DNA of 64,000 bases from Bathymodiolus brooksi (taxonomy: Eukaryota; Mollusca; Bivalvia; Mytilida; Modiolidae). The stretch covers positions 104,995,689 through 105,059,688 of the forward strand of contig OY804578.1 in the NCBI GenBank assembly GCA_963680875.1, given 5' to 3'. The notes under the pieces were generated by a model. It was not told the origin of the DNA and made no database searches. It saw nothing but the letters and a program-made list of their open reading frames with translations. Within the stretch, counting starts at the first letter, position 1. The number at the start of each line of letters is the position of its first letter. Positions 1 to 64,000 of the stretch are shown piece after piece. Both the position numbers and the translations under genes were made by a program.

Positions 1-255
1 AGGTTCTACCCTATCTGATATATACCGTGTATTCTTGCACCTGCTGTTAAACATTTATATGTTACCGGAAGAGGTTACTATGAACAGGTAAGATCAATCA
101 GAAAAAGGGAAAGTCATCTCTGAATAATTAATACATTTTTATGACGTCACACCATTGTTCGGAAAGTTGATTATTTTTAAGAATTCAGTTTGTTCCTTTG
201 TTCCTGGGTATTTGTACTTTAACCTTCTACTATTTTAGTATCGTAGCCTTAAAAC
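1..255 (+). repeat. dispersed repeat R1, terminal part
   Basis: This stretch reappears in reverse complement at about 30237-30490, with shared landmarks: a CTATCTGATATATACCGTG start, a TTATGACGTCACACCATTGTTC block, and an AACCTTCTACTAT end. Part of it also occurs at 16830-16920. No open frame of note is present. It is the end of an unclassified repeat whose other part lies upstream of the window. It holds a perfect CRE-like TGACGTCA octamer near 142. Confidence 0.7.
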
Positions 256-267
256 ATATTATGCATA

Positions 268-343
268 AGATACAGTACTATTGAAACAAAAGAAGTGGTT
301 CGTATTGGACATAAGGGTTTCTTTTGTTTCAATAGTTCTGTAT
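268..343. repeat. short inverted repeat (hairpin)
   Basis: Arms at 268-294 and 318-343 read AGATACAGTACTATTGAAAC and its near-perfect complement, separated by about 24 bases. They could fold into a hairpin. No coding content is visible. Confidence 0.6.
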
Positions 344-1109
344 CTAACTTTGTACAATAATGATGCTATCATTTATAAAAAAAAATATAAAAAAGTCGTG
401 AGAATCATTTTTTTTGTGAACGAGCTTACCTAATTTTCCGATTACAGCATTGGTCAAATTATAAAGCTCGTTCATAAAAAGAATTGCAAAAAACAGCGTG
501 CTGTTTCAGCACAGGGGTTCGTTTAGTGTGATTTGTAGGAGGTCAAAATATAATCCAACACAAAATACCAAAAACAAATAAATAAGATTCTTACTGTCAA
601 TTTTCAAATCGTTAATTTCGATCACTAAATAACCAACAATTTCTCTCACCGGGCCCCAGAGCGTCACAAATTTAATAAATTTGACGGTAAACCCTACCTA
701 TCGTTCTACTTTTCATTTCGGACGCTGTTTTGGAACATTTTGTGGCCCGTTGACAACATTCGGACGGGTACTATGACTGGAAGTTTGATCAGTTCTCGAA
801 ACACATCAGAACAGATTCATGCAGTAAACAGGTAATTTCCGGTAAGTACCGAAAGTCATTCCGCTGCAAATATTTTTTGGGGTTGGAAATTACAAACAAG
901 TCTTCCACTTCCATTCATATGTATATGGATTGCTGGGAATATGTTTTCAACTTTGTATACTGTATTTAGTTGTTAATACCACTTGAAAATATTAATGGAA
1001 GTTATTGTACTTTTACATGTACACTGACATCCAATTGGTGGAAGTTATTGAATCCTATAAATTCCACCCCAACGTATATTTTTAGGAATTATTATACCTA
1101 GAACTTCAT
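344..1109. other. non-coding, no gene seen
   Basis: AT-rich sequence without a usable ORF. The part from about 950 to 1109 is related in reverse complement to sequence near 34640-34800 and 38690-38830 (dispersed repeat R2; landmarks GTTCTAGGT and CCAATAACTTC). A small inverted pair TGAACGAGCTT/AAGCTCGTTCA lies at about 417-476. Confidence 0.5.
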
Positions 1110-1255
1110 TCACTAATTCGTCACTCATCAGTAAAAGAATAACGAATCGAAAAAGTCATTTGTGACGTTTCTGAAGGATGGGATAAGTACTTATTTTTCC
1201 TTGACGGATGGAAGATCAGTCGTATCAGTCATCTGATTGCTCGCACTTAGTCATG
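1110..1255 (+). repeat. dispersed repeat R1, initial part
   Basis: Matches 30885-31022 in reverse complement, sharing GTCATTTGTGACGTTTC, GACGGATGGA and CTGATTGCTCGCACTTA. In the 30-31 kb copy this block precedes the block seen at 1-255, so the window starts inside one R1 copy and a second copy begins here. Confidence 0.65.
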
Positions 1256-1261
1256 TATTAT

Positions 1262-1391
1262 AGAATAAAGGGCATTTTGTTTTTTGATACTGTCTTTATA
1301 AGGGCCATTATCTGGCGAACCCGATAGGGAGAGCCATATGATGGTCCTGGTAAAGACGGTATCGAAAACAAATAGCCCTTTATTTTGTTTA
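1262..1391. repeat. foldback inverted repeat
   Basis: Two arms of about 52 bases or more, 1262-1313 and 1339-1391, are near reverse complements (both read AATAAAGGGC from the outside) around a short centre containing CGAACCCGATAGGGAGAGCC. It looks like a foldback element or palindromic MITE. The small ORFs across it are by-products. Confidence 0.65.
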
Positions 1392-1728
1392 TCGGTAATT
1401 TACATGCAAAAATCATTAAAACGTTGGAAAAAAAGATTTTTTGCAGATACAAAAAAGATTTCGGGTCTAAACTCTATTTATTTCCTTGCAAAAGCTATTC
1501 TTTCTTGGGACTACTTTTTAGCGTATTTTGGTTTGTGAAGAGTCATTCATTCAAAACGCACGCGCTTCATTTTCAGTTGAACTATGAATGTGACGTCATT
1601 TTCGCCGTTCCTCAAATTTGTGCATATTTTGTGGATAACCCGAATAATTTTGAAATTTATTCATTTAAAATTGCAATAAGTGAACATATATTATTATATT
1701 TTAAGAATTCAAACAGTTTTTTTCTGTG

Positions 1729-1825
1729 TACACATGATAATGTGCGGCACACGTTGTGTCAAACTGTCATGACTCATGGTGTGCTTTCATTTTCGACAGG
1801 TAAGCATTCCACATACTTCTATCGG
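1729..1825 (+). repeat. dispersed repeat R3, fragment
   Basis: The segment starting ACACATGATAATGTGCGGCAC and ending at CATACTTCTATCGG is repeated at 11980-12070. In that copy the repeat continues into TGTGTATTCATTC; here it is cut by the 3' end of the minus-strand LINE, which therefore inserted into R3. Confidence 0.65.
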
Positions 1826-1927
1826 TTCATTATATATCTTTATTCTCATACAGCCAAATAAAATGGTACAGAGAAAAATAACAACATAATAATAACATAA
1901 CAAGACTTTTTACAAAGCATACATAGG

Positions 1928-3781
1928 TTAAGGAACAACAGTGGGTAAGCCAGGAGTACAAAAGACCTTATTGATATGTTTGATAAATACACATAATTTT
2001 CGTAACAGCGATTGTTTTTTGGTAGATAGAAGTTCAAAGAATTTGACAACATTATGTCTTTTCATAAAATATTTTGGAAGAAGCTGCTTGCGTTTATCGT
2101 TTAAAGAGGAACACTCTAAAACATAGTGGTATTCATCGCCTAATTTCTGACAATTACATAAATTATAGTACCTGTTTTCTCTATTAATATTTCTCCATCT
2201 ACCGGTTTCAATCGGTAGATAGTGATTTGTTGTCCTAAATCTACACAGTCTGATTGCATCATCTATATTTAAAATATTGAAATATTCCTCGAATTCGAAT
2301 TTGGTTTTAAAAATCCTATAATGTAATGCTTTTGAAGAATCTGACAGAGATGTTTGCCAATTCTGTACAAACTGATCTAACAATCGCTGTTTCACAACAC
2401 ATTTTAACCATTCTTTATTATTAACATTTTCTGTTTCCCATATATATGTAAATCCACACTCATTTAGAATTGTTCTGATAAAATAAACCCAGTTTAAATT
2501 AGTATCACCATTTTCATTCAAATTTCTAGAAAGCCTATAAAATACATTTGAAAATTTAGCCTGCTTACAACTTAAAAGTCTTGCCCAATATGAAATTGTC
2601 CTTACTTTTATATCAATATAAATTGGATACCTGCCTAGCTCACCATAAACCATGTAGTTTGGAGTAGAGGACTTTAAATTTAAAAGTATTTTGCAGAATT
2701 TCAAGTGAACTCGTTCTAGTACTTCATTTTTGCCAAATCCCCAGACCTCGCAACCATATAAGAGAATAGGTTTTATCATTTTATCAAAGAGATCTAGCTG
2801 GATTTTCACCGATAATTTATATAATCTTCCCATTTTAAGAACTTCGTACATTGCCTTAGCCGCTTTGTCAGAAAGATGCTTTTTAGTAACATCAAAATTA
2901 CATGTTTTTGTAAAAATTACCCCTAAATAATTAAATTGTTTGACTATTTCGATATCAACGTTTTTATAGGTGAATTTGAGATTTTGTCGTAGTTTTCCAA
3001 ATCTAAATACCATTATTTTTGTTTTGTTCACATTCACCTTCATTTTCCAATTGTCACAATATTCACCAAAAGCATTTAATTGTACTTGAAGATCTTCAGC
3101 TGATTCTGCTAATAAAATTGTGTCATCGGCATATAACATTACAAATATTTTTAGATAAATTTCAAGTTCAGTTTCTAACTCGTCGATGATACTTTTTAAA
3201 CCAACTATATCTTTTGTCAGCAAAAATTCTTCTAGATCATTAAGAAATATCGAAAAAAGAAAAAATTGCAAGTTTTCCCCTTGTCTAACTCCAGTTTCAC
3301 AGTTAAAATATCCTGTAGTGTGATTGTTATATGAGATACATGACTTAACACTGGTATACATATTGAATATAATATTATACATTTTACCATTTATGTTGTT
3401 AAGTAATAATTTGTGAAAAAGGCCATCTTTCCATACTCTGTCAAAGGCTTTTTCAAAATCAATAAATGCACAATATAATTTCTTCTTTTTTGACTTTAAG
3501 ATTTGAAATAGTGTAAATATAGAGAAAATATTATCTAGTGTTGAATAACTTTGTCTGAAACCACTTTGATTTTCTTTAAGTATCATGAATTCTTCAGTAT
3601 AATCATTTAATCTTGCATTCAGTATTGCAGTAAACAGTTTCCCCAAACAACTAACTATTGTGATTGGTCTATAATTCATTGGGTCTTTAACATCGCCTTT
3701 GTTTTTATAAATTGGCTTAATAATCCCATTTAACCAACTTTGAGGTAATATACCTGTGTCAAAAATTATATTAAAAGTTTT
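1928..3781 (-). pseudogene. LINE copy 1 reverse transcriptase and C-terminal domain
   Basis: Reverse transcriptase of a non-LTR element. Seen in order: MNYRPITIVSCLGKLF (RT block with RPI), ENQSGFRQSYST, FIDFEKAFDRVW with the first catalytic Asp, TGVRQGENL (usual RQG turn), FVMLYADDTILLA with the YADD catalytic pair, then NYLGVIF and ILLYGCEVWG in the thumb. The C-terminus has RFRTTNHYLPIETGRWR followed by a Cys/His region ending in DEYHYVLEC, as in LINEs whose C-terminal domain binds nucleic acid. The catalytic residues are intact. The ORF is 583 codons from its first Met; only the frameshift upstream and the lost 5' end make the copy dead. Confidence 0.88.
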
Positions 3782-4371
3782 TCATAAATATGAATGAAAC
3801 GATTTGATGTGGATTTAATGTACTCATTTATAATTTCATCTTCCCCACAAGCTTTATTATTCTTTAAATTTTTTATGCATTTGAAAATTTCATTCTGAGA
3901 AATATACCCATTAATATGTACATTAGAGTCATTTGAAAGTTCATTTTGTAGTGTCGTTGACTGTTGTTCATCGGGTCCTTTCGTATTTAAATCTTTAAAA
4001 AATTCATATAAGGTATTGATTTCAATATTTGGTTGTTGTTTTCTCTTATGTCCACCTAATATTTTCCAGAAATGTTTGGGATTATCTCTTGAGACATATT
4101 TTAAATCATCTGAAATTTTTTTACAGTATATTTTATACTTTTCATCCATAACTTTCTTATAACCCTTTTCATCATCGATCATAATTGAACGATTTCTGAT
4201 AGTGTTATTCAACTTATAACGTCTGCCAAATTTACAGTCTTGGTCAAACCAAGGTTTTTGATTTTGACCATTTTTATTCTTGTTAATTTTACTATCAATG
4301 TTTTCACAATTAAATGTTCCAAACGTTTTCTTGGCAGAACCTGTGAAGATATTGCCAAGGTCCTCTAACAA
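3766..4371 (-). pseudogene. LINE copy 1 linker and RT start
   Basis: Central part of the same polyprotein, between endonuclease and reverse transcriptase: a basic linker with WFDQDCK and FWKILGGHKRK, then NNKACGEDEIINEYIK, which is the usual LINE pattern just before the RT fingers. The frame closes at 3766. The following RT frame is open back to a stop at 3782-3784 and contains ILPQSWLNGIIKPIYKNKGD, so one frameshift near 3770-3780 splits an otherwise continuous protein. Confidence 0.8.
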
Positions 4372-4405
4372 TGAGTCTATTATCGCTTGATCTGTGACAC
4401 CAATT

Positions 4406-5070
4406 TCATTTTGTCAACGTGAAAGTTTCTGTTCGAAGGTATGTAATTTTTTCTTCGTCTATGTTTTCTTGAAAATATGTTACCTTCTCATTTTCCCATG
4501 ATTTTATTTTAGCTTTCAAGTGATTAGTTTTCCTAACAGTATTACTATTGCTATCATTATTGTTTAAGTTAACAGATAATACAATTTGTAGTGGTGCGTG
4601 GACATCTGAAAACAATTTACTGCTTTCTAGAATATCAAAGTCAAAAAATAATTTTAGAAGTTCAGGACTAGTTATACAATAGTCAACAACGCTAGCATTT
4701 CTACATGTAAATCTACCAATATTTTTATCATTACCCACTCTTCCATTAACTATAAACATACTGTTTCCTTTAGAAAAAATTAACAATAGATTACCAAACT
4801 TATTTTTAGATTTATCCATACTAATTCTGTTGAGTGGCATTTTCAAATCATTCAGTACGTTTGTAAAATTGTCAACAAAGTCAGTAATATAATCATCAAC
4901 ATGTCGGTTTTTGATCAAATCAACAAAATCAGTGTCAGTTGCCGTCCTCGCGTTAAAGTCCCCCAAAGACATATATATTTAGATTTATTTGAAAAAGACA
5001 AGTATTCCTGTTGCAATTCACTAAAAACGTCTTCGGATGAGTATTTGGTATACTCTGGTGGTATATATAC
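4406..5070 (-). pseudogene. LINE copy 1 endonuclease domain (broken)
   Basis: Encodes the C-terminal two thirds of an APE-type endonuclease, which nicks target DNA to prime reverse transcription. The visible motif GDFNART contains the catalytic Asp and Asn; the block VVDYCITSPELL follows and then SDVHAPL with the Asp-His pair near the domain end. The frame open from 4972 downward is preceded, in another frame, by endonuclease-like sequence (VYIPPEYTKYSSEDVFSELQ), so a frameshift lies near 4975. The N-terminus is missing because the copy is 5'-truncated at about 5072. A second break separates it from the linker at about 4372-4405. Confidence 0.8.
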
Positions 5071-5072
5071 AA

Positions 5073-5625
5073 GATTTCAAGATTTCAAGATTTTATTAAC
5101 AAGGCTCAGGCACAGTGTGCAACATGAGCATACAGTTATTATAACATAAATACATACATATGAGATAAGACAAAGACACAACAATAATATTAACATTGGA
5201 GAAAAAAAACAACAAAAACATAGTGAATAGAAGTGATCACTCTAATATCTAATGTACTAGAATAGTCTACTGATTCCTTTCAAAAATAATGCTACACTTT
5301 TCAATAATTGAGAATTACACAAAGAGAAGATACCAGCCATTTTTGCTAGACTACTATTTTGTACATAATATTTTGGAATATATTTGGATCTTAATCTTTG
5401 TATTTCAGTGTTATTACATATAAACAAGTAGTGATATTCATCGCCAATTACATCTTTTGAGCATTTTGTACACTTTCTATTTTCTCTTGTAATGTTTTGC
5501 CAACGTCCTGTGTCGATTGGTATTCTAATGTTACAGAGCCTAAATTTAGTTATATAGATTCTATTCCTTTGTTCGAGGCGTAGCAGATACGTTCTATGCA
5601 AAACTCTTGTTTGAAAAGAGAATAA
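5073..5625 (-). mobile_element. LINE copy 2, 3' fragment
   Basis: A 3' fragment of a related LINE. The 114-codon frame at 5601-5257 matches the C-terminal region of LINE copy 1: it shares IPIDTGRWQNITRENRKC, a Cx2C pair and GDEYHYLFIC. The 3' tail is a short tandem repeat: AGATTTCA appears about three times at 5073-5098 (GAAATCTT on the element strand), as found at the 3' ends of CR1/L2-like LINEs. It is severely 5'-truncated, so RT and endonuclease are absent. Confidence 0.75.
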
Positions 5626-5682
5626 AAATGACCACGAGAGGAATTACCAATCTCTGTTACAATCTCTATACAACACCAAAAA

Positions 5683-5761
5683 ACCTATTCAACCTATGCC
5701 AACATTTTAAAAAATATATATAAAAAGGTAAAAAAGATTGTTGGCATAGGTTGAATAGGTT
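5683..5761. repeat. inverted repeat, 24-bp arms
   Basis: ACCTATTCAACCTATGCCAACA (about 5683-5706) and its complement at about 5737-5760 flank an AT-rich loop. A degenerate version of the right arm followed by related sequence occurs at 7923-8010 (TTAATTGTTATATAAACA, TGTTGGC.TAGGTTGAA), so the arms belong to a small dispersed element. Confidence 0.65.
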
Positions 5762-5799
5762 AATTGTTATATAAACATGACTAGTCATGTTTAATTAGT

Positions 5800-6285
5800 G
5801 TAAAATCGGGAGAGATGTCAATGTACTCCAAGTCCACAATTAATTTTTAATGTAAGGTTGTCTTGTTTTTGTGTGAGTATTGAGTGAATAAACTAAGGAG
5901 GTATTTAAAATCATATTTTATGGAAATAACAAACAAAAAAATCAGTATATCAGGATATATATTTAATATCTCTCTCTACCGTTGTATAAAAACCATAGTT
6001 GTGTTCTACAACGTACCAGATACAGATACAGATACAGAATATCAAACTTTATAAAAAATAAATAGGATATTATAAGCACATATCAATCATTATGAAAATA
6101 AAATAGGATATTAAAGGCATATATATTTTTATATCATACTTAATGAAAATAAATTAGGATATTATAAGCACAGATATATTTTTTTTTATCATACTTCAAA
6201 TTAAACTATAAATAATTAGCTTGGAGTGAACAGAATTATCCTATGATTAATTATCTTGGAGTGAGCAATTAAAAAATACTCTTAT
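5800..6285. repeat. AT-rich spacer with ~68-bp tandem repeat
   Basis: No gene is visible. From about 6045 to 6205 a unit containing AATAGGATATTATAAGCACA recurs three times at roughly 65-70-base intervals with drift. The rest is AT-rich unique sequence. Confidence 0.5.
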
Positions 6286-7315
6286 ATATATATCTTTATT
6301 CTCATAAAGCCAATGTATAACAATGGTACAGAGATATAACAATAAAATCAAAATAACAACAACTATTTACAATATATATATAAATTAGAAGAGAGGTTAC
6401 AAAGGATTAAGAACCTGGAGGACAAACACCGGTATTAATAGCACTTATAAAATGACAGAGTTTCTTCAGTATTGGTTTTCTTTTACTTGACATAAGTTCA
6501 GAAAATTTGATAATATTATGTCTATATATGAAATAATTTAACAGTGACTGCTTACGTTTTTGGTTAAAATAAATACATTAAAAAATATAATGGTATTCAT
6601 CTCCAGTTTGCTTAAACATATTTTATTAATTAATTCAATATAACATTACAATATTCAGCTATATACATTACATAATAAGAAGAAATTAATAGGATTGGGA
6701 AACAAGTTACAAGAACTTATATTAATCCCTATCCAGTTTGGGATCTATTACATAATATACATTTATGATTTTCTCTTGGAATGTTCTGCCATCGCCCTGT
6801 TTCGATGGGGAGTTTATTATTTGTTGTTCTAAATCTGCAAAGCAAAATTACATCTTTTATTTCTAAAATATTTAAATATTCTTCATATTTAAACTCTGTT
6901 TTAAATGTTTTATAATTTATGGCTTTAGGTGAATTTTGTACTAAAGAATTCCAATTTTGAAGAAACTGATCCTCTAATCGCTGTTTAATTACACATTTCA
7001 AATAATCTACATTGTCAAAAAGTTCTGTTTCCCATATATTTGAGAAGCCACACTCATTAAATATTTGTTTTGCAAACAATATCCAACTAAACTGCATATT
7101 ATGATTTTCATTCAATTGACGACATAGTCTATACAATATATTAGAATACTTTGTTTGTTTACCAACTATAAGTCTTGCCCAGTAACATACGGTTCTGATT
7201 TTAATATCAATATATATAGGGTATCGCCCTAGTTCACCATACACCATATAGCTAGGCGTTGATGTTTTTAAATTTAAAAGAATCTTACAGAATTTTAATT
7301 GTATTTTTTCAAAAT
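6286..7315 (-). mobile_element. LINE copy 3, 5'-truncated, with nested insertion
   Basis: 3' end of the same family as LINE copy 1. The 3' terminus (TATCTTTATTCTCATA on the plus strand) matches copy 1. The minus-strand frame 7247-6729 encodes the post-RT region and C-terminal domain (MVYGELGRYPIYIDI, RFRTTNNKLPIETGRWQNI, then CILCN), closely similar to copy 1. A 121-bp insertion interrupts the Cys-rich end. Similarity to copy 1 continues past the first Met to about 7315; RT catalytic motifs are not present. Confidence 0.85.
6602..6740. mobile_element. nested 121-bp insertion with 9-bp target duplication
   Basis: TCCAGTTTG occurs at 6602-6610 and again at 6732-6740. Deleting 6611-6731 plus one duplicate restores a frame that reads through to DEYHY, exactly as in LINE copy 1, so the intervening 121 bases are a later insertion into this LINE. 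The insert is AT-rich, has no coding capacity and no clear terminal inverted repeats; a 5'-truncated retroelement tail or short SINE-like sequence is most likely. Confidence 0.8.
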
Positions 7316-7530
7316 TATGATAATTCTAAATTTATAAATAAATATTATTATAAACTTTTGAAATTAGATTTTAAGAAAATTGCTTAATTGCATGAGTATC
7401 ATATGATATTTTGAATTCATACATTTTAGAAAGATTGTTTATTTAAATTATTCTAAAATTTTACATTTTCCTCTTTTTTTTTTACATATTTATGTTTAAT
7501 TTTACCAGATTTTTATTTTATATATAAATT

Positions 7531-7892
7531 TTTACAAAAGTTTAATTATATTTTTTTCAAGTTGTTAAATTTTAACAGACTTATTCTTATATCTTTAGAT
7601 TGTTTTTTGCTTAGTTTTGTTTTTTTTATAATACATTTCACTTTTGAGACCTTTTCACAAAAGTTTAATTTTTTTTTCAAGTTGTTAAATTTTAACAGAC
7701 TTATTCTTATATCTTTAGATTGTTTTTTGTTTAGTTTTGTTTTTTTTTATAATAAATTTCACTTTTGAGACCTTTTTACAAAAGTTTAATTTTTTTTTTT
7801 CAAGTTGTTAAATTTTAACAGACTTATTCTTATATTTTTAGATTGTTTTTTGTTTAGATTTTTTTTTATAATAAATTTCACTTTTGAGACCT
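7531..7892. repeat. tandem repeat, ~120-bp unit, three copies
   Basis: The landmark CAAGTTGTTAAATTTTAACA starts at 7558, 7678 and 7801, giving units of 120 and 123 bases. Each unit contains TTTAGATTGTTTTTTG and TTTCACTTTTGAGACC. Length differences lie in the T tracts. No protein is convincing. Confidence 0.85.
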
Positions 7893-8018
7893 GCATTTCC
7901 AAATTTACTTACCTGTAACTGTCATTAATTGTTATATAAACACCTGTAATATAATGTTTGTTGGCATACCTTGAATATGATATTTCAAAATGTTGGCGTA
8001 GGTTGAAGATATGAGTTG

Positions 8019-9448
8019 TAGGGAGTGATCAGTTTTAGAACCCCCAAAAACCCGCGGCGTTGCGGCGCCCCCATATATGGGTAGACCCCGCCCATTTCCC
8101 ATATAGGGGCATAGTCCACCCCGGAACTGACGTCACAAAAAAATGAAATCCATATATGGTCATGACGACCCTCTCGTCGCAGTATGACTCATGGTAAAAA
8201 AAAAACCCACCCCGACGACCAAATATGGTCCCCTCGATGCAATATGATTCATCACATTCCGCCGTCCCGAGCGCATGATGACTTAAAACGGAAGGGTGAC
8301 ATCCATATTGATATGCTTTCACCAATCAAAAACGACCAACAGGCGTAATAGAGAAAAATGGTTCAAGATTGATATCATCATCAATTCACATATACCCCCC
8401 CCCTTTTTTTTTCCCTTATTACAGATTCAATGAAAACCAAGACCTGTGTTAACCCGCACACACTCAAAAAGCATTTAAATACTGATATTTTGATTCCCAC
8501 CCATTTTTTTTTAAATCCATGTTTTTAACCCTTAAAATTCTAAATGTTTGATTTAAAAAAAACGCTTTAGATCCATGTCGTTCAAATAGGAAAAGTCAAT
8601 TACGATTTTGACCTTGATATCACACGCGCTATGGTCATATGTTTTTAATTCATCAGATGATAACAAGTATATCGGGGTTTTTTTTAATCTACACACGGAC
8701 AACAGACATATCAAATATCCATCGCACGCACTGACCATTTATCTTGACCCGAAATGATAAATACGCATGTACTATAAACATAATGTCAGTGTAAACCTCA
8801 ACAGATAGAATAATTGAAGAGAATAATTACGTAGATGTTTGTATTGCTAAATGTCTTTAATTATGTGCTAATTAATGATTATATACTATGAGTAATAATT
8901 ATTTTATAGAATAATAACGCGTAAAAACAGAGCTTGACCTTAGAAAACCCCCTGACTTCTGATAAGGCTATACGTTTCAGCATCGTCTGCATTGAGGATT
9001 AAATTTCAATTGATCTGACATCGAGGAACCCCTTGATTTGTTATGTGTTACTGATAAACCACTCGAGTTAATTGATTCTATGAATGTGTCTGTAGCAAAA
9101 CAAAAAAATGTTACACACGACTTTTCTTTAATTGTTATCGAAGGCTATATAGCGATGATTAACCGGACTGATAAGATCTCCACGCGTGTTTCACGTAGTA
9201 TCGTGGTCATTTTTATCGTGTTTAGTCAAGGGGAATCATATTTGGTCGTCGGGGTGCGGGGAATTGTTTTACCATGAGTCATGCTGCGACGAAAGTGTCG
9301 TCATGACCATATATGGATTTCAATTTTTTTGTGACGTCAGTTTCGGGATGGGCTATGCCCCTATATGGGAAATGGGCGGGGTCTACCCATATATGGGGAC
9401 GCCGCAACGCCGCGGGTTTTTGGAGGGACTAAAGCTGATCACTCCCTA
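8019..9448. mobile_element. non-autonomous DNA transposon with long TIRs and TA duplication
   Basis: Inverted termini of about 215 bases (8021 to about 8236 and about 9231 to 9446) start GGGAGTGATCAG on each side and are flanked by TA at 8019-8020 and 9447-9448. The TIRs share GAACCC/GTCCCT drift, CCCGCGGCGTTGCGGCG, CCCCGCCCATTTCCC and TGACGTCA. The ~1-kb interior has no transposase-like ORF; the short frames in it are by-products. TA duplication is typical of Tc1/mariner and several other superfamilies, so the superfamily is open. It is GC-richer than its surroundings. Confidence 0.8.
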
Positions 9449-9450
9449 CT

Positions 9451-9580
9451 ACTGATTTGTGTATTCATTCTCATTTTAAGATAAAATCATCATCAAATGC
9501 CGTGAGAAACATAATACCATCAAATAATGGTCTAGGCGTAAAAAGATTGTCATTTTCCTGGTTACTGGATAGTATCCTCA
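9451..9580 (+). repeat. dispersed repeat R3, right part
   Basis: TGTGTATTCATTCTCATTTTAAG through ATGGTCTAGGCGTAAAAA and GATTGTCATTTTCCTG matches 12361-12480 almost base for base. It lies directly against the right end of the long-TIR transposon. Confidence 0.7.
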
Positions 9581-11977
9581 TATGACAATAAGTCGGTCAG
9601 TCATTGGATAATGTTTGATTATTTTTTTCATGTTTGAAAAGTAAACATTATTTTCTTTTTAATTATGTTCCTCATCTATTCTTGCTCACATGTGTAAAGT
9701 TTCATGGAAAAAAGATCGATAATAATAACACACTGACCCATATTTGTTTACCACCCTTTTTCCAAATGGCGTCCTATTACGTCACATAAACCCGTTCAAA
9801 GGTCAGTAAAGCACATGATTTTGTCATAGGCCAACCTATGTAATTGATTTGTCTGAAAAATTTCAAAGGATGTTTTTCTTAAATAGTTTGAAATTGAAGT
9901 ATTAAAAATTGATTATTTGATGCAAATATTAAACTTGCTTACCCATATAATGAAGTATTTAATCCAGTGAATTTGGTGTTTTTGTTTTTGTCAATACAAT
10001 CTATTAGACTGACTACATTCTGCCATATTTTTGTAAAACAATTAATGACTGATTTCAATTTATTTTAATCACATTTATTATCACAAATTCTAATATGACG
10101 TCTATAAAATGGCACACACGATAATACTCAACAACTCTATATTTAGCGCAAGTACAGTACACAACAAATCTGGCTGTTCCAATGTGACTCTCGCTGTGAA
10201 ATTACCGTGACGACCGAGTGTAAACAAACAAAACACCGGCGTATAGCGTATAACGTATTTTTAAAGTCCTTAAAATACCCCCCCCCCCCAGTTATAAATA
10301 AATATTCTGTAACTAAGTATTTTTTTGGGGATCCCCAGTAAGCACACATACATTCCATTGATATGTGTCGGCCATGAATAACAAAATGCACTGACCTTGT
10401 TTTCCTACGTATTCATTGATAACTAGACGGTGATGTAATTAAGTTACTGATATTTTCCAATTTGATGGCATTTTGAATTTTGCTACTCATACAAGTAAAA
10501 TGCTCACAAAATCGTAAAATAAATCAGTAACCAGCTTGTGTCAATCAGCGTCCCTTGTAAACAACGTCACAGGATGACGATATATTACAAAAGTCAAAGT
10601 CGATAGATGGTTGTCTTAAGTAATTTTTCCGGAATTATTTTATGTCAACAATACAAGCTTTTTTTTCCATGGGCATTTATTTTTTTTTTATTTCATATCT
10701 AACAATAATTGTCGATTATTAACAACTGTTCAAGTGTTCGATATTATGTTTGACAACTCCGCTCCGCCATCTTGTTAGCGCACGAAATGATGAACGAATG
10801 AACTCCGACTTTTTTTTTAATATTTTAGCGCAGAAATTGTTCAATCGAATCTATGTTGGAAAATACACAATAAATATATTTTTCATGTTAACATCCATAT
10901 CTTTGTTTTAAAATATCTCGTTCAAATACAAATAATTCAAAATCAATTCAAAATTTCCGAAGGAGGTAAATGGAACATCTACCAAATGCCGTGTGTATAC
11001 AGTTCACGAATGGTTAAAAATTACCGTATTTGTCTCTCTTTCGCTGGGGGTAAAATTCAAATATAAAGGCCCAGCCCATGTGTAAATTTGCACAACTCTA
11101 TGCCTGCCATGAATTATTTCTTAAGTGGTAACAAAACAGTTTTGTTGATGCTATTTGTAATAATGACAGTTTTTTTTTACCCAGATAATCTCATTTTTCT
11201 GTCTGGTTTAATTTAATTCTCTGTTCAATTTATGCTATAAATTTTGATTATTGCTGTAAATTAATTCTTTTTCTATCTTCTCTGTGAATTTGACGTCATT
11301 GGTATTGTGCTGCGCCAGAATTGTAAATCAAAACAAGTGACCGACTTTATTGCATGACCGAGCAGATGTCACGTCATGATACTTTGTTTAGGTTGAATGT
11401 TTATGTCATCCATTACCTTGACCGCTAATTTATACATGGATCCTATATTATCACATTGGGCATAAAACATGGACAAAATATTAAAATTAATTCTAGAAAA
11501 ACTGGAATTGTTACTTTTCATCAATAAAATGAAAATTATCAGGTAAACCACTGTTGAAAAGGATGTATTTTACGGAATGGGGGAGCGGCGTGGGGATGGC
11601 ATGACAACCTTTAAAACAGTGATGAATAATTATCAGAGTTTACTACAAACTAACACAAAACCGGTAAACCTTTTAAGAAAGGGTTTTAATTTTCTAAAAT
11701 GTGGTTTTTCTTTCCTCTTGATGCTTTAGCTTCACAAAAAACAATATTTCTGAAAGTTGGCGAGAATTGCTTCTGTTGCGGCCATTTTCTGTTAGAAAAA
11801 CGCAACATCGTAATAATGGATCCCCGATCAGTGTGCGCTCTCCTTTATGAAAATTCATTTCGTAGGTAAATCGTTATGGTTCATGCATAATAATAATGGG
11901 GTGAAACAAAGGTTTCTCGACTGCTTCTTAAAAATATTGGATAAAAAACGTAAAAAATGTAGAGAATCACTCCCCGA
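9581..11977. other. non-coding, no gene seen
   Basis: About 2.4 kb of AT-rich sequence. The ORFs here are short, overlapping or built on simple sequence, and none resembles a protein. A C run lies at 10281-10289. I see no retroelement domain and no tRNA-like promoter. Confidence 0.5.
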
Positions 11978-12081
11978 CCAGTACACATGATAATGTGCGG
12001 CACACGTTGTGTCATGACTCCTAAATACTTTCGTTTTCGACAGGTAAAATGTCCACATACTTCCATCGGATATGTGTATTC
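11978..12081 (+). repeat. dispersed repeat R3, left part
   Basis: ACACATGATAATGTGCGGCA through TCGACAGGTAA and CATACTTCCATCGG corresponds to 1729-1825. It continues after the MITE at 12361. Confidence 0.7.
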
Positions 12082-12360
12082 CAGGGGCGGATCCAAGGGG
12101 GGGGGGGGGGCGCACCCCCCCCTAAAATTGGAAAAAATATGATTTTTTGGCGTAAAATCGTGATTTTTTAAGCGAAAAATCTTAAAAATGTTCGCGCCTC
12201 CCTCCGCAATTTGAACAAATATGATTTTTGGCGTAAAATCGTGATTTTTCACACGAAATACCCAAACAAATTTCTCGCCTCCCTCCGCTCGACGCATTTT
12301 TTTTAAGTGCGCCCCCCCCCCCCCCCCTCCCCCTAACTTGAAATCATGGATCCGCCCCTG
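12082..12360. mobile_element. 279-bp MITE with CAGGGGCGGATCC termini
   Basis: The insertion starts CAGGGGCGGATCCA and ends TGGATCCGCCCCTG, perfect inverted ends typical of hAT-like MITEs. TATTC is duplicated at 12077-12081 and 12361-12365 (TGTATTC if the terminal TG is counted). The interior contains a ~80-base motif twice (GTAAAATCGTGATTTTT and GCCTCCCTCCGC), and long G and C tracts just inside the ends. The intact target is visible at 9462 (TGTGTATTCATTC). The duplication is shorter than the 8 bp usual for hAT, so the superfamily is tentative. Confidence 0.82.
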
Positions 12361-12485
12361 TATTCATTCACATTTTAAGATAAAATCATCATCACATGCC
12401 GTGAGAAGCATAATACCATCAAATAATGGTCTAGGCGTAAAAAAGATTGTCATTTTCCTGTTTACTGTGGGTAGTACTTTGTTTA
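12361..12485 (+). repeat. dispersed repeat R3, right part
   Basis: Continuation of the R3 copy interrupted by the MITE; it matches 9462-9580 (TCATCACATGCCGTGAGAAGC, ATGGTCTAGGCGTAAAAAAG). Confidence 0.7.
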
Positions 12486-13909
12486 TGTTGAATCTTAGTA
12501 CATTTTTAGTAGCTAGTGTATATGGCAAATAGAACATCAACACATCTAGTTATTTTTAGTTGATCATCTTAAAATAGTTCATGTTGCATGTATTTTTATA
12601 GATTTTCATATAGCAGACGATTTCCTGATGGAAATCTCACCAAGATGTAGTGTAATTAATAGGAATTTACCGTGGAAACAAAGTGAATTATATTAATTTA
12701 GCTTTTTTTCAAATTTAATTGAATATTTGATTGCAAGCAACCGCATTTTACAATTTTCTTCCCGAAACAGCGTAACATTGTTTTCATTAGCGACGACCGA
12801 CATTGACCTAGCATGATTGCGTCACAGTACATATCCTTCCGCGTTGGTCAGCGCATGTCAAATGATGAACTGACCCAATAAATTTCTGATATGGTCTAGT
12901 ACGTCGACCCTAGCTTTATCTATCGGCACACTTCAAAGGAATGCGGCACAAATTACCGATAATTAAACTTCTTAGCTAGTACAGTCGGAGAGCAGACTCG
13001 ATAATTGGTCACGTACATTTTTTACAAGAATCGGACACGTTTTAGAATACATCGACCAAGTGTTGAAAATTCACTCGTTTTAATCGTTGCGAGCGTCAAA
13101 TATAACCGAAGAAGCGAGAAAAACATAGAAAATTGTTTCTTTTATATAAATTTGAGGCCCGGTGCTTGAACTTCTTGTAACAAAGGAGTAATGCAGATAT
13201 TAAAATGACACGGAAATGGCGGAAGTTGTTTCAAAAAACACAAAAAATTAAAAATTAAAATAAGAGTGATTGAAAATCATATATATAGTTCCATAGATTT
13301 CTATATTAGTATTTCAAAGAAACATTTTCTGTAATTAAACATACAATAGAACTTTTTTCTGTCAGATGGATCGTGTCTCATTTTGGGTTGGATTCAAGGG
13401 AGGTAACTAGAATCATCACATACTCCGTAAATTTTAACGTTCTATTTATAGAACGAGTGTAAGTAAATGCATGTTTTCTCAATAAAACAAATATTATTTT
13501 GTATTAAGAATGTTGAAATTAGTCAGAATAATTGTCTATTATATCTACAGCTATTAAATTGATCAAATATAATTTAACAGATGTGAGATGAGTCCAAATT
13601 TGAGATTTTATGGAACCACAACAGTATTAAGTAAGGAGCAATTATATTACTGTAAAAGTAATCCTGTTAAGCTGACTTTTCGGTCGAAATACATGTAAAG
13701 TTGTTCCATGAAGGTATAACAAAACAACAATCAACTGTAATGGTCTACTAAATTTATCGAATGAACTTGAGAAAAAAAACCAGTCATATTTTCATATGCA
13801 ATGGTAAATCTTGGAATATTAAAAATTACTTTCAGCTGTTTTTTAACATATAAGGCTATTTAAACACGTCCACCGGTTTTATTGGTGGATTCACCATACA
13901 AATCATGTA
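12486..13909. other. non-coding, no gene seen
   Basis: AT-rich sequence without long ORFs or recognisable repeats. Confidence 0.4.
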
Positions 13910-13927
13910 TAGCGCCCCCTAGCGACC
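13910..13927 (-). promoter_or_regulatory. CTCF-like motif
   Basis: Read on the minus strand the site is GGTCGCTAGGGGGCGCTA. It shares the AGGGGGCGCTA half of the bilaterian CTCF consensus, with a weaker 5' half. A second similar site lies at 16172-16186 in the same orientation. This is a motif match only. Confidence 0.3.
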
Positions 13928-14555
13928 CACCACGGGCATGTTGATGTCAATGTACTTGATACAAGTGATACTTTTTCAATGTAAATGACCTTATAAAAGA
14001 CAAATGAAAGAAAATGATGATAATGAAAAAATTATAAAATTTTATCACATGCATAGTACATCCTCGTAATGACTCTTGAGCAGAACTCGTGTTAGCCAAT
14101 ATTTACTATTTTATAGATGTTTCTTTAAAAAAAGGGGCGAGGGGTGTAATGGTTTTAACCTTTTGTTTCTTAAACAAAAGCAGATCATACTGTACTAAGA
14201 TCCATTATTTAATAATTTTTTACAAAATAAAATTCACAAAAACTTCAACTATTTTTTTTTATTAAAAATAATAAAACATTTGAATAATAGGAGAAAACGA
14301 ATGGGGCTCTAATTTAAAATTCTAACTGAATATGCTGGTGCCATTACCATAGAAAATTTGCATACACAAATGTATCAGAATTTAAAATTAACTTTATTCT
14401 TTCTAGAAGATCCTTTCCCTTAAATCAAATGGTCTTTCTTTGACTGTATATACCTTTGTCACAAAAGCAACATTCTAGTTGGGGTTTGAAATTTCTATAT
14501 TTCCTGTAGTGATCAATACAGAGAAAAAATTGATTAGATTGTTATTCTGATCTAG
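13928..14555. other. non-coding flank of the Cys-rich ORF
   Basis: AT-rich with several A or T runs and no ORF of interest. If the minus-strand ORF at 14556-15062 is a terminal exon this would hold its 3' untranslated region. Confidence 0.35.
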
Positions 14556-15062
14556 CTAAATCTGAAAGCACGACTGGAATAAGTCAACATTAACTGATGT
14601 CGAATGGTCACCATTTTTTTCACACATGTTCATGTGTTGCAAAAAGCATACAAGTTTGTTACTACAGTCATTATTTTCTGCATTAGCTGCAGTATGGAGA
14701 GTAAATTCACATGGGTCAAATGACACATTACCATAGCTGTCAAAGTTTGCTGTTGTTAAATTTAAATCATTTGTTTCAAATGCACAGCTTGTATCTTTGG
14801 CTGAATCATATTTTCTCAATTTTCTTTTGCTTGATGTTGCTTCTGTATCGTGGGACATTTCGAGTGATTTTCTAAATCGAGCCTCACACATTCTACAAAT
14901 ACAGTCATCATCTTTGAATGCATATGCATTTTTGACAAAAGTATAAAACAGTGGTTGATTTCGCCCCTGTGAGAGGTGCCAGTAGCGCTTAGTCACATCT
15001 TCTCGTTTACAGTTTATGCAAGGACTTGGTGGTCTGCCTTCATGCACCCCGCAGTACTTCAC
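14556..15062 (-). CDS. hypothetical cysteine-rich protein, probable exon
   Basis: I do not recognise the family. The frame encodes about 168 residues with codon use and composition unlike its AT-rich surroundings. Near the N-terminus is GRPPSPCINCK (Cx2C), then about 40 residues later a second pair, CICRMC, suggesting a zinc-binding treble-clef or finger of the Cx2C-x(n)-Cx2C type. A basic stretch KRKLRK follows, then an acidic, Asn/Asp-rich tail. The frame opens at GTG, not ATG, and has a stop just upstream (TAA at 15066-15068), so the true start is either an internal codon or a splice acceptor such as AATAG at 15062. Three other minus-strand exons lie at 19.9-21.3 kb, but a stop in the last of them argues against one simple gene. 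Confidence 0.5.
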   Translation of the reverse strand: MKYCGVHEGRPPSPCINCKREDVTKRYWHLSQGRNQPLFYTFVKNAYAFKDDDCICRMCEARFRKSLEMSHDTEATSSKRKLRKYDSAKDTSCAFETNDLNLTTANFDSYGNVSFDPCEFTLHTAANAENNDCSNKLVCFLQHMNMCEKNGDHSTSVNVDLFQSCFQI

Positions 15063-15124
15063 TATTTACAGGCAGTACTTTTTCTTAAAAATTGAACATT
15101 TTTTCATGAATATCTTATACAGTA

Positions 15125-15240
15125 TGTGGCCAAAAATATTGCCACATGTAAAAAAAAATCCCTATATAATCAACCAAAACCATATTTTTTCAAAAAATTA
15201 TTGTGAAGTCATTTCTGGATAGATTTTAACAAATTTTACA
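15125..15240 (-). repeat. small dispersed repeat related to 32-kb tandem
   Basis: The segment with CCATATTTTTTCAAAAAATTATTGTGAAGTCATTTCTGG is close to the reverse complement of the 118-bp tandem unit at 32054-32289, and similar to 31740-31800. No ORF. Confidence 0.5.
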
Positions 15241-15269
15241 CCAAAACATTCAGCATTTTCTATATTTTG

Positions 15270-15460
15270 ACTGTTTATTTGCTCATTATGTTTATATGAG
15301 TGGTTTTTATTTGTACATAATTTAAATATAACAAATAAAAATTGACTTTGATTTTCCTATATATTTCAACTAAAAATAAATCCTAAAAATTAACAATCCT
15401 GTTTAAATTATCTACAAATAAACCACTCCGTCATATAAACACAATGAGCAAATAAACATG
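15270..15460. repeat. inverted repeat, ~55-bp arms
   Basis: Left arm about 15272-15335 (TTTATTTGCTCATTATGTTTATATGAGTGG) and right arm about 15401-15460 are near reverse complements. The spacing of about 75 bases allows a long hairpin; a palindromic MITE is likely. Confidence 0.7.
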
Positions 15461-16282
15461 CTGTACAACATTCTTTGAAATTAGGAGGTACCAATTACCA
15501 TTTTAAGTGAGTACCTGGTACCGTCCCTTACTAAAACTAAAAGGCCTGCACCCGTTGACAGTTTGACTGTGGTGGCATATTTCAGAAAAGGGGGGTGCAT
15601 ATAACCAAGTTCGGGTTGTAGTTGTGAACCCACGCGATTGACAGAATGGGATAAATGCATCGAATTTCTAGACAATTTGCATTGTACATCAAAGCAGTGT
15701 GTTTTACCTCACATGCCTACAGTTATTCCATTGTTTACATGTGTAAATATTGATTGTACGAGCAAAATGGGAGAAGCAAATTGTTCAACCTTGACTCTGT
15801 TTGGGTGACGTTGGAATATGGACTATTTTTCTTAAACTGTTACGAGTGATGTAAATTCCCTTTTACCCAATGAAGTGAAGATATTATTCTGTCCAAAGAA
15901 CCAGTTTTTTATTTTTTTCATACACGGGAACTTTATTCTGTCAGATGCAAAAAGTGTAAACATACGCGAAAAAAAATAAATTACGATTTTCCGAGGTAAA
16001 GAAAAAAACCGTTATTTTTACATTCATCGCAGACCGATTTTATACCAGACTGAAAATCATGACCATTAATAAATATAAATGTGATTTTTAATCATATTTC
16101 AATCATTTTCATTGGTTTAATAGAAGAAAAAACGTAGTTTTCCAAGTACGTATAATTGTTTGGGTTTGTGAAGCGCCATCTAGCGGAAAATATTTACGAT
16201 TATCTCCCTTGGATTTTTAAATATTCCACGGACCGGAAAATTAGAATTTTTGCGAGTCTGCTCTTCAACTGGTAGTCATTAT
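15461..16282. other. non-coding, no gene seen
   Basis: AT-rich unique sequence. A CTCF-like site at 16172-16186 is listed separately. Confidence 0.4.
16172..16186 (-). promoter_or_regulatory. CTCF-like motif
   Basis: The minus strand reads CCGCTAGATGGCGCT, which fits the CTCF core pattern CC(A/G)CTAG(A/G)(T/G)GGC(G)C well. It points the same way as the site at 13910-13927, about 2.25 kb away. Function is untested. Confidence 0.35.
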
Positions 16283-16350
16283 ATATGAGCATTCATTGGC
16301 CAAGTCATTGTAAGGACTAATGTAATGTCCTGGTCTATGTTGTTCATTTT
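16283..16350 (+). repeat. dispersed repeat R1 fragment
   Basis: GAGCATTCATTGGCC through TAATGTCCTGGTCTATGTTG matches 30810-30870 in reverse complement. The SINE that follows is inserted into this R1 copy. Confidence 0.6.
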
Positions 16351-16352
16351 TG

Positions 16353-16700
16353 TGATATTGTGTTGCCAATTCAGCAATTCTTCAGCTATATCATGGCGAG
16401 AACAAGTTAATTTTCAATGAGATGATGATGAGGTCCGTTTTGTTCTAGACCAACACGCTGAGTTGGATTTGTATAGTGCTAGCTCACTGAAACAACAGTC
16501 CGCGGGAAGTCATGTCGCACCACTCTGACGCATTATTCTGATTCCGAGCCGACCAGTCTTTGTTCTTTGTCCTTAATGCTGCGTGCTTAGCGGAGAAGCA
16601 ACGAATATCAATTTTATAGTCTTTGGTTTGACCCGCCCGGGCTCGAACCCACGATCTACTGAACTCGAGGCGAGCAGGCTAACCATTACGCCACCGATAA
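16353..16700 (-). mobile_element. tRNA-derived SINE (copy A)
   Basis: A minus-strand SINE. The 5' head (16631-16700) is tRNA-like, with an A-box region (GGCGTAATGGTTAGC on the minus strand) and a B box, GGTTCGAGCCC, at 16639-16649. The body matches the intact copy at 49233-49597 throughout, and the 3' end carries the conserved CATGATATAGCTGAA block. Imperfect flanking CATTTTTG/CATTTATG at about 16345 and 16701 may be the target duplication. It is not a functional tRNA: the acceptor stem is not closed and a SINE body is attached. Confidence 0.85.
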
Positions 16701-17095
16701 CATTTATGGGAATGCTCTTGTTTGACAATAGTGTTCTGAAAATGTATCTGTTGAATACACAATTCAACTTCCATATAAAGTCATTTATTTTTTTCAATTT
16801 TGATTTGCCTCATAAAACAATTTTCGGCAGTATATAATGTCACTACATTGTTCGGACAGTTGATTATTTTAAAGAATTCACACATTATTCCTTTGTTACA
16901 GCGTATTTGTACTTTAAAGGTATATTGTCTACCAGCTGCGTAATTTTTTCATACCCAAAATTATTGTCGATTTCCGTACTGACCTTCATAAAATGAAGAT
17001 TAAACACCGAATTATTGATGAATACGCTCCGAAACGTTGTTTTTTCGACTAAAAAAGCTGACCATCGTTACCGGAAGCTAATTAATTATGCACTG
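16701..17095 (+). repeat. dispersed repeat R1, central part
   Basis: Continues R1 after the SINE. 16830-16920 corresponds to window positions 140-225, and 16916-17010 (GTCTACCAGCTGCGTAATTT, TTCCGTACTGACCTTCAT) is the inverse of about 30000-30088. Confidence 0.65.
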
Positions 17096-17830
17096 ACCTG
17101 GGCGAGGCCAACTCTATTTATTTATCTATTTTTATGTCAGTAGCCCGGATGCTGCAGCATGGATATTGAGGTAAGTTTCTATAAAAGTTGAGGAAAAAAG
17201 CTATTTGCGAACCGATTGTATCTAAAAGACGTAGAATAAATAATTTCTGTATCAGGAATAGATTTTCTTTGATGAAAACTACATGCCTTTACAGATTCAG
17301 CCGATATTTCCACGATAACCATTGGAAACATGCCAGGAGGCACCCCATGGGGACAAGCTCAACTACGTATTTTCGATCGAAAATTTTTGCCGGCGTTAAA
17401 AATAACTAAATTAGTTTTTTTCTTCTTATAAGTTATGTTCCCGAGATTTTGATACACGTGTTAAATTAATTTATTTTAGCCAGTTTTACCGACAATATGA
17501 AAACAGAGACATACATGTAGAACACAGTGAAAAACATGTCTGATGAAAACGAATGACGTAGCCAGTGTTGTTTTATTTGTTAATTGACTGGAATGTTTCA
17601 GAGAAATTTGGGCTGGATTAGAAACAAAAGAGACATTACTTCTAGTTCCACAAGACAGTTGCTGCAAAATAATATGGGACTGACCATTTACCTTGAAGGG
17701 GGCTATGTCACGTTTTTTCGCCGTAGAAATGTTTTTTTCAGACGCCACAGAAATCATATTTTCTTATTTTCCGGCGAAGTGCCAATCTGATTAAAACAAG
17801 GTGAACTGTGATCTAATGCTCACTTATGAT
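17096..17830. other. non-coding, no supported gene
   Basis: Contains only short ORFs. An ATG-GAT-ATT-GAG followed by GTAAGT at about 17160 resembles a first exon with a donor site, but nothing downstream supports it. Confidence 0.3.
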
Positions 17831-17859
17831 ACCCCTGCCACTTCCCATGATATGGGGTA

Positions 17860-18162
17860 CCTATATGAAGCTTGTGACCAAATACCAGATTTCTGCCATC
17901 AATAGTTGTTGAGAAAAATGTGCATATATGTTCAATGTGGATAAAAACCAACTAAGTCGGCAAACAGGAAGTAGGAATCTGATGGTTCCAAAAACGCTTC
18001 CCACGATATGGCATGCCTATGTGAAGCTTGTGACCAAATATCAGATTTCTGCCATCAATAGTTGCTGAGAAAAATGTGACGAAAAATATTTTGGAAGGAC
18101 GGACGGACAGAGGTAAAACAGTATACCCCCTCCCCCTTCGGGGAGCGGGGGTATAATTAGAT
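17860..18162 (+). repeat. GGACGGACGGACAG-type dispersed repeat
   Basis: GTGACCAAATACCAGATTTC and CATCAATAGTTGTTGAGAAA occur twice (about 17877 and 18028), followed by GGACGGACGGACAGAGGTAA and a GC-rich hairpin TATACCCCC..GGGGGTATA at 18121-18158. The 3' part recurs at 20405-20540. This is a dispersed element type common in molluscs and other marine invertebrates. Confidence 0.7.
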
Positions 18163-18935
18163 CTAAAATAGGGAGCAAGTGCGTAGATCTAATTTTAATT
18201 AGATTGGCGAAGTGCTGGAATAAATTTTTTTCTTCAAAATTTTGTATATGATTATACTGTGAAAATGTCAAGTCGGAATATATTTTTTTCTCCTTTCCAG
18301 CCAATTTTTTTTCTTCAAGATTCAGAATCAAAATATTTTTTTAGGAAAAAAAACCATAAAATTAAAATTGAATAGCTTGAGGGGTAAATTGATAAAAAAA
18401 AATGTACCAACAACAAAACGAAATAAAACTGTGGTCATAAGAAAGTCCCACGAGAAAATCTTTCCTTCCAAAATAAGACTTTTTTTTATTTCTCTAAACT
18501 GAATATGTGCAAACTATTTCACTTATAATGAATTATATTTCTTTTTTAAATAGAGCTCATTTTTCTAGATGAATGTATAACCATCTGTCTTTACTCTGTT
18601 TTTATTAAATCTCTTGTCTTTATTACATGACTTTGATCGGATAATCCTTGATGAGGCAGTGTTGGGGTTGCTAGAATGTTTCGAGAGGAACTTGTAGTAA
18701 TGCCCCATGACGAGGATTACAACAGATCCAATAGGTATGCAGCCTACCGCCAGTATACCATTTGGGTACATGGCCGACTTGGAGCTGGGGTCAGACGTGT
18801 GATCCCAAGCTGTTGTACTTGGAAAATTAGGGACAAGTATCCTGATCTATATGGACAATACAAGGGTTTCATTCCTAGACGATTTAATTAAAACTTGTTC
18901 ATGAAATATTTTGTATTTTATCCCATATACCCTAA
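18163..18935. other. non-coding, no gene seen
   Basis: AT-rich with T runs. The ORF at 18676-18891 and its antisense partner overlap each other and resemble nothing. Nothing else is apparent. Confidence 0.35.
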
Positions 18936-19075
18936 TGATAAAGTTTACCACTTGCTTCCCTATGGTCGGTGGTTGTCGGGTACTCTGGCTTCCTCCACCA
19001 CTAAAACTGGTCGCCATGATATAGCTGAAATATTGCTGAAAGTGGCGTTAAAACACCAAAAATAAAAAATAAATC
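18936..19075 (+). mobile_element. SINE 3' part (copy C)
   Basis: Plus-strand SINE body and tail, without the tRNA head: GATAAAGTTTACCACTTGCTT, TCCACCACTAAAACTGGTCG, CATGATATAGCTGAAATATTG and CTGAAAGTGGCGTTAAAACA, then an A-rich tail. It matches the full copy at 55757-56030. Confidence 0.8.
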
Positions 19076-19189
19076 AACCCTAATGAGTTGTTAATCTCAC
19101 AAGTTGGTCAGTTGGAATTGTAAATTTATTTGAAAGTTTTGCCATCTTATTATTATTTTGTGTTCTATCAGCACTGACAACTTCTTCTA

Positions 19190-19595
19190 AAATGGACTGA
19201 CAGTCTTTTATATAATTCAAAACCAAACTTGGCAGAGATGTTTTCTATGAGGTCCTACACAAGAGTTGTTACTTTTGTGCAGATTCGTCAAAACACATGG
19301 CCACCATGTGACTGAAAATTCTGATTGGTCGATTTTCAAGAAACTTCTTCTCAAGAACCGCTGAAGGGATTGAATTGAAATCTGGTATATATGTTTCTAT
19401 GAATGTCTTTAACATGTGTTGTTACTGTTTGCGCCATTTGAAAATTAAAAATGGCCACCAGCGGAGGTTAAAGTTTGCATTGAAACCCTATGGGAAACAA
19501 CATTTTCATCTTCTTCTTGAGAACAGCCGAACAGAATTTAACCAAACTTGGCAGAGATGTTTCTTGTGAGGTCCTAAAAAGTTGTTCTGGTTTGT
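19190..19595. repeat. dispersed repeat, two related blocks
   Basis: AACTTGGCAGAGATGTTT plus TGAGGTCCTA occurs at about 19227 and 19545, with related sequence between (CTTCTTCTCAAGAACCGCTGA and CTTCTTCTTGAGAACAGCCGA). The ORF at 19375-19569 lies inside the repeat and is not taken as a gene. Confidence 0.6.
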
Positions 19596-19744
19596 ACTAA
19601 CTAGACCAACACACTGAGTGCTATCATTATTGTGCATTGGACAATTTGTAATGCCCATTATCCTGACTTGGGTACTTTTCTGCTCTAAATGTGCAGAACT
19701 TCTGTTAGACCAGGAAAAACAAAGAGTGACAATCTAAATTTATT

Positions 19745-20030
19745 TCATGCGACAATATAGTCAATTGTTTTGTCTTGGTCTTCAAATCTGAATTTCTGAG
19801 ATGCTACAATATTATCCCGAGTTGGAGGTTGTGGAATTGGTGCAAGATGGACCGAGATTCTTCTGGGATCATCTACTTCCAACTGCACACGTTAATTCAT
19901 TCCTTCATTATCTTGCAGTCTCATACAAATGATGACCCTTAATAGTCTTGGAACACAGGAATATGACTTGTCAGCTTTAACAGGCTGCACAGACCATCTA
20001 GCTGTCTTTTTGTTGTAACTTCTCTGCCAC
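19745..20030 (-). CDS. exon C of unidentified host gene (in-frame stop inside)
   Basis: The exon begins after a CTTCAG acceptor at 20030; its first base completes a codon started by exon B. It reads WQRSYNKKTARWSVQP, then KSYSCVPRLLRVIICMRLQDN, to a TAA at 19892-19894. The same frame then stays open for 49 codons (start RVQLEVDDPRRISVHL, end KTIDYIVA) to a TGA at 19745-19747. The downstream part reads like real protein, so the TAA is a nonsense change, a sequencing error or a recent alternative end. I do not recognise the family and propose no function. Confidence 0.55.
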
Positions 20031-20404
20031 CTGAAGTAGAAAAATATATACAATGTAATTCACAAGAATAAAACAATAGAATTGAGATTATGATCTATGG
20101 AGCCCTAACTTTCAATTCAAGATGAATATCTCGAATGTATAGTGAATGAGCAACTAAACATATCATTACAAGTCCCCTTTATGAAGGATTTGAGTGATTT
20201 GTAGACATATTTTAGGTTGTGGTCATCCCTCAAGAAGTTCTACGACAGGCATCACGAGCTGGTCAATGGTTACAGATTGTCTGTTACCCAAATCAGAACT
20301 GATCTTCATTTGTTGTTGATGTCTTTCCCTTCATCGGATGGGACTTCTACCGGACTTGACCATGGACAACGCAGCGGGTTTGCGACTTTCGATTGACCCT
20401 TCTG

Positions 20405-20540
20405 AAGCCTATGATCAAATATCAGATTGCTGCCATAAATAATTACTGAGAAAAATTTTATGAACATCTTGGGACAAACGGACGGACAGAGGTAAAACAG
20501 TATACCCACCCTTCCAGTGGAGCGGGGGTATAATAAAGCT
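20405..20540 (+). repeat. GGACGGACAG-type dispersed repeat, 3' part
   Basis: Matches the end of the repeat at 17860-18162: ATCAAATATCAGATT, TACTGAGAAAAATTTT, GGACGGACAGAGGTAAAACA and terminal GCGGGGGTATAAT. It lies in the intron between exons B and C. Confidence 0.7.
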
Positions 20541-20607
20541 CCTATGACATATGATCATGCATGGTTCTGTTATTAGGACAAAATTATATGAAATTAACAT
20601 GACAAAC

Positions 20608-20697
20608 CTTAGAGTGAAGTTGAGGCTAGGTTCAAAATCTCCATCGTCAGAATCATCACCAACATCACTGCCCTCTTCAGTAATATCTATTGAGAGA
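20608..20697 (-). CDS. exon B of unidentified host gene
   Basis: A 90-base exon flanked by TTCTTACAG (acceptor) and AAG-GTTTGT (donor). It encodes LSIDITEEGSDVGDDSDDGD followed by FEPSLNFTL. It is strongly acidic and has no recognised domain. Its phase (1 leading base, 2 trailing bases) matches both exon A upstream and exon C downstream, which is the main reason to believe the three are spliced together. Confidence 0.6.
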
Positions 20698-21161
20698 CTG
20701 TAAGAATAAAAAATAATTGTTTATTACAGTGTATGTGTATAATATCGAAACAAATTTTGTTATATGGTTCTGATGTGCAGCTGTATAACGAAAACACTTT
20801 TCAAAATAATATTAAATCTATATACATGTATCCAGCACACATCTACACAACCCAATATAAAGAGACAAATTACATCAAAGTTCCAGGAAAAAATTTGGTG
20901 CGCCAGACGTGCGTCAATTCTGTCCCAGTTTGGTTTCATTCCCGTAAGTAGCTAAGGAGGACTGGCCATTTCAGCTTATGGATTGATGAAAATGTAACGT
21001 TGACGCAGAAGCCAACATGATCCCTTTATAATATAGCTACTAGTAGTATCACTATGCAAGCCACAATAATTAATAGGAAACTGTTATACAAGTGACTGTG
21101 TTGAACAATATTGACAATGTTACATATAAACATAATGTAGAATATGTCTAAATGAACATAC

Positions 21162-21266
21162 TCAAATGGGTTCACAAATGAACTCGATTTCTCCAGTTTC
21201 ATCCGTTTCGTTGAAATGTGATGGCCGCTCATTTCTTCTACTCTAGAAATACCTTGGTCAGAATAT
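21162..21266 (-). CDS. exon A of unidentified host gene
   Basis: A 105-base exon between a TGATTTAG acceptor and a GA-GTATGT donor. It encodes YSDQGISRVEEMSGHHISTK, then RMKLEKSSSFVNPF; the split last codon joins exon B as Asp. The composition is basic and Ser-rich, with no recognised domain. Upstream exons would lie at higher coordinates but the satellite block there shows none, so the 5' end of the gene is unknown. Confidence 0.55.
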
Positions 21267-21408
21267 CTAAATCAAAAGTACAAATATCAATCACTACAAA
21301 ATCACATTTGTCTGAAATTACCAGTTTTTGTAGTAATTTGCCTAAAAAATTAAGATAATTTTACAAAAACCTGCATGATTTTAACACAGACATGGGCCAT
21401 CGGTCTAC

Positions 21409-23115
21409 TGTTAAATTCACACACTGTGAAACATGCAAATTGCTATGGATCTTCACATTATTTCTTAAAAATCTTGTTTATAAATCATACTTACAAGATC
21501 CAAACTAAACAAGGGCAAAGCGTGGCGTATCCCCTCGCCTAAAAATTTGACCCGGTGACCTTGACCTTTGACTTTGAAAATCAATAGGGTTCCAGATTCT
21601 CTTAAAGACTAAATATGCACCTAGTTTGGTCAAAATCCATTGAAGGATGTTGATTCTAGAGTGTTCACAAGGATGTTACGGGGTAAAATTTTGACCCGGT
21701 TATCTTGACCTTTGACCTATGAGGCTATGACCTTGAAAATCAATAGGGTTTCGGTTATCTTAAGGACTAAGTATGTACCAAGTTTTGTCAAAAATCCATT
21801 GAAGGATGTTGATTCTAGTGTTCACAAGGATGTTATGCAGTAAAAATTTGAGCCTGTGACCTTGATCTTTGACATACAATGTACGACCTTGAAAATCAAT
21901 AGGGTTCCAGATTCTCTTAAGGACTAAGTATGTACCAAGTTTGGTCAAAATCCATTGAAGGATGTTGATTCTAGAGTGTTCACAAGGATGTTACGCAGTA
22001 AAAATTTGACCCTGTGACCTTGACCGTTGACCTTGAAAATCAATAGGGTTTCAAATTCTCGTAAGGACTAAGTATGTACCAAGTTTGGTCAAAATCCATT
22101 GAAGGATGTTGATTCTAGAGTGTTCACAAGGATGTGACGGACGGACGGACGGTAGCGTTACTATATCCCTTCACAACTTCGTTGGCGAGGAGATAAAAAG
22201 CAGTTCAAATGACAATTCTTTAAATAGAAAGCCTTTATATGAAAAATTCATAGTGATTTCCCTCTATCATGTCTATGTTGATAATTCTAAGATAGTAAAG
22301 TATAATTTTGGCTCCCTGAACTAAAAATTATGTCCAAAATTGTTGAAATGTAGTAAAAAACGAGTTAATGTAATGTTTTTTTTAGAATAGTCAAGAAATA
22401 AACTTGGTTTGCATAAGGAAATTGAAAACGATTTTCATTTAGTCATAGTCTAAAATATGCAGTTCAGGACATTTCAGTAAAATTTTATAGTCACATATAT
22501 AGAAAAGTTTCTGAAACTTGCAAATTTCTATGGATCTTCATATTATTTTTTAAAAACCTTGTTTATGTATCATACTTACAGGATCCAAACTTAAAATGCT
22601 ACTGAAATGACACTTATTTAAATGGAAAGCTTTTTATATAAAAGATGCATACTGATTTTCCACTATGGTGATAATTCACAGACAGGAAGATATAATTTTG
22701 GCTCCCATAACAAAGTTTATGTTCAAACTTGTTGAAAAGTACTTTTAACCTTATTTATGTAATGTATTTCCAGTACCCAAGATATAAACTTGTTTGAATA
22801 AAGGAATTGAAAATGATTTTCATTTAGCCATGGTCTAAAATATGCATTTTAGGACATTTCTGAAATTTTCAGTAAAACTTTGTAGTCATATATAAAAAAA
22901 GTTCTGAAACTTGAAAATTTCTTCAAGACCTTGTTTATAATTATACATTATACTTACAGGATCCAAACTAAAAGTGCAATTGAAATGAAGCTTCTTTAAA
23001 TCGAAAGCTTTTATTTGAAAAATACATACTGATTTTCCATTATAGTGATAAAATCGCAGAAAGTAAGGTATATATTTTTGGTTCCCAAAACTAAGTTTCA
23101 TGTCCAAGTTGTTGA
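21409..23115 (+). repeat. ~380-400-bp tandem repeat, three copies
   Basis: Landmarks ATCATACTTACAGGATCCAAAC, ATTTTCATTTAGCCATGGTCT and TAAAATATGCA recur. The GATCCAAACT mark lies at about 21497, 22581 and 22959; the larger first gap is due to the insertion at about 21508-22193. No conserved ORF. A further fragment (ATTTGCTTGAATAAAAAGAACTTTA, TTTTCATTAAGCCATG) lies at 29340-29400, beyond the DIRS-type element, showing that the element inserted into this array. Confidence 0.75.
21508..22193 (+). repeat. ~155-bp satellite, four copies, inserted in the larger repeat
   Basis: ATCCATTGAAGGATGTTGATT occurs at about 21636, 21795, 21949 and 22095. Each unit contains GTGACCTTGACC and GAAAATCAATAGGGTT. 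The block ends in GACGGACGGACGGACGG and CTTCGTTGGCGAGGAGATAA. This dispersed sequence type is known from many marine invertebrates. It interrupts the first copy of the ~380-400-bp repeat. Confidence 0.75.
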
Positions 23116-23527
23116 AATTTGATAAAACTGAATTTATAGTAGATAAATTACTTTATGGTGGCCGAGGGGGAATTTCATTGTAGGATTGCATCGCAATCAA
23201 CATAATATCAACCTATAGGAATTTGTAATTCAGTCACGTGACAGCTGATCAAAAAATATTTTAGAGCAAGGGTCACGCCAAATGGTGTGCTGTTTAAATT
23301 TTATTTTTCTCGGAATCAAGGAAACAACAGTTTAATCTGAATACAGCATAACATAATATTTTATAGTGACTTTTTAAAAGTAGATTCCAACACACAGTGG
23401 AAATTCTCAATCGTGAGTATTCATTGATTGTGTTGACATTCAATAGGAAAACAATTACACATGGCGTTCGTTAAATAACAGTGGACAATTTTATATTATT
23501 GTAGTTAGTGCGCATGCACGGTATTAT

Positions 23528-24142
23528 ATGGAAATGGCGAACATACACAAACAACACGTGGTTTTGTTGGGCCACAGCTTTGTACGCAGATTACGAGACT
23601 TTATGGATAGTTCTGATCAACACTACAATTTACGATTAAATGAGACTTTGTTCGACATCACGTGTCGCGCTCAAGGGGGTTTGACAATCCCTCGTCTCAT
23701 ACACGAACGTAAAGACTTGTATAACTTTACACATGCATGTCATAATATCGTGTATCTACAAATTGGAGGAAACGATCTATCCGATAAGAACACTACAACT
23801 TTATCTGTGGCAAACGAAATATTTTCTTTTGCACAATTTTTACATTATGGATTACATATAAATATCGTGGTAATAGGCGAACTTTTATGGCGTGACCCTA
23901 TGAGAGTGCATTCCGAATACAATAAACATGTGACGGACACTAATAGTGCATTGTACAATATCATTTAAACAGATGGGATACCAAATATAATATTCTGGCG
24001 ACATCGTGGTTTCTGGAAAGACTTTTCCCATATCTGCCATGATGGTGTTCATCTAAATGATGTTGGAATGAAAAAGTATTTTCGGAGTATCAGGAGTGCA
24101 GTCTTGCATGCCAGTAATATCCTTGGTAATATCTATCTATAA
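23528..24142 (+). pseudogene. SGNH/GDSL-type hydrolase domain with one nonsense codon
   Basis: A 204-codon frame interrupted once by TAA at 23966-23968 (codon 147). Catalytic blocks of the SGNH esterase/lipase fold are visible: VVLLGHSFVRR with the nucleophile Ser17, LQIGGNDL with Gly-Asn at 81-82 (block III), and after the stop HDGVHL, giving the Asp172/His175 pair of block V. There is no signal peptide. An AATAAA lies about 45 bases downstream near 24187. It could be an ORF of the retroelement that follows, or the 3' remnant of a neighbouring copy. Its substrate is unknown. Confidence 0.72.
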
Positions 24143-24379
24143 TTAATATCAGTGATGTTGTACTGTTATAAAATGTACCGACTTTAAATAAAACTTTTTG
24201 ATTTGATGTATAAGGCATACTTATATTACTTAGTTACAACTTACATGTAAGTATATACAATATACAACTAAACAATTTGATATGCACTTATAAACACTTA
24301 TACATGTTAGTGTTGACACAATCTCCATGTTAAACTTACACCTAAAAATGCATACATGGTCAGGACTGCAATATGAAAT

Positions 24380-24690
24380 ATGCTCAACATGGTTGAACAT
24401 TTGGTTTTCATGTTTTCAACAGTAAATTTGTACTCAACATGGTTGAGTCATTGGAATATTAGTCGTGCTCAACATGGTTGAACATTGGGTTTGTATGTTT
24501 GTCAACATGGCTTAGTCATCAGTACTATTATATCTCAACATGGTTGAGTTCTTGGAATATTGACCAGGCTCTACATGGTCGAGTCGTCAAGTACTATTAA
24601 ACTCAACATGGTTGAGTTCTTAGCAGATTGGTCATGCTCAACATGGTTGAGTCACCAAGTACTGGTATATTTCACATGGTTGATAAATAC
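24380..24690 (+). repeat. array of triloop hairpins CTCAAC-ATG-GTTGAG
   Basis: About nine copies of a 15-mer related to CTCAACATGGTTGAG lie 30-50 bases apart. The 6-base halves CTCAAC and GTTGAG are exact complements around ATG. Spacers vary but often contain AGTCATTGGAATATT or AGTACTATTA. Some copies have a single change (CTCTACATGGTCGAG, GTCAACATGGCTTAG). The array ends about 170 bases before ORF1 of the retroelement, so it would be in its 5' leader or promoter. Confidence 0.75.
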
Positions 24691-24862
24691 GACAATACCA
24701 GTTTAGCAACATTACACAATTAAATTATTGTTAGATAAGATGGGTTATTTTCTCAACAATAGTTGTATGTTAAGATGATATCGTGATAGAGCAACAATTA
24801 AAAGTCTTTCAGTACCATTTAATTGCCATTTTCTCTTCAGGATCTTGTGTAGAGACGCCATA

Positions 24863-25327
24863 ATGGCCCCACCAAAAAAGAAAAGAAAGACAACTGAGTC
24901 CACAACAACAGACATACTTGTACCTGTATCAAGACCTCGTACACCACGATCAACAAGATCTATATACCAACGCAGTCCAGCAACTGTTTCACTTAATAAC
25001 AATACAACACCGTCAACAGATTCAAATATACCAATATTGGCTGAAAACAATACTGAAACTATACCAAACATCGATTATACTCGCTTAGCCGAGGAGATAA
25101 TCCGCTTACAAAACAGAAACACCATGGAAGAAGTACAGCCGGCTAGTAGCTCTGGAAACTTTTGTGCAGATTCCCTTACAGCAAATACATCATCCTTTTT
25201 GGCTTCAAATACTGCATTTTCATCTGGACAATTACGATCTCAATACCATAATTCTTTAACTACAGTGAGCAATCAATTCCAGACAATAATCAACCAACCA
25301 GGAATTCCACATCTGCCATGTCAGTGA
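24863..25327 (+). CDS. retroelement ORF1 with SV40-like NLS
   Basis: The frame is open from 24845 and the first AUG in good context is at 24863. The protein starts MAPPKKKRKT, a textbook monopartite nuclear localisation signal, then is Ser/Thr/Asn-rich and low-complexity with a short helical stretch (LAEEIIRLQN). It ends in TGA at 25325-25327, overlapping the start of the next ORF by 10 bases (ATGTCAGTGA). It may be the N-terminal part of Gag or a separate small nuclear protein; nuclear import suits an element that integrates DNA in the nucleus. Confidence 0.65.
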   Translation: MAPPKKKRKTTESTTTDILVPVSRPRTPRSTRSIYQRSPATVSLNNNTTPSTDSNIPILAENNTETIPNIDYTRLAEEIIRLQNRNTMEEVQPASSSGNFCADSLTANTSSFLASNTAFSSGQLRSQYHNSLTTVSNQFQTIINQPGIPHLPCQ

Positions 25328-26886
25328 ACAATAATACCCCATATACAGATAACTCACAAATCCATACTTTAATAGAGAACATTTTGAGCACAGAGTCACC
25401 AGCTAGAAGTTTTACAGGTAGAGAATTATGTCATGGCCCAATTGTAGATTTATCGGGGGTGATCCCTTTAGGTGCACACATTTCTCAACGTATAAAGGAA
25501 AAAATATGGAACAATGAATTCATGAACTTGGCTGACTTGTTACCCAAACTTGATTTTGAAGACCCCTGGTCAGTTACCCTCGGTCCTAGTCTGATAACCA
25601 TGTCAAAGCAATCCTCAAAATCAAGAGGTCCTTTGACTTTTTATGAGTGGAATGAGGCTTTCCACATTTACATGGCCATTTATATCGAAAGATTCCCCTC
25701 AGAAGCCCCTAACATGTTGAAATACATGTCCATAGTTAAGGACGCATATGAAATGAGGGGAACACAGGCTTTCCGCACATATGATCAGTCGTTTCGTTTA
25801 CTCCGGGCAAGAAATAATCTTCCATGGCAAAAACCGATAGACGAGCTATTTACAAAATCTGTATTTCCCAAAAGGCATTACCCACAAATATTCCCCAACA
25901 ATGCCTCAAACAAATATGTACCACCCACCATAAATAGGCGTTCCCAGCCCTTTCTTAACAACAGAGACAGGGATGGTACCTGTCACGTCTGGAACACATA
26001 CGAAGTGTGTAACAGGACCAACTGTACATTCAAACACGTGTGTAAGTTTTGCCGAGGCCCTCATCCCAAAGTCAGATGTACCAGACAACCAAATACAACG
26101 CAAGGCCCCCAGCAGCCAAAACACACGCACATCAACCGTCTTCCCAGCCCAATAAAAAGTGAAGTCTTTGCTAGGGAGTTGTCCGGTTATGATCCCATCT
26201 TGTATAAGTCCCTGCTTTCCGGTTTTCGAGAAGGGTTCAAATTAGAGGTCGAAGGAGAAAAACTTCAATGTAAATTTGGTAATGCAAAAAACCGCAAATC
26301 TGCACTGGAAAATCCAGATAAAGTGTTAGAAAAATTGGCTAAAGAATCCCTAAAAAGCAGAATTGCCGGTCCTTTTAAAAAAAACCCTCTCAAAAAGGTT
26401 GTATGTTCTCCTTTGGGTTTGGTGACTAAAACAGTCATTGGCAAATTCCGTCTAATACATGATCTGTCATACCCAAAAGGTAATTCTGTAAATTCACTTA
26501 TTCCTCCGGAAAATTCAGAAGTTAAATATGACTGTATTGACAACGTAATTAAATTAGTCAAACATTTCGGCCGCGATTCATATCTTGGAAAAACTGATGT
26601 GGAGGATGCATTTAGAAATATTGATATTCACCCATCTGACTATCCTTTACTAGGTTTTACTTGGAATGGGTTTTATTATTATGACAAATGTTTACCAATG
26701 GGTGCTAGTAGCTCATGTCAATTTTTTGAAAATTTTTCCTGTGCATTACAATGGATAATGGAAACTAAATATCAGGTGGCAGGCATGTCACATATCTTGG
26801 ATGATTTTTTGTTTGTGGGTCCCCCAAAATCAGACAAATGCCAACAAGATCTGGATAAATTCCTCACATTATGCTCTAAATTATAG
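25318..26886 (+). CDS. gag-like domain plus DIRS-type reverse transcriptase (5' part)
   Basis: 522 codons to an in-frame TAG. Residues about 1-190 are gag-like (WSVTLGPSLITM, YEWNEAFHIYMAIY). A Cys/His cluster at about 222-253 (CHVWNTYEVC, CTFKHVCKFC, HPKVRC) is a CCCH-like nucleic-acid-binding finger. RT follows: SPLGLVTK, FRLIHDLSYP, GKTDVEDAFRNIDIH with a catalytic Asp, LPMGASSSC, and SHILDDFLFVG with the LDD pair replacing YxDD, as in DIRS-type RTs. The frame continues beyond the TAG with VPIKAEKTV, so the stop is a nonsense mutation. Confidence 0.8.
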   Translation: MSVNNNTPYTDNSQIHTLIENILSTESPARSFTGRELCHGPIVDLSGVIPLGAHISQRIKEKIWNNEFMNLADLLPKLDFEDPWSVTLGPSLITMSKQSSKSRGPLTFYEWNEAFHIYMAIYIERFPSEAPNMLKYMSIVKDAYEMRGTQAFRTYDQSFRLLRARNNLPWQKPIDELFTKSVFPKRHYPQIFPNNASNKYVPPTINRRSQPFLNNRDRDGTCHVWNTYEVCNRTNCTFKHVCKFCRGPHPKVRCTRQPNTTQGPQQPKHTHINRLPSPIKSEVFARELSGYDPILYKSLLSGFREGFKLEVEGEKLQCKFGNAKNRKSALENPDKVLEKLAKESLKSRIAGPFKKNPLKKVVCSPLGLVTKTVIGKFRLIHDLSYPKGNSVNSLIPPENSEVKYDCIDNVIKLVKHFGRDSYLGKTDVEDAFRNIDIHPSDYPLLGFTWNGFYYYDKCLPMGASSSCQFFENFSCALQWIMETKYQVAGMSHILDDFLFVGPPKSDKCQQDLDKFLTLCSKL

Positions 26887-27715
26887 GTTCCTATCAAGGC
26901 GGAAAAAACTGTTCAACCTACTACCGTTATCACCATATACGGTATCGAGGTAGATTCTTGCAATATGGAATGCCGACTACCACAAGAACAAATTGACAAA
27001 GTCAACAAAGTGCTAGCATCAGCTAAACAGAGAAAAAAACTCAAATTAAGAGAGTTACAATCCTTGATTGGTTACTTAATTTTGCATGTCTAGTAGTACG
27101 CCCGGGAAGACCATTTTTACGTCGACTCATTGATTTAGCCAGAAATATTACCAACCCGTTTTATTTTGTGAAATTAAATTGTGAAGCAAGGGCAGATTTA
27201 CATGCCTGGTCAGTCTTTATTCAGTCTTTCAATGGTAAATCTGTTTACCTATCTGATAATTGGATCTCATCTGACCACTTAAAATTATTTACGGACGCAT
27301 CAGGAAACATAGACTATGCCGCGTATTTGGTAGTTGGTGGTTTGCAAATTCTTCGACCAAATCTTTACACCGCCACCAAATAACAGTCAAGGAGCTTTTT
27401 CCTATTGTTAATGCGTTGGAACTATGGGGGAAATATATGGTAAATTCAAAAGTTTTGTTTCTCTTAGATAATCAGGCTGTTGTAGATGTTTTGAATAAAA
27501 AGTCCTGCAGGGATAAGATTTTAATGCGTTTGGTACGGAGATTGGTTTTATGCACCCTTTCATACAACATTGTGTTTCGTGCAAAACATACTGCAGGAAA
27601 GTCTAACATAGTAGCTGACAAGTTGTCTCGTTTCCACTTTCAGAAGGCCAGACAAGTTGCTCCTTGGCTGAATCTGACCCCAGCGGAAATACCAGAACAC
27701 ATGCTGACAATTTGA
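26887..27715 (+). pseudogene. RT thumb and RNase H of the DIRS-type element
   Basis: After the TAG at 26884-26886 the same frame reads ITIYGIEVDS and LKLRELQSLIGYL to a stop at about 27090; one base is missing there, and the next frame continues with VVRPGRPFLRRLIDLARNI. Then comes RNase H: KLFTDASGN (first catalytic Asp), a further frameshift near 27380, ITVKELFPIVNALELWG (Glu block), FLLDNQAVVDVLN (Asp block) and AKHTAGKSNIVADKLSR with the final conserved Asp. It ends at 27715. The catalytic set is present but split by one stop and two frameshifts. Confidence 0.75.
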
Positions 27716-28395
27716 ATAGCTCAGCAATGACTTTATTAAGATCCTCTCTGTCATGGTCAGCAAGAAAATCATACAAACACTCATGGAATTTAATTTTTAT
27801 CTTTGACAAGTCTATTACAAGGTTGACCCTTTCTGTGATTCAAATTTGCAATTTCATTGGTGCTCTGTTTGATAAATCATACAGTCCATCCACTATTACT
27901 TCTCACGTCTCCGCAATTAGCTACATTCATAAAATTTTAGGAATTTTTGACCCAACCAGTGCCTTCGTAGTCAACAAACTCCTCAAAGGATGCAACAACC
28001 TTCGAAAGTCACATGATACCCGTCTACCTATTACAAAACAAATTTTGGAGAAAATTATTGATGGTATAGATAAATGTATTGACAACAACTTCACAAAAAC
28101 GTTACTTAAAGCAGTTTTTCTATTGGCCTTTAACGCATTTTTGCGCTTGGGCGAAATATTAGTACGTTCACCTAAAGAGGCCGGGTCAGTTATCCAAAAA
28201 CAGGATGTAACATTTACATACTGCACTCGACGTCCACAGAGTCTCACATTGGTCATAAGACACTATAAAAATATTAAAAATAATCAAGCAGTTACCATCA
28301 CGATCGAAGCAAATCACAATAATTCACAATTATGTCCAGTTACAGCGGTATATTTTTCTGTGGGTGTGTGTTTTTCCACTCGCCTTTTTACGTGA
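27664..28395 (+). pseudogene. tyrosine recombinase, C-terminally truncated
   Basis: Overlaps the RNase H end by about 50 bases in another frame, the usual DIRS arrangement. The N-terminal SAM-like part (SARKSYKHSWNLI, YSPSTITSHVSAISYIHKI) is followed by LPITKQILEKIIDGI and AFLLAF-like NAFLRLGEIL, whose Arg is the box I catalytic residue. The frame ends soon after QLCPVTAVY. The His-x-x-Arg motif and the nucleophilic Tyr that should follow are absent, so no strand cleavage would be possible. The nearest Met is not a proven start. Confidence 0.75.
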
Positions 28396-28464
28396 GGTCA
28401 GGATTTGCCTGCTCATGTTGTTTTATATTACATTATTACTGTTTCTATTAATTTGCTTTTATTG

Positions 28465-28800
28465 TTGACATACATGTACAATTATTAGATTTTAGACATT
28501 TGTAGCTGATGGCTCATGATACGAACAACGCATTTTGTAGAACAGTGTTTGCAGGGTACAGGTCAACATTTGGTTGCTGTACCCTTCTTACTAAATTGCG
28601 ATAGATATCTAGTCAAATTTGTTATGCAACTTAATGTCATATTGCACATACAATTATTAGATTAGACATTTGTAACTGATGGCTCATGATACTAACAATG
28701 CATGTTTAAGTACAACTGTTTGGAGGGTACAGGTCAACATTTGGTTGCTGTACCCTTCTTACTATCGAGTTAGATATCTATTCACATTTTGTTTTTCATA
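28465..28800 (+). repeat. two direct repeats, ~171-bp period
   Basis: ACAATTATTAGATT.TAGACATTTGTA.CTGATGG and GGGTACAGGTCAACATTTGG occur at about 28478-28610 and 28650-28773. They lie where Ngaro-type elements carry their B1-A2-B2 split direct repeats. I could not find a matching A1 at the 5' end by eye. Confidence 0.65.
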
Positions 28801-29139
28801 CATGTAGTATTATTTTGTTTTAATTATAAACATATGTTGTAATTTGTTATGTATAAGTTGTATTCCCATCCAAATAATTTGAGCAGCAACTCTGGGTTTG
28901 GCATTTGCCCCCTATTTGATATTTCCATTTGACTCCTTATCAAAAGCGGGCTTTGGCCGTTTTTAGCGCCACCCTTTTTTGTCTTCGGAAATATTTTAGT
29001 TGAAAGGGAGTGCATAGGACATATAAATTGTATTATGCAATGTTAAAAATTATTAAAATGATAATGTTATGTAATAATGTATTATGTAACACCATGCACT
29101 CCTTGTTTTCATGTAAATGTAAATATTTGTTGTTTTCGT

Positions 29140-29160
29140 CATTTGAATAAATGACATTAA
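29140..29160 (+). terminator. candidate poly(A) signal
   Basis: AATAAA in TTTGAATAAATGACATTAAC, about 750 bases after the recombinase frame ends. Plausible 3' end of the DIRS-type transcript. Confidence 0.4.
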
Positions 29161-29400
29161 CTGGTGATATGTTTTAGTATTTTATTTCTCCCTTGCCAAA
29201 AACATAGCAGAGTTGTTGCTGTTACAGTACGAAGTGCTAGTTTTGCATCTCTCATTTCTAGGACCCCTATATGTAATAGATACATATCAGGAATACGAGG
29301 ACCAACATAAAATTAAAAGTCTAATTATATGTTGTATATCAAAGAAATAAATTTGCTTGAATAAAAAGAACTTTATAGGGTTTTCATTAAGCCATGTACA

Positions 29401-29930
29401 GTTTTAATTCTTGCATTAAAAATGAATTGATTCGATATTTTTTTTAAATTGATAATAATATACTGCATTGTCATTGATATCATTTTTGCACTCCCATTTC
29501 CCCTTTGCTGGCCTCTTAAAATTTGTGTTTGTTTACCTCGCAAATACGGCCGTTTTATGCTACTCATTGACAATAATTTGCTGTTGCCAGGTGCAAAATT
29601 ACATATATTGATTAATATCTACCGAAAATGATCATAGGCATCATCATAAATTCATAACATATGAAAAACGATTGAGAAAAGAAGGCAACATGCTCGGCTT
29701 ACCTATCAACAATAATCAAGCACTTCGAATTCCTTGAGTTCGCCCCATCCAACGCCAACGGTCCAACTGATCCCCTACATATATCTTGCATTTGTTCCAT
29801 TTGGAAGATACTTCACTTCTATTCCTCTTTATCTCTGAATCCGTCAAAGTCCCCTTTCTTCCACGCGTTGACAGTTTCTCTTTTGCCCAAGAACCACATG
29901 TTGTTTATCGTTTCTAAACAGTGCGCAATA
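29401..29930. other. non-coding, no gene seen
   Basis: AT-rich; overlapping short ORFs on both strands at 29373-29631 are not credible. Confidence 0.35.
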
Positions 29931-31030
29931 ATTCTGATAACGATAGTTTTGGGTCTTTTTTGTCATAAAATCGTATTTTTTGCAACATAACTCGGTGTTA
30001 ATCTTCATTTTATGAAGGTCAGTACGGAAATCGACAATAATTTTGGGTATGAAAAAATTACGCAGCTGGTAGACAATATCCCTTTAATCTTCTACTATTT
30101 TATCATCTTAGCCTTAAAAACATAGAGATTAATATATGACCTTTCTCCATATTATTCCGCTTATCACCTTTTTATGCATCTAGGGATGATACCCGGGTTG
30201 ATATGGAAAAAGTAACGTATTAATTTCTATGTGTTCAGGCTAAGATGCTAATATAGTAGAAGGTTAAGGTATCAATACACAAGAACAAAGGAAAAAACTG
30301 TGAATTCTTAAAAACAATCAACTGTCGGAACAATGGTGTGACGTCATAAAAATTTATAAATTTTTCAGAGACGACTTTTCATTTTTCTGATTTATCTTAC
30401 CCGTTCATAGTAAGTTTTTCCGGTAACATATAAATGCTTAATGTTCAGCAGGTGCCAGCCTACACGGTATATATCAGATAGGGCAGAAAGGCAACGGAAA
30501 TATCAAATTATAAATACAAAAATGATGTAGGTTATGAAAAGGAAGTTTAAACAATGATCGTCAACAATTCCACCAAAAGGAACAAAGAAAACATCAACTT
30601 CCTCTCACCTCAATTTATTAAACATAAAAAGATAACAACATTTACCGAAGGAAATCTAGGTTCTACAACAAACACATAGATGCAGCGGTGTTAAACTGGC
30701 TAATGGGATCCCAACCTTCTTTTGATAATTGAATCTTCAATGGTAAAACAGATATCAATGCAAATAAGTTTAAACAAAAATTTTCAACTCACAGGACAAC
30801 ACACTCTCACAAATAAACAACATAGACCTGGACATTACATTCCAATGACATAGCCAGTGAATGCTCATAGCTAAGAAGTTTAAATAAATAAGTGCGAGCA
30901 ATCAGATGACTGATACGACTGATCCTCCATCCGTCAAGAACAATTAAGTACTTACCTTATCCTTCGGAAACGTCACAAATGGCTTTTTTCAATTCCTTAT
31001 TCTATTACTGATGGGTGACAAATTGGTAAA
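29930..31030 (-). repeat. dispersed repeat R1, longest copy
   Basis: Inverse of the blocks at 1-255, 1110-1255, 16283-16350 and 16830-17010, all in one copy. In minus-strand order: CCATCAGTAATAGAATAAG, GACGGATGGAGGATCAG, GAGCATTCACTGGC, then CTATCTGATATATACCGTG, TGACGTCACACCATTGTTC and GACCTTCATAAAATGAAG. The length is about 1.1 kb, with no ORF and no obvious terminal repeats. Confidence 0.65.
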
Positions 31031-31600
31031 TCGGTGTCGGCTGACAGATCGCTTTTTTAGTTGCTGCTACTGTTGTTACAAGGACTGTACGATAGTATAC
31101 CGATTGTGACGTATTTCTATGAAAATGTAATAATTTTAAAAGTGAAGAAAAGATCACGGTTTATATCAGTATAAGTGCAACAATGTCTATAAAATGTAAT
31201 ATTAAGTTAGTATATAGTCTGAATACCTTCTCAATGGTTTGAGAAAGATTTCCGGTTTAACCTCGCCACATTTGTTTGTCTGTCCCAAGCCAGAACATAA
31301 AGTTCCAACGTTATATGTCGTGGTCTTTGCTATGTTCAATGATTTGAGGTGAGAGGTGGTTCTTGGTGTTATGGATAGTGATGGATTTGTTGACCAACAC
31401 TGTTTAAACATTTTTGTCATAGTTCCGGAGGTTTTCGATATAAAAACTTTAGTAAAAGGATATAAACCTCGCCTATTCAATAACAAGAAGAATAACAAAC
31501 AGTAGTCTGACAGTCACACATCTACCTGATATGACCTGGAATGACAACAAATTTAAAGGCAGGAAATGTACAAGGACGATAATTAGGATAATTAACAAAT
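31031..31600. other. non-coding, no gene seen
   Basis: Only short ORFs (for example a 98-codon minus frame at 31202-31498) without recognisable features. Confidence 0.35.
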
Positions 31601-31604
31601 GACA

Positions 31605-31690
31605 CATCTCTCTGTCCAGGAGATATTCTTCATTATTGTTGATTGGATGCAGCTTTACTTCCGACATGGTTATATTCCGACAAATATATT
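31605..31690 (+). repeat. outlying copy of the ~80-bp repeat at 32.8 kb
   Basis: CTGTCCAGGAGATATTCTTCATTATTGTTG with GCAGCTTTACTTCCGACATGG corresponds to the tandem units at 32766-33005. Confidence 0.65.
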
Positions 31691-31877
31691 CCATGGACAT
31701 ACCTATTCGTCACCCTCGATTGATTACTATATGATTCACATAAAACCACATTTTTTCAAAAAAATATTTAAAAGCTATCTCTGGGCAGATTTTTATGAAC
31801 TTTATTTCCAAGACCTGCAGAATTCTTTGAATTCTATTTGTTTATCTTATTGTAATTTTTGTCTGCATGGTTTTTGT

Positions 31878-31986
31878 TTTCTGATGATTTAAACAGAAAT
31901 GTTGATTTTTCCGATTTTATTTTTGTTAAAATATATAGCAAATTTGACGTCAGAAAACAAAATTTGTCTTTAAATCATCAGAAAAT
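31878..31986. repeat. inverted repeat, 17-bp perfect arms
   Basis: TTTTCTGATGATTTAAA (about 31878-31894) and TTTAAATCATCAGAAAA (about 31970-31986) flank 75 AT-rich bases. Confidence 0.7.
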
Positions 31987-32053
31987 AAAGGCAATTTAAC
32001 GAAAACTCATGCTAAAATATACAAATAATCTTTGAATATTTCTGCTTCTTCTG

Positions 32054-32289
32054 GTGAAAAAATGATCAAAATCCGCTTATAAATGACTTCACAATAATTT
32101 TTTTGTAAAATGTGGTTTTATATGTAATTACACCTTATATAAGAATGCTGGATTCTGATTGGTTAATAGCCGTGAAAAAATGATTAAAATCCGCTTATAA
32201 ATGACTTCACAATAAATTTTTGGAAAAATGTGGTTTTATATGTAATTACACCTTATATAAGAATACTGGATTCTGATTGGTTAATAGCC
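32054..32289 (+). repeat. tandem duplication, 118-bp unit
   Basis: The segment beginning GTGAAAAAATGAT at 32054 repeats at 32172 and would begin again at 32290. Units include CCGCTTATAAATGACTTCAC and GGATTCTGATTGGTTAATAG. The two copies are nearly identical, so the duplication is recent. Confidence 0.85.
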
Positions 32290-32579
32290 GTGATATTTGT
32301 TTACAAATTCAGGCCTTGCATTGTGAATTTGTAGAATTTTTTCTACATGTAGGTGCATTTGCATAAGATTTAAATTTTTTTCATGGTATTTGCAAAATCG
32401 TATTTGCCGTTTTTACCCTTCACCGAGACGCTTGTAACAAAATTTGTGAAACGTTATCAGTTGTGAGTTTTATGTAACATCATTCGGTAGAATAAAACAG
32501 ATACATCATGTTAGATCCTGAAAACGACAAACAAAAGGTATTATTTATTTAGCCAGTGTTCTAAATAATATTCGGTGTA

Positions 32580-32715
32580 ATTAAACAGATATGTATTTGC
32601 GAAAAATACCAGTCTTGAGACTAAATTTTCCTCACCATTCGGCTCGGGAAATTGTTCATCTCGAGACTGGTATTTTTCGCAAATACCACTCCCAAAGATG
32701 ATATATCTGTATAAA
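32580..32715. repeat. inverted repeat around GTATTTGCGAAAAATACCAG
   Basis: Arms about 32595-32622 and 32659-32687 are reverse complements (TTTGCGAAAAATACCAGTCT), with outer partial pairing of ACAGATAT and ATATCTGT. The centre contains TTCGGCTCGGGAA, resembling the centre of the foldback at 35630-35772. Confidence 0.75.
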
Positions 32716-32765
32716 ATACATAGCGTAAAACCAAGGGTGACGAATACTTATGTCGATTGACTGTA

Positions 32766-33005
32766 ACTGTTCGGGAGAGATTCATCATTATTATTGGTTA
32801 GATGCAGCTATGCTTCCGGCATTATGACATTCCGACAAACGTTACTGTCCAGGAAAGATTCATCATTATTGTTAATTAGTTGTAGCTATGCTTCCGGCAT
32901 GGTGACACTCCGACAAATGTGACTGTCCAGGAGAGATTCGTCATTATTGTTGATTACATGTAGCTATACTTCGAACAGTAATAATGGTGACATTCCGACA
33001 TTTAT
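32766..33005 (+). repeat. ~80-bp tandem repeat, three copies
   Basis: GAGAGATTCATCATTATTRTT recurs at about 32774, 32855 and 32934, each followed by GTAGCTATGCTTCCGGCAT or a variant, and GACATTCCGACAAA. A fourth copy is at 31605. Confidence 0.75.
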
Positions 33006-33007
33006 TT

Positions 33008-33205
33008 CTTGATAATACATGTCCATTTTCATATTTGCATAACAATTGTTACTTCGTGTTATCTTGTAATCCGAACATTTTTTTTTAGATTCGGAGAGTA
33101 TCTGCATAATTGCACCTTATTTTTAGCTTCCAATACACAATCAATCAATACACATGTTAGATGGATGAAATATACCACACATACATGGTTTATGGTGTTT
33201 ATCTC
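33008..33205 (+). repeat. dispersed repeat R6
   Basis: CATTTTCATATTTGCATA, TTCGTGTTATCTTGTAATCCG, GATTCGGAGAGTAT and GATGAAATATACC match 45625-45820. No coding function is clear. It directly precedes the Penelope-like fragment. Confidence 0.55.
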
Positions 33206-34262
33206 CACTACTCCGAGGAACAAGTGATCAGTATGCTGGAGTTCCTCATCGATAACATATTTGTCTCCTTTGGAGGGACACTGTTTCAGCAGGTCGTCGG
33301 CATACCAATGGGTACGAATTGTGCCCCTCTTCTAGCCGATTTATTTTTATACTCATATGAGTCGGAGTTTCTTCAAAAGCTTGTACAAGATAAGAAGATT
33401 CATGAGGCTAGAGCCTTTAATTTCACATACAGGTATATTGATTACGTTTTATCTATCAATAATTCTAGATTTGCAGAATTTCTTCCATTGATATATCCTC
33501 CAGAGCTGGAAGTTAAAGAGACCACCGATACAGCTTCGTCCGCATCATTTTTGGACTTATACCTCGAATTTGACGACAGTGGTCAACTCAGTACTAAAAT
33601 TTATGATAAGCGGGACGACTTCAATTTTCCAAATATGTGCAGCAATATACCAGCTTCTCCTGCATATGGTGTTTACATCTCGCAATTGATTCGCTATGCA
33701 AGGGGCAGTAGCAATTATTCTGATTTCCTGAAACGTCATCTTCATCTGAGAAACAGGCTACTGGACCAGGGCTATAAAAAGATTCGCCTTATTCGATCTC
33801 TTAAAAAGTTTATATTCCGATACCAATATCTTGTCGAAATATATTCCGTCTCTGCAGAAAAAATTATAAGCGATGCATTTTCATATAGTGAAAATGTATA
33901 AAGATAAAGAGTCAAATATGTCAAGAATTTTTTTTGTCAATGTGTGACGTAAAAGTATTTTTGACATTTACGTCACCGAATATGGTACTGCTTTGACAAC
34001 TATTTTACCTATTTTGTTCCTGTATTTAAATACTGTTACAGTGACAGCCGGAACCTTTGAACCGTAATGAGAGCGGGAGGTTTGGCGCCTTAAAATCTGA
34101 TTCAACCCACCATTTCTTTAGAAATGCCTGTACCAAGTCAGGGTCATTGCGGTTTTCACAGTTTTCCGGTTGTTGACTGATTTTGTCTGTTTATATAATT
34201 ATGAGTTTTGACTTTCCCTTTGTAAGATTGTTCGGAGTTCGGTAATTTTGTTATTACCTTTA
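33206..34262 (+). mobile_element. Penelope-like element, 5'-truncated copy
   Basis: The plus-strand sequence from about 33212 to 34262 is the inverse of 56440-57530 with high identity, including the ORF end and about 350 bases of 3' flank (TTGACATTTACGTCACCGAATATGG, AGAGCGGGAGGTTTGG, GTCAGGGTCATTGCGG). The 5' part of the element is missing. Confidence 0.8.
33212..33901 (+). pseudogene. Penelope-like RT fragment with mutated active site
   Basis: C-terminal part of a reverse transcriptase. It begins in the palm with EEQVISMLEFLIDNIFVSFG, then GIPMGTNCAPLLADLFLYSY, and YRYIDYVLSINN. The fuller copy at 56.8 kb reads YIDDVLSINN at the same place, so the second catalytic Asp is replaced by Tyr (33441-33443), which should abolish polymerisation. 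The frame then runs unbroken to TAA at 33899-33901. A short deletion relative to the other copy is present (DDFNFPNM versus DDFNFKIINFPNM). The codons before 33212 belong to the flanking repeat. Confidence 0.82.
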
Positions 34263-34500
34263 TTCAACAATATTTCAGCTATATCGTGGTGCTCAATTTT
34301 ATTTGTGAAGGAAACGGAGTACCTGGAGATAACCACCGTTCTTTCGCAAGTCATTGACAAACTTTATCACATAATGTTGCATTGAATACACCTCGCCATG
34401 AACGGGATTCGAACTTACAACTTTAGTGGTGATAGGCACTGATTGCACAGTTCATTGTAAATCCAACTACCATACGAGCACGGCCACGATGGTCCCCTAC
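34263..34500 (-). mobile_element. SINE copy D (diverged)
   Basis: Minus-strand SINE. The 3' tail is at 34268-34290 (CAATATTTCAGCTATATCGTGG on plus), with middle landmarks AACGGAGTACC and AGTCATTGACAAACTTTATCAC. A tRNA-like head occupies 34397-34500, with B box GTTCGAATCCC (complement at 34404-34414) and A-box-like sequence CGTGGCCGTGCTCGTATGG. It is adjacent to the 3' end of the Penelope-like fragment. Confidence 0.75.
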
Positions 34501-34639
34501 CACACATAAAGATAACATTTATGTTCAACATGCCATAAATGAAGGAGAAAAAGCATTCTATTTATTCAGAAAATGGCTATACCATTTTACAAGATGGAAG
34601 CAAAATCATATATTGTATCATAGTAGGCCCACTTTTCTT

Positions 34640-34870
34640 TTCAAGTTCTAGGTATAATAATTCCCAATACCATTCACTGGGATAGAGCTTCTAGGATCCA
34701 ATAACTTCCACCAATTGGGTGTTATTCTACATGACAAAGTTCAATAACTTCCATCAATATTTGCAAGAGGTATTTGAAGCTAAATACAGTATACAAAGTT
34801 CAAAAAACATTTTCACAGTAATCAATATACACGCTTATTAATTAACTACTGTTAAATTTACATAAATAAG
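34640..34870 (+). repeat. dispersed repeat R2
   Basis: GTTCTAGGTATAATAATTCCC, GGATCCAATAACTTCC and ATGACAAAGTTCAATAACTTC match 38690-38840 in the same orientation and about 950-1109 in the opposite one. Its continuation appears at 35816-35960. Confidence 0.7.
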
Positions 34871-34914
34871 ACGAAAACTGCCTTTGTGATACAGATATTA
34901 AAAGTCGGCGGCCA

Positions 34915-34977
34915 TTACGTGTCAAAATCGGTCAATACGGATTTTTTTCTCGTATTGACCGACTTTGATCCGGCAAT
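34915..34977. repeat. inverted repeat, ~19-bp arms
   Basis: GTCAAAATCGGTCAATACG and CGTATTGACCGACTTTGATC flank an 11-base T-rich loop. The ORF across it is not a gene. Confidence 0.65.
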
Positions 34978-35629
34978 ATTGGTGTTCCTGATTCTTACTA
35001 GATTTTACATGCGTATCAACGATAAAATAGAGACGCTCTGTGGTTATCGTCTGGTGAGGCAAAATGGAAAGGACGCAAAAGAAAATAAAAAATGCCGAAG
35101 AAATGATGGATTCTCTTGTAGAAAAACGAAAGGAAAAAAGCACATAAAACAATATTTTATGGTTAATTCTAACTTGTGTCCTTCATTCGCTTTGTAAACA
35201 AACGAGCGATTTATCGATTGGGTATAATCTCATTAGCACATTCGCCAGTGCACACATTTAAGCCAGGTAATAAAACAATTAAAATATAATTATTTACATA
35301 AATTATTTACACTGTTGTTAATAACATCTATATTCACTAAACATAATCGACATATCCAAAATTAATAATATGTGACGTGCAATTAAAACATACAAACACA
35401 ATATTATTGCTACGAATGCTCCATCAATACGAATGACTTTCCGGTCGTAAATGTATATGTGACTGACTATCCCGTCGTAAAAGTACATGTTGATGAATTA
35501 TCGTCTGCTCGAATTGGGCAGCATAAATTGTGTGCGATATTATCCGCAAACGTAGATATAAATTACCGTCTTCCAATCAAAATATACTACCGTATTTTTA
35601 CTGGTAGACATATCAGAATCGAAATAATT
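34978..35629. other. non-coding, no gene seen
   Basis: Short basic ORF at about 35063-35147 (starts MERTQKKIKN) without other support; otherwise AT-rich. Confidence 0.35.
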
Positions 35630-35772
35630 CATGGAAGCCAGAATATGTTTTGAGTTTTAACCTGGAGTGGCGGATATTAGTAAATTGTATCCCTCGCCTC
35701 CCGTTCGGGATAAAATACTAATATTCACCAACCCATGTTAAAACTCAAAGCACATTCTGGCTTCCATGATTT
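35630..35772. repeat. 143-bp foldback
   Basis: CATGGAAGCCAGAATATG...GAGTTTTAACCT is complementary to the far end (ATGTTAAAACTC...CATTCTGGCTTCCATGA). An inner pair ATATTAGTAAATTGTATCCC/GGGATAAAATACTAATATT extends the stem, with a GC-rich loop CTCGCCTCCCGTTC. This is almost certainly a foldback MITE. Confidence 0.8.
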
Positions 35773-36289
35773 ATTTCTTAATTAATAAATATATCATTAC
35801 GTGATGATATCATAGAAATGTGAAATTCAGAAATGTAGAAGTTTGTGTAAAATTTGCAAAAGTTACAGAATTGAATTAAAGTCTTTAAATTAACAATCAA
35901 GTCTTTCTGCATTGCTAGAATAACTGACGCTAAATGTTTGTCTTCTTTTATTATTTTCAATTAATATTTTTTTCATTATTAAATTTACAGAAATAAACGA
36001 TTACACCCCGTTTCGCTAAAAACAATGTCTGAAATTAGCAATTAACATCCTGTTCGTTCCGTCGTTAAATAAAACTCCATTAAAAAGACTGCTAGGAAAA
36101 TTTAATTCTACGCAGAATCTTGAATCTATAACAAGTTCTTCTCATTGACACCGATGTCCCGCAAAAGTCCGCATGAAATCAAGTAAAATGATTTCGACGG
36201 ACACACAAGTGCCGACGTCCACTTTTCTTTGCTCCACAACAGATCGTCCCAAATAAAGGTTAACTGCGTTCTGCGTTCATATCTAATTG
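35773..36289. other. R2 remnant and unique non-coding sequence
   Basis: 35816-35960 shares TGCTAGAATAACTGACGCTAAA and flanks with 38900-39005 (R2). The rest shows nothing. Confidence 0.45.
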
Positions 36290-36550
36290 GTCAATTCTGG
36301 AATATAGAAAAAGGGATCAGAAGAGTTTGAAGATACCAAAGGGGTAATCAGAATCCGAATATCGAAGAAGAACAGACAACACAATGGCCAAAAGAAAAAG
36401 TACAAAAGGACAAACAGCGATCTACAAAACATACACATAAAACTAAAGATCGAATAACACAAACCCCACTAAAAACCGGGGTGAACTCAAGTGCTCATGA
36501 ATGGTAAAAGCAGTTCCTCCTCCACTAGAGGCACCCGTTGTGTTAATCTA
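36290..36550 (+). repeat. dispersed repeat R4
   Basis: GGGGTAATCAGAATCCG, CGAAGAAGAACAGACAACAC, GGCCAAAAGAAAAAG and CACTAGAGGCACCCGTTGTG. Related copies lie at 50570-50700 (plus) and 46256-46400 (minus). I associate this repeat type with mussel genomes, from memory only. Confidence 0.6.
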
Positions 36551-36859
36551 GAACGCGTACGTGTCTTTCTCTTCTCCAGTTTCGGAAAATTCCTGCTGCC
36601 AAGGCCTTGCTTTTTTAGTATTTTTGTTTTCTTGACTTTGAATTAGTTCATTAACCTCTGTACCGCTTACGGGATCGGCAAGCAGGTTTTCTTCATTTGA
36701 TGCTCTAAATTGTCTGGCTGGTCTCATTTTCTCTTTGTTTCTTCCTTTTCTAGATACATTCCTAATTCACCATAATTATCGCTAGTTATGACATCACATT
36801 GTCCAACTGTCTGCATATGTGACAAGCCTGAATGCTATTGAATACATAATTATATTTCA
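36551..36859. other. non-coding, no gene seen
   Basis: No ORF or repeat recognised. Confidence 0.35.
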
Positions 36860-36877
36860 ATATTTTCAAATAATTTA

Positions 36878-37900
36878 GACACCTGGCACAGAGCAACTGA
36901 ATGCAGAACTTTTTAAGATCGATCCAGTTCTTGCAGCGGATACTTTACACCCAGTATTCCACAAAATATGGGAAAAAGCTGTTATACCTAACAGTTGGTC
37001 TGAAGGTAACATCATAAGAATACCAAAATCAGGAGACTTGACTAACTGCAACAACTGGAGAGGAATCACCTTACTATCCATTCCGAGTAAGGTCTTCTGC
37101 ATAGTTTTAATATCAAGAATTATAGAAGCTGTGGACAAGAAACTACGACAAGAACAATCTGGGTTCAGAAAAGGTAGAGGTTGCATAGACAACATATTTG
37201 TCCTCAGAAACATCTTAGACAGTGCCATGAGTGGCAGAGAAAATTACTTGTTAATTTTGTAAATTTTGAGAAAGCCTTTGACAGCCTACTCAGAGAAAGT
37301 CTATGAGAAATTTTGAGAAACTATGAAATACCAAGTAAGATAGCGCAACTCTTCAAGCAGTTCTATGCACATTTCTCATGTACCATCAACTCTGAAGCTG
37401 ACACTAGATTCCTTGTAAAATCAGGAGTACGACAGTTATGTGCTATGCCATTTGTGCTCTTTATAGTTGCCATTGATTGTGTAATGAGAACAACCTAACA
37501 GAAGGTAACACCGGACTGAGATGGACACGATGTACCACACTAGAGGATACCGACTACGCTGATGATTTAGCGATATTACTAGTTCACATACTGAAGACCA
37601 TATGCAGGAAAAGATCAGAAAGTTAGAAGAAAATGCTAGAATGATTGGCCTTAAGATCAATGCCAAGAAAACAAAGTTAATGTACATCAACGCAGAAAGA
37701 TTGCCAGTCAATTGTTGTAGATGGGGACCAACTTGATACAGTAGACTCCTGTAATTACCTTGGAAGCTTTATAACAACAGAGCGTGGAGCTGAAAGAGAT
37801 ATAAAGGTCAGAATAGGAAAAGCTAGATCAGCTTTCATCAGATTAAGCAACATCTGCCTTTTCAAAGAAGACCAAGCTTAAACTGTATAACAGTTGTGTA
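36878..37900 (+). pseudogene. LINE family 2 reverse transcriptase (multiple breaks)
   Basis: In successive frames: LHPVFHKIWEKAVIP, NNWRGITLLSIPSKVF (RT block), RQEQSGFRKGRGCIDNIFVL, then after a stop and frameshift near 37262 NFEKAFDSLLRESL with a catalytic Asp, SGVRQLCAMPFVLFIVAID (the usual RQG changed to RQL), and near 37555 DYADDLAILL with the catalytic YADD. Stops at about 37260, 37305 and 37497 and frameshifts near 37600-37700 mean no protein is made. Confidence 0.8.
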
Positions 37901-37906
37901 CTATCT

Positions 37907-38311
37907 GTGCTCCTATATGGCTCAGAGTGCTGGAGAATGACCGATAAAGACATCAACATACTCTCCAGCTTCCATAACACCTGTCTGAGAAAGATAATGA
38001 AGATATTCTGGCCGAACAAAATATCCAACAAAGACCTCCATGACACGACAAACACCAAGGACATGGAGACTTTGTTGATTCAAAAGAGATGTAGATGGCT
38101 TGGTCATGTTCTACGTAAACCATCTGAAGACATGACAAAGGTAGCCCTAAGATGGACACCAGAAGGGAAAAGAAAAAGAGGAAGACCAAAAAGAACATGG
38201 AGGCGCACCATCGAAAATGAAATAAAGGAAAGAGGATACACCTGGGGCACAATAGAAAGAAAAGCCAACAACAGAGAAAAGTGGAGGAAACATATGTGCC
38301 ATGAGGCCTAG
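37907..38311 (+). pseudogene. LINE family 2 C-terminal domain
   Basis: A 134-codon intact end of the polyprotein: MLLYGSECWRMTDKDINIL, RWLGHVLRKPSEDM and RWTPEGKRKRGRPKRTWRRT, a very basic C-terminus found in many invertebrate LINE proteins after the RT. It presumably binds nucleic acid. The first Met is internal to the original protein. Confidence 0.8.
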
Positions 38312-38335
38312 CAAGGACTAAGTAAGTAAGTAATT

Positions 38336-38689
38336 TTCAAATATTTTAAACATAGTGGAATCTTCTACTTTCTGCTCCAAAAAGTCAATTGCATTTAATG
38401 TTACGGTATCATGGCATGATTGCTTTTTAAATAGTGCGGAGAAAACAGCAGCTGATGTTTAGGGACATTCTGAGGTACGTGAGTCTGCATTCTCACAGAC
38501 TCGGTTACTGATTAGCAGCTGTTTTGACACGCTTGATGGGCATTTGCCTACACATATAAAAGCACTATATTGAACTAGATATTCGGACCGACTCGTGATA
38601 GTTTGCACCCACCATCAAAATATCGCTTCTTGGACCGAATATTAGTTCAATATGATAAACCTTTTTATCATAGTATGCCGATTTTTCCC
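38336..38689. other. non-coding, no gene seen
   Basis: Unique AT-rich sequence, no ORF. Confidence 0.35.
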
Positions 38690-38996
38690 TTTGAAGTTCT
38701 AGGTTCAATCATTCCCAATACCATACGTTGGGGTGGAGCTAATAGGATCCAATAACTTCACAAATTGGATGTTATTGTACATGACAAAGTTCAATAACTC
38801 CCATCAATATTTTCGAGGGGTATACAGTGTATAAAGTTGAAAATGTTTATTAAAAACTGAAGACATATACACAGTATTCAATATACATGTGAAAATCAGA
38901 AAATATCGCAGTGTAAAATTTCTCAAAATTACTTACTGGTAATTTAAATTAAAGTTTTTGAATTGAACAAGTCTGCTAGAATAACTGACGCTAAAA

Positions 38997-39005
<9 letters not shown>
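38690..39005 (+). repeat. dispersed repeat R2, second copy
   Basis: Matches 34640-34870 and continues into the segment seen at 35816-35960 without the ~0.9 kb that separates them there. Ends at a (TA)n run at about 39006-39031. Confidence 0.7.
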
Positions 39006-39029
<24 letters not shown>

Positions 39030-39299
39030 CTCCTCCAGTCGTATTAGGACATACAGTTTGCTCTATTGGCCCAAAGTATATATTCCACACTGTGGCGGGC
39101 CGTTTTTTTGAATGAGTTTGGGTATCATACCGTTTTCAACAATATTTTGACAGTGCTGTTTGATACATTTACCAATAATGTCTCATTTTTATATTTATTT
39201 TTATTTCTAATTTAACATTTATTTAAATGTGTAGCCCTATTGTATATTTATATTATTGTTATTGTACTTTTATTAATTTATATGTAGGATTTCCATTCT

Positions 39300-39540
39300 T
39301 TTATGCATGTAGTTTCATATGTGCATCTTCTGGTTCTTTTGTGCCGTACATGGACCGTCAAAAACCTTTTTGAAATTTGAAAAGTCGCCATATTGTTTCG
39401 AGATTTTATTTAATTAGACATTGATAAAGTCCCTCGGTGGGACGAAAATTTTGTCATTCTACGAAGTGTTTAATTCTTTATCACTTTGTTTTGTGTACTT
39501 GGTGTTGTTATACAAACCATTTTAGACGTTTATAATTGTT
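39300..39540 (+). repeat. Penelope-type terminal repeat (pLTR), plus orientation
   Basis: Ends in CATTTTAGACGTTTATA (39519-39535), as do the terminal repeats at 39738-39960 (inverted) and 42820-43090. It contains a degenerate hammerhead-like fold at 39417-39455. The start is uncertain. Confidence 0.55.
39417..39455 (+). ncRNA. degenerate hammerhead-ribozyme-like fold
   Basis: GACA (39417-39420), core TTGATAA (39421-39427), stem II GTCCC-TCGGT-GGGAC (39429-39443), GAAA (39444-39447), ATTT and TGTC (39452-39455). GACA pairs with TGTC. The core differs from CTGATGA at two positions, so it is probably inactive, but stem sequences covary with the copy at 42949-42987 and the TCGGT loop is identical. 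Confidence 0.55.
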
Positions 39541-39604
39541 TTACTTGTATAGTATCGTTATACCGTAACGATCCAACACCCCGTAAGATTGATCGTTGAC
39601 TGGT

Positions 39605-39655
39605 TTTTCAGACGTTGTATATATATATATATATATATATATAAACGTCTGAAAA
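39605..39655. repeat. (TA)n flanked by inverted 13-mers
   Basis: TTTTTCAGACGTT and AACGTCTGAAAAA enclose a (TA)n tract of about 25 bases. It marks the outer edge of the minus-strand Penelope-type element. Confidence 0.7.
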
Positions 39656-39737
39656 AGTAGCCAACGTATGAACCTACGAGATATCGGATCGGAAACAAGT
39701 GTTAACGATACTGTGCAAACAAACAAAAATGATAAAT

Positions 39738-39960
39738 AAACGTCTAAAATGTTAGCACAACGATATCAAAAAAAGATGTTAAAATGTAACAAAAATAACT
39801 GACCGACAAGCTTCATCAGCGTCTGTAATCTGATTTGAAAAATTGTCACGTGACCATCAGTTATCGTGACATAAATTACTAAAAATCATAATCTTGAACT
39901 TTATATTATTCAAGTATATTGCACACTAATTTATAAACAATATGAACAGAATGAGAAAAT
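39738..39960 (-). repeat. Penelope terminal repeat with half-deleted ribozyme
   Basis: Inverse of 42820-43090. On the minus strand it reads to GACGCTGATGAAGCTTGTCGG and then jumps to GTTATTTTTG, lacking about 52 bases that in the other copy contain CAAGC-GAAA and the cleavage site. The ribozyme here is therefore dead. Confidence 0.75.
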
Positions 39961-40027
39961 GTAATGATGAAGTTTACCAACTAGCTAAGGACCAGGCACT
40001 GGTTAAAAAGTTAAAAAAACAAAAGAG

Positions 40028-40866
40028 TTAGGCCTTTTTGTTTATGCCTTCCGGATGTAACGTTTGTAAATCGCGGATCCAAAAACTCTCTCTTTTCTGT
40101 CTTTGATTTTCTTTCCAACTTGGATTGTGGTCAACGATATATATTTTGGATCTGCCAAAGTCTTCCAATGAGTGCCCCGGCGACACAAAGTGTTGACTCA
40201 CGGGCAAGAGCGTCTTTTTCGTAAGGTCACTTCTGTGTCCATTCATTCTTTTGTTGAATGGTTGGACACTTTCTCCTACGTATTGCGACCCGCAGACGTG
40301 ACAGTCAAGGAGGTAAACCACATTAGGTGTTTTGACATTGCAAAATATCTTATACTCCTTTCCCGTCGTCTTGCTATGGAACACTTGTGTGTGTTGCAAT
40401 TGGAGACAGTACTTGCAACGCTTGTCACCACATGGTTTACAGTGGCCGACCGTCGATGAAGGTCTAGATACCGCAGCTCTGACCAGTGTATCCTTAATGC
40501 TTTTAGGTCGCCGGAACGCTACAACGGGTGGTTCAGGAAACAACTTGGTCAGCCTTTCACTTTTTTCAATTTCTTTCCAATGATGACGGACAATGCCTGC
40601 AATTTTCTCTAAAGAAGGATGGTAAGTGAGAACAAGGGGAACCCGTTTGTTGATCTTTTTTTCTTTGTACTCCAGGAGGTCATTTCTGTTAATTTCACTG
40701 GCTTTTGAAAACCCACTCTCTATAACTTTGTCATTATATCCCCGTTTCTTCAAATGATGGCGTAAATCTCCTAGTCTTTGCTTGGTGGTTTCAACAGTGG
40801 AGCATATTCGTTTTACTCTAATGGCTTGGCTGAATGGGATACTCTTAAAACAGTGCTTAGGGTGGC
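40028..40866 (-). pseudogene. Penelope-like linker and GIY-YIG endonuclease
   Basis: Open from about 40866; the first Met is at 40753. The linker contains LGDLRHHLKKRGYND and LVLTYHPSLEKIAGIVRHHW. A Cys cluster GHCKPCGDKRCKYC precedes the endonuclease. The GIY-YIG core appears as NVVYLLDCHVCGSQYVGES, then FNKRMNGHRSDL (Arg and His block), GHSLEDFG and RQKRESFWIRDLQTLHPEGI, with the Glu of the catalytic set. Ends at TAG-like stop 40028. The endonuclease itself looks intact and would nick target DNA to prime reverse transcription. Confidence 0.87.
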
Positions 40867-40868
40867 AA

Positions 40869-41639
40869 CTACTGGGTGGGCTTAGAGTATAAATCAGTTG
40901 TCATGTTGCCCTCCTTGATCGTGGTGGTAGCATCAAGGGAGGACATTTTGGTTTTCGACACTTCGTGTGTCAATTTTATAGACGAATGGATACTGTTGGC
41001 ATGTTCCAAAAATTCATCAAGCTCTCTACCGCCATGTGTCCACTTCATGTCAACGTCATCTATAAATCGGAACCATGAAAGAGGTTGTTTAAGTGACGAG
41101 AGGAGTAATCGTTCTTCTAGGTCCCCCATAACAATTTTGGCATAGGAGGGTGCCATTGTGGTTCCCATAGCTGTCCCATTTATTTGAAGATAGTGATTTC
41201 CGTCAAAAGTAAAATTGTTGTTTTCTAGAACTAGTGTAAGCATCTCTACTAAACATTCTGTCGGAGGTTCTTGATCTGTTCGATGTTCCCATATTTTTCT
41301 GCATGCGGCAATTTCGTCACCATGGGGAATGTTCGTGTAAAGGGAAGTTACATCCATGGTAGCAAGCGTGGTATTTTCTGGAATGGTTAAATTTTCCATT
41401 TTCTTCAAGTAGTCGGTAGTATCTTTGATGTGTGATGGAAGGTTTTCAACGAACGGCCGAAGGTGAAAATCAATAAATTCCGATATCTTTTCAGTTGGGT
41501 GACCATTAGCTGATACAATCGGTCTCCCCGGATTGTTTTCCTTGTGAATTTTAGGCAGCAGATAGAAACGGCCTGGCTTGGGATCCTCTGGAGTAAGGTA
41601 CTCCATGGTCTTATTGTCTAAGTGGCCACGAGCATGCAA
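40869..41639 (-). pseudogene. Penelope-like reverse transcriptase
   Basis: 256-codon frame with the Penelope RT series: GRFYLLPKIHKENNPGRPIV, TLATMDVTSLYTNIPHGDEI with catalytic Asp, NGTAMGTTMAPSYAKIVMG, and WFRFIDDVDMKW with the DD pair in place of YxDD. The frame ends at PTQ-stop; compared with the usual protein, a few codons plus a frame change are lost at about 40870, after which the linker continues in another frame (SSCHPKHCFKSIPFSQAIR). Confidence 0.85.
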
Positions 41640-41925
41640 TAGCCTCTAAGGCTCGTATGATCTTCTGCGTAAAATCCAGTGTAGGGTCAGAATCTAATTT
41701 TTCGTAGAATCGACAATCGGACAGTTGTCTTTCTGCTTCTTGTATATATATCGTTTTATCCATGACTACTACTGCACTCCCCTTATCTGCTGGCTTAATA
41801 ATAATATCATCTCTTTCCTGTATATCCCTAAGGGCTGATCTTTCTGCCTGTGTTAAGTTGTCGGTCTTGGGGACATGTACGTCAACATTGCGTTTGATAT
41901 CTGACTTATCTCGGCAGTATGTTGA
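41611..41925 (-). pseudogene. Penelope-like polyprotein, N-terminal region
   Basis: Reads ERDDIIIKPADKGSAVVVMD, the conserved block at the start of Penelope RT regions, then TIYIQEAERQLSDCRFYEKL. The ORF has 16 extra codons at its start derived from the LINE (MLLYGSECWRM), so the apparent 119-residue protein is a chimera. The frame is lost at about 41625, just before the RT frame begins (HARGHLDNKTMEYL). Confidence 0.8.
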
Positions 41926-42819
41926 TGTCTTTATCGTCATTCTCCAGCACTCTGAGCCATATAGGAGCACAGATAGTACACAACTGTTATACAGTTTAAG
42001 CTTGGTCTTCTTTGAAAAGGCAGATGTTGCTTAATCTGATGAAAGCTGATCTAGCTTTTCCTATTCTGACCTTTATATCTCTTTCAGCTCCACGCTCTGT
42101 TGTTATACAGCTTCCAAGGTAATTAAAGGAGTCTACTGTATCAAGTTGGTCCCCATCTACAAAAATTGACTGGCAATCTTTCTGCGTTGATGTACATTAA
42201 CTTTGTTTTCTTGGCATTGATCTTAAGGCCAATCATTCTAGCATTTTCTTCTAACTTTCTGATCTTTTCCTGCATATGATCTTCAGTATGTGAACTAGTA
42301 ATAGCGCTAAATCATCAGCGTAGTCTGTATCCTCTAGTGTGGTACATCGTGTCCATCTCAGTCCGGTGTTACCTTCTGTTAGGTTGTTCTCATTACACAA
42401 TCAATGGCAACTATGCAGAGCACAGATGGCATAGCACATAACTGTCGTACTCTTGATTTTACAAGGAATCTAGTGTCAGCTTCAGAGTTGATGGTACATG
42501 AGAAATTTGCATAGAACTGCTTGAAGAGTTGCGCTATCTTACTTGGTATTTCATAGTTTCTCAAAATTTTTCATAGACTGTCTCTGAGTAGGCTGTCAAA
42601 GGCTTTCTCAAAATTTACAAAATTAACAAGTAATTTTCTCTGCCACTCATGGCACTGTCTAAGATGTTTCTGAGGACAAATATGTGGTCTATGCAACCTC
42701 TACCTTTTCTGAACCCAGATTGTTCTTGTCGTAGTTTCTTGTCCACAGCTTATATAATTCTTGATATTAAAATTATGCAGAAGACCTTACTCGGAATGGA
42801 TAGTAAGGTGATTCCTCTC
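41919..42819 (-). pseudogene. LINE family 2, inverted partial copy
   Basis: Near-identical inverse of about 37050-37965: it contains, on the minus strand, the same RT segments, including the LRNYEIPSKIAQLFKQFYA frame (42564-42379) and LLYGSECWRM. It is cut at GACATCAACATAC (41919) by the Penelope element and at 42819 by the Penelope terminal repeat. The rest of its 3' end is not found beyond the Penelope element. Confidence 0.82.
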
Positions 42820-43082
42820 ATTCTGTTCATATTGTTTATAAATTAGTGTGCAATATACTTGAATAATATAAAGTTCAAGATTATGATTTTTAGTAATTTA
42901 CGTCACGATAACTGATGGTCACGTGACAATTTTTCAAATCAGATTACAGACGCTGATGAAGCTTGTCGGTCAAGCGAAATATCCGTCGATTTAATTATAA
43001 TTATAGTCTTTTTGTAGACTTATAGTTATTTTTGTTACATTTTAACATCTTTTTTTGATATCGTTGTGCTAACATTTTAGAC

Positions 43083-43117
<35 letters not shown>
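42820..43117 (+). repeat. Penelope terminal repeat (pLTR), intact ribozyme, (TA)n end
   Basis: Starts ATTCTGTTCATATTGTTTAT and ends CATTTTAGACGTTTATA followed by (TA)n to 43117. The inverse of it lies at 39738-39960. It carries the hammerhead motif at 42936-42992. Confidence 0.8.
42936..42992 (+). ncRNA. type I hammerhead ribozyme motif
   Basis: Core CTGATGA at 42953-42959 and GAAA at 42976-42979. Helix II is GCTTG-TCGGT-CAAGC (42961-42975), preceded by one extra A at 42960. Helix I is formed by GACG (42949-42952) with CGTC (42984-42987), and outside an 8-base bulge by AAATC (42936-42940) with GATTT (42988-42992). TATC (42980-42983) leaves a minimal, self-complementary helix III, with predicted cleavage after C42983. 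Penelope-like elements are known to carry minimal hammerheads in their terminal repeats, some thought to work as dimers. The extra A is unusual and activity is unproven. Confidence 0.7.
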
Positions 43118-43120
<3 letters not shown>

Positions 43121-44330
43121 TTGACAAAACAATAATTCACATATATTCCGATAAAATGCGGTAAAAACACAATATAACTTATCTGCATGGAATGCGCTAT
43201 CAGGTTCGGGGTTCTGTTACCTTTTTCGTTGACACCCCAATAAAGAAAAACATTTCCTGTTTTCTTGGAGTGATTAATTTTGTCCTATTATGTGGCCGTT
43301 TTTCGCATAAAAACGACGTTCGGTTCGTCACTACCTCCAGCTGTTTGTAAGAGGGTTCATACCTTAATTACGTTATTTGTGTTTGCTTGCGCATAGTGGT
43401 GTTGTTTTGTGCTTGTCTTCGTCCTCTGTCTTGTGTGTCCAATGATGTTTCTTTGGATTGTTTTTTGTTTTGCATTGTCCCTTCAGTGTTCTCTAACATT
43501 TATTCAACTATATATGTATATTGTTTATAAAAGGAGAAGATGTTCTAAGTTTTTAAACATGTATCTCATCCTATTGTCATGTTTTTTTTTACAATAAAAT
43601 ATGCTAAAACCACTGCTGGTAAAAGAATCGATCCATTACAGCGGCACATGTATATATGTGCATGGGAGTAGATGATTACATACTGGTATGTTTGTGTACG
43701 CATGTGCATGTTTACAGATTATATTGTTCAATTCATTTGTTTCCTCTGGCGCTTTGACTTGATATTTCCTTATGGGAAATAGTCCATTCAGCATAACCTA
43801 ATTAGAAAAAAAAAACTTGTCGGATTCTGATTATTGTCCGTAATGCACATCATGAAATTACACCGGGCCATTAAAATGCAGTGAAAAGAAATCAGCAAGA
43901 ATATAAAAAAAGTGGAAGTGGGTATTATCGTCCTTCGAACTCACATGTCCTGCAAAGCATATACAAACAAAACTAGGAATTTAAGCTAACAATCTTTCCA
44001 TTCCTGCATGAACGTACAGTTAATTTTTCGGTATAAATTAAATTCTGTCTCCTGAATATGCAGTACACTCAAAACAAAACTGTTGCAATTATACACCAGT
44101 TATACACATTTCATCTAGATTTTTGCAATGATAAAGATAATCATAGTGTAAAACTACAAATTTATAGACCTCACTCATTTATCTCAACATTTTAACAGTA
44201 AAATGAAGAGTATCGTAATTTATAAAAGTTTTATGATAATGTCAACATGTTTATTGATACAGTGTTCCAATTTCAATAACTTCAAGTGTATACAAATTGA
44301 GCTAATAGCATTTTACTTAGCTCAGACCAA
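43118..44330. other. non-coding, one dispersed repeat fragment
   Basis: No gene. 43384-43515 (CTCTGTCTTGTGTGTCC, CCTTCAGTGTTCTCTAAC) is a diverged copy of a repeat also present at 54270-54480, 54600-54715 and near 46980. Confidence 0.45.
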
Positions 44331-44400
44331 AGGATATATATAATAAATAAACAACGATGTAAATATAATCGAATATATAAACTAGAGATGAACTGAAATT

Positions 44401-44757
44401 ATGAAAAAGCATACTGCTTTAGTTTTGTTGATGGCCTCAGCTTCAGCCATCTACGTTATGCCAACGCCAATTGCTGGTGTACGAGGATACAGCCCAATTT
44501 CTGGTGTACCAGGATACACGCCAATTTCTGGTGTACCAGGATATACGCCAATTTCTGGTGTACCAGGATACACGCTAATTTCTGGTGTACGAGGATACAC
44601 GCCAATTTCTGGTGTACGGGGATACACGCCAATTTCTGGTGTACGAGGATATACGCCATTTTTTGGTATACGAGGATATACGCCAATTTCTGGTGTACGA
44701 GGATACATGCCAATTTCTGGTGTACGAGGATACACGCCAATTTCTGGTGTACGATGA
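44401..44757 (+). CDS. putative secreted repeat protein (signal peptide plus 9-residue repeats)
   Basis: 118 codons. Residues 1-16 form a good signal peptide: KK after Met, a hydrophobic core ALVLLMASASA and a likely cleavage after Ala16. After a short spacer (IYVMPTPIA), units of the 9-mer GVRGYTPIS follow (variants GVPGYTPIS, GIRGYTPIS), about ten in number, to a TGA at 44755-44757 made by GGA to TGA in one repeat. A TATA-like stretch lies at about 44333, and two minimal upstream frames (ATGTAA at 44357; ATGAACTGA at 44388) precede the ATG. If expressed it would be a small secreted, Gly/Tyr/Pro/Arg-rich repetitive protein of the sort used in extracellular matrices. I do not recognise it; chance creation of the signal peptide cannot be excluded. 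Confidence 0.5.
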   Translation: MKKHTALVLLMASASAIYVMPTPIAGVRGYSPISGVPGYTPISGVPGYTPISGVPGYTLISGVRGYTPISGVRGYTPISGVRGYTPFFGIRGYTPISGVRGYMPISGVRGYTPISGVR

Positions 44758-45360
44758 TACACGCCAATTTCTGGAGTACGAGGATACACGCCAAATTCTG
44801 GTGTACCAGGATACACGCCAATTTCTGGTGTACGAGGATACACGCCAATTTCTGGTGTACGAGGATACACGCCAATTTCTGGTGTACGAGGATATACGCC
44901 ATTTCCTGGTATACGAGGATATACGCCAATTTCTGGTGTACGATGATACACGCCAATTTCTGGAGTACGAGGATACACGCCAATTTCTGGTGTACGAGGA
45001 TATACGCCAATTTCTAGTGTACGAGGATATACGCCAATTTCTGGTGTACGACGATACACGTCAATTTTTGGTGTATGAAGATACACGCCACTTTCTGTTG
45101 TTCGAGGATACACGCCAATTTCTGGTGCACGAGAATATACGCCATTTTCTGGTGTACGTGGATATACGCCAATTTCTGGTGTATGAGAATACACGCCAAT
45201 TTCTGGTGTACGAGGATATACGCCATTTTCTGGTGTTCGAGGATACACGCCAATTTCTGGTGTCCGAGGATATACGCCAATTTCTGGTGTACGAGGATAC
45301 ACGCTAATTTCTGGTGTACGTGGATATACGCCAATTTCTGGTGTACGAGGATACATGGTA
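44461..45360. repeat. 27-bp minisatellite, about 33 units, open in all six frames
   Basis: Consensus GGTGTACGAGGATACACGCC plus AATTTCT. Because 27 is divisible by 3 and the consensus contains no stop on either strand, long ORFs occur in every frame: plus GVRGYTPIS, VYEDTRQFL and CTRIHANFW; minus VYPRTPEIG, LACILVHQK and RVSSYTRNW. The longest is minus 45389-44451 (312 codons). The plus signal-peptide frame has four further TGA/TGA-like stops after the first. Variation is mainly C/T in TACACG/TATACG, synonymous in the GVRGYTPIS and VYPRTPEIG frames. Confidence 0.9.
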
Positions 45361-45423
45361 TGGTAAGATGTTGATATGCTTGGTGACATTCCGACAATTG
45401 TTTTGATTTTGATTGATTTGATT

Positions 45424-45590
45424 TATTGTGTCTAACGCCACTTTCAGCAATATATTAGCTATATCATAGCGACCAGTTTGAGTGGTGGAGGAAGTCGGAG
45501 TACCCGGAGAGAACCACTAACCATGGGCAAGCAACTGGCAAACTTTATCACTTTCAGCTGTGAGTCGAGTGCACCCTTTTTGTAATTTGC
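45424..45590 (-). mobile_element. SINE 3' part (copy E)
   Basis: Minus strand. Plus-strand landmarks: TAACGCCACTTTCAGCAATA, TTAGCTATATCATAGCGACC, GGAGTACCCGGAGAGAACCA, GGGCAAGCAACTGGCAAAC and GAGTCGAGTGCACCC. No tRNA head. Confidence 0.8.
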
Positions 45591-45624
45591 AATTGATTAA
45601 ACCTAGAAAGACGACAAACCTGAA

Positions 45625-45820
45625 TCTGACACATTTTCATATTCCCATAGCCATTGATTCTTCGTGTAATCTTGTATTACGAACAAACTTTTTCTTAGAA
45701 TTGGGGAGTATATACAAAAGTCCACCTCATGGTATTATACAAAACCAAAACCTATCAATAAAGGGGATTACAAGGATGAAATATACCGATAACGTTCATA
45801 TACAACATGTATTCAAATGA
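45625..45820 (+). repeat. dispersed repeat R6, second copy
   Basis: Matches 33008-33205 (CATTTTCATATTCCCATA, TTCGTGTAATCTTGTATTACG, GATGAAATATACC). Confidence 0.5.
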
Positions 45821-46046
45821 GGATAAAATGCAGTCTATATACAGTAGATGACTACTAAGTATAACATTTAATAAAATAGAGAAACAATTATATATAAACA
45901 AATAACAAGAACATGGATTCTTCTGGAATGTTTGTTCAGAAAGAAACAACAAGAAATCCAGAAAATGAATGTTTATTTGTAATCTGTATCATAAAACATA
46001 AGTTTATAACAACCGGGATACAGTAATCGGAAGTCCTTTTTGGATT

Positions 46047-46220
46047 TGATTTGATTTATTGTGCTTAACTCCACTTTCAGCAATATTTCAGCTATTTCAT
46101 GGCAACCAGTTTTAGTGGTGGAAGAAGCCGGAGTACCCGGAGAGACCCACCGACCATGGGCAAGCAACTGGTAAACTTTATCGCTTGCGGCTGCGAGTCG
46201 AGTGCACCCTTTTTGTAATT
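46047..46220 (-). mobile_element. SINE 3' part (copy F)
   Basis: Minus strand, close to copy E: CTTAACTCCACTTTCAGCAA, TTTCAGCTATTTCATGGC, GGAGTACCCGGAGAGACCCA, GGGCAAGCAACTGGTAAAC, CTGCGAGTCGAGTGCACCC. Confidence 0.8.
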
Positions 46221-46255
46221 TACAAAGCCGGCCGCGAATGTGACTTTTTAACAAG

Positions 46256-46400
46256 ATGCATTTCTGGAATAATCTTAGTGGGGTTCGTGTTACTCGATCT
46301 TTAGTTTTTTTTGTAGATCGTTGTTTGCCCTTTTGTGCTTTTTCTTTTGTCAAATGTGTTGTTTGTCCTTCGAATTTAAAGATTCTGATTGCCTCTTTGG
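46256..46400 (-). repeat. dispersed repeat R4, minus copy
   Basis: Plus-strand text GTGGGGTTCGTGTTACTCGATCT, TAGATCGTTGTTTGCCC and AAAGATTCTGATTGCC is the complement of the landmarks at 36290-36550. Confidence 0.55.
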
Positions 46401-47332
46401 TATCTGCAAGCTATTCCTCATCAGGTACGTCCATAGTCAAAAGGTAGTAAGTAAAATAATTTAATTAACAAATTTAACAGTATAGCCACAATCGTCTATG
46501 GTTAGCAATGCCTGAGGTAGGAGAACTTTAGTTTTAATAAATTACATTACTTAGGAATAGTACATTTCAAACAAAAACGTATCTATCTAATTTAAAGCAC
46601 ATGAAGGGTTTATACAATAATCTTCACCAGGTACTATTGTAGTGGAAAGAATGTAAAGCCAAAACCATTAACGTAATTGGGGCAAATATAATACAAGGAC
46701 CTAAACAGGATAGACTCGGCTACTTCTTCCTATGTTTGAGGGAGATTAACCTTGATTTTATTTATAACCTACATTACTTAGGAACTATAAATTTCAAACA
46801 TAAATATATCTAATAAACCATGTTATTCCCGAAGCCCTGACTATTTGACGAATAATACCCTTGACGACTAGTAGTTCGCCAGCACAGTCGACCCAGTGAT
46901 AGTAATAAAAACGTAGCTATCATATTTTCTGAAATAACTAGAATTATCTGTATTAGAAAATAGTAATTGCCCCTTCGGTTTTCTCTAACGTCTATTCATA
47001 ACAAGCAGGCAATAAGTACATCTGTGAATATGACTTTAACAAGCAATGTAATAAAATGGTAGATATATAATGGAGAACATTCACCAAATTTACTCAACAG
47101 GTGTCGCTCGAGTACCAACGGTGGTTAGCGGAGCGTTTTATTATCGTTTAGACGTTTGTAACCTATGTAAACTATTATTTCAAACACAATTTCTATTTAA
47201 TTATCCAACACCTGTGAAAGCATAAAATCCATATCATCGTTTAAAAGATTATCCGTCATGTTCGCTGCCATTTAACGTTTTGACGTTAACCACGTGTTCT
47301 ATTAAAAAAATTTCCCACGTCACTGACTGCTG
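46401..47332. other. non-coding with two related blocks
   Basis: AATTACATTACTTAGGAA and CATTTCAAACA..AA at 46540-46600 and 46765-46820 are related, about 230 bases apart. 47080-47125 (GGAGAACATTCACC..CAGGTGTCGCTCGAGTACCAACG) is a diverged inverse of 50385-50440. No gene. Confidence 0.45.
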
Positions 47333-47690
47333 GCAATCGTAACTACTCGGCCATTCTCGCTACCCTACAAATAACCTCGTACGTAGATAGTAGAAATTCT
47401 TCTTAAATTGTTTGCCGGAAGTTAAGTTAGGTTAAGCCGCACAAAAATATAGTCCACGAAAATCCAATATGGAAGACATACTAAGTAAAATCTAATCATG
47501 CAAAGCTAATTAAAACTTTAACTTTTATCCATGAAAATAATTGAAATATAGAAAATTGTTTAAAATATAACTTTATCAAACTTTCATGTAACTGACATGA
47601 ACAGTAGTGCGATTTATACGCCTAATGCATACGAGGTTATTTGTAGGGTAGCGAGAATGCCCGAGCAGTTACGATTGTGACTTCTGGCGT
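47333..47690. repeat. inverted repeat, ~50-bp arms, 350-bp element
   Basis: CAATCGTAACTACTCGGCCA through TACAAATAACCTCGTA (47335-47382) and its complement at about 47627-47683 (TACGAGGTTATTTGTAGGGT..GTTACGATTG) flank about 240 AT-rich bases. Likely a foldback or MITE. Confidence 0.8.
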
Positions 47691-47764
47691 ACGTAACCAA
47701 GATCAGTCTTCTCAAGTGCAACAGACGTCAATCACACATTTGCTTCCGTTTGATTGATTATGAT

Positions 47765-47880
47765 ACAAAACATTTAGAATACTTTTAATTTCTTGTATGC
47801 ACAGATAAACTGATATCGGGCACGCACTCGATCAGTTTATCAGCACATACACGAAATTAAAAGTACTCTAAATATTACAG
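47765..47880. repeat. ~100-bp near-perfect palindrome
   Basis: Arms about 47771-47816 and 47829-47873: TTTAGAATACTTTTAATTTC..GATAAACTGATATCG against CGATCAGTTTATC..GAAATTAAAAGTACTCTAAA, with a 12-base centre. Confidence 0.8.
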
Positions 47881-49232
47881 TGATCACGTCATTACTGTGA
47901 ATGCGAATATAAAATAAAATTGAATACATTCTTATCAATTTTTTCTTATGTTCTCCATGAGCAAAAATCAATATTTTCAATAATTTTGTAATTAGTAAAT
48001 ACGCATAGCATACGTACAATAACTGTAGAATGAGGAAACTATAATACACGTGTACGTACGTTGTTAAACAAAGTTTGATATTTGTTCACATTGATTGTTT
48101 TTATTTCCATTTTTAAAAGATTTTCGTGTTGGTTTCCTAGTTTTGTTGTATCGTGATTTTCTACTTTCATGGTAAATAATCGTTTATTATTGGTTAGAAT
48201 CAAATAATTTCGATCAATTTCACGTACATTAATTATTCTTGGCGAATTGTATGTACTGTTCTGTTCCGAATTCCAACCACAGTGGCTTGTCTTTAAGATA
48301 TATAACTTTATTAATAAAAAAAATATGCACCCCTATATCATTTTTAAGATATATATATATATTATATATATATATTATAAAAAAAAACAAAAACTAAGCG
48401 TGTTGGGACCTCATCTTCATCTCATTGAAAATTAACTTGTTCTCGTCGTGATATAGCTGAAAAATTGCCGTAAACAACAATTACTCACTGATCCCCAACA
48501 TGATGTTAAAAACATATTCTGTCTCAAACATAAATATCTTCATTAATTAATCTACTATTTAAGTGGTTATTTTCGAAGGGGTCTTAATTTTGCGTTTTTT
48601 AGTCAAACTGTTCGCGTGGGCTCTAATTTTGCGAAAATTGAAAAAAAGCAAAATTAAAAATTTTACGATTTCAGCTTTATCTTAAGCCATTCAAATAAAG
48701 GATTCAAACATTCTGAAGATTTTGATAAAAAAAATTCAAACGTGAATACCTGGGTCGTATCATAGATAATGTTTCATATTATCCCATTTTATTTTCATCA
48801 ACAGTCATGTGTGGATTTAATTATTCATCAACAATCGCTTGACTATTATTAATTGGTATGTCATAAAGTATGTCAGTGACTTGCGGCAGGTCGGTGGTTT
48901 TTCCTCCACCACGGGCCGAATAAAACTGACCATCACGAAACAAGAAATGTACTGTTTCATTTCAACGGTAATACAAGCTATTTAACAACCTCTACACTAA
49001 ATACAAAATATATTTGGGCGGTGTTGATTAAATTACATGATAGCGCTACATATGATGATAGAAGAAAATCATATGAATGGTTAAAGCACCAAGCATTAAA
49101 ATGCAACTTATCTCTTTGAAGGTTTACTTTTTAAGGAATCAATCTTATCGGGACAAATCCGCGAATCAGAAGCAATAATTAAACTGTTGAACTATCTTGC
49201 ATAAGGTTCTTGAAATCTGGACACGTATTATA
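47881..49232. other. non-coding with SINE remnants
   Basis: (AT)n at 48350-48375. SINE-tail remnants on the plus strand at 48440-48490 (CGTGATATAGCTGAAAAATTG) and about 48885-48945 (GGTCGGTGG..CCTCCACCACGG). No gene. Confidence 0.45.
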
Positions 49233-49597
49233 TGAGTGATTGTTGTTGCTTAACGCCAATGCAGCAATTTTTCAGCTATATCATGGCGAGAACAAGTTAA
49301 TTTTCAATGAGATGATGATGAGGTCCGCTTTGTACTAGAACAACACGCTGAGTTGGATTTGTATAGTGCTAGCTCACTAAAACAACAGTCCGCGGATAGA
49401 CATGTCGCCCCACTCGGACACATTATCCTGATTCCGAGCCGACCAGTCTTTGCTCTTTCTCCTTTATGCTGCGTGCTTACCAGAGAAGCAACAAATATCA
49501 ATTTGTATAGTCTTTGGTATGACCCGACCGGGGCTCGAACCCACGATCTACCGCACTCGAGGCGAGCACTCTAACCATTTACGCCACCGATGCGGTT
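49233..49597 (-). mobile_element. full-length tRNA-derived SINE (copy B) with 9-bp duplication
   Basis: Flanked by perfect CGTATTATA at 49224-49232 and 49598-49606. The tRNA-like head (about 49521-49592, minus strand) has A-box sequence GGTGGCGTAAATGGTTAGAG and B box GGTTCGAGCCCC; the body and the CATGATATAGCTGAA 3' block match copy A at 16353-16700. The exact duplication and intact head indicate a fairly recent insertion. RNA polymerase III would transcribe it from the head; movement depends on a partner LINE. Confidence 0.9.
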
Positions 49598-49606
49598 CGT
49601 ATTATA

Positions 49607-51053
49607 CGAAGCTGCATGGACGCGGTCGAGACACACATTCATGTCATTAAGGGAACGACCATTTAACTTTTAGGATGTTTTTTTCTGAAAAAAAAATATT
49701 AATTATGTGGTGAAATTTTAAAGAAACAAAATAAATTGACACGAAAGATGCAAAAATATCATTGATCCGGCCCTACAGTTCTTAATGAGAAATTTATGAT
49801 AAAAATTTGAAGGGAAATTACTGATTTTGTTTATGTCTAAAAAATAAAAATCTGATTTTTGTTTCCTGTGAAAAAATATATCGCTGTGGGGGAAATGATA
49901 GTTTTCTGTGTAGTGTTAGCCATTGCATTGCTTGCCCTTGCGCTTGGGGATCTTAAAACTCTTCTTGCATTGTTTTTGAAGCAAAAGCGAGTACGCAAAT
50001 TTACATGGTTAGATCCTATACAGTGTAAACAAAGACGTGTACAATTTTCAACGGGTTCAATTTAGTTTGAAAACCCGTGTGCAATTTTACGTCATTAGAC
50101 ACCAAATGAAGTATAAAAAAACCACGTACATGCAATTTTGCATTGCCATTGCAGGCATTGGGCCCTATAGGCTATGGTTGTTACCGGTCACTGTGAAATA
50201 AACTAGAAAAAAAGGTATTGGAAATATCATATTAAAATATATTATGTTCACTTCCGTCCTCTCTATAGGCCGTGCCTACCGTCATATTACGCAACGTTTC
50301 AGATCAAGGACACCACGTAGGTAATGATATTGCCATTTGATCACATTGGTTACAAGCGTTTATCGGAAAACAAACGTTTTCCTAACCAACGTTGGTACAG
50401 CGACGCCACCTGGGGGGAAAATGAGTGAATGTTCTCCATTTAGTGGGCACGAAGCGTTTGTGGAATAATCTTCATTATGTATGCGCATATCAAACGATTG
50501 GAAAGCCAAATAATCAAATAGTCTTTAGGGGCAAATAAAAAAGGGCATGAACAGGATAACCAAAATCGCAAAAGATTAAGAAGAGTTTACAGATAACAAA
50601 GTGACAATCAGAATCCGTAAATCCAAGAACGACAGACAACACAATGGCCGAAAGAAAAAGAACAAAAGGACAAACAACCATCTACAACACACAGTACACA
50701 GTACTACTAGGCGGATAATAATCAAATGAAAGGAATGATTCCTTTTATGTAAGATTTATTTGTGTCATAGTCATAGCTAAATGGTTCGGTTTTATATAGG
50801 CTCAAGACATCATACCATTATCGAGCATAATGAATCTAAATGTCAGTAGTTGAAATAACAAGGGGATTGCCATATATGTTATTTAAAGTTCAAACAAGAT
50901 AATCACGTGTTAAAGCAGGTACGAATTAAGATGTTAACCTTTCCACATCCACCAATAATAAAAATGGAAGAAAAAAGGCAAAGGACGTCATTATCTTCAT
51001 TTCCATATGAAGAGTTATAGTGTGAAGCATTTCCGTTAATCCATCTCATACTA
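49607..51053. other. non-coding 5' flank of the receptor gene
   Basis: R4 fragment at about 50570-50700 (GACAATCAGAATCCG, CGACAGACAACACAATGGCC). Nothing else recognised. The promoter of the downstream 7TM gene may lie in the last few hundred bases, but no clear TATA box decides a start. Confidence 0.4.
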
Positions 51054-51273
51054 ATGGAGTTTTTTCTTGCAGTTCAATGTTTACTCATATTGTTTTCTGT
51101 TCTTTTAAATTCCATTCATTTTCTGTCGTGGATTAGTATGAAAAAGAAATGTATGCCGGTTAAATTGTTGAAGACGTTACAGGCTGGTGTGTTGTTGCTG
51201 ATGACGGTAACAGTTTTCCCATTAGAGGTGCACGCTCTTAACAATGCACATGCAGAGCAAACAGCGATAGCAG
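51054..51273 (+). CDS. orphan seven-transmembrane receptor, exon 1
   Basis: First coding exon of a GPCR-like protein of about 541 residues. It encodes TM1 (about residues 3-25, LILFSVLLNSIHFLSW, with Asn where class A receptors have N1.50), a short basic loop (MKKKC) and TM2 (about 36-60, LQAGVLLLMTVTVFPLEVHA). It ends in a split codon (phase 1) at the donor CAG-GTAATT; the intron is 1481 bases. The ATG at 51054 is the only one available, but TTTTTTCTTGCAG at 51059-51073 looks like a splice acceptor, so an upstream exon replacing the first few codons is possible. The extracellular N-terminus would be very short. Confidence 0.72.
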
Positions 51274-51334
51274 GTAATTATTGATAATTAGAAAAAAAAG
51301 TTCAGGTGCTGTATGTTATATGGGTGTTTAACCC

Positions 51335-51480
51335 GCCACTTTTAACAGTATGTTTCATATACTGCATATCGTAGCGGAAAGTTTTATTAGTAGGGGAAAC
51401 CGAGTTCCCCCAGAAAACTTCTGATCTGTCACAAGTCACTGACAAACTTTATAACAACTAAATGTATTGAGGAAACATCG
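51335..51480 (-). mobile_element. SINE remnant in intron (diverged)
   Basis: GGTGTTTAACCCGCCACTTT, AAACCGAGTTCCCCCAGA and AGTCACTGACAAACTTTATAAC resemble SINE copies D and E on the minus strand. No tRNA head survives. Confidence 0.55.
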
Positions 51481-52523
51481 TGTCTGAATGTAGATTGCTT
51501 TAAAACAGTATTGAGTATTGTTCATTGAAAATAGAAATCTTGATTACACAGTTTTTTTGGTAATTTTTAAGATATATTGTAAACGAAATCATTCAATAAT
51601 ACAAAAAAATGCATATTTTTTCTATTTATCTTGATTCAACAGTGTTCAGTTATGGTAGTGCGTCATTTTTGGAATACATAATTGAAAATGATTTCACAGG
51701 TAGTCTTTTAATTTCAATATATTTTTATTTTATTGAAGTAATTTCAACATTTTCTTGCCTTAAAATTTGTTGTCTGAACCAGGGACTTCAGTATTTAGTC
51801 CTCTGAACTTAATTACACTTTAGTTATTAAGATTTGATTTTGATTTGATTTTTTGGTGTTTATGCCATAGTTATTAAGAAATTTCTTCAGGGATCAGCAT
51901 GTTGATATCTAATTTAGTCCGCAAGAAGCCTTTCTATTATTTGGTTGAATAATAGGGACACGAATACTAAATACTGTTTCTTTGTATTATTTTGCGGTAA
52001 AAATTATTAAGCAACTTTTCCTTCCATTAGAAGCAAGTTCTTTATCATTTTGAAATTACATAATGTCAAATATAAAAATGTATTTTTCTTGATATCTCGA
52101 AGACAGTTTGAATTTGATATTATAGAGGTGCGTTTATTCCACTTTCTTATCATATGCCTATAATAAAAAGTTCTGGTATTGGTTTTTTATACGCTATATT
52201 GTCGAACAACTCCATATTGTCTTATAAAAACATGATTTTCTGAGAATTTTTGTTATTGCCCGGTCATTTCGTACACGATTTTCGTAAAATAAATGCTAGA
52301 GAACGAATAAGTTTTAGAATTAAAAATAACTATACTTTATTCTTCTGAAAATGTTCAAATAATTGTAGTTAATACTTATTTTTAAATAAGATATAAATTC
52401 AAAGTTAAATTTTCGTTCACCAAATATTACTATAGATATAATCATAGACAATTGTGACGTTTTAGAGGAAAAAATATAGGGAACTATTATAACGCGGAAT
52501 AATTTTTTACACGTGAATATATA

Positions 52524-52706
52524 TACAGTCGAACCTGCCCATGCAGTCACCTCTATTAAGCAGTCACCTGTATTGGAAGGTCACCTTTTGATTGTCCTGT
52601 CATAGAAAATTGTATATGAATTGAACCTCTTTTAAGAGGTCACCTGTCTTATAAGACCACTTCTTCTTTGTCCCAAAGGTGACCTCTTAATACAGGTTTG
52701 ACTGTA
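52524..52706. mobile_element. TA-flanked MITE in receptor intron
   Basis: Inverted ends CAGTCGAACCTG (from 52526) and CAGGTTTGACTG (to 52704), flanked by TA at 52524-52525 and 52705-52706. The inside has several CAGTCACCT/AGGTCACCT copies in both orientations. Mariner-like MITE; total about 179 bases. Confidence 0.75.
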
Positions 52707-52754
52707 TATATATATACCCATAATCTATTTTATACACTGTTCACTCTTTTTCAG

Positions 52755-54160
52755 ACAAACTGGAGATAATAACAATCGGAATATTTCTTGGTATGAATTT
52801 ATTAGTGTCCATTACAAAACTGAGGATATTTAAATGCAGAGGACGTGTGTCTTTGTTAATCAGTATACAGTCTATTTTACTACCTAGTTTTTGTATTATA
52901 CTTGTGTCAGCAGCCATTTCTTCGATTGCTGTCTTGAATGAATCGCAACATTTAGATGACAGAAATAGTACTCTCGTAAAAGAATCACCCGTTTGCATGA
53001 AAGTAAAGATGTTGTTCTTCCATATTTGTGGAGTACTTCCAACAATAACAGTCCATGTTGTTATTTTAATATCTGCCTTCCGCTATTATAAAAACACAAA
53101 TATGAAATTCACAAGACAGTCAAAATCGTCTAATGGCAAGCGATTCCGAGTTCTGTGTCAGTCATTTCAATTGTATTTGAGTGTTTTTATTTGTACATGG
53201 TCGCCATTTGTTGTATTTTCATGGCTGCGTTTCAACACAAATGATCCCAATTTGTTAATAATATATCAACATTTAGTTTTATGTTCCACAATTGCACTGG
53301 TTTTAATGAGTCCAATAGCAGATGGTATGTTGCAGTGTCGAAACAGGAAGGCAATTTCAGAATCGATGCTGCCTTTTATTTTAGAAACTTCATATCGGAT
53401 AATTAAAGGCAGAAACTCCAAATCATATCTTCTAACTGTCGAAAAATCAACTGAGAAAAACCATCAAAATTTCGATGACTCTGGAATACAATCTTTAACG
53501 GTAATGACCGACTTTATTACTGAACATTCTTCTACTCAAGAAACAAATACCATGGACGAACACGAAATGCAGAGCCTGTGCTATAGGCGTCGTAAATGCA
53601 ATCTGTCAGTGATAAACATCAACAGCGAACCCTCATATGATGCGTCAACAACACCAATGCATTTGCAGTCATCTACGCCGAGTGAATATTCGTCAATACA
53701 ATTATCGCCACTCTGCGGTATGTTATCGTCAACTTCAAGATCATATTCACCGTCACATGACCTTTTGTCAGATCCCCGCTCAACAAATCATTCTTTTCGA
53801 TCCGATTATTTATCGAATTCATTTAGTATATCTCCATCGCTTGACCTGTCACCACTATTCCATTCTTGTGAATATTACGCATGCGATAGGATATCGAATT
53901 CGTTTGATTTGTCACCAGATTGCAGATCAATTGATTATATTACATGCGATAGGCCATCGCGATCGCTTCGCCTGCAGTCATTAGATTCGAAATCGAGTCA
54001 ATATTTGACACCCTATGCGTATTTGCAGTCAACAGGGAACAAGATTCAGCTAACACCGTCAACATTCCTTGCAGCAAGCGTCTTGCAGCATTTTACATTT
54101 GCCGAAAGATGTTTTTCACCGGTTATTAAAAATAGAAGATGTCACTCGGCAGTTGTCTGA
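52755..54160 (+). CDS. orphan seven-transmembrane receptor, exon 2
   Basis: Begins after the acceptor TTTTTCAG at 52754; the first two bases complete the Asp codon from exon 1. Encodes TM3 (about 77-98), TM4 (105-134), a loop with two N-glycosylation sequons (NES, NST) and one Cys, TM5 (158-185), TM6 (206-232) with CTWSPF in the place of the class A CWxP motif, and TM7 (239-266) ending MSPIADGMLQCRNRK, which stands where NPxxY is expected. There is no DRY motif after TM3. The C-tail of about 275 residues is Ser/Tyr-rich with repeated S-x-S and SFDLSP/SLDLSP phrases, suited to phosphorylation. Seven hydrophobic spans, sequons in the extracellular loop 2 position and matching splice phase support a real gene. 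The ligand and family are unknown. Confidence 0.75.
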
Positions 54161-54720
54161 GGAGGCGAAATATTATTATGATGATTGTCTAATAAATTGA
54201 CAGAAATACAATGTTTCTAGCTTAAAATAGTGTTGATATACATTTATTTATTTTTATAATAATAACAATAATATTTGCTCATCTTTTTGGTGTTCTTTGT
54301 TTTTGTTTTGTGCTTGTTATTTCTTTGTGTTTGTTTGTTTCTTTCTTTCTTTCTTTCTTTCTTGTTTTTTTGCTTTGGTCTTCTCTCTGTGTCTTGTGTA
54401 ACCAATGTTGCCAGTGTCTCACGATTGTCCATTCTTTATTACTCCTTCGGTTTTCTCTAAGTTTTCTCTTGATATGCTTAGGATGATGCACCCCGTGTGG
54501 GCCAAGACAATGCAATACAAGAAATACAAACAAAATAAAAGGTATATATAAACAAAATTCTGTGGGAACGTTTGACGGACATTGACCCTATTTTCTCAAT
54601 TCTCAATAATGTGTTTTTTCTTTTTCTTTTTCTTCGTCTTGTGTAGCCTATGTTGCCAGTGTCCCTGGATTGTCCATTTTGACCCTTCGGTATTCTCTAA
54701 CGTTTATTTATATAGTTACA
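54161..54720. repeat. receptor 3' flank and two copies of repeat R5
   Basis: TAATAAATTGACAG and AATAATA follow the stop at about 54188, possible poly(A) context. Repeat R5 occurs at about 54270-54480 and 54600-54715: CTTGTGTAACCAATGTTGCCAG, GATTGTCCATT, CCTTCGGTTTTCTCTAA, with a (CTTT)n run at 54335-54365. ORFs here are by-products. Confidence 0.55.
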
Positions 54721-55095
54721 TACACCAGACAGACATTACTCCAATTTTAGTATTTAAAATGTATTTTAAGTATTGTTTTGTTGCAATTTCAGACAACTTG
54801 GGTACATCTTTTTTTAAAAGTTGTTCTGATTTGAGAATGTTTATTTCAATATATTTTGATCATTTCGACAAACGATTTAGATACTAGGAGAAGGTGTATC
54901 ATTAGTCCCATCGTACATAGTCAAATTCAATAGATATTTAGAAATTGGAAAAATTATAATAATATTAACAAGCAGGAAAGAAAATGATAAATGTATCAAG
55001 CCAGGAAAGAGAGCGATCATGTATATGTGTGCTAGGGCATATGTGTGCTAGGACACCGAGTTGGTCTCTTTCTACGACTTGTCCATTTGATTTTG
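54721..55095. other. non-coding, no gene seen
   Basis: AT-rich. A short duplication (GTGTGCTAGGGCATATGTGTGCTAGG, split here by one base) lies near 55027. No gene. Confidence 0.35.
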
Positions 55096-55298
55096 GAACT
55101 GTTCCGACAGTGTGGTATACTTTAGAACTGTTCCGACAGTGTGGTATATTTTAGAACTGTTCCGACAGTGTGGTATATTTTAGAACTGTTCCGACAGTGT
55201 GGTATATTTTAGAACTGTTCCGACAGTGTGGTATATTTTAGAACTGTTCCGACAGTGTGGTATATTTTAGAACTGTTACGACAGTGTGGTTTATTTTA
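55096..55298. repeat. 29-bp minisatellite, seven copies
   Basis: GAACTGTTCCGACAGTGTGG starts at 55096, 55125, 55154, 55183, 55212, 55241 and 55270, each followed by TATATTTTA or a variant. The unit holds an inverted pair ACTGT-TCCG-ACAGT. The central copies are identical, so the array is recent. Confidence 0.9.
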
Positions 55299-55756
55299 TT
55301 TTCATTTTATCATAGTAACACAGCATTTACCGAAAACCTTACAATTAAAAAAAAATAAAAATAAAAATGATGTACAATATTGAGGTGGAATCTTTGCGAA
55401 AACTCCATTTCTGCAATGTTATGATGTTTTTGGGTTTGTAATAAACGCTCTGATTGATGTCTAGAATCCAAAAGACCATGAAATCAAGGTACACATATAC
55501 AAAAAAAATACCAAGTAATGTGTGATCTTTGTGTGAACAAGCTTACTTTTTATAACGGAACATGTAGAATGTCAAATGTTCTATAATGTCACCTTAGAGT
55601 GTTGATTCAATTCACAGCTTTCTCTGTAGAGGAATAATCAATACACATCTTCAAATATATAGATTGCAAATGTACTTATAAACAAAATAATGTTCGAAAG
55701 GACAATGCCCTTCTTTTTTTGTTCTTCTTTTTTCTTTTTTTTTCTTTCTTTTTCTT
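55299..55756. other. non-coding, no gene seen
   Basis: AT-rich with a T/C-rich tract at 55705-55758. Nothing coding. Confidence 0.4.
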
Positions 55757-56032
55757 TTTTCCTGGGTGGCTCAATGAGTTAGGTAGTTGGATTACCTAAC
55801 AACTCATACAAGCCTATCACCAATACGGCGTGGGTTAACTCCAGGCTTTGTAAATTACAAAAAAGGGCGCACTCGACTCGCAGCCGCGAGTGATAAAGCT
55901 TACCAGTTGCTTGCCCATGGTCGGTGGGTCTCCCCGGGTACTCCGGCTTCTTTCACCACTAAATCTGGTCGCCATGATACAGCTGAAATATTGCTGAAAG
56001 TGGCGTTAAAACACCAACAATCAAAAATCAAA
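55757..56032 (+). mobile_element. full-length tRNA-derived SINE (copy G)
   Basis: Plus strand. The tRNA-like head (about 55760-55855) has A-box region TGGCTCAATGAGTTAGGTAG and B-box region GTGGGTTAACTCC; the body matches copies C, E and F (GCGCACTCGACTCGCAGCC, TTGCCCATGGTCGGTGGG, GGTACTCCGGCTTC), and the tail has CATGATACAGCTGAAATATTG and GTGGCGTTAAAACACC. The head differs from copies A/B although the 3' block is shared, so two SINE families with a common tail are present. Confidence 0.85.
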
Positions 56033-56152
56033 TCTTTTTTCCCCCTTTTTTCCTTTTTTTGTTAGTGTATGATGATGTCAAAAATTATTCCATATTTCAG
56101 CTTTCTCAATTTTGCATATTTATCCTGCACTTTCCAATAAAAGTAAAACTAT

Positions 56153-56455
56153 TATGGGACGAAGTCCCAACTATGGTAGAAATAACAATATTTTGATTCC
56201 AGATCCATATCACTAATGGATTCAATTCCTTTCACCGGAAATGACGCACCGGAAACCAATACAGGGTTTCTGCTGCAGAAAATCGGATGCGCAGTAATCT
56301 GGAACTACTTCCGGTTATGAATGTTAAAAAATGACTCAAAATCGCAGTGTTTTCTAGCCCATTAAACATAAACCATGGGACTGACAATATCATTAAACAG
56401 GGTTTCATTTCTTCCTCCTCCTGTCCGAAATAATATTTTCTATGAAATAAGGGTA
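56153..56455 (+). repeat. direct terminal repeat of Penelope-like element 2 (copy 1)
   Basis: ATTATGGGACGAAGTCCCAACTA, GCACCGGAAACCAATACAGGG, GCGCAGTAATCTGG and CCATGGGACTGACAATATCA, then TTTCATTTCTTCCTCCTCC. The same series occurs at 58522-59095 in the same orientation. Confidence 0.8.
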
Positions 56456-56812
56456 ATAACAAATTACCGAACTCCGAACAATCTTACAAAGGGAAAGTCA
56501 AAACCCATAACCATACAAACAGACAAAATCAGTCAACAACCGAAAACTGTGAAAACCGTAATGACCCTGACTTGGTACAGGCATATCTAAAGAAATGGTG
56601 GGTTGAATCAGATTTAAAGGCGCCAAACCTCCCGCTCTCATTACGGTTCAAAGGTTCCGGCTGTCACTATAACAGTATTTAAATACAGGAACAAAATAGG
56701 TCAAATAGTTGTCAAAGCAGTACCATATTCGGTGACGTAAATGTCAAAAATATTTTTACGTCACACATTGACAAAAAAAAAATATCCTTGACATTTTTTG
56801 ACTTCTTTATCT
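56456..56812 (-). other. 3' flank of Penelope-like element 2
   Basis: The same ~350 bases follow the RT frame in the truncated copy (33902-34262, inverted), so they belong to the element. Includes TAACAAATTACCGAACTCCG and GCGCCAAACCTCCCGCTCTC. Confidence 0.7.
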
Positions 56813-58303
56813 TTATACATTTTCACTATATGAAAATGCATCGCTTATAATTTTCTCTGCAGAGACGGAATATATTTCGACAAGATCTTGGTATCGGAAT
56901 ATAAACTTTCTAAGAGATCGAATAAGGCGAATCTTTTCATAGCCCTGGTCCAGCAGCCTATTTCTCAGATGAAGATGACGTTTCAGGAAATCAGAATAAT
57001 TGCTACTGGCCCTTGCATAGCGAATCAATTGCGAGATGTAAACACCATATGCAGGAGAAGCTGGTATATTGCTGCACATGTTTGGAAAATTTATGATTTT
57101 AAAATTGAAGTCGTCCCGCTTATCATAAATTTTAGTACTGAGTTGACCACTGTCGTCAAATTCGAGGTATAAGTCCATAAATGATGCGGACGAAGCTGTA
57201 TATGTGGTCTCTTTAACTTCCAGCTCTGGAGGATATATCAATGGAAGAAATTCTGCAAATCTAAAATTATTGATAGATAAAACGTCATCAATATACCTGT
57301 ATGTGAAATTAAAGGCTCTAGCCTCATGAATCTTCTTATCTTTTACAAGCTTTTGAAGAAACTCCGACTCATATGAGTATAAAAATAAATCGGCTAGAAG
57401 AGGGGCACAATTCGTACCCATTGGTATGCCGACGACCTGCTGAAACAGTGTCCCTCCAAAGGAGACAAATATGTTATCGATGAGGAACTCCAGCATACTG
57501 ATCACTTGTTCCTCGGAGTAGCATGTTTTACCTTTTTGAATTTTGTTTGAAAAATATGTGGAATTGTAGCCTAACACAACACATTTTGAGCCATAGTTTC
57601 TATGACTAAAAGCTTTATGAATTGTTTCTTTTAAGCGGGTTTTTAATTTGTCATGCGGGAGGGTGGTATATAGAGTTGAAAAATCAAATGTTTTGATGGA
57701 GGATACATGAGAGAAAGATCTTGATTTCAGGTTATCCAAAAGATCTTTAGAGTTTTTCAAAATCCACATGTGATTTATGCCACTACGCGAGTAAACAGTT
57801 TCACAATATTTCTGTTGTCCCTCTTTTATTGCAGACAGAATCTTTGTCAGGTGAATAGATAATTCTTTCGTCGAACAAGTTGATGATCCTGCTATGTACC
57901 TTTCTTTGTATGGTGTCTTATGGAGTTTAGGTATCCAATATAAATAGGGTAAATCCTCAGACCCTTTACCAGAGGGAATGCTTAAAGAGGTCATGAATGA
58001 TCTGTGGTTAGCTAGGATTTCATCTTTGTCGAACGAAGTTGGTTTGTATGTGGTATTACTAGAGGTGTTACTATTTATGCCTAATTCCTTGATTAGTCAT
58101 TCGAAGTAATATGATTTACATACAAACACGATATTGTTGGAAGCCTTGTCCGCAGGAACGATAACATATTTGTCATGAAGAGAGGAAAGACACTTAACAG
58201 CTTCTTGGTCTTTAAATACAGACTTAGGTCCACTATTAACACAATTTTTGAGTTGAAATTGAGACGTCGAGTACCGGATTATACAACACCAGACTGGGTG
58301 CAC
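56813..58303 (-). pseudogene. Penelope-like RT, element 2 (one nonsense codon)
   Basis: One frame from about 58250 to 56813, broken only by TGA at 58097-58099. Before the stop: DKYVIVPADKASNNIVFVC, the N-terminal Penelope block. After it: LPYLYWIPKLHKTPYKERYI (LPKIHK-like), KTFDFSTLYTTLPHDKL with catalytic Asp, GIPMGTNCAPLLADLFLYSY and FTYRYIDDVLSINN with the catalytic DD intact. The C-terminus ends DAFSYSENV without a GIY-YIG domain, so this is a different Penelope-like lineage from the one at 40-42 kb, or one lacking its endonuclease. The first ~17 codons come from the flanking repeat. The first Met of the long frame is at 57994. Confidence 0.82.
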
Positions 58304-58530
58304 AGTCTACATGAGGGGGCAGGTACCCGTTTTGGCGAAAAACCTTTAAAAACGACAGAAAATTTGGGTTTGTGTCCCCCTGTTTGCCCCCTCTTTTGAG
58401 AAAGTCTGGATCCGCCCCCGGTCTACTTTGAAAAAATATTATAGGTCCATATATCTGAGCTAATATTGTCTAACAAAAAATATTGGACTTCATCCCCAGT
58501 TAGGTAACACCTATTATCATATTATGGGAC
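58255..58530 (+). repeat. Penelope element 2 flanking repeat, block X copy 1
   Basis: TTGAGACGTCGAGTACCGGA, GTTTTGGCGAAAAACC, TCTGGATCCGCCCCCGGTC and ACACCTATTATCATATTATG recur at 59096-59360. The two copies differ slightly. Confidence 0.8.
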
Positions 58531-59095
58531 GAAGTCCCAACTATGGTAGAACTAGCAATATTTTGATTACAGATCCACAGCACTAATGGATAAAAATCAT
58601 TGCACCGGAAATGACGCAACCGGAAACCAATACAGGGCTACTGGTGGAATTCGACTCCGTAAGGATGCGCAGTAATCTGGTACTAAAAACGACATATTGT
58701 AAAAATAAAATCAAGAACGGGTACAAGGATGTAGAAAAAAAATCAAGTTGCTTACGCATTAGCTCTAAATCTCGTGAGAAGTGGAACCCGTTCAAAATAT
58801 CGCGAGATATGGCGTGAAGTAGTCCTTGACAACCATAAACAACGATGGCCGACAATGTTTATAATTTGTATGATGTATAAAACTAATGACGGCTTTTCTC
58901 GTGAATAAAGCATCGCACATGAACAACAAAATGTGCAAGCTAAAGTTATAGTATATAAAGGTCCAATTAACATATACAGGGCTGTATATATATTTAACAG
59001 AAGTTTGCAATTAAAAATACACCATGGGACTGACAATATCATTAGACCGAGTTTCATTTCTTCCTCCTCCTGTCCGAAATAATATGTTCTATGAA
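58522..59095 (+). repeat. direct terminal repeat of Penelope-like element 2 (copy 2)
   Basis: Matches 56153-56455 but with about 270 extra bases in the middle (58690-59010). Together with block X it makes a repeat unit of about 0.85 kb. The overlapping small ORFs are by-products. Confidence 0.78.
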
Positions 59096-59385
59096 ATTGA
59101 GACGTGGAGTACCGGATTATACAACACCGGACTGGGTGCACGGTCTACAGGAGGGGATAGATCCCCGTTTTGGCGAAAAACCTTAAAAAACGACCGAAAA
59201 TTTGGGCTTGGGTTCCCCTATTTGCCCCCTCTTTTGAAAATGTCTGGATCCGCCCCCGGTCTACTTTGAAAATTGTTTATAGGTCCATATACCTGAGTTA
59301 ATATTGTTTAAAAAAAATAATTGGACTTCGTCCCAAGTTAGGTTACACCTATTATCATATTATGCGAGCGAAGCGAGCTCTTTAT
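59096..59385 (+). repeat. Penelope element 2 flanking repeat, block X copy 2
   Basis: Second copy of 58255-58530. It ends ATTATGCGAGCGAAGCGAGCTC where the other reads ATTATGGGACGAAGTCCC: both are small GAA-centred hairpins with different stem bases. Confidence 0.75.
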
Positions 59386-59429
59386 GGTAACAAATATGTA
59401 CCTCGATAATTTTGCTATTTTCAAATTTT

Positions 59430-60139
59430 ATTAAAAGCTATTAAAAATTACACAAATAAATGCACTATAGTTTCTATAGTATTTTTGCAATATGGACAAT
59501 TATAAGTGTCCAGATAAATACCTCTGATTTTTCCCTAGTAGGTAAACACATATGTATTGTTTTATATATGAATTCTCTAATATATCATGTATTCACTAAA
59601 CATAAAGTAGCCCATATTGGTTTGAAATCAATGTAGGAATAGTTTAACTCCATTTTATGTGCGAGTTTATCAAGTTCCAATAATTGTAAATATATATCCT
59701 TTACAGTTTTGTTATCTAGTATTGTGTATTCTTTGTATTTTAAGTACAAGGTTTTAATTGTGTTGTGTGTACTTATTGTTTGTATTGTGTGCTGTACGTA
59801 GTTAAGTGCTAGCTCCGGTAGTATATCTAGTAGTATAACCCAAGAAATAGCTGAAAATGCTTGTCCATGCAGAGTTATTTCCCTTTAAAACTTGTGTGAT
59901 TCTATTTAAAAGTAAGGTGTTGATCTTTGTTTGTCTGTCTGGAACTTGTTGGCCACCATTACAAAAAGGTTGTATCAGGGATTTCCTCTGTAGATATTCA
60001 AAATTACCACCCCAGAATATAATATATATGTATCTGTTGATAATCTGTATGTGTTTTGCTGACGGGGGAACTATCCTGGCTACTTACACAATTTTACTCA
60101 ATATATAAGTGTTTATGATAAGAACCTTATGCCTTAAAC
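59430..60139 (-). pseudogene. LINE ORF2 C-terminal region (decayed)
   Basis: Translating the minus strand gives ILSKIVYVARIVPPSAKHI, IFWGGNFEYLQRKSLIQPFC and later YNCPYCKNTIETIVHLFV, matching the usual Tx1/L1 tail (LSK.WYVAR..P, FIW, KI...., final Cx2C...H zinc-binding segment). It is spread over shifted frames with stops, so it is remnant coding sequence. Confidence 0.65.
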
Positions 60140-61189
60140 TTAACCTTCTATCCTTCCATTTTTCAAATTGTATTTTAACTTTATTTTGTATCTGTAGCCA
60201 GTTAGTATTTTTATGGTTCTTACCAAACCAAACACTTTTACCTTGTCTTTTACTAGTTGGTGTATATGTGGGTGGTTAATGGTGTCAGGGTTACCTATTT
60301 TTAGAATTTCTGTTTTTTGTTCATTTATTCTAGATCCTGAAACTTGTCCGAAATTTATAAACTCTTTAATCAGGTCATCGTATTCGGAGATATCTGTACT
60401 TATAATTGAGCAATCGTCTGCGTGTTGAAAAAGTTTTGTGTTGTTATGTGTATTTGGGATATGTATGCCTCTAATATTGTTATCACATCTAATACTAGAG
60501 ACCAGTGTTTCTATAATTAGAGCATATAGTGAAATACTGAGAAGACAACCTTGTCTGATAAACCTAGTAATAGTAACTATGTTTGTAAGTAAGCCATTTA
60601 CTTGAACCTTGCTATTTATGTTTTGGAATAAAATTCCCACCCATGTGATAAAATTCACCGGCAAATTCATGGCTTTCAATACTTGCTCCACTCTGTCGAA
60701 AGCCTTCTCCTGATCAAAGGATATTAGTAGACCATCAAGTTCATTTACATCTATGTATTCTAAGATGCTGTTTATCGAAAATAAATGATCAAAGATGACC
60801 TTATCTGGTCCAGCTCCTGTTTGACTAGGGTCTATCAATTTATTTATTACCTTGGCAAGGCTGTTTGTTAAAAATATGGCTATAATTTGATAATCAAAAC
60901 ATAATAAGCTAATAGGTCTCCATTGTTTACGATCTTTATAATCCCCCTTATTTGTATACATCATAGTAATGATGCTACTTTTCATAGTGTCAGTAAGCTC
61001 TCCTTGTAAATATATGTTATTCAAAACCTCTACCAAATCTTTCCCTATAATTAGCCAAAAACGTGAATAGAAAGATTTACCCAACCCATCTATTCCTGGA
61101 GACTTATTATCTTCAAAACTATTGATTATTTTTTTACATTCAACTGTAGATAAAAAAATTATCAAAGTAAGTCCAATCTTCTTCATCAA
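60140..61189 (-). pseudogene. LINE ORF2 reverse transcriptase
   Basis: 349 codons. Seen in order: NKSPGIDGLGKSFYSRFW, QWRPISLLCFDYQIIA, DPSQTGAGPDKVIFDHLF, LISFDQEKAFDRVE with catalytic Asp, RFIRQGCLLSISLYALIIE (RQGCPLS-like), and LFQHADDCSIIS with HADD at the YADD site (Tyr to His). It overlaps the endonuclease frame by 4 bases, a one-base frame change. The frame ends at 60140 and the thumb and C-terminus continue in other frames. Confidence 0.82.
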
Positions 61190-62345
61190 GATTTTTTCAA
61201 ATCAAGATGTGTTAAATATTCTTTATCTACATCCTCTTCAAAAAATTCTTGCCTTGACCGGATTAAGATACCTTTTTTCTTTTTGTTTTCTAACATAATA
61301 ATATTTTTTTGGACATCTTTTACTTTGTTTTCATCTACACCATCTTCTTCTCTTTCTAATTCTAAGTATAAAGTTTGTAGTTTTTTCCTCTCATCTTCAG
61401 CTAAATTCTTAAAAAAAGTTATACTTAAACTTTTTATTTTCTTTTTACCTATTTCCCACCCGTCAAGTAGAGAATACTTTAATTTTTCTGATTGCCATCC
61501 CTTCCAAAAATGTTCAATTAGCTTAATGTAATTTTCATTTTCTAATAAAGATTCATTACATTTCCAATAGCTATTTCCCCATTTCTCTCTCTGAAATGTT
61601 AGGACAAGTACTACCGCTTTGTGATTAGATTTGTTAAAAGGTATATGTGTTGTCTGTTTTATCTTATCACACCATAAGGTAGGTATATAAATTTTATCTA
61701 TTTTCGACCCTTGTCCTCTGTTATTTGTAAAAGTATAACTCTTTCTGTTGGGGTATTTATATCTAAAGGTATCCACCACATTTAGTGTATCTATAATATT
61801 TTCTAATATTAATTTCAAATTATTACTGGTAGCCATGTTGCCACTATTAGTGTCTAGATCTGAAATTATGCAATTAAATTCTCCTAATACCATATACTTA
61901 TCTGTATTATTATTATTAATACTTCTACAGTATTCATTTAAATGATTATAAAAATTTACTCGTTTGTCCTGTTGTGCAGGACCATAAATATTAAGAACGT
62001 GTAATACACATTTATCTAATTTTATACTTATATGATTCCATCTACCATTCAAAAATTGTGATATAATGTGACAATTCACATTTTCAATATTTTTATTCAC
62101 TATTATGATTACACCTTTTGTGTTTGTATCACCTTGTGAAATATAAAATTTATAATTATTATTTTTTTCTAGATATTCTACCAAGTTTGTATCCATATGA
62201 CAACATTCGTGAGACAAATTAAATCACTGTCTCCGTAGTTAGCCAAAATATCATCTATCTTATTTCTAAAACCTCGTCTAATATTTAGACTTGTAATTTT
62301 TAAGTTCACAACCATACAAAGAGTGCATGTTAGTAAGAGTGTTAA
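61186..62345 (-). pseudogene. LINE ORF2 endonuclease and linker (one frameshift)
   Basis: Starts LKITSLNIRRGFRNKIDDIL (beta strand with the Asn of APE endonucleases) in the frame open at 62360-62178, then shifts frame near 62220 and continues: VLGEFNCIISDLDTNSG (GEFN with the catalytic Asn, Asp replaced by Glu), SYTFTNNRGQGSKIDKIYIP (SKIDKIY, Asp block) and SNHKAVVLVL (S-D-H motif as SNH). Then a charged linker. The catalytic Asp of GDFN and the Asp of SDH are both changed, so the nuclease may be inactive. Confidence 0.75.
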
Positions 62346-62464
62346 TAGAAACCTAACCATGGTAATATTTTAAGGAAAAAGTTTATTGTTTGCTCTTCTT
62401 TTCCTTTCTTTCTTTCTCGCTATCCGCTGTTGATAGTCTTTCTCTTTTTTTTTTTTTTTTACCT

Positions 62465-62839
62465 TTAATGGATTTTGTTTGTACCAGTTTTGTTTTCTGA
62501 GCTAATCTTATGAAAGACTTTGGCTTTATATTTGGATTTAAGTGGTTTGTCTACATCCTGTGCCACTGAGGCACTTTTTACTGGACTTTTGAGAGGTGAA
62601 ATAATGTCAATTGTTGGAAATGCATCATCTATATTTGATAAAATTGGGTTTTCTATTGTCACTTTTTCACTTTTATCATTTTCCACTGTAAGCACATCTA
62701 TCAAATCTTCCGCAAAAGTATTTTTATTTTCATTTTGTTCAGAGTTTTTACCTTCCTTTTCATTTTCACTGTCTATTACCTCTCCTTCTTCCCTCTCTTC
62801 TGTAAGTTCTATATGTTCATTTTGACAAACGGCCGTCAA
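62465..62839 (-). pseudogene. LINE ORF1, acidic C-terminal tail
   Basis: Encodes an acidic, Glu/Asn-rich tail (ELTEEREEGEVIDSENEKEG) and ends KIH-stop at 62465. It starts without a natural Met context, right after the break in ORF1. Such low-complexity tails are common in Tx1-type ORF1 proteins. Confidence 0.55.
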
Positions 62840-62863
62840 AAGGTGGGAAACCTGTCGCGGATC

Positions 62864-63409
62864 CTAAGTCCTCATCAGTATTGTCCGGTCGCACCTCAGA
62901 AGGTCTAGGGCGAAAATCCTCCTAGGGATATGTGTATGTAGCGCTTTAACTCGTATTACTCGAACCCCTGATTGGATCGTAGGGAATGACCTGAAAGTTG
63001 GCGAATGAAGTTCAATGATTATCGTTGCGTATTTCTGGAACTTTTGTATGACGCTATCAGGTTTTATTTCAAAGGGTAAGTTGTATAACGTAATGTCAAT
63101 ATAATTTTTCCTACTCTCCCAAGTAAGTCGATGCGCATTTCTCATGAGATAAATGATCCCTCTAATTTCAAACCTGGAGAAGTCGTTCAGTAATACTTCT
63201 TTACATTCTCTATCTTTACAAATCACAAAGAAACGATCGTTTAATTTTTGAAAGCATTTAACAAACTCTGCGATATTAACTTTTGTCTGAAACCAACTAA
63301 GCATGTCGGTTGTACTGATTTTATTTATATCGTCCTGAGGAGTGTTCACCGGTATTAAAGGTTCAATATATAGGGTCAGGTATCTGGGCAAAGTCTTCTC
63401 GACATTCAA
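62864..63409 (-). CDS. LINE ORF1 protein, N-terminal and RRM-like part
   Basis: 181 codons from ATG at 63409: LPRYLTLYIEPLIP, then two beta-alpha units resembling an RNA-recognition fold (NDRFFVICKDRECKEVLLND; YIDITLYNLPFEIKPDSVIQ), then GVRVIRVKALHTHIPRRIFA. This is the pattern of Tx1/L1-type ORF1 RNA chaperones, where a zinc knuckle usually follows. Here the frame closes at 62864 just where a CCHC motif would be expected, and coding resumes in another frame at 62839. So ORF1 is probably split by a frameshift. Confidence 0.65.
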   Translation of the reverse strand: MNVEKTLPRYLTLYIEPLIPVNTPQDDINKISTTDMLSWFQTKVNIAEFVKCFQKLNDRFFVICKDRECKEVLLNDFSRFEIRGIIYLMRNAHRLTWESRKNYIDITLYNLPFEIKPDSVIQKFQKYATIIIELHSPTFRSFPTIQSGVRVIRVKALHTHIPRRIFALDLLRCDRTILMRT

Positions 63410-63480
63410 ATTAATGTCCTCTCCAAAAATAAATTCATCCTAACCCAAATTGTCAGATTGTACTCCTGCCATATTTACAA

Positions 63481-64000
63481 ATTGTTTATATGGGGGTCTC
63501 AGAATGGAAATGATTAAATATAAATGCAAACGTATATATATACAAACACAAAAAGACACACACGTAAATAAATACAATGAAGATGGCAAACAATAAAAGT
63601 TAGTCTCCCGTAGGGAGGGGGTGATATATGGTAAAGCTATATTTTGATTGTTAGTTTGTGGATTGCCTTTACCATTTGTTTTTCATCTTGAAACTTTCAA
63701 TCTTCTTGCGCTATACTCACTGACACTGAAATTTTTCACATGTTGAGTTGTTTTCAGCGATGTATACTGTTCGACGAATGATTTGATTATGTAACCTTTG
63801 TAACATTGGCTTAGAGAATAAAAGTTATTATTCCACTCTATAATATTTATTCTACTTATATAGAAATTCGATTGGTCAAAACAATCCCACGTGACATGTA
63901 TCAAAACATCGTATTTCCCTCTCAACAATATCGTATTTCCCTCTCAACAATATCGTATTTCTCTTATTCGAAATTCTCAAGATTTAACGCTTTGGCCATA
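63481..64000. other. non-coding end of window
   Basis: No gene. A 22-base unit (ATCGTATTTCCCTCTCAACA plus AT) repeats about 2.5 times at 63908-63965. Confidence 0.5.

Follow-up and report, generated by a model that had tools for sequence, protein, structure and literature searches.

Minimal type I hammerhead motifs with an extra adenosine accompany Penelope-like elements in the genome of Bathymodiolus brooksi

Introduction

Can a short motif that has almost no helix III, and that carries one additional adenosine between its catalytic core and helix II, be a hammerhead ribozyme, and does it belong to the retroelement in whose terminal repeat it lies? Positions 42936–42992 of the DNA analysed here raise this question. 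The whole stretch (the window, 64 kb) is part of contig C4 of the genome of Bathymodiolus brooksi (2.0 Gb, 136 contigs). A sequence-only reading had described the site as a hammerhead in a Penelope terminal repeat, had pointed to paired changes in a second copy at 39417–39455, and had named the extra adenosine of both copies as the unusual point. Work by Cervera & de la Pena (2014) and by Lunse, Weinberg & Breaker (2017) reportedly treats minimal type I hammerheads found in Penelope-like elements and in Terminons. Published hammerheads of Penelope pseudo-LTRs have a weak or absent helix III, occur as tandem copies and possibly cleave as dimers (PMC7761336, PMC6155905, PMC7229834).

Results

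Every hammerhead part that had been claimed for 42936–42992 can be read directly in the DNA (copy A, of what we call family A), in the following arrangement.

42936–42992 (+): family A hammerhead ribozyme, type I with minimal helix III; predicted cut 42983/42984
42936–42940 with 42988–42992 (+): distal helix I, AAATC paired with GATTT; from the sequence
42941–42948 (+): helix I bulge of 8 nt, AGATTACA; from the sequence
42949–42952 with 42984–42987 (+): proximal helix I, GACG paired with CGTC; from the sequence and covariation
42953–42959 (+): core CTGATGA, corresponding to C3-U4-G5-A6-U7-G8-A9; from the sequence
42960 (+): extra A, position 10, between A9 and helix II; from the sequence and genome-wide patterns
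42961–42965 with 42971–42975 (+): helix II, GCTTG paired with CAAGC, with loop TCGGT at 42966–42970; from the sequence and covariation
42976–42983 (+): GAAA (42976–42979), helix III loop TA, U16.1 (42982) and C17 (42983)

Apart from the inserted A, the core of copy A is exactly CUGANGA...GAAA...UH. Helix II is not joined directly to A9, one extra A standing between them both here (42960) and in the second copy, copy B (39428). The 8-nt bulge of helix I and the TCGGT loop are candidates for a loop-loop contact between helices I and II. A type I hammerhead descriptor (helix I of 4 bp, Watson-Crick pairing of 3 with 8, at most one extra base, helix II of 4–6 bp, GAA-A, then 2–6 bases, then U-H) matched only copies A and B on the two strands of the 64-kb window; in 200 windows shuffled by a first-order Markov model it gave 0 matches with C3-G8, and 0.015 matches per window with any Watson-Crick 3-8 pair. 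Single-sequence folding energies of the window copies were unremarkable (z −0.73 and −1.75), and Rfam models returned no hammerhead row for the window (E up to 5), for 42900–43030 (E up to 10) or for 14 further loci (E up to 5), among them L095, which was later rejected as a hammerhead.

Copy B is laid out as follows.

39417–39455 (+): family B hammerhead, with U3-A8 in place of C3-G8 and with the extra A; predicted cut 39451/39452; from the sequence and the descriptor
39417–39428 (+): GACA (39417–39420), TTGATAA (39421–39427), extra A (39428)
39429–39455 (+): GTCCC/TCGGT/GGGAC (39429–39443), GAAA (39444–39447), AT, T (39450), T (39451), TGTC (39452–39455)

The layout is identical to that of copy A, as had been proposed, but copy B is not a diverged copy of A: it belongs to a high-copy family of its own, and its core departs from the consensus by C3U together with G8A, a compensated pair change that had gone unmentioned. 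Positions 3 and 8 pair in the active hammerhead structure. U3-A8 is found in 13 of 13 distinct family B rows of a regex-derived alignment (described below) and in all 39 family B rows at loci L029–L058, which were found through an adjoining exact 11-mer (37 of the 39 identical over the 90 nt compared, some loci overlapping and the window's own copy included); being present in all of them, it is not the decay of one copy. With the best 40 of 1521 candidates scored, a genome search placed family B at no fewer than 42 places, at 99–100% identity over at least 335 of 346 nt.

Genome-wide, a pattern containing the extra A matched 622 times (344+278), compared with 13 times (6+7) for its reversed control, the pattern excluding most of family A because helix II had to begin with G followed by a base other than C. 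The same pattern without the extra A gave 66 matches (33+33) against 114 (66+48) in the reversed control, which is no excess, and in 6 of these 66 rows the match is a copy of family A or C that has G where the extra A would stand. A U3-A8 pattern, lying outside most of family B, matched 54+50 times against 34+29 in its control, and a pattern pairing the TCGGT loop with other helix II sequences 10 times against 4, most of these matches being point variants of the family A or B motif. Some nine hammerhead groups carrying the extra A are present in the genome; besides A and B these are the following, distinguished from the matches listed (the first 100 at most per search).

Group C: helix I GCAA/TTGC; helix II GACGG/CCGTC
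Group D: helix I GACA/TGTC; helix II GGTCA/TGATC
Group E: helix I of two pairs; helix II GGYC/GGYC
Group F: helix I of 2–3 pairs; helix II GATGG/CCATC
Group G: helix I TCCG/CGGA; helix II GGTCG or GGCCG/CGGCC
Group H: helix I TTT/AAA plus G-U; helix II GAACTG/TGGTTC
Group I: U3-A8; helix I TTATCC/GGATAA; helix II GGCC/GGCC

The extra A is universal in groups C–I because the search patterns demanded it; the informative point is that the same search without it yields no enriched set. It is also present in 44 of 44 distinct aligned family A copies from the loci retrieved, a retention that weighs little because these copies are young. N7 varies among the groups (T, C, G, A), as a hammerhead predicts, helix I has only 2–3 adjacent pairs in groups E and F, and several of the 12 group I copies fetched have broken pairs. 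As an outside control, an extra-A pattern was run on viral contigs, where 3 of 121 matches listed had paired helices. Loci L095–L098, candidates for hammerheads without the extra A, were rejected, having either no helix I adjoining the core or no helix II. A covariance model of the families with 5-bp helices found both window copies, from which it had been built, and weakly (E 0.063) a truncated copy described below; among 31 other loci it found places in 8 (E 0.17–2.7; groups E, G and one of I) and none in groups F or H, and since its scores were weak it was not used to recruit members. The sharing of the extra A by the two window copies is thus matched by 622 against 13 places genome-wide with the A and 66 against 114 without it, and the extra A looks like part of the motif in these Penelope elements.

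Pairing and covariation were examined in two ways. In the pattern-only matches, which entered without a pairing filter, at least 4 consecutive helix II pairs were formed in 43 of 55 unique extra-A matches, where interior shuffling predicts 5.7 and the largest of 2000 shuffles reached 15; the 55 come from the first 100 of the 622 listed, and most belong to groups C and D and are therefore not independent. For matches without the A, the corresponding count was 7 of 46 unique (from all 66 rows), with 2.8 expected. We then aligned the 5-bp families A–D, using a regex that demanded TGA, A9, the extra A, A13–A15.1 and U16.1, followed by a pairing filter; 51 distinct rows were kept, 19 were dropped as likely chance matches (several in one coding stretch), and three chance matches in the window were also left out. 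Helix cells were paired in 92.5% of cases, compared with 70.7% after shuffling and at most 52.4% when partners were slid, a figure somewhat favoured by the pairing filter, as the 43 of 55 above is not. Cells changed on both sides numbered 142 against 47.3 in shuffles, and the covariation score was 0.633 against 0.225. Two further measures showed no excess, namely the pairs changed on both sides (8 of 11 against 7.8) and the further pair types (18 against 21.7). The 3-8 pair was CG in 32 rows, UA in 17 and other or unpaired in 2. The bases demanded by the regex, A15.1 and U16.1 of helix III among them, are for that reason uninformative in their invariance, and rows within a family are not independent, so that weight falls on the contrast between families.

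The covariation that had been seen between two copies consequently holds across the genome and extends to the catalytic 3-8 pair, with three of five measures above their shuffles and two not. These data support the conservation of helices I and II as structure rather than as sequence, and on the genome-wide data the motif at 42936–42992 is confirmed as a real hammerhead fold.

Helix III is a single A-U pair closing a 2-nt loop, and there is no stable helix III within one molecule. Its usual form is a self-complementary A-N-N-U (AUAU in A; AAUU in B, C and D; ACGU in E; AGCU in F and G). In group H the tetranucleotide, AUCU, is not self-complementary, and in group I it is mixed (AUGU, ACAU, ACGU, AAGU), a mixture that could have arisen by CpG decay of ACGU. 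Self-complementarity hence holds in 7 of 9 groups as read, or in 8 of 9 when ACGU is assumed for group I, with probabilities from base composition of about 0.0025 (hand calculation) and 2e-4, respectively, although the true evidence is weaker than these values because B and D share their helix III sequence. The 7 of 9 groups agree with the dimer-type layout that had been proposed, and Penelope hammerheads may self-cleave as dimers (PMC7761336).

The Penelope setting of the two copies rests on these features.

40028–42030 (−): Penelope frames, comprising GIY-YIG endonuclease (40028–40900), reverse transcriptase (40869–41645) and an N-terminal piece (41611–42030)
42816–43092 (+): family A terminal repeat with the ribozyme, 5′-truncated, with end AGACGTT beside (TA)n
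39732–39956 (−): inverted family A terminal repeat at the 3′ end of the Penelope copy on the minus strand
39800–39829 (−): truncated family A hammerhead, 5′ half only; from repeat comparison and a weak model match of 18.9 bits
39028–39643 (+): family B Penelope 3′ end, 5′-truncated, 616 nt; 99.35% identical to L054 1329–1944
39617–39643: (TA)n tract in which B (plus) and A (minus) meet, 3′ end to 3′ end

Adjacent frames match reverse transcriptase (PF00078, 9.6e-9) and GIY-YIG (PF01541, 2.4e-5), a domain pair at 40028–42030 which we take to be typical of Penelope-like elements; the first part of the N-terminal piece matches the LINE-type frame at 37847. The two family A repeats, 39732–39956 and 42816–43092, are inverted arms of the pseudo-LTR kind, and such arms occur in Penelope elements. 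The former is 52 nt shorter (225 vs 277), with a gap across the ribozyme: the hammerhead at 39800–39829(−) breaks off behind the loop of helix II and is without the 3′ strand of helix II, GAAA and the cleavage site. The 5′-truncated repeat of copy A is joined at 42819 to an 884-nt LINE-type piece, LINE being our reading of the frame. This piece is one of an inverted pair (37058–37941 and 41936–42819, 98% complementary over 884 nt), whose right copy is wedged between two inverted Penelope family A parts.

The arrangement recurs elsewhere: in families A–D, with one locus measured per family, the hammerhead lies in sense orientation ~180–430 nt downstream of the endonuclease match (218 nt in A at L014, 428 in B at L054, 180 in C at L069 and 297 in D at L078), so that core, helices I and II and extra A all stand downstream of the frame in four families. 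Families A–D are the scope of this neighbourhood, and several other C and D loci have no frame within the stretch examined. Family B loci L040 and L047 (99% identical over 1646 nt) carry a frame, a hammerhead and the next frame in tandem. The Penelope assignment in the sequence-only reading is thereby upheld. A search for related proteins yielded 423, the 120 listed including one from Ruditapes philippinarum at 46% identity. Identity with metazoan retrozymes was considered for families A–D and rejected, the neighbour being a Penelope frame.

Family A and B ends consist of AGACGTT followed by (TA)n, and an inner AGACGTT serves as the end of a number of A copies, including the window copy (43079–43085). 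The composite from 39617–39643 to 43085 has (TA)n on both sides and inverted A ends, an architecture that would suit an internal start of reverse transcription primed by each of the two cut strands, of the kind described for the Anolis element PAc (PMC11167929). A long hairpin at 39569–39691 is not one element; it consists of a B (plus) and an A (minus) 3′ end joined at their shared (TA)n.

Other features of the window include a 27-nt tandem repeat at 44380–45450 (33 register copies of a 300-nt reference), which is open in several frames on both strands and is possibly a repetitive-protein gene. Similar frames at 33161–33901(+) and 56813–58096(−) were read as another Penelope-like reverse transcriptase, on the strength of a 23% match of one of them to the window's reverse transcriptase; the descriptor found no hammerhead near either. 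Frames at 25252–28395(+) have a reverse transcriptase match below the Pfam cut-off, and a frame downstream within this stretch resembles, in our view, a tyrosine recombinase, presumably suggestive of a DIRS or Ngaro-type element.

Within family A, 1371 motifs with at most one mismatch occur genome-wide; exact motifs make up 85 of 100 among the matches listed on contig C1, which scales to ~970. Single mutants comprise 19 with C3U (25 less 6 doubles) and ~122 with G8A (128 less 6), the latter ~10 times the mean count per site (~400 single mutants over 31 sites, estimated). As G8 does not lie in a CpG, a damaged-core G8A subfamily has probably spread, and this counts against a strict need for cleavage. 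The U3-A8 doubles within family A (6 against ~2.4 expected) were rejected as evidence of compensation, the copies not being independent. Divergence is 2.1% in the core and 2.8% in the flank, giving no sign of constraint after insertion within this family. Given the probable spread of the G8A subfamily, a core that drifts like its flank and the insertion of PAc core mutants in vitro, cleavage may be useful even if not every copy requires it.

Discussion

Taken together, the motif at 42936–42992 is very probably a type I hammerhead of minimal form, placed in the 3′ untranslated region or pseudo-LTR of a Penelope-like element, one that would cut itself by way of a dimer and to which the extra A is integral. 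Read-through or tandem Penelope transcripts would self-cut at 42983/42984, leaving a 2′,3′-cyclic phosphate and a 5′-OH and separating the unit RNAs. With helix III reduced to one A-U pair, the fold would be hard to maintain in a single molecule; pairing between the AUAU of two copies would instead give them a common helix III of 4 bp and let them cleave as a dimer, possibly with assistance from the protein that the element encodes. Cleavage in family B would proceed likewise, with U3-A8 replacing C3-G8, and the extra A probably slows or tunes cleavage.

That AT-rich repeats produced the motifs by chance has next to no probability: Rfam misses them and their energy z-scores are weak, as this explanation would have it, but the 622 against 13 matches and the helix II pairing in 43 of 55 against 5.7 refute chance for the set. 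It is quite conceivable, if somewhat short of an even chance, that the extra A is a functionless accident of one ancestor, inherited by all groups of the lineage. The extra-A groups all come from a single genome, helix I and the helix III bases are common to B and D, and the corresponding base in chrysanthemum chlorotic mottle viroid (CChMVd) lowers the cleavage rate (PMC3705267), all of which would fit such an origin; against it, the A is present in groups that have diverged in the bases of their helices and loops, and, with the small weight that young copies allow, it is kept throughout the 44 distinct family A copies.

Two further alternatives concern activity. The fold could be inherited but idle, kept by now mainly as a structural element or binding site for the reverse transcriptase, or present as a hitch-hiker, with no role for cleavage in copying. 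We think this unlikely, though the ~122 G8A copies and the neutral decay within family A speak for it, as does PAc, in which core mutants had no effect on insertion in vitro and no RNA-seq ends lay at the cut (PMC11167929). Both helices, the 3-8 pair and the freedom at N7 nevertheless persist across groups with different helix sequences, and a binding stem-loop alone would not need a Watson-Crick 3-8 pair. Rather improbable, too, is that family B is an inactive ribozyme multiplied from a mutated master copy, with activity confined to C3-G8 motifs of the family A type. A single master would indeed give the U3-A8 seen in all 39 rows (13 of 13 distinct), and independent C3U and G8A changes would give a number not far from the 6 family A doubles; yet group I also has U3-A8, with helices intact in its best copies (L101, L103), and U3-A8 hammerheads occur naturally, such pairs being active in vitro (Perreault et al. 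2011, PMC3088659).

The reading as a dimer-acting hammerhead with an integral extra A can be taken a step further, to a suggestion that we offer tentatively and hold to be doubtful: the motifs may form a hammerhead subclass of this lineage's own, with an obligatory A10, a switch between C-G and U-A at the 3-8 pair, and a helix III formed only between molecules through A-N-N′-U, in which cleavage would respond to pairing between two RNAs of the element or between tandem copies, possibly with a requirement for the encoded protein. Should the extra A prove to be a fixed functional component, the genome would offer hundreds of naturally occurring test cases of a deviation reported in a viroid, and a large set of Penelope hammerheads would prove to escape the Rfam models. 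The two 3-8 forms, present in elements that are otherwise similar, and the self-complementary helix III open dimer cleavage, and the part it plays when Penelope is copied, to direct test.

Compared with known systems, the motifs resemble the minimal hammerheads of Penelope elements and Terminons in their pseudo-LTR setting, weak helix III, tandem copies and possible cleavage as dimers, and differ from them in that the extra A10 is the common form and two groups have U3-A8. The U3-A8 hammerheads of Perreault et al. (2011) show the same compensated change of C3-G8, which here occurs together with the extra A in a many-copy Penelope family. PAc likewise pairs a Penelope reverse transcriptase/GIY-YIG element with a hammerhead and has AT-rich targets, an internal start of reverse transcription and partial rescue by C3G/G8C (Mob DNA 2024, PMC11167929); its motif overlaps the start of the frame, whereas the motif described here follows the stop codon. 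Metazoan retrozymes, too, carry type I hammerheads in animal genomes, a mussel included (PMC7229834), but are short non-coding tandem repeats with ~150–400 bp between hammerheads, while families A–D adjoin Penelope frames.

The closest likeness for the extra A is the plus-strand hammerhead of CChMVd, in which an unpaired A10 stands at the same place, between A9 and G10.1, and moderately lowers the cleavage rate, while A10U raises it (PMC3705267). This known exception means that the extra A does not exclude the motif from the hammerhead family. It also qualifies the extra A as the unusual point of the locus: there is a precedent in a plant viroid, and what sets the present motifs apart is that the A is common to many copies of several retroelement groups. 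In the portions of the literature on Penelope hammerheads that the analysis covered, we found no passage linking the extra A to Penelope. Penelope hammerheads without helix III, dimer action, U3-A8 and an extra A10 are each already in print; possibly new is the extra A as the rule in a set of Penelope hammerheads.
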